Shown here one piece after another: positions 1-22,727 of a stretch of DNA of 22,727 nt. Position numbers and translations under genes: made by a program. The DNA lies in IMG/VR virus record IMGVR_UViG_3300047564_006443, positions 1 to 22,727 of that record. The stretch is one strand, 5' to 3'. Origin of the DNA: a virus. Each line of letters starts with the position of its first letter. Position 1 is the stretch's first letter. Below the pieces are notes generated by a model, which worked only from the letters and a program-made list of their open reading frames with translations, was not told where the DNA came from and ran no database searches.

Positions 1-286
1 CATCTAGGGCCTGTGGGCCGTGCGTTGTAGCAGGCAAGAGCGCACAGCGTTCATACGCAGAATGATTGATGCTTGCGTTGATGCCTAAGGCATTGTCACA
101 ATGTGGGGGAGGGGGTTACACAGCGCAGAGGCAAAATGTAAGAGTCCGTGCTAAACTATTGTACTAAATACGTCTTTCTACATGTCTTTAAACGATGATT
201 TTTGTAGTATGTGACAATTCTATCATGGATTCGAGCGGTTGTCAATGGCGGGTAGCCACTTCGTGGCACCCAAAACCAGCTCGTTA
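1..286. other. Non-coding stretch at left edge with TTGTCACA words
   Basis: No convincing gene is seen. The stretch contains CATTGTCACAAT at 91-102 followed by a G-rich run (GTGGGGGAGGGGG, 103-115), and the reverse complement TGTGACAA at 210-217. The 12-base word at 91-102 recurs exactly at 691-702, on the other side of the minus-strand gene at 287-673. The first 60 bases may be the tail of a neighbouring feature outside the window. Confidence 0.5.
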
Positions 287-673
287 TCAGCCACCAAGAC
301 GCCTGGCCAACCATCGGGCCTCCTCAACGCTGATCCATTCCCGTCCTTTTACAATGTGTCTCACTTGAGACTTACAATATCGCTCGAAGTTAAACGCTGC
401 TTCCCGGTCCCTGAATTTGCCCGTCCAAAGCACCTCTAGTGGCTGGGAATTGTAGCGCTTCTTTATAGCTAAAATGGCGGTTTTGCCATTTTTTCTCGTA
501 ATACCAAACTTACCCAGGCCATCTTTGATCACCACGTAGCCAATATGCGGGTCCGGGGCCCTATGCCACTTCCAACTTCTAAAGAAAAAGTATGCTATTC
601 CAATGGCCAGGAAAATTGGCCAAAAGCGATATAGCAAAGAGAGCAAAATTGCTATGTATACGATCTGGATCAT
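287..673 (-). CDS. Small membrane protein with GIY-YIG-like (T5orf172/MUG113-type) domain
   Basis: The 128-residue protein has a hydrophobic N-terminus (about residues 2-32, one or two membrane segments), then a charged domain. That domain begins GYVVIKDGLGKFGIT (about 45-59) and continues with LEVLWTGKFRDREAAF and KGREWIS. This order (a GIY-YIG-like strand pair, then a P-L-E-V-L-W-x-G strand, an E-containing helix and a GREW motif) is that of the T5orf172/MUG113 branch of the GIY-YIG nuclease superfamily. The family call is by pattern recognition only and the catalytic set is not clearly complete, so nuclease activity is inference. On the minus strand the ATG at 673 lies only about 7 bases after an extended -10 element (TGG-TAATAT, 688-680), so the message may be leaderless. 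It is the only gene between two repeat-rich non-coding stretches. Confidence 0.6.
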   Translation of the reverse strand: MIQIVYIAILLSLLYRFWPIFLAIGIAYFFFRSWKWHRAPDPHIGYVVIKDGLGKFGITRKNGKTAILAIKKRYNSQPLEVLWTGKFRDREAAFNFERYCKSQVRHIVKGREWISVEEARWLARRLGG

Positions 674-1118
674 AAATCTATATTACCATACATTGTCACA
701 ATATTGACACATTTTCCTAGCAACCATTGACACATGCTTGTGACCCCCTCACAATGGCCATCCCCCTCACACACAGACCCCCCTTCACATTTTAGGGCCA
801 AAAAATGCACAAAAACGGCTTAAAAAATGTGAGAGGGGGTCCCCTTTTGCCCGGCTCACTGGTAGAATGTGGGCAGATTTTGTGGTTTTGCGTAACTGCG
901 GTCCTTGCGGTGTCTGGCTTTTATTTTTTGAAAAATGCACTGCGCGCATTCTATGTGATATGGGGGACCCCCCCTCTTCACACTCTTTTTAGCTAATTTT
1001 GTGAGAGGGGGGGAGGGGTGGTTTTGAGAAGAATTTTTGCGCATACACTACTCATTTGAGTAGGACAAATGGCGGTTTGCGTGTCCACGGTTTAAAGTTT
1101 ACTGAACGGCTAAACTAC
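674..1118. repeat. Repeat-rich non-coding region with C-run/G-run inverted repeats
   Basis: This 445-base stretch has no convincing gene. It carries CATTGTCACAAT (691-702, exact copy of 91-102), CATTGACACATG (724-735) and TTGTGACCCCCTCACAATGG (738-757). Two related long inverted repeats follow: 776-793 (GACCCCCCTTCACATTTT) with 824-841 (16 of 18 positions complementary), and 968-982 (CCCCCCCTCTTCACA) with 1000-1013 (TGTGAGAGGGGGGG). A near-perfect palindrome CTACTCA-TT-TGAGTAG lies at 1048-1063, just before the next gene. The dense repeats next to G-runs could be an origin, a set of protein-binding sites or transcript-end structures. The sequence alone does not decide. Confidence 0.6.
680..688 (-). 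promoter_or_regulatory. Extended -10 promoter for the 287-673 gene
   Basis: On the minus strand the sequence is TG-G-TAATAT. The predicted transcription start falls at about 673, on the A of the ATG. No good -35 box is visible. Confidence 0.4.
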
Positions 1119-2219
1119 ATGGCTAATAACTCCGATATAGTTTTACTACAGGATAGTTATTCAATTAAGGATATAACTACACTCGAGTCGAGGGAGAGAC
1201 TTAGTTATTCACTCGCTGAGTTGGACCAGCGTTCGCTCACTAACCTAGAACTCCGGCGCTACTTCGATGGATTAAAATTAGCTATGGGGGCCTTTATTCA
1301 GAAGGTTTCTATACTGGAGGCAAATATCCTTGAGCTGAGACGTGACCAAGTAACCGCAGAGAGTCGCATGGAAGCCATGTATCTTAAGGCTCAGTTGGAA
1401 ATCCGCGAGTTGAGAACTGAGATTTCAGAGATAAAACTTAGTAAAGGTCGGATTAACCAGATTGTGAAGGTGGCCAAGGCTCTACAAGGCAACGCCTATG
1501 CCCCCTATGCTGTTAAGTCGTTGGTCGAGGGAGTTATGAATTCTCCTCAGCAAAATAGTAAAGTTGCAAAGTTAGATACTACTAAACTACCAAGCGATTT
1601 TACCAACAGACTAGAGTTCGCTCAACAGAACGGGTTTAAGTGGAACCAAAATAATAGAATACCAAGTAAAGCTGCTAAGCAAATTGAAATCCTTGAAGAG
1701 TGGGAGAATCAGTTTTGCAAAGTGGAAAAGATTACAATGGAGGAGGTTGTGGATAAATCCTATGTTGTGAAGATGGGGCCCGGGGCAATAGCCGGAGCGC
1801 TGATGTTGCTAGAGCGGGAATTGGGCGCGCTCTTGCCAGAGCGCAAAACCCTCTCAATATTTAATTGTTACCAGCGAGCAGTGAAAAAATACCTCGATCA
1901 CCAAGCCGCAATCGAGGCGCTTCCTGCCTGTAATTTTGATATTAAAAGCCTAATTTTAGCCGCTTTTTGCCACTTGCCTATGGAGGATATAGAAGATATT
2001 GAAAAGTGGTTCAAAACTAGGGTTTTAGCCACGGTAGAGCAGGTAGTCTTAGCCATAAAAAAAGTGGTATCCAAGGCCACTCTTCCCGCCTTTATCACCT
2101 GGAGGGAGGAGGATGGCTCGGATACCGAGAAACTATATGCATTGCAGAGTGGGGTGTATGATCCGCAACTAACCGTGTTTGTCAGTAGGTACTGGATAAA
2201 GCCGGATCAGAGTACGTAG
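1119..2219 (+). CDS. Coiled-coil protein of unknown function
   Basis: The 366-residue protein is read from ATG 1119; an in-frame TTG at 1056 would add 21 residues but lies inside a palindrome and has no better ribosome binding site. Residues about 45-110 are a continuous charged heptad-like helix (ILEANILELRRDQ and ELRTEISEIKLSKGR), predicted to be a coiled coil. The C-terminal two thirds is mixed helical with no motif I recognise. Its stop overlaps the stop of the convergent 404-aa gene by 13 bases. No function is assigned. Confidence 0.75.
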   Translation: MANNSDIVLLQDSYSIKDITTLESRERLSYSLAELDQRSLTNLELRRYFDGLKLAMGAFIQKVSILEANILELRRDQVTAESRMEAMYLKAQLEIRELRTEISEIKLSKGRINQIVKVAKALQGNAYAPYAVKSLVEGVMNSPQQNSKVAKLDTTKLPSDFTNRLEFAQQNGFKWNQNNRIPSKAAKQIEILEEWENQFCKVEKITMEEVVDKSYVVKMGPGAIAGALMLLERELGALLPERKTLSIFNCYQRAVKKYLDHQAAIEALPACNFDIKSLILAAFCHLPMEDIEDIEKWFKTRVLATVEQVVLAIKKVVSKATLPAFITWREEDGSDTEKLYALQSGVYDPQLTVFVSRYWIKPDQST

Positions 2220-3421
2220 GTGTTATCAAAAGCGATAATTTTACGAATTGTGCATTCCTTAAAAAGCAAATTGTCTAGTCCGCCGGTAAGGTACGCGAGT
2301 TCATTCACCCCGTTCAAAATGTAAAATTTAGGAGTTTCGGAGACTGCCACCCAATTACCGAGGCAGCCTCCCCGCGCAAAAAAATCTTTTACCTCGTCAG
2401 AGCAGGATAGCATGCCATTAATTGCATTCTCGCTTGTAAATATCAGCCCAAACTCACTAAACTTGAAGGGTGTGAGTTCATTTGCCTTAATGTAGTTGTA
2501 GGCGTTGGTGATTGCCTCTGTTGTCGGCGTTTTTAGGAACCTCCTTCTAATGTACGTGGTGACTATAGTTCCGATCTTCCTCACTCCGTCCCTTGTAAGG
2601 GATTTCTTTGTTTTATGGTGAGGGAGCATATACTTTAGCACCTTGGTGTAGAGTTCTCCTATCTCATCAGAGTTGTTACTAACAATCCAAGAGTAGGCAT
2701 GTAGCCTTACTACGAGAAGGAGCGCTGCAATGTTTCGGGCAATGAGCTCTTTAAGTAGAACATCCTCTGTATTGAAATACTTCTTATGAAGAAGATCAAG
2801 AGTCCTTTTAAAAAGAAACTTAGAGGTGGAGGTCGATGAAATTCCAAATTTGCAAAGACTCTGATAAAAAACTTCGTCGGTTATCAAGTCCTCTCTGTAG
2901 AGGACAAGAACTGAACACAAGGATAATTCGTTGCCTGAGATTGCGATATCGAAGATTTTAGTTCGTACTTGAAGTTTTTTAATTGCTCGTTTTAGAGTAG
3001 TACCACTGATACTTAACAAGATCTTTTCTAAGCACCACGAAGACTTGAGGTTTGGGCTTAGCAACATTGCCCACCAATATGTGTCGTTGGAGAAAGTTTT
3101 TCTTCTAATCGCGTAGTTATTATTCCTTAATAGTAAAAAATCATCCGGACTGGAGTATGCTAAGGAAAGGTTTTTGATCCAAGGATCGTCGTCAAAAAGT
3201 TGCAACATAGAAAACCCAGAATTACTGAGCACTTCCTCTAGGTACAGACGAGATGCCTGACGTAGAACTTCCGGAGAAGCATTTGAGTTACTAGCCAGAG
3301 CCTTCCGAACTACTATTGATTTACTATTTTTCCATAAAAAGAGTAGCTCCTCTTGCGAGGAGCCCTCATTCTGGGCAATAGAAAGTTGCTCTTTAATACT
3401 TCCGAGAACGAAAGTAGTCAT
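2207..3421 (-). CDS. 404-aa protein of unknown function, possibly repeat-containing
   Basis: The protein has no recognised catalytic motif. The N-terminal 70 residues include VVRKALASNSNASPEVLRQASR (in part), which resembles the short helical units L-A-x-N-x-x-x-P-x-V-L of variant leucine-rich or HEAT-like repeats; the remainder is helical with many Leu, Lys and Ser residues. The start is supported by a very strong Shine-Dalgarno sequence on the minus strand (GGAGGTGAT directly before the ATG). It is the last gene of a minus-strand operon: the stop of the zinc-finger gene is one base upstream of this ATG, so translation is probably coupled. It converges on the coiled-coil gene and overlaps its end. 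Confidence 0.8.
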   Translation of the reverse strand: MTTFVLGSIKEQLSIAQNEGSSQEELLFLWKNSKSIVVRKALASNSNASPEVLRQASRLYLEEVLSNSGFSMLQLFDDDPWIKNLSLAYSSPDDFLLLRNNNYAIRRKTFSNDTYWWAMLLSPNLKSSWCLEKILLSISGTTLKRAIKKLQVRTKIFDIAISGNELSLCSVLVLYREDLITDEVFYQSLCKFGISSTSTSKFLFKRTLDLLHKKYFNTEDVLLKELIARNIAALLLVVRLHAYSWIVSNNSDEIGELYTKVLKYMLPHHKTKKSLTRDGVRKIGTIVTTYIRRRFLKTPTTEAITNAYNYIKANELTPFKFSEFGLIFTSENAINGMLSCSDEVKDFFARGGCLGNWVAVSETPKFYILNGVNELAYLTGGLDNLLFKECTIRKIIAFDNTYVL

Positions 3422-3422
3422 A

Positions 3423-3647
3423 TCACCTCCCTCGCTTTCTATCAGTCATGAGTTTAACAAAAACGTCGTACCAAAGTTCTCTAGAGCATTCCTCACTGCA
3501 ACAGTACTCTACAGCAAAGACAGATTTATAATTGGTCTTTTTCCCACATACGCCACAATACCCCGTTTTAGGTTGTTGGCGATAAATATCCCCTTGATAC
3601 TCGATCCAAGGTTTTTGACGAAAGAAGTTTTTAAATTGTTGTGCCAT
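3423..3647 (-). CDS. Small zinc-finger-like protein
   Basis: The 74-residue protein carries two cysteine pairs, C-G-V-C at about residues 31-34 and C-C-S-E-E-C at about 49-54, spaced as in a treble-clef or zinc-ribbon knuckle. Zinc binding is inferred from this arrangement. The ends are basic. A GGGAG Shine-Dalgarno sequence lies upstream on the minus strand. It is the middle gene of the minus-strand operon, about 20 bases after the RHH gene and one base before the 404-aa gene. The function is unknown; nucleic-acid or protein binding is likely for this kind of domain. Confidence 0.75.
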   Translation of the reverse strand: MAQQFKNFFRQKPWIEYQGDIYRQQPKTGYCGVCGKKTNYKSVFAVEYCCSEECSRELWYDVFVKLMTDRKRGR

Positions 3648-3667
3648 TGAAGTAAGGCTGACTCCCT

Positions 3668-3934
3668 CTATTCTACAACAGGTTTGTCTACTAAGTCAAT
3701 AAGTTTCTCAGCAGATTTACGTTCAGTTACAAACCTTTCACGGGTTTTACGTTTTTTATCCCGCACTCGCTTCAGCTCTCGGCGAGCCAAAGCAAAAATT
3801 CGCCACATAACCTCGGACATTGACGCGTCCTCAAATAAATCGCGCCATTCATCGAGTTGTTGAGCGACTTCCTCTCGCACGCGAATAGTGCGATACTTGA
3901 CTGGTTTTTGGTTGTGGTCTCTGATTGATAGCAC
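3668..3934 (-). CDS. Ribbon-helix-helix DNA-binding protein (likely regulator)
   Basis: The 88-residue protein starts at GTG. Residues about 14-50 (YRTIRVREEVAQQLDEW, then a turn, then SMSEVMWRIFALAR) fit the Arc/CopG ribbon-helix-helix fold: a short beta strand R-T-I-R-V, helix A, a turn and helix B. The C-terminal half is a strongly basic helix. Its promoter shares its -10 region with the promoter of the divergent 113-aa gene (GGTATTATAACC at 3964-3975), so autoregulation and control of both directions is a natural inference. It heads the operon with the zinc-finger and 404-aa genes. No partner resembling a known toxin is recognised. Confidence 0.7.
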   Translation of the reverse strand: MLSIRDHNQKPVKYRTIRVREEVAQQLDEWRDLFEDASMSEVMWRIFALARRELKRVRDKKRKTRERFVTERKSAEKLIDLVDKPVVE

Positions 3935-3942
3935 TGGATTGA

Positions 3943-3971
3943 TTGCAGATTAATGTGGTTTATGGTATTAT
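3943..3971 (+). promoter_or_regulatory. sigma70-type promoter for the 113-aa gene, overlapping a divergent promoter
   Basis: On the plus strand: TTGCAG (3943-3948), 17 bases, TATTAT (3966-3971), with TGG directly before the -10. On the minus strand TATAAT (3972-3967) with TTAACA 18 bases upstream (3996-3991) would serve the RHH operon. The two -10 boxes overlap, so the directions probably compete and one bound regulator could shut both. Confidence 0.6.
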
Positions 3972-3997
3972 AACCTATCTACCTTAACCTTGTTAAT

Positions 3998-4339
3998 ATG
4001 AGAAAGGAACGGCAATGGCCCGAAGTATATGTCGATATGGGGTTTTTAAAACGCCTCGACATTGTCAATAAAGTACTTCGAGTGGATCATGAAACGTACA
4101 ATGTTAATTTCGAGCATCCCGTCCTTGGCCAAGTCGTGGAAATTTATCAAATTATTGATAATAAAACTTTATGTTTAAAAAGTATTTATCCGATAGAAAT
4201 GCAAGAGGATCTTGAGCAGATAGACGTTGCTAAAGACTACTACAACAATTACCTACTCGATGGTGAAGAAACCTACCTCGAGTATTATAACGACGAAGTT
4301 GGATACTTCCTTTTGTCACGAAATGTAAAAGAAAGTTGA
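3998..4339 (+). CDS. Acidic 113-aa protein of unknown function
   Basis: The protein is rich in Asp, Glu and Tyr, with a C-terminal acidic and aromatic segment (YLEYYNDEVGYFLL), and no motif I recognise. It has its own promoter (TTGCAG-N17-TATTAT) and is divergent to the RHH operon, so it may belong functionally with it. The promoter of the topoisomerase gene begins inside its last codons. No function is assigned. Confidence 0.7.
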   Translation: MRKERQWPEVYVDMGFLKRLDIVNKVLRVDHETYNVNFEHPVLGQVVEIYQIIDNKTLCLKSIYPIEMQEDLEQIDVAKDYYNNYLLDGEETYLEYYNDEVGYFLLSRNVKES

Positions 4340-4364
4340 CAATACGTTTTTTCTCTGATATGAT
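4336..4364 (+). promoter_or_regulatory. Near-consensus sigma70 promoter for the topoisomerase gene
   Basis: TTGACA (4336-4341), 17 bases, TATGAT (4359-4364), with TGA before the -10 (extended). Transcription would start near 4371. The GAGGAGG at 4365-4371 is mostly upstream of or at the start, so it probably is not the working ribosome binding site. Confidence 0.75.
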
Positions 4365-4388
4365 GAGGAGGTTAGATGCGTTAAATGC

Positions 4389-6296
4389 ATGGCCACTAAA
4401 CCAGTAGCAGAAATCATCCCAGTTTCCCTCTCAAGGGAGCTTGAGAGTAGTTACCTCTCATACTCTGTGGCCATTTTTAATAGAGCCCTACCTAGCGTAG
4501 TTGATGGTCTCAAGTCCGCACAACGACGAATCATTCTAGGTCTTAAGGACCTTAATCTGAAACCCGATGGCCAATATAAAAAGGTCTCAAGGCTCGAAGG
4601 CCACGTCCTCGGCACCTATCATCCCCAAGGCGGATGCGCAGGTACGGCTATTAACATGGGCCAATCTGTGGCCTTTCGTTATCTACTTACTGATATACAC
4701 GGGAACGTTGGTGGTAGTATTCAATCCGGGCCGAGTGTTGGACAATCCATCTCTGAAGATTCTCCTGCCGCTGCACGGTATCTTGAAGTCAAGTCTTCAG
4801 CGCTAACTCAACGTATGCTCGTTGATGAAATCGATAAGCATTCTTGCCACTGGAGGGACAACTATGATGGCTCTACTCAAGAAGTCATCGAGGTGGTACC
4901 CACTATTCCCCACCTGCTCATCAACGGGGCCCAGGGCATCGCCGCTGGCTATGCTTGCCACCACGTTTCTTATAACCTTTCCGAGGTAATTAAAGGCGTA
5001 ACCGAATACATCAAGAACCCAGCCATCACTCCTAAGGCTCTTTTCAAGTTCATCAAGGGCCCAGACCTTCCTAATGGCGCCCGAATCCTCAACGATGACA
5101 TCGTCTTCCAGGCCTTTGAAAAAGGCTCAGGATCATTGAAGGTATATGGAACCTGGGAGGTGAGGAAAGTCGCCCATGGCAAACGATCCACTCGTGATGC
5201 CATCGTGGTAACCTCACTTGCAAGTGGGAGTTCCGAACGATTTCTCGAGCGCCTTAAGGAAGGAGTGGAGAGTGAAAAAATCGTCGGCGTCATCGACGCT
5301 CAAGACCACTCATCTCGGGATGGTATTGAGATCGAGGTGGTTTTGAAGAGTGGAACCGAGCCAAACTCAGTAATCAGCCAACTCCTGACCTTTACAAACC
5401 TCCACGATACTCTTAGTGTTAACGCCACGGCCATTGCTGGTAACCTTCCCACTGTTTTTGGGGTTAAGGATATTATCGCCGAATGGTATCAGGCTCGGTG
5501 TGAGGCCCTACGTAACCGTTATAAAGCGGAATGCGATCGACTCAGCGTCAAAATTCATATCTTGGAGGGCCTACTGACCATCCTCGCGGATATTGATGAG
5601 GTGGTGAAGCTGATTCGTTCATCCAAAACCAAAGCAATTGCTACTGAGAAGTTGCAAAAGCGATGGAAGTTGAGTGATGTTCAGGTCCTGGCGGTGCTTG
5701 CAATGCCCCTCAGCCGCCTCGTCAACACTGAAAAGCTTGAACTGCAGTCCCAAAAGACCGAATTAGAGGCCCAAATGGCTCTCCTTGGCGGGATTATTGG
5801 CGATTCGGCTCAAATGAATAGCCACATCATCGCCCAGGTCGAGTCGTTGAAGGAATTTGCCGACAAACGCCGAACTCAAATCGTCGAAAAAGCCGTCATT
5901 GGTGTTGAGAAGGTCAAAACTACCACCCAATCGGGTACCCGCAGGGCAAAAATTATCTCTCCTAAGGACAAAATCAAGGAGGAAGGTAAGAAACTTGGCA
6001 TGAAGCGCACTGAATTGGCCAAATTCTTCACAGATAATGCCGGAAACACCGACATTAAGGCAAAATGGACACAATTCAGGGAGGATTGGGAGCATCAGAG
6101 GTTACTTTGTACCCGTAATGGGCGCGCAGAGCGCAAAACCAAACTCGAAGAGATGAAACAAGCAGCAATTAAGAAGGGTTTGCCTAAACGCGGACAGCAT
6201 TGCTGGAATAAGTTCATGGAGGGGCGCGATAAAGACAAAATCAAGGACATTGAAATTGCACTGAAGGAATGGATGTCTAACATAACGGCAATTTAA
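4389..6296 (+). CDS. Type II DNA topoisomerase subunit A (GyrA/ParC/T4 gp52-like)
   Basis: The 635-residue protein has the breakage-reunion fold of type IIA topoisomerases: SYLSYSVAIFNRALPSVVDGLK near residues 21-42 (in part), the GYHP-equivalent GTYHPQG (74-80), and SEDSPAAARYLE around 121-132 with the conserved Arg and the catalytic Tyr131 that forms the transient bond to DNA. GyrA's beta-pinwheel C-terminal domain is missing. Instead residues about 510-635 are a lysine-rich helical tail (KISPKDKIKEEGKK-like) that I do not recognise. It therefore resembles T4 gp52 more than bacterial GyrA in architecture. Activity would need an ATPase subunit (T4 gp39/60-like), which is not in the window. 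It has its own strong promoter and is followed after 32 bases by the Agt-like gene. In T4 the complex supports replication initiation and fork movement. Confidence 0.9.
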   Translation: MATKPVAEIIPVSLSRELESSYLSYSVAIFNRALPSVVDGLKSAQRRIILGLKDLNLKPDGQYKKVSRLEGHVLGTYHPQGGCAGTAINMGQSVAFRYLLTDIHGNVGGSIQSGPSVGQSISEDSPAAARYLEVKSSALTQRMLVDEIDKHSCHWRDNYDGSTQEVIEVVPTIPHLLINGAQGIAAGYACHHVSYNLSEVIKGVTEYIKNPAITPKALFKFIKGPDLPNGARILNDDIVFQAFEKGSGSLKVYGTWEVRKVAHGKRSTRDAIVVTSLASGSSERFLERLKEGVESEKIVGVIDAQDHSSRDGIEIEVVLKSGTEPNSVISQLLTFTNLHDTLSVNATAIAGNLPTVFGVKDIIAEWYQARCEALRNRYKAECDRLSVKIHILEGLLTILADIDEVVKLIRSSKTKAIATEKLQKRWKLSDVQVLAVLAMPLSRLVNTEKLELQSQKTELEAQMALLGGIIGDSAQMNSHIIAQVESLKEFADKRRTQIVEKAVIGVEKVKTTTQSGTRRAKIISPKDKIKEEGKKLGMKRTELAKFFTDNAGNTDIKAKWTQFREDWEHQRLLCTRNGRAERKTKLEEMKQAAIKKGLPKRGQHCWNKFMEGRDKDKIKDIEIALKEWMSNITAI

Positions 6297-6328
6297 GCTG
6301 TTTAAAGCGTAGCATACACCTATATTTT

Positions 6329-7600
6329 ATGAAATTACCCAGAGTAGCCATTCTGATGCTTCGCGGGGTGGAGGGGTGTGGGGTGAGTACCTACGCCCGT
6401 CACTTCAAGGCATTTTTCGATCAGAACGGACAAATATGCAATATTTTTGCCCTAAACCTCAATATCGGTAGGCCAGATACCTCAACAGACATAGATGTTA
6501 AGGTGTTTTGCTTTCATGAAGCTGATGAGTTGGTACGTAAGATCAATAAAGAGTATGATTTGGCTCTGGTTTTTAGCGTACCAGCAAAAAATGCCCCAAA
6601 AGTTATTACTGAAAATTACGTAGAGTACTTAATTGAGCCTCTCTCCATTCCGAAGTGGATGGTTAATCACGATCATCATTTTCTCAGTGTTAGTCGTAAT
6701 GCTGACTACGCTAATGCTATTGAAGCATGCGATGGTTTGCTTTGTCACTCCCTCGTAGAGACTAGATCCGGGTTTATCTCATGGTTGAAGAAGAGGAACA
6801 TCTCAAAAGTTACGAAGAAGATGGACGTTTTCTTCCATGTTCCATTTGTAGAGGATTTGATCGATCTGGATAGGGGGGATAGGAGTAAAAGACTTATCAA
6901 CGCGGCAAGAGCGGTGGCGTGGAAGCGTGGCAGTGTAGTCCTGAACCTTCACAATGCCCTGGCCGACCGTGGGTTTATCACTGAAATGATCGGGTTTGAA
7001 AGATCCATTGCAGGCTACTCCCAACTTAAAAACTACGAAGACAAACTTAAGTGGTTTACTGATAAGCATTTTTACAAACCCATCAAGGGCCCGTCGGCCT
7101 TCTCTTCTGCCAGAATAAATAATGAACTATTTGACTACATTGATAGCACTGGGCAAAACCACGACTTGATGTATGTGATCGGCTCTTATGACTATAAGCG
7201 TGGGTTACAACGCATTGCCAACAGCGCTTTTGCCACTCACCCACGCTCTTTCGAGCATAATAATCTTGACTATGGAAACAATTTCGAGTATCAAGGCCTA
7301 GAAGCTGCTTTACTTGCCATTCCCATCTTCCATCGGCACTTTCTGTCGACAGTAACACTGCCCAACTCCGCGACTACGTTAGCACAAACCGGGATTTTTC
7401 TTTCTATAGATGATGATAATCGCCATCTTAAGAACGGAGGGCCACAAGTCCTTGAGCCGGAGAAGTTTGTTGGTCTACTCGAGGAGATTTGGAATGACGC
7501 CTCCGAATACTATCGCATGAGAAAAAATTCTGTTGACTTAATCAGATCCACCTACTCGTCTCATGTAATAGTTCCTCAACTTCTTTCCTCTTTGTCATGA
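6329..7600 (+). CDS. T4 Agt-like (GT-B fold) alpha-glucosyltransferase
   Basis: The 423-residue protein matches the T4 alpha-glucosyltransferase layout as I remember it: an N-terminal RGVEGCGVSTYAR (12-24) where T4 has RGLEGCGV, then FSVPA (82-86) where T4 has NSVPA, then NHDHHFLSVSRN (113-124) where T4 has QHDHSVLSLRRN, followed by the A-C-D-G-L-L-C-H-S strand. The C-terminal half carries the GT-B donor-site pattern (EYQGLEAALLAIPIF). T4 Agt moves glucose from UDP-glucose to 5-hydroxymethylcytosine in DNA, protecting it from host nucleases. Whether this phage makes hydroxymethylcytosine is not visible here (no dCMP hydroxymethylase in the window), so another acceptor base or target is possible. 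It lies just behind the topoisomerase gene, with a TATATT box at 6321-6326. Confidence 0.75.
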   Translation: MKLPRVAILMLRGVEGCGVSTYARHFKAFFDQNGQICNIFALNLNIGRPDTSTDIDVKVFCFHEADELVRKINKEYDLALVFSVPAKNAPKVITENYVEYLIEPLSIPKWMVNHDHHFLSVSRNADYANAIEACDGLLCHSLVETRSGFISWLKKRNISKVTKKMDVFFHVPFVEDLIDLDRGDRSKRLINAARAVAWKRGSVVLNLHNALADRGFITEMIGFERSIAGYSQLKNYEDKLKWFTDKHFYKPIKGPSAFSSARINNELFDYIDSTGQNHDLMYVIGSYDYKRGLQRIANSAFATHPRSFEHNNLDYGNNFEYQGLEAALLAIPIFHRHFLSTVTLPNSATTLAQTGIFLSIDDDNRHLKNGGPQVLEPEKFVGLLEEIWNDASEYYRMRKNSVDLIRSTYSSHVIVPQLLSSLS

Positions 7601-7628
7601 TTTCCTAACATTCGATTAAAGTTTATTA

Positions 7629-7693
7629 CAGAGGATAGTGGTTGCCGGTTTTGTATCCTATAATACAAAGATCGGAGGTTCCCTATTCCTCTG
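7629..7693 (+). promoter_or_regulatory. psbA upstream region: -10 box inside nested inverted repeats
   Basis: A perfect -10 (TATAAT, 7659-7664) sits 60 bases before the psbA ATG, without a properly spaced -35. It lies between the arms TTTGTAT (7650-7656) and ATACAAA (7663-7669). An outer pair CAGAGGATAG (7629-7638) and CTATTCCTCTG (7683-7693) encloses it. The arms could be an operator or, for transcripts entering from upstream, an RNA hairpin in the leader. Confidence 0.45.
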
Positions 7694-7723
7694 ATTTACA
7701 TAACCCTATATCGAAATTTTAAT

Positions 7724-7953
7724 ATGACTGTATCCATTGCCCCAAGTCGGCAAGATAATAGCTGGGAACAATTCTGTAACTGGGTAACTTCAACTAACAA
7801 TCGTCTGTATGTTGGTTGGTTCGGAGTCCTTATGATTCCTTGCCTTCTCGCTGCGACTACTTGCTTCATTATCGCATTCATCGGTGCTCCCCCAGTGGAC
7901 ATTGATGGTATTCGTGAACCAGTTGCTGGTTCTCTTATGTACGGCAACAACAT
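7724..7953 (+). CDS. psbA: psbA exon 1
   Basis: Encodes residues 1-76 and the first two bases of codon 77. The last recognisable words are MYGNN-I; the uninterrupted D1 family reads NNIISG across this point. Confidence 0.9.
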
Positions 7954-10900
7954 CTAGATGGTGTCACTTACAAGTAATTGTAAGAAGTAAATTGGGTGAA
8001 TTGCTGGAAAGGGAAGACCACCCCAATCAGCAGCCAAGTCCAGAGTACACTCTGGAAAGGTTCAACGACTACCTGAGGAGTTTAGTCTCCTTAATAACAG
8101 GATTAAGCGCCCAACTCCTTTTATGTTATAATTAGTGTAAAAGGATGAAGATATAGTCTAACTTCCATGATAACTTACTTAGCAATAAGACTTTCTAATG
8201 GTGATTATTATTGGGGTTCTACCGCAATGACTCTCAAAAAGAGAGAACGATTTCATAGAAAGTTTAAGGGAAACGATCACTTCCATAATTCTCTAAAAAA
8301 ATATCCAGATGATTGGATATTTCTGGAAATCTTCAATGAAGAAACAGATAGTAGAGAAACTGAAAAGAAAATGCTTTCTTTACATTACAATAGAAGTGGA
8401 TGCCTTAACTTATCAAATGAACCTCAGGGTTGGGGAACTGGTGAAAATCATGCCAGAAATAAAAATCCTCAATATTGGGAACATCTAAAAGGTGAAGGAC
8501 ATCCAAGAAAAGTTAATCCAGAAAAATGGAATAATTCTATTGGAGATAATCATTGGACTAGAAATGTTGATAAGAGTAAATTGGTTTCTCTTGGATACAA
8601 TTTTCCCAAAATGTCTGGTGATAAAAATCATATGAAAAATCCTGATGTTGCTAAGAAGATTTCTAAGTGGAGACAAGGAAAAAATATTGAACCTTGGTTA
8701 GAGGCAGATATCATATATCAAATATGGTTATCTTGTAGAAAACCTAGTCCATCTGCAAAAGCATGGGCAAAGAAAACAAACTTTCCTTATTATTCACTTA
8801 GGTCTATGGTCTCTTCATTTTTAGAAGGTTGGATACCTTATGAGGATGAAGAATGGATTTCGTGGAAGGCATCAGTGGTGCCGTTGTTCCTTCTTCTAAT
8901 GCTATCGGACTTCACTTCTATCCTATCTGGGAAGCAGCAAGTCTTGATGAATGGCTCTACAATGGTGGACCTTTCCAACTTGTTGTATTTCACTTCCTCA
9001 TTGGCATCTATGCTTATATGGGTCGTGAATGGGAACTCTCATACCGTCAACCCTAGGCGGCTCTTGAAGGAAACTTCAAGATAAACATCGGGTGAATTGC
9101 TGGAAACTATGGACATTTACGACGAATTTATATCATACCTTCAAACAATTGAACCTAGTGACGGTGAATATTACGAAAAACATCGTATTATTCCTGGACA
9201 TGAAGGAGGATTATATGAAGATGGAAATGTAGTTAAATGCACATTTGAAAATCACAAATTTGCTCATTACTATAGGTGGTTAGCAAAATCTTCTGAGAAA
9301 GATAAATATTCTTGGAGAAAGATGTGTGGTTGGAAAGATGTAGATGCCCGTCGTGAAATGGCTTCTTATGCTGGGAAACTTGGTGGTCGTAAGACCAATC
9401 AAATCCATAAAGAACGTGGAACTAATTTTTATAGTTCGGAGTTTGGTAGAAATGCTTCACTCAAACGCTCAAAAAAAGATAAACAAAACTGGATGAATGA
9501 GTTAAACCAACAACTTACATTTGAACAAAGGTCAAATGCAGGTAAAGTTGGCGCTCAAAAAACTCTTCAATTTCAAAGAGAAACTAATACAGGTTTCTTT
9601 AACCCTAAAGCAACTTTACAAAAACTTGCTAATCTTAAACGGTGGGGTATAAAAATTGATGGAGTGAGAATTCCATTTAAAAGTTTATCTTCAGATTTCG
9701 TTGAATATCATATCAACGAAGGAACCAATAAGGAGTATTCTAATTCATAAAATCAGCAGCCAAGCTAACCACGAACTTGGTTAGAAGGTTCAGAGACTAG
9801 TCGGTTTTCCAAGCGTGGAATATAATACGACATTAGCTCCCGACACCTAAACTCTTATGAGTAAGGTGAAGATATAGTCCACCACCACTTTTAGTGGTGC
9901 TAGGTATACGTCCTTGGATTTGTGTTGCTTACAGCGCACCTGTTGCTGCTGCGAGTGCCGTGTTCCTTGTGTATCCCTTCGGTCAAGGTAGTTTTAGTGA
10001 TGCTATGCCTCTGGGTATCAGCGGAACCTTCAACTACATGTTGGTGTTCCAGGCTGAGCACAATATCCTTATGCACCCATTCCATATGCTTGGAGTTGCT
10101 GGTGTATTTGGTGGGGCATTTGCTGGAGCAATGCATAGGGAACTGTGCCCTTGCTGAGTAATCAGTAAGTGAAAATCGGGTGAACTGCTGGAACCCTAAG
10201 TTACTAAAATGTTACTTGACTTATGTAAATAACTCTGGTAACATAAACTGTATGGCTAACAAGTACTTATCTTTTATTGAGGAATGTAAAAATAAAACAT
10301 ATCCTCCCAATACTTATCTTGAAGACCACCATATTGTCCCAAAACATGATGGTGGTCTTGATAATCCAGAAAACCTTACTTCATTATCTTTTGACGACCA
10401 CATACTCGCACATAAAATAAGGTACGATGTATACGGTCAAGTTTATGACTTAGCAGCATATAACTTGATGTGTGGTTTTGATAGTGAAGGTTGGAGACTT
10501 CTTAGAGTTGAAGGTGCTTATAAAACACACGAAGCATTAAGATTATCCAAGAAAAATTTTTGGAGTTCTGATTATCAAAAAGAAATGTCTGCTCGTTCTG
10601 TAAAGTCTGAGTATGCTATGAAAATGAGAAGTATTGGTGGCAAAGTAGGAGGTAAAAATAGAAACAAAAATGTTGCTATTACTTCTACTGATAAGTATAT
10701 TTTCTCTTATGACAAAGTTGAAACGGTTTGTATAATCAACTGCGAAACTGGTGGAGAAGTTTTAGAAGAACTACAAAAAATAGTTCCCAATCAAAACTTC
10801 AAAAGAGTAACTCCTCTACTAAAAGGTCAAAGAAAAAATGCTTACAGTTGGTCTTGTAAAAAACTTTAGTAATATGGCAATCAGCATCCAAGTCCTAGAT

Positions 10901-11463
10901 ACATCTAGGAAAGGTTCAGAGACTACCTGAGGGGTTCAGTCCCCTTAATAACAGGTTTAAGTGCCCGACAACCTAATAAAATAGGTTGATGATATAGTCC
11001 ACTCCTTATGAAAATAAGGTATAATAGGGGTTCCCTCGTAACCTCCTCCCTGGTGCGTGAAACCACCGAGAGCGAGTCCCAGAACTACGGCTATAAGTTC
11101 GGTCAAGAGGAAGAGACTTATAACATTGTCGCTGCTCATGGGTATTTTGGTCGTCTTATTTTCCAATATGCGTCCTTTAATAACTCCCGTTCACTACACT
11201 TCTTCCTTGCCGCTTGGCCAGTGATTGGTATTTGGTTCACTGCTCTTGGTGTTAGCACCATGGCCTTCAACCTCAACGGTTTCAACTTCAACCAGTCACT
11301 GATTGATAGCCAGAACCGTGTCATCCCTACTTGGGCTGATATCCTCAACCGTGCTGGTCTGGGCATGGAGGTGATGCATGAGCGTAACGCTCACAACTTC
11401 CCTCTCGACCTTGCCAGCGTAGAAGCAACTCCTGTTGCTCTTACTGCTCCAACAATTGGTTGA
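7724..11463 (+). CDS. psbA: Photosystem II D1 protein, psbA, four exons split by three group I introns
   Basis: Joining 7724-7953, 8870-9047, 9900-10136 and 11029-11463 gives one intact reading frame of 359 residues, the usual D1 length. D1 is the photosystem II reaction-centre subunit that binds P680, pheophytin, QB and the manganese cluster in the thylakoid membrane. Key residues are present: Tyr161 (AYSAPVAA), Asp170 (SFSDAMPLG), His190 ([10 protein letters not shown]), His215, His332-Glu333 (VMHERN), His337, Asp342 and the C-terminal processing site after Ala344. Introns sit in codon 77 (phase 2), after Arg136 and directly after the His215 codon (a ligand of the non-haem iron). Each 5' exon ends in T and each intron ends in G, as group I splicing requires. 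Without splicing, D1 would stop in the first codon of intron 1. The gene ends in a strong terminator. Phage D1 replaces the fast-turning host D1 during infection. Confidence 0.93.
7954..8869 (+). ncRNA. Group I intron 1 of psbA
   Basis: This is a self-splicing group I intron, 916 bases. The conserved core elements appear in order: P (GGGTGAATTGCTGGAA, about 7994-8009), Q (AATCAGCAGCCAAG, 8024-8037), R (GGTTCAACGACTA, about 8059-8071) and S (GAAGATATAGTC, about 8147-8158). Between R and S lies CCTGAGGAGTTTAGTCTCC, forming the extra P7.1/P7.2-type stem of group IA introns. The preceding exon base is T and the last intron base is G. The endonuclease gene is downstream of S, in the P9 region. Confidence 0.9.
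8167..9084 (+). CDS. GIY-YIG homing endonuclease with NUMOD3-like repeats, in psbA intron 1
   Basis: The frame is 305 codons from ATG 8167. The GIY-YIG domain is near the N-terminus: ITYLAIRL (2-9) and YYWGST (14-19) as the two motif strands, Arg28 in the RERFHRK helix, a Glu in SRETEKKM (about 62-69) and Asn81 in CLNLSNE. It is followed by about four NUMOD3-type units ([35 protein letters not shown]), a DNA-binding module usual in intron endonucleases. Such enzymes cut intronless psbA to spread the intron. Only about 235 residues lie in the intron; the frame then runs through exon 2 in another frame and stops 37 bases into intron 2, so the full protein can come only from unspliced RNA. There is no clear ribosome binding site. 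The composition is AT-rich, unlike the exons. Confidence 0.85.
8870..9047 (+). CDS. psbA: psbA exon 2
   Basis: Completes codon 77 and encodes residues 78-136 ([13 protein letters not shown] to REWELSYR). It is overprinted in another frame by the C-terminus of the GIY-YIG gene. Confidence 0.9.
9048..9899 (+). ncRNA. Group I intron 2 of psbA
   Basis: The intron is 852 bases. Core elements are P (GGGTGAATTGCTGGAA, about 9090-9105), Q (AATCAGCAGCCAAG, about 9751-9764), R (GGTTCAGAGACTA, about 9787-9799) and S (GAAGATATAGTCC, about 9868-9880). The whole endonuclease gene sits between P and Q, in the P5 loop, unlike intron 1. The 5' exon ends CGT and the intron ends in G before CTA. Confidence 0.9.
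9109..9750 (+). CDS. HNH homing endonuclease in psbA intron 2
   Basis: The protein is 213 residues from ATG 9109; an in-frame TTG at 9097 lies inside the P element of the intron core and is less likely as a start. The HNH motif is near the N-terminus: [12 protein letters not shown] (about 23-34), Asn40, then [11 protein letters not shown] (about 47-57). Two similar basic units, [10 protein letters not shown] and [10 protein letters not shown], follow and are probably DNA-binding. It would cut intron-less psbA at or near the intron 2 site and so drive homing. It is a paralogue of the intron 3 enzyme by its shared HNH spacing, but not of the GIY-YIG enzyme. It is read in the same direction as psbA, from unspliced or excised intron RNA. 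Confidence 0.88.
   Translation: MDIYDEFISYLQTIEPSDGEYYEKHRIIPGHEGGLYEDGNVVKCTFENHKFAHYYRWLAKSSEKDKYSWRKMCGWKDVDARREMASYAGKLGGRKTNQIHKERGTNFYSSEFGRNASLKRSKKDKQNWMNELNQQLTFEQRSNAGKVGAQKTLQFQRETNTGFFNPKATLQKLANLKRWGIKIDGVRIPFKSLSSDFVEYHINEGTNKEYSNS
9900..10136 (+). CDS. psbA: psbA exon 3
   Basis: Encodes residues 137-215 ([14 protein letters not shown] to GAMH), including Tyr161, Asp170, His190, His198 and His215. It is the most function-dense part of D1. Confidence 0.9.
10137..11028 (+). ncRNA. Group I intron 3 of psbA
   Basis: The intron is 892 bases. Core elements are P (GGGTGAACTGCTGGAA, about 10178-10193), Q (AATCAGCATCCAAG, about 10879-10892), R (GGTTCAGAGACTA, about 10913-10925) and S (GATGATATAGTCC, about 10988-11000). 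The segment after R is almost the same as in intron 1 (CCTTAATAACAGG then TTAAG), pointing to a common recent origin. The endonuclease gene sits between P and Q. The intron ends in G before the GGT of exon 4. Confidence 0.9.
10252..10869 (+). CDS. HNH homing endonuclease in psbA intron 3
   Basis: The protein is 205 residues from ATG 10252. An in-frame GTG at 10180 would start inside the P element of the intron and is rejected. The HNH motif is [12 protein letters not shown] (about 24-35), Asn41, then DDHILAH (about 48-54). A basic middle ([14 protein letters not shown]) and a C-terminal segment that ends [13 protein letters not shown] follow; the latter resembles the NUMOD1-type helix-turn-helix found at the end of T4-type HNH intron enzymes. 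Its layout matches the intron 2 enzyme. It would cleave intronless psbA close to the His215 codon. No clear Shine-Dalgarno sequence is seen. Confidence 0.87.
   Translation: MANKYLSFIEECKNKTYPPNTYLEDHHIVPKHDGGLDNPENLTSLSFDDHILAHKIRYDVYGQVYDLAAYNLMCGFDSEGWRLLRVEGAYKTHEALRLSKKNFWSSDYQKEMSARSVKSEYAMKMRSIGGKVGGKNRNKNVAITSTDKYIFSYDKVETVCIINCETGGEVLEELQKIVPNQNFKRVTPLLKGQRKNAYSWSCKKL
11029..11463 (+). CDS. psbA: psbA exon 4
   Basis: Encodes residues 216-359 ([14 protein letters not shown] to the C-terminus), including the ligands His332, Glu333, His337 and Asp342 and the C-terminal processing site. Confidence 0.9.
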
Positions 11464-11488
11464 TATAAAGCCAAATAATAGCATAATA

Positions 11489-11521
11489 AAGAGACCTCAA
11501 ACGGAGGGGTCTCTTTTTTTT
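11489..11521 (+). terminator. Rho-independent terminator of psbA
   Basis: The stem AGAGACC pairs with GGTCTCT around a CTC/GAG inner pair and an AAAC loop, directly followed by a run of nine or more T. It is a classic strong terminator 25 bases after the psbA stop. Confidence 0.9.
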
Positions 11522-11530
11522 TTCTTCTTC

Positions 11531-11559
11531 TTGACATAAGACTCCAATCCCATTAAAAT
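11531..11559 (+). promoter_or_regulatory. Near-consensus sigma70 promoter for the subtilase gene
   Basis: TTGACA (11531-11536), 17 bases, TAAAAT (11554-11559). Transcription would start near 11566, giving a leader of about 19 bases without a Shine-Dalgarno sequence. Confidence 0.75.
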
Positions 11560-11584
11560 AGTCATATAGTACCACTATCTAAAA

Positions 11585-12952
11585 ATGAGAAACAGAAGAC
11601 GTTATAGAAGGCACTGCGAGAATTACAAAAAAACAGAAGAACTGGTGTATCTTCCGCAGGTTCTTGTGGACTATAATGTTGCGGCAATTCCAACCCGAGA
11701 CACCATACCCTACGGAACTCAGGCAGTCTGGAATGGGCAGAATCTTTCAAGTCTTGGGAATATTGCGTCAAGTGCTTATGCCTTTGTAATTGATTCTGGA
11801 GTATTGGATATCACTGGAGACTTGAATTTAAATACTCAATGGTCTAGAAGTTGGATTCTGGGTCAATCTCCATTTGTTGATGGTAATGGTCACGGGACTC
11901 ACGTTGCCGGAACGATTGGAGCACTTGCAAATAACAGTGGGATTGTTGGAGTTGCTCCAGGAGCACAAATAGTCTCACTAAAGGTTTTCAATAACAGTGG
12001 TTCGGCAACTCTCTCTTCGATTATAGACGCAGTTAATTATGCAGCAGATATAATCATCACCAACCGACTCGATTTGTCAAAGGTTGTGATTAATATGAGT
12101 CTTGGTGGAGTTCTTAATTCTGCCTTGAATGCCGCAATTCTTCGCGCAGCAAACTTAGGAATTCGGTTTACGATTGCAGCAGGAAATTCCGGCATCGATG
12201 CTGACACGACTTCTCCTGCAAGTGTAGGCACTCACCCAAACGTCTACACGGTCTCTGCAGTAGATTCAATGGGGGCTATGCCAGCGTGGTCGAACTGGGA
12301 CACTGTAACGCCCACAGACCCCTTAGACACAGTGGATTATGCGGCACCGGGAGTCGGTATAATGTCCTACTATAAGGCTGGATTACTTGCCTATCTCAGC
12401 GGGACTTCAATGGCAGCGCCTCATGTTGCGGGATTGCTTTTGATGGGGGAAGTAACTTCAACGGGAATGGCAACTCCATTCTATGCTGGAACTGCAGACC
12501 CTTTTGCGATTCTGAGTAATCTACCCACAGTTGCAAATCAAACTCTCTGGGGGACTGAGGCAAACGATACCATCATTGGTGGGCCGGGTAATGATACAAT
12601 TGCCGGTGTCTCTCTTACAGGTTCAATTTCAGGGCAAATTGATATTCTTATTGGAAGCACTGGAGCAGATACTTTTATTCTTGCAGATTCTCGTGGAGCA
12701 TTCTACAACGATGGAGTGGACGGAACTCTAGGGACAAGTGATTATGCCCTAATTCAAAACTTTCAATCTGGAGTAGATAAACTACAACTACTGGCAGGTA
12801 ATTACTTTACCACTAGAGTCGGAGATAATTTGAATATCTACTGGGACCAAAATGCAAATGGGAGATTTGAGACAATTCTCTCAAGTAGCGATGAGTTAGT
12901 AGCAGTTATTCAAACCCCGACTTTTTCTTTCCATGACGTTATCTTCTATTAA
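11585..12952 (+). CDS. Subtilisin-like serine protease (S8) with RTX-like calcium-binding tail
   Basis: The protein is 455 residues. The full subtilase catalytic set is present: Asp70 in AFVIDSGV, His103 in DGNGHGTHVAG, oxyanion Asn201 in AAGNSG and Ser275 in LSGTSMAAPHVAG. After the catalytic domain come glycine/aspartate repeats (ANDTIIGGPGNDTIAG, about 326-341, and GSTGADTFILADS) typical of hemolysin-type RTX calcium-binding segments, then YALIQNFQSGVDKLQL, the conserved strand that follows such repeats. No signal peptide is seen; the N-terminus is instead very basic (RNRRRYRRH). RTX proteins usually leave the cell through a type I exporter using a C-terminal signal, so export or a virion or lysis role are both open. 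It is a lone transcription unit between the psbA terminator and the small-gene run. It is unusual cargo for a phage and looks bacterial in origin (inference). Confidence 0.9.
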   Translation: MRNRRRYRRHCENYKKTEELVYLPQVLVDYNVAAIPTRDTIPYGTQAVWNGQNLSSLGNIASSAYAFVIDSGVLDITGDLNLNTQWSRSWILGQSPFVDGNGHGTHVAGTIGALANNSGIVGVAPGAQIVSLKVFNNSGSATLSSIIDAVNYAADIIITNRLDLSKVVINMSLGGVLNSALNAAILRAANLGIRFTIAAGNSGIDADTTSPASVGTHPNVYTVSAVDSMGAMPAWSNWDTVTPTDPLDTVDYAAPGVGIMSYYKAGLLAYLSGTSMAAPHVAGLLLMGEVTSTGMATPFYAGTADPFAILSNLPTVANQTLWGTEANDTIIGGPGNDTIAGVSLTGSISGQIDILIGSTGADTFILADSRGAFYNDGVDGTLGTSDYALIQNFQSGVDKLQLLAGNYFTTRVGDNLNIYWDQNANGRFETILSSSDELVAVIQTPTFSFHDVIFY

Positions 12953-12992
12953 TGCGCAAAGATAGCGTAAGGATATGCTATTGAAATTTTTG

Positions 12993-13001
12993 TGGTAGTA
13001 T
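12993..13001 (+). promoter_or_regulatory. Extended -10 promoter for the 172-aa gene
   Basis: TG-G-TAGTAT with no convincing -35 box, 22 bases before the ATG. A short inverted repeat ATAGC/GCTAT at about 12962-12980, followed after a few bases by TTTTT, may end subtilase transcription just upstream. Confidence 0.4.
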
Positions 13002-13022
13002 GAACTTACTCTCTTAAACGCC

Positions 13023-13541
13023 ATGGATGAAAAAAATGACTTTAAAATTTTGCATATTTCATACAAGCAATCTTCACCAGAAGACGAGTATAATTGGTTA
13101 CGTGTCAATCTTGTGTTTAGAGTAGTGGATGAATATGATCTTATTGTTTGCAAGTCGATGTCAGAAGAGTGGTCTAAGGCATCTTTGTACGAGGTGGATG
13201 ATCCAGTTCAGATACATAATCATTTTTTACACACAGGCCATGAATTTAAAAAAATTGAAAATACTGAGCTTAGTCGATTAATCTCCTTCTCCACGGATCC
13301 TGAATATGACATTTCCGACAAACACCGAGTTGGATTTTCCTTAAATCCTAATTACATTCTTCAATATATTGAGAAGTTCAATGTTTTTGTTTATAGGGAC
13401 TTTGTAGAAGATAATCCTGTTACTAGAGCCACATTATCAATGCTAGAAGATCTAAAAAACACTGGAAAATCTACTTCTAGATTTGTTTCTTTTAGTATTT
13501 TTACGCGTTGTATTACAACATTAAATACCTTTTGGGACTGA
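13023..13541 (+). CDS. 172-aa protein of unknown function
   Basis: The protein is soluble, of mixed composition, starting MDEKNDFKILHISYKQ, with no motif I recognise. An extended -10 promoter lies 22 bases upstream. Its stop is two bases before the ATG of the membrane protein gene, so the two are probably cotranslated. No function is assigned. Confidence 0.7.
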   Translation: MDEKNDFKILHISYKQSSPEDEYNWLRVNLVFRVVDEYDLIVCKSMSEEWSKASLYEVDDPVQIHNHFLHTGHEFKKIENTELSRLISFSTDPEYDISDKHRVGFSLNPNYILQYIEKFNVFVYRDFVEDNPVTRATLSMLEDLKNTGKSTSRFVSFSIFTRCITTLNTFWD

Positions 13542-13543
13542 TT

Positions 13544-13786
13544 ATGAATTTTTACCTCTACTACTACTATTTCTTTTTTGGTCTTTTTGCCATTGTATTG
13601 TACATGATGGCCCTTGATCCGAATGTAGGTAGATTTATAGTTTTAATGTCAAAAGTTGCCCGGCTAAGCGTTGCAAGGGGGATTTTTTGGCTAAAATTCT
13701 ATCCTAGACTCCGACTCGATACCGCAAAAATGAAATGGAAAGCGAATCAGACCCTTAAGAAAAACTTAAAAAAGTCTGATAAATGA
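13544..13786 (+). CDS. Small membrane protein with basic tail
   Basis: The protein is 80 residues from ATG 13544. Residues about 2-22 (FYLYYYYFFFGLFAIVLYMMA) form one membrane helix very rich in Tyr and Phe; the rest is basic and ends in a lysine-rich helix (KKNLKKSDK), which suggests an N-out, C-in anchor protein. An in-frame TTG at 13508 would extend it into the previous gene and is less likely. It starts two bases after the previous stop. The function is unknown. Confidence 0.65.
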   Translation: MNFYLYYYYFFFGLFAIVLYMMALDPNVGRFIVLMSKVARLSVARGIFWLKFYPRLRLDTAKMKWKANQTLKKNLKKSDK

Positions 13787-13794
13787 AGAGTTTG

Positions 13795-13803
13795 TGTTAG
13801 AAT
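13795..13803 (+). promoter_or_regulatory. Extended -10 promoter for the 62-aa gene
   Basis: TG-T-TAGAAT, placing the transcription start about 16 bases before the ATG at 13826. No -35 box is seen. Confidence 0.4.
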
Positions 13804-13825
13804 CATTGCACATATACCTCTTTTT

Positions 13826-14014
13826 ATGGACGCAAATGACTGGACCCAACTTAAAAAAATGCATAATCAGATTGCAGAGTCAGGTGTGGCAGCCTTTGAT
13901 TCGGCGTATCTCGAACGCTATGCAGAACTTCTCGCCAAGTCACTTGAGGGAAAGGGCCTGGACAAACGCGTCAGTGAATTTGCCGCCACTCGATCCAACC
14001 ACTCCATGGTATGA
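13826..14014 (+). CDS. 62-aa helical protein of unknown function
   Basis: MDANDWTQLKKMHNQIAES continues into AYLERYAELLAKSLEGKG; the protein is predicted almost fully helical and has no known motif. It is preferred over the alternative 110-codon frame starting at 13794 because it has an ATG behind an extended -10 promoter and a normal amino-acid composition. It overlaps the start of the next small frame. The function is unknown. Confidence 0.6.
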   Translation: MDANDWTQLKKMHNQIAESGVAAFDSAYLERYAELLAKSLEGKGLDKRVSEFAATRSNHSMV

Positions 14015-14126
14015 GTGGATCTCGTATCTTGAATGCTGTGCAAGTTTAGGAATAACTCCGTCTCTGTCCCGATTTTTACGGTACAACAACTACTATCACA
14101 GTGTTATCTATGCTAAGAAAAATTAA
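13974..14126 (+). CDS. Possible 50-aa small protein, overlapping start
   Basis: The frame downstream of the 62-aa stop reads TPWYEWISYLECCASLGITP and on to RFLRYNNYYHSVIYAKKN, a plausible protein sequence with no ATG start. The only starts are GTG 13974 or TTG 13980, inside the previous gene. Its stop overlaps the ATG of the next gene (14110), a spacing typical of coupled phage genes. Function and start are both uncertain. Confidence 0.4.
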   Translation: MNLPPLDPTTPWYEWISYLECCASLGITPSLSRFLRYNNYYHSVIYAKKN

Positions 14127-14274
14127 ATCGCTGCTTTTCCCCGAAACCCGACTTACCTACGAGTTGTTGGATCGTGTTGAAGAGCTGGAGATGCTTGTTG
14201 ACAAACTGGAACAAATGATTGACAAAGTACATAGACTGAAGTATGATTCAGAGGACTCCTCCTCGAACTACTGA
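14110..14274 (+). CDS. 54-aa coiled-coil protein
   Basis: MLRKIKSLLFPETRLTYELL is followed by DRVEELEMLVDKLEQMIDKV, a clear leucine heptad that predicts a short coiled coil, then an acidic Ser-rich tail. The ATG lies inside the end of the previous frame, and the stop at 14272 is one base before the ATG of the next gene. No function is assigned. Confidence 0.6.
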   Translation: MLRKIKSLLFPETRLTYELLDRVEELEMLVDKLEQMIDKVHRLKYDSEDSSSNY

Positions 14275-14275
14275 T

Positions 14276-14470
14276 ATGTATGAAAATCTTAGCGAGTTTG
14301 AAAGGGCTCTGGCTAGATTTGGCGACAAAGTTGCCCTAATCGCAGGACTAGAAATCAGTAATAAAATCACCCCAGAACAAGCCTATCAAGAAATCAAAAC
14401 TCACTACAAAATGCTAAAAAATCTACGTAAGGCTGAACGTCCTGTTTGGGAAGAAGTGCAAAATGATTGA
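14276..14470 (+). CDS. 64-aa helical protein of unknown function
   Basis: Read from ATG 14276 (MYENLSEFERALARFGDK), one base after the previous stop; an in-frame ATG at 14243 would overlap the coiled-coil gene and has no better ribosome binding site. The protein is helical with a KITPEQAYQEIKTHYKMLKN helix and a basic centre. The next gene starts inside its last codons (14463), so these genes form a tightly coupled run. The function is unknown. Confidence 0.6.
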   Translation: MYENLSEFERALARFGDKVALIAGLEISNKITPEQAYQEIKTHYKMLKNLRKAERPVWEEVQND

Positions 14471-14978
14471 TTTTCATTCCACTGCCCCATTTATGAACGA
14501 TTTTGAACAGGAGATTGTAGATCTTTCTTCGCTGAATAAGATCATCGATCTTGCTTGCCATCACATCGAGAGGTTGGAAGTCGATGAAACTACTAATCTT
14601 CTCATCGCACTTAAACTCCTACTCAGTAGCAAAGAAGACAAACTTCACGGTTTTTTTCAAAAAGCTTGGCACGAATTTATGATTCCGGCTCATCAACAAG
14701 CCCAGTCAAACAAAAAAACCTGGACCGTGGAGATGGGCGCCGACGGCATTATTGTTTTTCCCCCCGACCTAGTAGAAGAGGTAGGGTTTGAAGAATGGGA
14801 TATTGTTGATGTCAGCTTTGACAAAACCAATAACACCATCGTCATCAAGAAAGTACCTGAGTCGGAAGAAAATTATCCCGAAGGTGTTGGATGCATGGGA
14901 GATACGCTCTCTCCTGAGGAAATTCAAACCGTTGAGGAAAAAGGTGCGATGGGGCTTAAAGCACCTTGGGAGAGTTGA
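14463..14978 (+). CDS. Protein with AbrB/MazE-like swapped-hairpin domain
   Basis: The protein is 171 residues. The first 80 are helical. Residues about 86-131 (TWTVEMGADGIIVFPPDLVE, then FEEWDIVDVSFD and NNTIVIKKV) have the order of the AbrB/SpoVT/MazE fold: a strand, D-G-x-I-x-x-P-P-x-L, a short helix with E-x-G, D-x-V-x-V, then an I-x-I-K-K-V strand. This fold binds DNA as a dimer in transition-state regulators and antitoxins. The assignment is by eye. The tail is acidic. There is no adjacent toxin that I recognise, so a regulatory role is a weak inference. The start overlaps the previous stop by 8 bases. Confidence 0.6.
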   Translation: MIDFHSTAPFMNDFEQEIVDLSSLNKIIDLACHHIERLEVDETTNLLIALKLLLSSKEDKLHGFFQKAWHEFMIPAHQQAQSNKKTWTVEMGADGIIVFPPDLVEEVGFEEWDIVDVSFDKTNNTIVIKKVPESEENYPEGVGCMGDTLSPEEIQTVEEKGAMGLKAPWES

Positions 14979-14999
14979 TATGGAAAAGGAGACATTTTT

Positions 15000-15692
15000 T
15001 TGTTCTACAAGCTCACGTGCAAAGTTACCAAGATGTCCCTAATTAGAAGCATAAGAATCCACTTCCCTGAGTTTGAACAAGACGACTCACTACTACCACA
15101 AGGTGTCTGTCCTAAAAAAACCGAAGGAAACGCTGTTCTCAGATCCTATGCTTGGAAGGGCGAGATCATTCGCCGGGCTAGGTTGTGTGAGTTTGAAGTA
15201 CCAGGTAAGTTCACCGCGGAAACTCTCGTCATCTACCCTCATTGGGAGACTAAGACCCCTATCTTTGGCACTGAGTACATTACCATCGCTGGTAAGAAAT
15301 TTTTTGGTGCTATTGACTTCCACCCTCTCTCCCAAGACCCCACCTACATCGAAACGCATATTGACGAGTATCTTTACGACTTTCCTCGACGTTCCACTGA
15401 GCAGTCTAAATTTTATGATCTTTCAAAATACTTTTCCAGTCGGTTCTGGATCAGAAAGTCGGATACGGATTTCCACGATGACTATATCAACTGGACGGAG
15501 AGATACTTAGCCAGATACAAAATGGCGCTTATGTACGGGAACATCGGACCTAGCAATCGCGATTTTCATGTGGCCTATGATAAACACATGGCGGAAAACG
15601 ACCCAGCTCATGGAATTTTGAAATCCTATTTTTCAGAAGACTTTGCCAATTTTTATGTAAAAGAGTTCCTTTTTGACATGTCGACACGATGA
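15000..15692 (+). CDS. Ferredoxin-dependent bilin reductase (PebS/PebA/PcyA family)
   Basis: The protein is 230 residues from TTG 15000. The family's ordered blocks are visible: LPQG (32-35), VIYPHWETKTPIFGTEY (77-93), FGAIDFHPLSQD (102-113) with the catalytic-type Asp106, FYDLSKYFSSRFWIRKSD (138-155) and AYDKHMAENDPAHGILKSYF (192-211) with the second Asp, ending KEFLF as in PebA and PebS. These enzymes reduce biliverdin with ferredoxin to phycobilins; phage versions (PebS, PcyX, PebA) differ in product and I cannot tell them apart here. TTG is chosen because AGGAG (14987-14991) is spaced eight bases before it; ATG 15033 is the alternative (219 residues). No heme oxygenase gene is in the window, so substrate supply would come from elsewhere or the host. 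The next gene's ATG overlaps the stop. Confidence 0.8.
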   Translation: MFYKLTCKVTKMSLIRSIRIHFPEFEQDDSLLPQGVCPKKTEGNAVLRSYAWKGEIIRRARLCEFEVPGKFTAETLVIYPHWETKTPIFGTEYITIAGKKFFGAIDFHPLSQDPTYIETHIDEYLYDFPRRSTEQSKFYDLSKYFSSRFWIRKSDTDFHDDYINWTERYLARYKMALMYGNIGPSNRDFHVAYDKHMAENDPAHGILKSYFSEDFANFYVKEFLFDMSTR

Positions 15693-16066
15693 AAACTAAA
15701 ACCATTTACATCCGATCTGACCTTTTCTGCCAAATAAAACCCACAGCGTTTCAAAAGCTTAAAGACTTGGTGGAGAGTGGAGCAAAGCATTCTCCATGTA
15801 AGTACATTGTTGATGCGAGGCCTATGAGCGCCACGGAATTTGCTATTCATTACGTACAGTTTTCAAACCAAGATATCTACAACCTTCTCAATAAGGCCAT
15901 TGAGATCGTAAAAAATACTGAGGAGTATGTGTCATATCAACTACAAGATATTTTTAATGATGACAAGAATAAGACCTATTACACTCCACCCGGTACTATA
16001 AGAATCTTTGCTAATGACCTCATCTGTTTCTACAACGGAAAAACTTGGAGAAAACTCAAGCCATAA
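15689..16066 (+). CDS. 125-aa protein of unknown function
   Basis: The start overlaps the bilin reductase stop (ATGA), so translation is coupled. The sequence (MKTKTIYIRSDLFCQIKPTA and on) is a mixed alpha/beta small domain with a central long helix (YNLLNKAIEIVKNTEEYVSY) and no recognised motif. The coupling hints at a role near bilin metabolism, but that is only positional. Confidence 0.7.
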   Translation: MKTKTIYIRSDLFCQIKPTAFQKLKDLVESGAKHSPCKYIVDARPMSATEFAIHYVQFSNQDIYNLLNKAIEIVKNTEEYVSYQLQDIFNDDKNKTYYTPPGTIRIFANDLICFYNGKTWRKLKP

Positions 16067-16097
16067 GCCCTTCACTTTTAGGTACGCTGGGAGGGAA

Positions 16098-16868
16098 ATG
16101 CTCACGACTGATGAGTTACTCCTCCAGCGACCTGAACTTGTAAATCTGTATGTGTATGATGTTTGTTTAACCACCGGTTCGCTCTTGTACTCCTGCGCGG
16201 GAGGCATTGGAGTTACAAAAGAACCGTATGTGGTAGATATGCACAAGTTTATAAAAACTTCTACTTGCGTAAAAACAGTAAAGTTTTTCTTTGAGCAAGA
16301 TTTTGGGTCATGTTACACAAAAAGAAAATATTACTCATCTAGAGAAGTATTCAATAAAACAGTTAAATTTAACAACCCATCATCGGCTGAAAGTGCTAGA
16401 CTTTATCTATTATGGGTGGGAAGCGGATTTAAACAACGTTATAGAGAACGAGGATATGATGCCCTATACTCACCCACTTCCTTCACGTATGATGGTTTAG
16501 CCCTGGCATCCCGGCAAAGCCGGGAGAAAAACCTTCTCTTTCGTAAGGAAGACTTCTCTACGATGGCAGAGAGTATCATAAATGACAACGTTTTTCTCCA
16601 TCTATACCTACCATCAGAATTTGGGGCGTACGGAGCGGGATTTAAATGGAATGAGAAGGTTCTTGATACGTATATTCGTGTAGTAAACGAGTTTTCTGCA
16701 ATTGGACATAAAGTATGCGTATCTTGCTTATTTGAGAAAAGAGGCCGCATATTCAGGGATTACAGGCCATTTTTCCCTAACTTTACCCATTTGGTAGTAC
16801 CTGGGTTTAAAGTTTGTAAGTTAACTTCCAGTCCTGAGTTCTCAGAGATACACTTTTTTAATTTTTGA
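16098..16868 (+). CDS. Dam-methylase-like fold protein with replaced catalytic motif
   Basis: The protein is 256 residues from ATG 16098, preceded by GGGAGGG two bases upstream. The layout resembles D12-class DNA adenine methylases: an N-terminal strand and glycine turn where the AdoMet motif normally lies (YDVCLTTGSLLY, 20-31), then a V-V-D-M-H strand (45-49), FNKTVKFNNPSSAESARLYL (85-104) for the helix before the L-F-L-x-x-N segment, and GFKQRYRERG (110-119) for the G-F-N-G-L-x-R-x-N region. At the position of the catalytic D-P-P-Y there is LHLYLPSEFGAYGAGF (167-182), lacking the Asp and both prolines in sequence, followed by a helix and a G-H-K-V-C-V-S strand as in Dam. This is my reading by eye and may be wrong. 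If right, it is a catalytically dead relative that might bind DNA or block host methylation. It sits one base before speD. Confidence 0.5.
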   Translation: MLTTDELLLQRPELVNLYVYDVCLTTGSLLYSCAGGIGVTKEPYVVDMHKFIKTSTCVKTVKFFFEQDFGSCYTKRKYYSSREVFNKTVKFNNPSSAESARLYLLWVGSGFKQRYRERGYDALYSPTSFTYDGLALASRQSREKNLLFRKEDFSTMAESIINDNVFLHLYLPSEFGAYGAGFKWNEKVLDTYIRVVNEFSAIGHKVCVSCLFEKRGRIFRDYRPFFPNFTHLVVPGFKVCKLTSSPEFSEIHFFNF

Positions 16869-16869
16869 A

Positions 16870-17199
16870 ATGGGAAAGCATTTTTTACTCGATCTTTTTG
16901 GTGTTGATCCGATTCTTCTTCAAGAGATGGAGTCTTTTGTAGAGTTTATTGGTCCTGAACTTAGAGATTGTATGGCAGAAGTACTCGATGAGTCCTCTCA
17001 TAAGTTTCCCGGCGCAGGTGGATATACGTATTTAGCATTACTATCAACATCCCACTTCTCTATTCATACTTGGCCGGAGACAGGTTGTTGTGCAATTGAT
17101 ATGTTTTCTTGTGGTGAAATTATGTCAGATACTTTAATTTCTTATGTAATTAAATATTTTTCACCCAACTCATATAACCTAAAAATGGTTAATAGATGA
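16870..17199 (+). CDS. speD: S-adenosylmethionine decarboxylase proenzyme
   Basis: The protein is 109 residues. It decarboxylates S-adenosylmethionine, giving the aminopropyl donor for spermidine. The core LLSTSHFSIHTWPETG (57-72) carries Ser61, which would become the pyruvoyl cofactor after self-cleavage, and the H-T-W-P-E motif with His66; Cys81 is in MFSCGE. In most family members the residue before the cleavage Ser is Glu (ESH); here it is Thr60 (TSH), an odd substitution at the cleavage bond. The start is one base after the previous stop. speD is a common cyanophage metabolic gene. Confidence 0.9.
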   Translation: MGKHFLLDLFGVDPILLQEMESFVEFIGPELRDCMAEVLDESSHKFPGAGGYTYLALLSTSHFSIHTWPETGCCAIDMFSCGEIMSDTLISYVIKYFSPNSYNLKMVNR

Positions 17200-17205
17200 T
17201 ATAAT
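17197..17205 (+). promoter_or_regulatory. Extended -10 promoter for the 47-aa gene
   Basis: TG-A-TATAAT, a perfect extended -10 overlapping the speD stop codon. No -35 is seen. Transcription would start about 17 bases before ATG 17229. Confidence 0.5.
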
Positions 17206-17228
17206 TAGAGAGTTGCAGATATCTAACT

Positions 17229-17372
17229 ATGGCAAAGATCACCGTTAAAAATGGCAAAAAACTAATTCTTACTAAGCCTAAAACCACTTGTCAAGGTAAA
17301 TCTCGGAATACTAAATTATCCGCCACTAGTCGTAACGGACGGAAGAAAAAATATCGTCGCCAAGGTCGTTAG
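17229..17372 (+). CDS. 47-aa highly basic protein
   Basis: ATG 17229 opens MAKITVKNGKKLILTKPKTT and on to a run ending RKKKYRRQGR. It has about 40 percent Lys and Arg, no hydrophobic core and one Cys. It resembles small basic proteins seen in many cyanophages, though that is from memory and I cannot name it. The charge suggests nucleic-acid binding. It has a perfect extended -10 box upstream and is the shortest well-supported coding gene in the window. Confidence 0.65.
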   Translation: MAKITVKNGKKLILTKPKTTCQGKSRNTKLSATSRNGRKKKYRRQGR

Positions 17373-17421
17373 ATCTTTTGCCATCCCTGAAGTTTAAAGT
17401 AAGGGAAATGCAAGAGATAAA

Positions 17422-18276
17422 ATGACTGTGGGTTGGTGGCCGGATGGCTGGAGAAACGCTTCTTACTCTGATGAGATGGTACCGGAGGCTATAAGAAAAA
17501 TAGCCACTGCAGGACAGATCTATAAGAACCCTCAAACTGGCCATACACTTCAAAAACAGGCTACTGGTCGTTGGAAGCTAGTGGGTGGGGATGATAGAGT
17601 GGAGGAATCAAAGCAAAACCAAACCACCTCTAATATGCCAGACGTCTCCAAAATGAAGAAACTGGCGGAGGGTAATTATGGTGTTGTCTACCAAGATCCG
17701 GAGTCTGGCCATGTAGTAAAAACCCTTAAAGAAGGTAAGGAATGGGGTCCGCATGAAGTGGAATTGGGTAAGAAGATGGCTGAGTTAGGCCATTCACCAA
17801 AAATCTATTCATCTTCACCTTCTCATATTGAAATGGATTTTTCCAAGGGTAAGCCACTTTGGTCTGGTGGATTTAACCGCACAGACGAGGAAAAAGAGCG
17901 CGACCTAAAAATGACAACTGAACAAGCTCAAAAAGCCTTAGCAGCAATCCGTGACCTACATAAAATGGGGTTCTATCACGGTGATATGCATAATGAGCAG
18001 TTCTTAACCGACGGCGAGGGTGGCAAGGACGCCACACTTATCGACTATGGGCTTTCTGGTAAGATTCAAGATCAGCCCCATAAAGCCATAGTTGATTTTA
18101 ATAAGGTGGGGAAACTTATTGATATTTATCGCCCAGAGTTGGATGGGGATCCATATGTACAATTGGTAAGGGAATCCGTTGAGGCTTATAAAGCAGCTAA
18201 AGGACAATCTAAAGCTGCTATAGCTAAACGTTCAGAGATAGGATCAGAGTATTTAAAAAAACTACAAAAGTTATGA
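17422..18276 (+). CDS. Protein kinase-like protein
   Basis: The protein is 284 residues. A kinase fold is visible: glycine loop LAEGNYGVVYQ (81-91), ATP-binding Lys100 in VVKTL, a candidate Glu at 112 or 114 in HEVELGKK, catalytic loop HGDMHNEQF (186-194) with Asp188 and Asn191, and the metal site DYG (208-210) in place of DFG. HGD-x-H-x-x-Q/N is typical of small RIO/ABC1/antibiotic-type atypical kinases. The first 60 residues are a separate region (WWPDGWRNASYSDEM and later HTLQKQATGRWKLVGG). The target is unknown; phages use such kinases to phosphorylate host proteins, but that is inference here. The stop overlaps the ATG of the NlpC/P60-like gene (ATGA), so both are made together. Confidence 0.75.
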   Translation: MTVGWWPDGWRNASYSDEMVPEAIRKIATAGQIYKNPQTGHTLQKQATGRWKLVGGDDRVEESKQNQTTSNMPDVSKMKKLAEGNYGVVYQDPESGHVVKTLKEGKEWGPHEVELGKKMAELGHSPKIYSSSPSHIEMDFSKGKPLWSGGFNRTDEEKERDLKMTTEQAQKALAAIRDLHKMGFYHGDMHNEQFLTDGEGGKDATLIDYGLSGKIQDQPHKAIVDFNKVGKLIDIYRPELDGDPYVQLVRESVEAYKAAKGQSKAAIAKRSEIGSEYLKKLQKL

Positions 18277-18758
18277 TTGTAAACGACGAAACAACAAAAA
18301 AAGAATATACAACCCCTGACTTCTTTCAGGAATATATCTCTAACAAAAACAAGTTTTTGAAATTTAATTTCAGACGCAATAACTGCTCTAACGTAGTTAA
18401 GGAGTTTTTGGGAGCGCTGGGTTTGAAAACCCCAACCCTGACTCCATGGGCAGATACTATCAGAACCCTGGGAAGTGTAAATAGGAACCCTGAGGATCTT
18501 CGCCCTGGAGACGTTGTTGCTATGGGTACGCCTGGAGACACCCATCACGTAGGGATTTATTTAGGTGGATCGTCAGTACTCCACCAATCAGGGATTAGGG
18601 GATACGTGGTTGGGGCGCATAACGACCTTGCGGCATTTACGAATCACAGAGCAGGATTCTACTTTGTCAGACCGGACTATTCTCCAATTTCTCCGAAATC
18701 TGTTGAAGATTTAATTGCAACTCCTCAGCCACTTTTTGCACCGGCCATTGGCGGTTGA
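18273..18758 (+). CDS. NlpC/P60-like cysteine peptidase or amidase
   Basis: The protein is 161 residues. RRNNCSNVVKEFLGALGL (34-51 in part) gives the nucleophile Cys38 at the start of a helix, then RPGDVVAMGTPGDTHHVGIY (77-96) with the conserved P-G-D and the active-site His91 or His92, and SSVLHQSG (100-107) for the last strand. This is the NlpC/P60 layout. Members cut peptidoglycan peptides or act as amidases. There is no signal peptide or membrane segment, so entry to the wall would need a holin, or the protein may be a virion component. It overlaps the kinase gene by four bases; the pairing may be functional, or the kinase may act on another target. Confidence 0.75.
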   Translation: MIVNDETTKKEYTTPDFFQEYISNKNKFLKFNFRRNNCSNVVKEFLGALGLKTPTLTPWADTIRTLGSVNRNPEDLRPGDVVAMGTPGDTHHVGIYLGGSSVLHQSGIRGYVVGAHNDLAAFTNHRAGFYFVRPDYSPISPKSVEDLIATPQPLFAPAIGG

Positions 18759-18783
18759 TTGTAGTTGGTAAATGTGGTATAAT
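18755..18783 (+). promoter_or_regulatory. sigma70-type promoter of the tRNA-Gly and porin region
   Basis: TTGATT (18755-18760), 17 bases, TATAAT (18778-18783), with TGG directly before the -10. Downstream, ACCCCTC (18795-18801) and GAGGGGT (18830-18836) can pair as a leader hairpin before the tRNA. Confidence 0.7.
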
Positions 18784-18840
18784 AATCACATAACACCCCT
18801 CAAGCATAACCACGTCGGTAGCTCAAACAGAGGGGTCACT

Positions 18841-18913
18841 GCGGAATTAACTCAGTTGGTAGAGTACCTTCCTTCCAAGTAGGATGTCAGGGGTTCGAGT
18901 CCCCTATTCCGCT
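18841..18913 (+). tRNA. tRNA-Gly(UCC)
   Basis: Acceptor GCGGAAT with ATTCCGC, D stem ACTC/GAGT, anticodon loop CTTCCAA (TCC), T arm AGGGG-TTCGAGT-CCCCT. A T-T mismatch is present in the anticodon stem. No CCA is encoded. It lies apart from the main array. Confidence 0.9.
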
Positions 18914-18914
18914 T

Positions 18915-18964
18915 GAGGATGTAGTTGCTAGGCAGATAGCCTAGAAAAACGCTTCCTCTTTTTT
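18915..18964 (+). terminator. Hairpin with T run between tRNA-Gly and porin gene
   Basis: The outer arms GAGGA and TCCTC enclose a perfect inner hairpin CTAGGC-AGATA-GCCTAG, followed by TTTTTT. It may end tRNA-Gly transcription in part or act as a leader element of the porin transcript; the porin ATG is 23 bases after the T run. Confidence 0.6.
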
Positions 18965-18987
18965 GTTCCAAACAATCTTAAGAAAAT

Positions 18988-19854
18988 ATGAAAAAGCTCA
19001 TCTCTGCAATTGGCGCTATTGGCGCAACTGGCCTAATTGCTCCAATGGTCGCGATGGCCGGGCCTCAGGGTCAGTTTTCGGACGTTCAGCCTACCAACTG
19101 GGCCTATCAGGCCATTATGAATCTGCGCAATCGTTATGGTTGCGCCGTGGGTTTCCCTGATGGTACCTTCCGTGCTGGTGCCCCGGCAACCCGTGCTGAA
19201 CTTGCCGCTCTGACCAACGCCTGTCTGGATGAAATCACCACGTACGCCGATGCTAGAGACGCGGCTATGGCCTCCGCTCTGCGTGCCGAAGTGGGCGCTG
19301 TTAGCAACCGCGTTACCAAACTCGAAGTAGTTGCCGCTGAGAAAGCCCAAGGCGTGGGTAACTATCTCGGTGCTGGTGTCATGCTGAATAAGCAAGGTGT
19401 TGAGGGTGGTGGGTATAGTGAAGATCGCGTTATTGCCGGGGGCACTGTTCAGGCCCGCTATGCAATTAACACGTTCTCCAACGAGAATGCCATCTCCATC
19501 CGTCCCTACGCCAACTTCGTTGCCGGTCCTAACTCGCAATTCGGAGCTGGTGGCGGTGCTCTTCTCTCCTATGACTTCTCAGTTGCCAAGCGGGAAGGTG
19601 TGAGTGCCGTTAACATTTACGCCGGGGCGGGTTACCAAGTCCCCTTTGTGAATGACACGCAAGCCAACTTCCAATCCGCCGTTGGTGAGAAGGGTCAAGT
19701 GGTGTTTGCCCTGGGCATCGAAGGTCGTCTGACCAACTCGCTTGTTGGTTTTGCCGATCTGAAATTCCCCACCACCAACGCTGGTGATAGTTACGGCGCC
19801 AGCGACGCCTCCTATTCCCCCGTGCTTACCACCGGTCTGGGATTCAAGTTCTGA
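18988..19854 (+). CDS. SLH-domain outer-membrane porin-like protein (host-derived type)
   Basis: The protein is 288 residues. A signal peptide (MKKLISAIGAIGATGLIAPM, cleavage likely after Ala24 in AMA-GP) is followed by one SLH domain (about 29-80: FSDVQPTNWAYQAIMNL, GFPDGTFRAGAPATRAELAA). A coiled-coil stretch follows (SNRVTKLEVVAAE), then beta-barrel-like alternating strands and a C-terminal GLGFKF, with a terminal Phe as in the BAM insertion signal. This is the plan of the cyanobacterial SLH-OprB outer-membrane proteins, but those are about 500 residues or more, so the barrel here is short (inference). Codon use is richer in G and C than in its neighbours, consistent with gain from a host. 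It could coat the infected cell's surface or block reinfection. It is followed by a terminator. Confidence 0.85.
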   Translation: MKKLISAIGAIGATGLIAPMVAMAGPQGQFSDVQPTNWAYQAIMNLRNRYGCAVGFPDGTFRAGAPATRAELAALTNACLDEITTYADARDAAMASALRAEVGAVSNRVTKLEVVAAEKAQGVGNYLGAGVMLNKQGVEGGGYSEDRVIAGGTVQARYAINTFSNENAISIRPYANFVAGPNSQFGAGGGALLSYDFSVAKREGVSAVNIYAGAGYQVPFVNDTQANFQSAVGEKGQVVFALGIEGRLTNSLVGFADLKFPTTNAGDSYGASDASYSPVLTTGLGFKF

Positions 19855-19881
19855 TCAGGGCCTCCTGACAAACTGACCATG

Positions 19882-19904
19882 GGGGTCCCAAAGACCCCTA
19901 TTTT
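19882..19904 (+). terminator. Probable terminator of the porin gene
   Basis: The stem GGGGTC-CCAAA-GACCCC is followed by TATTTTC, with a flanking CATG on both sides. The T run is imperfect. Confidence 0.65.
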
Positions 19905-19906
19905 CA

Positions 19907-19915
19907 TGGTAAAAT
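19907..19915 (+). promoter_or_regulatory. Extended -10 promoter of hli
   Basis: TG-G-TAAAAT directly behind the porin terminator, with a leader of about 24 bases to ATG 19946. No -35 is visible. Confidence 0.5.
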
Positions 19916-19945
19916 GATTAAGGAAATAAAAAGGTTCTTATCTCT

Positions 19946-20164
19946 ATGACGATTACGACTAATGAGCGCGGGCAACAAAACATGTTCGCAAAAGAACCTC
20001 AAATGTACATTGACCCTATCATCGAGGAACAAATGAGCAAAGAAGTTTACGAAACGCACAATGAACGAGCTGAAAAGCTCAATGGACGCCTGGCTATGAT
20101 CGGCGTTATGGCCGCAATCCTCAACTACGCCAGCACTGGGCAACTTATTCCAGGATTTTGGTGA
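19946..20164 (+). CDS. hli: High-light-inducible protein (Hli/SCP)
   Basis: The protein is 72 residues. The chlorophyll-binding helix HNERAEKLNGRLAMIGVMAA, continuing to ILNY (about 38-61), carries the family signature E-x-x-N-G-R-x-A-M, with Glu43, Asn46 and Arg48. The C-terminus QLIPGFW is typical of cyanophage Hlis. Hli proteins sit in the thylakoid membrane, bind chlorophyll and carotenoids, and protect photosystem II assembly and quench light, which fits the nearby psbA. It has its own extended -10 promoter and is followed by a structured non-coding stretch. Confidence 0.93.
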   Translation: MTITTNERGQQNMFAKEPQMYIDPIIEEQMSKEVYETHNERAEKLNGRLAMIGVMAAILNYASTGQLIPGFW

Positions 20165-20388
20165 AGTGTTTATAGATTAGTATGACTAACTTCCTGTATA
20201 TTACATTTGAGAATCCCTCCTCACCATCGAGAGATAAGGTGTCGGTCCCTCTTATTTGCTAATACAGGAAACTCTATAAGCAAACTACGAGAGGGGCAGA
20301 GGTCAAAAAGACTTCTCCCCTCTTTTCTTTGCGATAGACGGCTTATCAACTGGCCACCAGGCCATTCCCAAGGCCTCCTATCCATGGT
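20165..20388 (+). ncRNA. Non-coding stretch with predicted RNA structure and terminator
   Basis: No gene is seen between hli and the tRNA array. TTCCTGTAT (20191-20199) pairs with ATACAGGAA (20262-20270), enclosing a smaller hairpin (CACC/GGTG around 20222-20242). A strong terminator follows (20289-20330). An intact outer stem of nine pairs plus a terminator suggests a small RNA or the 3' end of the hli transcript. Confidence 0.4.
20289..20330 (+). terminator. Strong rho-independent terminator after hli
   Basis: GAGAGGGG (20289-20296) pairs with CCCCTC (20317-20322), extended by AGA/TCT and GTC/GAC with an AAAAA loop, followed by TTTTCTTT. It ends the hli transcript. Confidence 0.85.
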
Positions 20389-20393
20389 ATATT
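20385..20393 (+). promoter_or_regulatory. Extended -10 promoter of the tRNA array
   Basis: TG-G-TATATT with no -35. The transcription start would be near 20400. It is the only promoter-like element seen before the array. Confidence 0.45.
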
Positions 20394-20399
20394 AGTCTC

Positions 20400-20444
20400 A
20401 TGGGTGAGGGAGACGGACCTCCGGCTCTCAACCCCGAACCTTGA
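20400..20444 (+). CDS. Possible 14-codon leaderless peptide
   Basis: ATG at 20400 lies exactly where the TG-G-TATATT promoter would start transcription. The frame reads MGEGDGPPALNPEP then TGA. It overlaps a hairpin (GGAG...CTCC around 20409-20433). It may simply be chance; the coincidence of start and ATG is the only reason to list it. Confidence 0.2.
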   Translation: MGEGDGPPALNPEP

Positions 20445-20468
20445 AAACTTAATAAATTACCATTTTAA

Positions 20469-20543
20469 GGGGTATTAACTCAGTCTGGTTAGAGTATCCG
20501 GCTTTTAACCGGTTAGTCCTCGGTTCAAATCCGAGATACCCCA
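20469..20543 (+). tRNA. tRNA-Lys(UUU)
   Basis: GGGGTAT with ATACCCC, loop CTTTTAA (TTT), T arm CTCGG-TTCAAAT-CCGAG. Confidence 0.9.
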
Positions 20544-20553
20544 TTGATTTTAT

Positions 20554-20644
20554 GGGAGAGTGGCTACTGTTGGCAATATGTGTAGCAACGGTCTGTAAAA
20601 CCGTCACATCGGAACCATCGGGGGTTCAATTCCCTCCTCTCTCA
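20554..20644 (+). tRNA. tRNA-Tyr(GUA), class II
   Basis: GGGAGAG with CTCTCTC, anticodon stem ACGGT/ACCGT, loop CTGTAAA (GTA), long variable arm, T arm GGGGG-TTCAATT-CCCTC. Confidence 0.88.
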
Positions 20645-20645
20645 T

Positions 20646-20725
<80 letters not shown>

Positions 20726-20726
20726 T

Positions 20727-20799
20727 GGGGTCTTAGCTCAGTTGGTAGAGCTCTTGCTTTGCAAGCAAGCTGTCAGGGGTTCGAGTCCCCTAGATTCCA
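20727..20799 (+). tRNA. tRNA-Ala(UGC)
   Basis: GGGGTCT with AGATTCC (two G-T pairs), stem CTTGC/GCAAG, loop TTTGCAA (TGC), T arm AGGGG-TTCGAGT-CCCCT. Confidence 0.9.
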
Positions 20800-20802
20800 T
20801 TT

Positions 20803-20876
20803 GACCCATTAGTGTAGCGGTCTATCACGCCACCCTGTCACGGTGGAGAACACGGGTTCAAATCCCGTATGGGTCG
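20803..20876 (+). tRNA. tRNA-Asp(GUC)
   Basis: GACCCAT with ATGGGTC, stem CCACC/GGTGG, loop CTGTCAC (GTC), T arm ACGGG-TTCAAAT-CCCGT. Confidence 0.9.
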
Positions 20877-21035
20877 TCGGTGCTCAGCAATCCCAGTGCC
20901 TATCAGCTGAGCATGTCGGAATAGGCTTGTGCCGGGATGCCATTTGTAGGTTTCCGTAGTCCCGGAGCGAGATAAAGGGTAAACCTGCTATGCCACCTTG
21001 CGCCGGAAAGATAAACCGGGATGCTGGTGGTGTAT
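20877..21035 (+). ncRNA. Structured spacer in tRNA array, element A
   Basis: No tRNA or gene. It contains perfect inverted repeats TGCTCAGC/GCTGAGCA, CCGGGA/TCCCGG and AGGTTT/AAACCT. It shares with element B (21474-21610) the ordered blocks GGTTT, AAGGGT, TATGCCAC and AAACCGG. A structured RNA is suspected, without a known family. Confidence 0.4.
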
Positions 21036-21118
21036 GGAGAGGGTCCGGTTGGTCGAGGGCGCAGTCTTGAAAACTGTTGGGTGTAAAAGCCTCGGGGGTT
21101 CGAGTCCCTTCTTCTCCG
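21036..21118 (+). tRNA. tRNA-Ser(UGA)
   Basis: Class II. GGAGAGG with CTTCTCC, stem GCAGT/ACTGT, loop CTTGAAA (TGA), long variable arm, T arm ending CCCTT. Confidence 0.88.
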
Positions 21119-21120
21119 CT

Positions 21121-21162
21121 TGAATACGTAACTAGTCGTTGTTACGCCATAGAACGTATTCA
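21121..21162 (+). repeat. Spacer hairpin between tRNA-Ser and tRNA-Trp
   Basis: TGAATACGT (21121-21129) and ACGTATTCA (21154-21162) are perfect inverted arms, with a nested GTAAC/GTTAC pair. Confidence 0.6.
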
Positions 21163-21166
21163 TCCT

Positions 21167-21239
21167 GTCAAATTAGCTCAACTGGTAGAGCAGTGGTCTC
21201 CAAAACCAAAGGTTGTAGGTTCGAGTCCTATATTTGGCG
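21167..21239 (+). tRNA. tRNA-Trp(CCA)
   Basis: GTCAAAT with ATTTGGC, D stem GCTC/GAGC, loop CTCCAAA (CCA), T arm GTAGG-TTCGAGT-CCTAT. Confidence 0.9.
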
Positions 21240-21243
21240 CTGA

Positions 21244-21299
21244 GCCTATGTCTCTGTGCAGGCAATTTTATTCTGTAAGACCTGATCTCACACATAGGC
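21244..21299 (+). repeat. Spacer hairpin between tRNA-Trp and tRNA-Asn
   Basis: GCCTATGT (21244-21251) and ACATAGGC (21292-21299) are perfect inverted arms. Confidence 0.6.
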
Positions 21300-21305
21300 C
21301 TTCAA

Positions 21306-21377
21306 TGGGATGTAGTTCAGCGGTAGAACGCCTGGCTGTTAACCAGGTTGTCGCAGGTTCGATCCCTGCCGTCCCAG
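21306..21377 (+). tRNA. tRNA-Asn(GUU)
   Basis: TGGGATG with CGTCCCA, stem CCTGG/CCAGG, loop CTGTTAA (GTT), T arm GCAGG-TTCGATC-CCTGC. Confidence 0.9.
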
Positions 21378-21397
21378 TTGCTTCATAGAAGCATTTA

Positions 21398-21473
21398 CGG
21401 GATATCGCCTAATTTGGTCATGGCACCTGCTTTGGGAGCAGGAATAATCTTGGTTCAAATCCAAGTATCCCGA
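21398..21473 (+). tRNA. tRNA-Pro(UGG)
   Basis: CGGGATA with TATCCCG, stem CCTGC/GCAGG, loop TTTGGGA (TGG), T arm CTTGG-TTCAAAT-CCAAG. A small hairpin TGCTTC-ATA-GAAGCA precedes it. Confidence 0.9.
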
Positions 21474-21610
21474 TCGGCGCCACAAGCGCCAGGGGCCTCC
21501 AAGGAACGGAGGTTTAAACGAAGGGTCCCGTATGCCACATCGTAGAACGACGAAACCGGCTTCAGTATAAGTTGCAAGGTCGACGATCGTAGGTGGATAC
21601 CCTCGCCCAC
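21474..21610 (+). ncRNA. Structured spacer in tRNA array, element B
   Basis: No tRNA or gene. Hairpins GGCGC-CACAA-GCGCC and CCTCC/GGAGG are followed by AAGGGT (21521-21526), TATGCCAC (21531-21538) and AAACCGG (21553-21559), the same ordered blocks as in element A. Confidence 0.4.
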
Positions 21611-21682
21611 GCGCCGGTAGTCTATTGGTAAAGACACCCAGACAATGGAGTTGGATAGTCGGTTCGATTCCGGCACGGCGCA
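21611..21682 (+). tRNA. tRNA-like gene with degenerate anticodon arm
   Basis: The acceptor (GCGCCGG with ACGGCGC, one mismatch), D arm (GTCT/AGAC) and T arm (GTCGG-TTCGATT-CCGGC) are all good. The anticodon region reads CCCAGACAATGGAGTTGG and forms no standard five-pair stem with T33. The best partial fit is CCAGA/GTTGG with loop CAATGGA, so the identity cannot be assigned. Probably decayed. Confidence 0.6.
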
Positions 21683-21686
21683 CTGA

Positions 21687-21760
21687 GCCCCGGTAGCTCA
21701 GTTGTATAGAGCATCCGCCTTCTAAGCGGTTTGTCGTTGGTTAGAGTCCAACCCGGGGTG
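21687..21760 (+). tRNA. tRNA-Arg(UCU)
   Basis: GCCCCGG with CCGGGGT, stem TCCGC/GCGGT, loop CTTCTAA (TCT), T arm GTTGG-TTAGAGT-CCAAC. CCA is encoded at 21761-21763, directly before the next tRNA. Confidence 0.9.
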
Positions 21761-21763
21761 CCA

Positions 21764-21837
21764 GGGAACATAGCTCCAAGTGGTAGAGCACATGTTTGAA
21801 GAACATGGTGTTATCGGTTCGAGTCCGATTGTTCCCA
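21764..21837 (+). tRNA. tRNA-Phe(GAA)
   Basis: GGGAACA with TGTTCCC, stem CATGT/ACATG, loop TTGAAGA (GAA), T arm ATCGG-TTCGAGT-CCGAT. Confidence 0.9.
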
Positions 21838-22024
21838 TTGAAAATCTTAGGATTTTCAAATATCTAGATGAAGTAGATTCTGAAGTAGGCTAAACAAACC
21901 CAGCCTAGGGTTGACTATTCATTTAGATTAAATTACTAGGTATAGGAAGAACGAGGTTGCAAACTCAATCTTCTGAATGTGAAATGGAAAGGGCAAATGC
22001 GAATGACCTTTCACCTAGTTTTAA
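21838..22024 (+). other. 187-nt spacer with hairpins
   Basis: No gene or tRNA is seen. It holds TTGAAAATC-TTAG-GATTTTCAA, TAGGCT/AGCCTA and a longer hairpin GAAGA-AC-GAG with CTC-AA-TCTTC. Structured but without recognised function. Confidence 0.4.
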
Positions 22025-22097
22025 TGGAACGTAGCTCAGTTGGTAGAGCACACGGCTGATAACCGTGCGGTCACGAGTTCAAATCTCGTTGTTCCAA
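22025..22097 (+). tRNA. tRNA-Ile(GAU)
   Basis: TGGAACG with TGTTCCA, stem CACGG/CCGTG, loop CTGATAA (GAT), T arm ACGAG-TTCAAAT-CTCGT. Confidence 0.9.
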
Positions 22098-22206
22098 TCT
22101 GGTGAACCTTAGTCCATCTGAGGAAAAAAGTCCTTGATCTAGTCAATCTTAAAGACAAGTATTCCGACCAAGAGAATAAAGGTAGGAGGATGACTACCTC
22201 CTTTAA
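22098..22206 (+). other. 109-nt spacer with hairpins
   Basis: No gene or tRNA. TATTC/GAATA and AAAGGTAG-GAGGATGA-CTACC with a following TCCTTT can pair. Confidence 0.35.
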
Positions 22207-22279
22207 AGTCTCATCGACTAGCGGTCTAGGTCGCAACCCCCTCAAGGTTGAAACACGGGTTCAAATCCCGTTGGGACTA
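22207..22279 (+). tRNA. tRNA-Glu(CUC) with C33
   Basis: AGTCTCA with TGGGACT, stem CAACC/GGTTG, loop CCCTCAA (CTC), T arm ACGGG-TTCAAAT-CCCGT. Position 33, nearly always U, is C here, so the anticodon reading carries some doubt. Confidence 0.75.
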
Positions 22280-22282
22280 TAT

Positions 22283-22371
22283 GGGAAAGCACCTTGGTGG
22301 TGGGCGCGACGGCGTTAGAGGCAGTTCGATTCTGTCCCTTGGCAATGGTGGTTCGATTCCACCTTTTCCCA
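22283..22371 (+). tRNA. Class II tRNA, best read as Leu(UAG)
   Basis: GGGAAAG with TTTTCCC and T arm GGTGG-TTCGATT-CCACC are clear. The anticodon stem ACGGC/GCAGT has one G-A mismatch around loop GTTAGAG (TAG), followed by a long variable arm of about 20 bases. The variable region also contains a second T-arm-like word (GGCAG-TTCGATT-CTGTC), so the folding is uncertain. Confidence 0.65.
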
Positions 22372-22376
22372 AACTT

Positions 22377-22463
22377 GGAAGTGTGGCAGAGTGGGTTAAT
22401 GCGGAGTCCTGCTAAGACTTTGAGGGGTAAAACCCTCCGTTGGTTCAAATCCAACCACTTCCG
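22377..22463 (+). tRNA. tRNA-Ser(GCU)
   Basis: Class II. GGAAGTG with CACTTCC, stem GAGTC/GACTT, loop CTGCTAA (GCT), variable arm GAGGGG/CCCTC, T arm GTTGG-TTCAAAT-CCAAC. Confidence 0.9.
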
Positions 22464-22489
22464 TTGAGAGAATTCTTACTCTCATATAT

Positions 22490-22554
22490 GTGCTGCTAGT
22501 TTAAGTAAAACACCGGGGTAATTCCTGGAGATATGGTATCAAGTCCACATGCAC
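22490..22554 (+). pseudogene. Possible decayed tRNA remnant
   Basis: GTGC and GCAC pair at the ends. Between them are a D-arm-like GTTT-AAGTA-AAAC, an anticodon-like CCGGG-GTAATT-CCTGG with a 6-base loop, and a T-arm-like TGG-TATCAAGT-CCA. Loop lengths are wrong and the acceptor has only four pairs, so it is at best a remnant. Confidence 0.3.
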
Positions 22555-22561
22555 TCAAACT

Positions 22562-22646
22562 GGAGAATTGTCCGAGTGGTTTATGGTGAGATCTTGGAAA
22601 GGTCTTGTGTGTAACAACACCAGAGGTTCGAATCCTCTATTCTCCG
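22562..22646 (+). tRNA. tRNA-Ser(GGA)
   Basis: Class II. GGAGAAT with ATTCTCC, stem AGATC/GGTCT, loop TTGGAAA (GGA), T arm AGAGG-TTCGAAT-CCTCT. CCA is encoded at 22647-22649. Confidence 0.9.
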
Positions 22647-22649
22647 CCA

Positions 22650-22721
22650 GGCAGTATAGCTGAGTGGTAAAGCACGTCATTCATAACGACGCGATCATGG
22701 GTTCGATTCCCATTACTGCCA
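22650..22721 (+). tRNA. Elongator tRNA-Met or tRNA-Ile2 (CAU)
   Basis: GGCAGTA with TACTGCC, loop TTCATAA (CAT), T arm ATGGG-TTCGATT-CCCAT. G1 pairs with C72, so it is not an initiator. Lysidine-modified Ile2 cannot be excluded. Confidence 0.85.
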
Positions 22722-22727
22722 TGTGTA

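Follow-up and report, generated by a model that had tools for sequence, protein, structure and literature searches.

The window, meaning the whole analysed stretch of 22,727 nucleotides (IMG/VR record IMGVR_UViG_3300047564_006443), contains a psbA gene at positions 7724-11463 that is divided into four exons by three group I introns. Each intron is associated with an open reading frame for a putative homing endonuclease (HEG1 to HEG3, Table 1). A splice search, which required a U before each intron and a G at its end and was independent of the earlier reading of this DNA, revealed exactly three introns after nucleotides 230 (codon 77), 408 (Arg136) and 645 (His215) of the coding sequence. The joined exons form the stop-free D1 codons 1-359. 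The spliced protein keeps Y161, D170, E189, H190, H198, H215, H272, H332, E333, H337, D342 and A344 (12/12), which are commonly described as ligands or processing site. An earlier note on this DNA had given the same boundaries, with four exons for a 359-residue D1 with its key ligands and with introns in codon 77, after Arg136 and right after His215. Its estimate that 2.66 kb of the 3.74-kb locus are intronic was confirmed as well (2660 of 3740 nt).

Table 1. Features of the psbA locus, in positions of the window
Feature	Position	Strand	Evidence
psbA exon 1, codon 1 to the second base of codon 77	7724..7953	+	splice mapping
Group I intron 1, site 230, 916 nt, HEG in L9	7954..8869	+	RF00028 88.6 bits; helices P1-P10
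Intron 1, P9 5' strand CUUCCA; ends on the A of the HEG1 ATG	8162..8167	+	
HEG1, GIY-YIG homing endonuclease ORF, running through the 3' splice site and exon 2 into intron 2	8167..9084	+	PF01541 26.3 bits
Intron 1, P9 3' strand UGGAAG, adjoining the terminal G 8869	8863..8868	+	
psbA exon 2	8870..9047	+	splice mapping
Group I intron 2, site 408, 852 nt, HEG in L5	9048..9899	+	RF00028 31.6 bits (below gathering); helices; covariation
HEG2, 213-aa HNH-type endonuclease	9109..9750	+	phrog_655 40 bits (longer TTG reading); invariant H, N, H
psbA exon 3	9900..10136	+	splice mapping
Group I intron 3, site 645, 892 nt, HEG in L5	10137..11028	+	RF00028 56.6 bits; P10 of 8 pairs
HEG3, 205-aa HNH endonuclease, with the ATG start of its relatives	10252..10869	+	PF01844 25.3 bits (longer GTG reading)
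psbA exon 4 and stop	11029..11463	+	splice mapping
Terminator-like hairpin with T run, 3' of psbA	11488..11516	+	consensus match only

The joined exons aligned in one piece with an intronless phage psbA (L077; 84.0% identity over 1043 columns). The two gap columns of this alignment are located at nt 629 and 634, and none is present at the junctions 230, 408 and 645. A chimeric assembly or a plastid fragment is an extremely improbable origin of the window. The record, with its 22,727 bases, is a fragment, but the families around psbA are those of phage genes (alpha-glucosyltransferase, topoisomerase II, S-adenosylmethionine decarboxylase and Hli), and other contigs carry these introns in identical positions.

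Fold and covariation of the three introns

In all three introns the helices P1, P2, P3, P4, P6, P6a, P7, P7.1, P7.2, P8, P9 and P10 were present. These were chosen by eye and afterwards checked for pairing; the listed helices pair fully with the exception of one mismatch in P5 of intron 3, and for intron 2 no P5 is listed. A U.G pair closes P1 at the splice site in 3/3 introns; the U before each intron and its terminal G had already been required by the splice search. Introns 1 and 3 (88.6 and 56.6 bits) exceeded the gathering threshold of the Rfam group I model RF00028 (50 bits). Intron 2 remained below it (31.6 bits, E 2e-5), probably because the ORF in L5 splits the model. The Rfam check proposed in the earlier note was therefore positive for two of the three introns only. 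Its description of group I introns with a T before, a G at the end and an ordered core agrees with the helices and with the following covariation analysis.

For this analysis 26 phage psbA introns were aligned, including the three of the window after removal of their ORFs. In a structure of 40 pairs from P3 to P8, written on intron 3 of the window and hence somewhat in its favour, 92.5% of the cells pair, versus 30-44% when one strand was slid by 1-3 columns. Neither the covariation score nor the number of pairs changed on both sides was reached in any of 500 shuffles (0/500 each), whereas the number of further pair types was no better than in shuffled alignments (251/500). P3 is 100% paired across the 26 introns, with changes on both sides in 3/5 pairs. 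P7 is likewise 100% paired and is invariant, so that no covariation signal can come from this helix. P7.1 and P7.2 were found in 3/3 introns of the window and are each 81% paired in the alignment. Two such helices between P7 and P3 are a feature of subgroup IA1, and their presence points to introns of this type in the window.

The pairing of the introns with their exons was evaluated over 85 phage psbA introns (described below). P1 and P10 together comprised on average 9.8 pairs with the own exons versus 5.0 pairs with exons of other sites. Taken singly, the score of intron 1 was reached by 22% of the swapped controls, that of intron 2 by 13% and that of intron 3 by 0.5%; P1 and P10 of introns 1 and 2 taken alone are thus unexceptional. 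Among the introns listed from these 85, no P1 was found for two (L025 at site 548 and L033 at site 549).

Endonuclease genes and the open end of HEG1

HEG1 and HEG3 scored above the Pfam cut-offs for GIY-YIG (PF01541, 26.3 bits, cut-off 22.6) and HNH endonucleases (PF01844, 25.3 bits, cut-off 21.4), respectively, and 22 relatives of HEG3 were found at 90-96% identity. HEG2 had no match in Pfam or NCBIfam. It matches phrog_655, annotated as 'homing endonuclease', shows 27% identity to HEG3 over 147 columns, and has H25, N40 and H49, residues conserved without exception among 14 aligned sequences that include HEG2. For HEG1 and HEG3 the Pfam results agree with the endonuclease types assigned earlier (GIY-YIG, HNH, HNH); HEG2 is probably of the HNH type, judging from the invariant H, N and H and the homology to HEG3. 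The structure model of HEG2 was poor (pLDDT 61) and found nothing in the PDB with an E of 0.001 or lower, with HNH domains among the weak matches; sequence searches of the PDB with HEG1 and HEG3 yielded nothing significant. HNH-family HEGs are homologous across the psbA sites 276, 317, 408, 645 and 649.

The ORFs of HEG2 and HEG3 occupy L5, with the P element on one side and the Q element on the other. For HEG1 the loop is L9; the gene starts with an ATG that shares its first base with the 5' strand of P9 (8162-8167), and the other strand of this helix (8863-8868) directly precedes the terminal G. The reading frame of HEG1 is still open at the 3' splice site (8869) and reaches its stop only at 9084 in intron 2, 215 nt farther on. 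Eleven relatives of HEG1 were found, of which ten retain the gene end, and in all of these (10/10) the stop lies within 17 nt of exon 2, as a TAG formed by the psbA codons GTA-GT within the common exon flank CATCTCTGGTGCCGTAGT. The whole intron is present in nine of the loci with HEG1 relatives, representing 7 distinct intron sequences. In place of this flank, exon 2 of the window has CATCAGTGGTGCCGTTGTT, and the frame therefore continues. The earlier statement that every endonuclease gene is complete inside its intron does not hold for HEG1, which ends outside in the window and in 10/10 relatives.

Among 71 intronless alleles matched by pattern, GTA followed by GT was present in three, and the full flank CATCTCTGGTGCCGTAGT in none (0/71). 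Since it is so rare in intronless alleles, the flank is apparently carried along with the intron by co-conversion, and the window allele seems to have lost it or never to have received it. HEG1 of the window, which lacks the stop common to its ten relatives, may be altered or in decay.

Decay might also be considered for the locus as a whole, with introns that are insertions no longer capable of splicing and a psbA that is a pseudogene. The missing stop of HEG1 would fit this, as would a HEG remnant of 38 aa in the site-570 intron of a related allele (L024). This explanation is nevertheless very improbable, since D1 is open over 359 codons with 12/12 ligand residues in place and the core helices are intact in all three introns. 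It is very likely that the psbA of the window holds three mobile group I introns of the IA1 type, each composed of a ribozyme and a HEG lodged in one of its loops.

The mobile unit would be a ribozyme with a HEG in a peripheral loop, a GIY-YIG endonuclease in L9 of intron 1 and HNH-type endonucleases in L5 of introns 2 and 3. Each intron is predicted to fold on P1, in which the end of the exon pairs with the guide sequence and forms the U.G pair at the splice site, and on P10. Two guanosine-initiated steps would then excise the intron and give a normal D1 message, and the endonucleases would be made from unspliced RNA only. Each endonuclease would find its target in the corresponding intronless psbA of another phage in the same cell and cut it there; the intron, together with exon flanks, would be copied in during repair.

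Intron sites in related phage psbA alleles

Searches of IMG/VR with HEG1, HEG2 and HEG3 yielded 11, 2 and 22 loci, respectively, and a pattern for site 408 yielded seven. Merged by contig, these gave 35 contigs, all with psbA segments, which together with S-PM2, S-SRM01, S-CBWM1 and the window formed the intron set. Predictions that lacked the R and S motifs were removed; most of them were situated near codons 10-20, ahead of variable N-termini. The 85 distinct introns of the set all have both motifs; two were mis-mapped, and 83 are located at 18 sites: 179, 230, 276, 317, 408, 499, 548, 556, 570, 645, 649, 750, 890, 989, 992, 1002, 1008 and 1011. Sites 276, 499, 649 and 989 are represented by one intron each. 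Of the mapped positions, 549 was omitted because L033 is a frameshifted assembly, and 1004 because two introns are merged in L057. Eight distinct intron sequences were found at site 230, eight at site 408 and 18 at site 645, each including the window, and these counts are biased because the loci were fetched by means of the window's own endonucleases and site 408.

The number of introns per gene reached three in S-SRM01, five in L006 and nine in L024 (IMGVR_UViG_3300042987_001812). The latter gene consists of ten exons, the smallest of 14 and 19 nt; its D1 is open and identical to that of the window at 329/359 positions. The three introns of the window are accordingly no record number, and the view of the earlier note that three psbA introns are exceptional had to be abandoned. 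Nor are known phage psbA introns confined to the single ones that the note mentions from some marine cyanophages, since two are annotated in the GenBank entry of S-CBWM1. Intronless psbA alleles are common. No psbA intron was present in the 80 best exon-4 loci (of at least 600 stretches), 68 of which reach the 5' end; the exon-4 query is biased towards alleles that resemble the window and have exon 4 in one piece, and these loci are no census. The earlier note had further described the three insertion points as slowly changing codons. Measured on 64 phage psbA genes without introns, the local conservation of nucleotides bears this out for site 230 (99th percentile) and not for site 408 (23rd), with site 645 in between (69th). 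A comparison of the base at -1 was set aside, as it is circular for alleles that carry an intron: the splice search itself demands T at this position.

Intron cores were more similar at one site than within one gene. The median identity was 85% for the same site in different genes (243 pairs) and 57% for different sites in one gene (94 pairs). There are exceptions in which the cores at 548 and 645 of the same gene are almost identical (99.2% in L028, 95.1% in L027). In the core tree, which was calculated without 9 of the 85 introns, from which no core could be extracted, and which has many weak nodes, sites 548, 556, 645, 179, 750 and 1002 interleave. The near-identical cores and the interleaved sites suggest that introns have moved between sites of one psbA gene, or that gene conversion has taken place between them. 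In this set of cyanophages psbA forms a crowded landing zone for introns, with 18 sites, up to nine introns per gene and one HNH family at five of the sites.

Sites in common with chloroplasts and comparison with known systems

A comparison of the insertion sites with those of cyanophage and chloroplast psbA introns, as proposed in the earlier note, gave the most surprising result of this analysis. Table 4 of PMC2442088 lists ten group I introns in the chloroplast psbA of Oedogonium cardiacum, at 179, 276, 384, 408, 525, 548, 570, 645, 754 and 898. In other sources, Ulva adds 750 and again has 179 (PMC10151680), Nephroselmis astigmatica has an intron at 750 (PMC4194372), and Scherffelia has one at 525 (PMC4743939). 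The comparison set consists of these 11 sites from four algae and does not represent all algal sites. The algal positions are counted on Mesostigma or Ulva psbA, and equal numbering of algal and phage psbA was assumed, as in standard D1 numbering.

Seven of the 11 algal sites (179, 276, 408, 548, 570, 645 and 750) agree to the nucleotide with phage sites (7/18), among them 408 and 645 of the window; site 230 is not in the algal set. By chance 0.19 matches are expected over all nucleotides (P 3e-11) and 0.33 over the positions with T in at least 5% of the intronless alleles (P 1e-9). Where T occurs in at least 50% of these alleles, 0.28 matches are expected and 4 are shared (P 5e-5). Two sites are shared among the 188 positions with T in at least 90% of the alleles (P 0.006), and three among the 165 positions that combine T in at least 50% with above-median local conservation (P 0.002). 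Each of the 30 shifts of the algal set by 1-15 nt in either direction left no more than one match, versus seven without a shift.

At four of the shared sites the type of endonuclease and its loop are also the same in phage and alga. At site 179, phage L006 has a LAGLIDADG ORF in L9 (Pfam 22.3 bits, just under the cut-off), as does the alga. An HNH ORF in L5 is found at site 276 in S-SRM01, at site 408 in the window and at site 548 in L052 (HNH_2, under the cut-off), each time as in the alga. Another phage intron at site 548 (L055) also has an HNH_2-type ORF, which the position rule did not place in L5; the ORFs of L052 and L055 score 19.5 and 19.6 bits, both under the cut-off. A further phage intron at this site (L005) contains a LAGLIDADG ORF in another loop. 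Two differences speak against a common pool. At sites 570 and 645 no ORF is listed for Oedogonium and the phage introns have one. At site 750 the Ulva intron carries a T5orf172 ORF, and the three phage introns comprise only 209-248 nt.

On balance, these agreements slightly favour the view that the psbA introns of phages and of green-algal chloroplasts belong to one mobile pool. Group I introns would have crossed between cyanobacterial viruses and plastids, and phage psbA might serve as a reservoir in which endonucleases are retargeted along the gene. A less likely explanation is convergence: the same conserved D1 codons would have been selected by endonucleases independently of each other. 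The high conservation of D1, the requirement of group I introns for a U before the site, and the weaker excess of shared sites in the strict sets of positions (P 0.006 and P 0.002) would all be in line with convergence. So would the outcome for the algal-only sites: patterns for 384, 525 and 898 found no phage psbA. Against convergence stand the loss of the exact agreement, from seven to at most one, at every other shift within 15 nt, and the coincidence of endonuclease type and loop at 179, 276, 408 and 548.

The prediction that phages also carry introns at these algal-only sites was not borne out by the IMG/VR patterns. These retrieved 0, 1 and 0 stretches for 525, 898 and 384, respectively, and the single one (L059) is without psbA; the patterns require an exact S motif near the exon, so that introns with another S motif or with an ORF in L9 are missed. 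In bacterial genome contigs, the pattern for site 645 matched seven stretches, none with D1, and thus no intron at 645 was detected by this pattern.

The part worth following is the intron-crowded pool of cyanophage psbA with its exact chloroplast sites. psbA is a well-studied viral photosynthesis gene, and in the phage alleles introns were mapped to 18 sites, with as many as nine in one gene. Intron-rich psbA genes may go unnoticed in phage genomes or be called broken, as illustrated by the two partial genes of S-SRM01. The light-responsive splicing reported for S-PM2 may matter more widely, and the retargeting of endonucleases might be traced inside one gene. Should the introns at the sites shared exactly with chloroplasts be of common descent, there would be a path by which introns pass between bacterial viruses and plastids.

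In the accessible open-access literature, no phage psbA with several introns was found beyond S-CBWM1 and S-SRM01, and no statement that phage and plastid psbA introns occupy common sites. Three group I introns in one phage gene are also present in orf142 of the Staphylococcus phage Twort, which differs from the window in gene and host. Among the closest known systems are the Synechococcus phages S-SRM01 and S-CBWM1. S-SRM01 (MW015081), an isolate, likewise has three psbA group I introns, a spliced D1 intact at 359 codons and, in its first intron, an HNH HEG in L5 like introns 2 and 3 of the window. It differs in the sites (276, 750 and 1002) and in two introns without HEG; its publication describes psbA as two partial genes and suspects a single intron (PMC8557907). 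S-CBWM1 (MG450654) shares with the window annotated psbA group I introns and one HEG homologous to HEG2 and HEG3, whereas it has two introns, at 649 and 1011, the former placed two bases later in GenBank. The core of the S-PM2 psbA intron resembles intron 1 (79% over 53% of the query) and intron 3 (81% over 80%) of the window. Unlike these, the S-PM2 intron is a single one of 212 nt at site 1002, and its endonuclease F-CphI is free-standing and encoded outside. According to a report in ISME J (PMC5931967), this intron splices during infection, and introns of the S-PM2 type are widespread in marine metagenomes. The chloroplast psbA of Oedogonium cardiacum, likened to the window by site and HEG type, has ten group I introns, of which 384, 525, 754 and 898 are absent among the phage sites seen. 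Site 230 is not listed there, but sites 408 and 645 are in common with the window, and at 408 an HNH HEG occupies L5 in both (PMC2442088, Table 4).

Endonucleases within and beside psbA introns

LAGLIDADG endonucleases were detected in psbA introns of two related phage contigs (L005 and L010). In a third (L024), the only ORF trace within the site-570 intron was a remnant of 38 amino acids resembling the C-terminus of the homing endonuclease of contig L012; this remnant is a decayed endonuclease. Separately, free-standing ORFs downstream of psbA in L013 and L024 resembled, by eye, Endo VII nucleases of the type of F-CphI, the free-standing endonuclease associated with the S-PM2 psbA intron.

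Intron-like motifs in bacterial contigs

Seven bacterial contigs (L045-L051), three of them from Chlorobiaceae, carried the intron S motif followed by a site-645-like pattern and may contain introns. D1 was not found in these contigs.

Genes accompanying psbA in the window

Features in the window and related phage contigs (site, psbA coding nucleotide after which the intron is inserted)
Feature	Position	Strand	Evidence or location
alpha-Glucosyltransferase	window 6329-7597	+	phrog_2888 match of 328 bits; immediately upstream of psbA
Subtilase with RTX-type repeat	window 11585-12949	+	directly downstream of psbA
S-layer homology domain protein, signal-like N-terminus	window 18988-19851	+	PF00395, 30.7 bits
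Sixteen tRNA genes	window 18841-22721	+	ARAGORN
LAGLIDADG endonuclease	L005:5270-5668		site 548; 36.1 bits
LAGLIDADG endonuclease	L010:3828-4226		site 556; 34.6 bits
Intron with endonuclease gene remnant	L024:3451-3810		site 570
Free-standing nuclease-like ORF	L013:2526-3071		
Free-standing nuclease-like ORF	L024 from 6028		

The window, a phage contig, also encodes a protein that combines an S-layer homology domain with a signal-like N-terminus, as cyanobacterial porins do.

Follow-up and report, generated by a model that had tools for sequence, protein, structure and literature searches.

A porin-type SLH wall anchor joined to a predicted OmpA-like barrel in a cyanophage protein family

Introduction

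The locus at positions 18,988 to 19,854 raises the question of whether the SLH protein it encodes is a shortened host porin, as a preliminary description of the sequence had it, and of what such a protein might do for a phage. The window, i.e., the whole stretch of DNA that was analysed, is an entire virus record of 22.7 kb (IMGVR_UViG_3300047564_006443). Its gene content, namely psbA exons and their two group I introns, genes of the GIY-YIG or HNH-like kind, speD, hli, an alpha-glucosyltransferase match and 16 tRNAs, leads us to take it for part of the genome of a T4-like cyanophage; a putative host was assigned from the relatives of the phage. The psbA gene (7944-11020) is interrupted by two group I introns (7944-8179 and 10808-11020), GIY-YIG and HNH-like ORFs being placed between its exons, and is immediately followed by a gene for a subtilisin-like S8 protease with an RTX calcium-binding repeat (11585-12952).

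Results

The gene under study (18988-19854, + strand) is an intact ORF with an ATG start, identified also through its domain matches and its relatives, and encodes a protein of 288 aa ending in ...GLGFKF. The protein comprises a hydrophobic signal peptide (aa 1-24, 18988-19059) with a putative cleavage site between AMA and GPQ; an SLH domain (aa 29-83, 19072-19236), supported by Pfam, porin comparison and alignment, with W38, TRAE at 68-71, Cys52 and Cys79; a helical stalk (aa 84-120, 19237-19347), which in the structure model and the profile alignment corresponds to the porin coiled coil; and a predicted eight-stranded beta-barrel (aa 120-288, 19345-19851) with a C-terminal Phe, assigned from structure models and from its link to standalone small outer-membrane proteins (OMPs). 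All these features lie on the + strand. The signal peptide, the SLH domain and the terminal Phe, which had been described as intact, were thus all confirmed on this ORF. Downstream, the sequence contains a terminator-like hairpin (GGGGGTC-CCAAA-GACCCC followed by TATTTT; 19880-19906, + strand); the fold of 19862-19915 is weak (z -1.8), and the hairpin is absent from the hits of a promoter/terminator-type scan of the region.

The N-terminal half resembles host porins. Pfam returned an SLH match (PF00395) at aa 30-73 with an E-value of 3.1e-7, above the cut-off, and the N-termini of picocyanobacterial Som/iron-uptake porins share 40-54% identity with aa 29-118, i.e., the SLH domain and the stalk. 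The best host matches are confined to aa 1-118, the alignment extending as far as the porin coiled coil and stopping short of the barrel. W38 and R69 are invariant across 24 aligned phages, and the equivalent Trp and TRxE Arg are ligand-binding residues in SLH structures (PMC10628300); in its sequence, the domain has both the ligand-binding Trp and the TRxE motif that mark a tether of the OmpM type. The stalk helix itself (aa 89-120), which in a tether of this type would form a trimer, comes from structure prediction. The curated score of NF033921 (por_somb) is not reached, the match giving 67.9 bits against a cut-off of 100 and covering only aa 29-92, and a Pfam scan of the 288-aa protein gave no match to OprB at E 0.1.

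The C-terminal half is of another kind. From the SLH domain to the end, the phage protein measures 259 aa, and 89 host porins measure 433-882 aa (median 502) over the same stretch; the barrel is therefore about half the host length, as first described, although it is not a porin barrel made shorter but a different barrel. The idea of a shortened or truncated host porin was rejected because the barrel profile lacks porin similarity (a probability of 0.5% against porin barrels in the hhalign profile comparison), because it has eight predicted strands, and because it matches small OMPs; a porin-type barrel (Som, NF033921 or SLH-OprB) was not found in it. In 386 genomes across the cyanobacterial phylum, the barrel profile disclosed nine standalone small OMPs, some of which exceed the PF13505 cut-off, and a profile-profile comparison between the phage barrel and six of these standalone proteins gave a probability of 98.9% and an E-value of 3.5e-17, with pairwise identities up to 38%. 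The phage barrel has no direct match to PF13505 (OMP_b-brl) at E 10, the link being provided by profile comparison.

A mixed profile found the small-barrel family in 76/386 cyanobacteria across the phylum and, at HMMER-level sensitivity, in 0/300 genomes of the picocyanobacterial family. The barrel profile also gave no match in eight picocyanobacterial genomes, and the phage-record positive control was detected; the method was judged sound since the same profile succeeded in the 386-genome sample and in the phage control. An SLH domain was absent from every fetched host small-barrel locus, and within the sampled genomes the combination of anchor and barrel was seen only in phages. No host family of equally short length was found. 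The host origin originally proposed for the protein can thus be retained for the SLH half and not for the barrel, whose family is unseen in the 300 picocyanobacteria.

AlphaFold2 predicts the helix at 89-120 followed by eight strands (126-136, 147-162, 168-179, 185-202, 205-218, 237-247, 252-261 and 279-287) with moderate confidence, 63.7 for the whole protein and a pLDDT of 77.1 for the barrel alone, the SLH part being poorly modelled. The closest PDB structure to the barrel is OmpA (1qjp, TM 0.72), and Ail also matches well; TM values against OmpA, Ail and OmpX range from 0.54 to 0.72 (target length), with 10-18% identity. The prediction, of moderate confidence, is thus an OmpA-like eight-stranded outer-membrane barrel with a C-terminal aromatic residue, and models and profile comparisons together indicate a relationship with the standalone small OMPs of large-genome cyanobacteria. 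Apart from that of S-PM2, the nearest viral model comes from Synechococcus phage S-CBWM1 and is a barrel of 156 aa (rmsd 2.7, 24% identity). For OmpM-like barrels, mostly 16-30 strands have been proposed, and the OmpA-like small barrel of Veillonella was judged unlikely to be a general diffusion channel (PMC10628300). By this analogy and from the model, the phage barrel is unlikely to act as a diffusion pore; the suggestion that the protein alters permeability through a pore is weak on this account, and the eight-stranded OmpA-like barrel has no detectable similarity to the Som porin barrel.

The same data bear on the possibility that the gene encodes a nutrient porin, admitting iron or another solute to feed phage production in the infected cell. 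Such a role might be read from the por_somb match of the SLH half, from database names ("porin", or "iron uptake porin" for the S-CREM1 relative), and from the full-length porin carried by phage S-SRM01, the SLH half of which groups with host porins. However, the por_somb match is limited to the SLH half and under the cut-off, the barrel shows no similarity to porin barrels, and OmpA-like small barrels are unlikely general diffusion channels (PMC10628300); a nutrient porin is, in our opinion, quite improbable.

In IMG/VR, the scan returned 123 stretches, and 120 of them code for a relative, so that at least 120 related viral loci exist, and 80 of these were kept for comparison. The 80 relatives match at 57-73% identity and are all aligned to the last residue, and the length of the family is nearly constant (about 279-294 aa once over-long starts are trimmed). 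The protein of the window is a full-length member of this family, the S-PM2 p168 type, with which it shares SLH domain, stalk and barrel alike; S-PM2 (p168) and S-CREM1 are the only isolates that harbor the whole protein. PHROGs holds no family for it, and a single-protein exact-peptide scan of genome contigs returned no relative, host matches requiring alignment. The median dN/dS is 0.18 overall, about 0.18 in the SLH domain and stalk, 0.15 in the barrel and 0.55 in the signal peptide, the most variable part of the family, and purifying selection thus acts on both halves. Strand 7 is invariant (60 sequences), and conservation is also strong in outer loops 3 and 4, so that two of the four loops nearly equal the strands.

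That a gene kept intact must be in use had been argued from the single locus, and the number of related loci, their similar length and the low dN/dS, which place the ORF well outside what chance would produce, uphold the argument: constant length and purifying selection indicate that the protein is used. It is true that the protein is short compared with host porins, as a captured host fragment or a decaying relic without function might be; nevertheless, a functionless relic is already contradicted by the selection data, i.e., the near-constant length in 80 loci, the dN/dS and the invariant strand 7, and has a negligible probability.

In a tree based on about 107 columns, whose inner forks are unresolved, a branch with full support (100/100) sets the phage SLH halves apart on one side, and in the barrel tree the phage barrels form a single group (100/100) on a long stem. 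The monophyly of both halves, together with a family-wide excess of GC, points to one old fusion that phages would have retained, rather than to a recent capture. S-SRM01 differs in this respect: its 486-aa porin (L004, 5890-7350) shares only the SLH part with the family, and since this part nests among host porins, it would represent a separate, later capture.

The GC content of the gene is 56% (GC3 0.56), against 33-50% in its neighbours (GC3 0.22-0.52), in agreement with the preliminary description; the topoisomerase, psbA and hli genes of the window, each with a GC3 of 0.52, are slightly under it. The property is shared by the family, since the GC content is above that of the flanks in 63/63 distinct relatives, by 7-18 points, with a GC3 of mostly just 0.2-0.4. 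The protein contains 15.5% Ala and 12.9% Gly, and the high GC is partly due to its Ala/Gly/Val content. Given this composition, the excess in all 63 relatives and their single old lineage, a recent GC-rich import was rejected.

Upstream of the gene, a sigma-70-type promoter (TTGATT-17-TATAAT, with TG before the -10; 18755-18783, + strand) matches the consensus at 10/12 positions, a score that, taken by itself, does not exceed chance. In the relatives, the scan covered the 320 nt preceding the gene, and matches of 11-12/12 occur in 38/58 unique leaders, compared with 37/290 random stretches; strong host-type promoters are therefore enriched upstream of the relatives' genes. The S-PM2 member is reported to be among the earliest and most abundant transcripts of its phage (PMC2984593).

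The gene directly upstream (18273-18758) encodes an NlpC/P60 protein, which might suggest that the SLH-barrel protein is an aid to lysis or release, accumulating in the outer membrane and helping its disruption or controlling its timing. This NlpC/P60 protein, however, matches minor tail proteins, the neighbours in relatives are tRNA and hli genes, and the S-PM2 member is reported to be transcribed early (PMC2984593); we regard a lysis aid as hardly probable. The NlpC/P60 gene is in turn adjoined by a gene for a kinase-like protein (17422-18276), with weak matches to Pkinase, ABC1 and Kdo, all under the cut-off.

The tRNA scan placed a tRNA-Gly(UCC) 74 nt before the ATG (18841-18913, + strand), and the same tRNA is found 44-85 nt upstream of the gene in 45/81 loci, the window included (30/58 unique). 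That it serves the codons of the SLH-barrel gene is unsupported, only 6/37 Gly codons being GGA or GGG. In several phages (L015, L022, L041, L016 and L036), a palindrome lies between the -35 and the -10 upstream of this tRNA, e.g., GACAGAATATTAATTCTGTC and GACAAACTTTAAAGTTTGTC; its letters vary among phages and its symmetry is kept, and an operator or an overlapping terminator is suggested.

Between the promoter and the tRNA, the leader contains a hairpin (18796-18836, + strand) that covers the full abiF RNA model (1-37) with a sub-threshold score of 27.3 bits (gathering 37), and whose fold has -14.7 kcal/mol and a z of about -3.8 to -4.0. L014 carries a hairpin like it, in which inspection by eye shows compensating changes in the one stem and the other, and above-threshold abiF RNAs are located in the tRNA clusters of L065 (77-113), L008 (2556-2592) and L042 (1356-1392); an abiF RNA has already been described in S-CREM1 (PMC9964418). 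It is possible that these hairpins mimic an RNA antitoxin against AbiF-type defence.

In 12 loci (L007, L008, L013, L023, L028, L031, L034, L035, L038, L042, L049 and L076), a wcaG RNA (RF01761) is located 109-211 nt upstream of the gene, and a wcaG signature occurs upstream in 24/80 loci; none was found in the window. The wcaG RNAs have been described as candidates for the regulation of exopolysaccharide genes or high-light genes (PMC2864571), and their recurrence suggests that, in cyanophages, this candidate riboswitch regularly acts on the SLH-barrel gene.

Discussion

The best reading of an SLH-type outer-membrane protein under purifying selection is a role in the envelope. An early-made, peptidoglycan-tethered outer-membrane protein would remodel or stabilise the envelope of the infected cell; on the strength of sequence, model and analogy, we give this proposal a little less than an even chance. 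The phage would export an outer-membrane protein produced from a strong host-type promoter, presumably early also in the phage of the window. The SLH domain and stalk, derived from the Som/iron-uptake-porin type, might attach to the polymer that is linked to peptidoglycan in the host wall, and the stalks might oligomerise as in OmpM, given that known SLH proteins bind a pyruvylated polymer of the wall and oligomerise through the stalk (PMC10628300). The OmpA-like eight-stranded barrel would sit in the outer membrane without a wide pore, and this non-porin tether could occupy the same wall sites as the host Som porins, or mix with them, the envelope being stabilised or remodelled until lysis. 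In Synechocystis, the loss of the SLH/OprB protein Slr1908 raises vesiculation (PMC8707739). The conserved outer loops 3 and 4 count against a pure tether, as they suggest a specific outer partner that it would not need.

These loops keep another explanation in play, namely superinfection exclusion or protection against grazing, in which they would cover or change the cell surface, or a receptor would be displaced by tethered copies, and adsorption of other phages would be blocked. A 2010 review had already put forward protection from infection or from grazing as the role of the S-PM2 member (PMC2984593), and the wcaG RNA of 12 leaders is elsewhere associated with exopolysaccharide or high-light genes (PMC2864571). 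Small outer-membrane barrels are encoded by other phages too, and the strong conservation of loops 3 and 4 leaves room for an outer partner; yet a mask directed against many phages might vary in its loops, while two of the four are conserved almost as strands are. Moreover, superinfection exclusion benefits strictly lytic phages less than prophages. We consider exclusion or grazing protection possible, though on the unlikely side.

To return to the envelope tether, a more specific form of it may be envisaged: the wall anchor of the main porin of the host, fused to an unrelated eight-stranded barrel, might act as a decoy that takes its place at the wall beside the SLH porins of the host, or instead of them, and thereby reshapes the outer membrane of the infected cell. 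This is a speculative idea that we hold to be unlikely; if true, it would represent a phage-made dominant competitor of the host outer-membrane tether. In cyanobacteria, the outer membrane is known to be attached to the wall mainly through SLH porins. A conserved, probably early phage protein in which the anchor is kept and the barrel swapped would be a natural probe of this attachment, and of the way in which phages handle the envelope of the cells they infect.

The gene family is already known; its recognition as a chimera of anchor and barrel appears to be new, as far as the literature was searched. S-PM2 p168, a "putative S-layer protein" (CAF34233.1), and the "iron uptake porin" of S-CREM1 (UYA57656.1) are whole-length relatives with 65-68% identity and the same domains, and both annotations miss the chimeric build; the present finding corrects these labels, under which the gene would otherwise be read as an auxiliary gene for iron uptake. 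Like the window, S-PM2 has a tRNA-Gly(UCC) upstream of the gene, and hli likewise lies downstream in S-PM2, whereas the leaders differ, S-PM2 having a wcaG RNA and the window the abiF-like hairpin. Cyanobacterial SLH/OprB porins (Som, Slr1841/Slr1908, NF033921) and OmpM share with the phage protein the SLH domain and the helical stalk, with the conserved Cys pair, but their barrels are porin-sized, whereas the phage barrel has eight predicted strands and belongs to another family. The standalone small OMPs of large-genome cyanobacteria (PF13505 type) have a similar barrel, but measure about 170-200 aa and lack the SLH domain in the loci examined. OmpA, Ail and OmpX have the same eight-stranded fold, and OmpA likewise ties the outer membrane to peptidoglycan; in OmpA, however, the wall domain is C-terminal and OmpA-like, whereas that of the phage protein is an N-terminal SLH domain.
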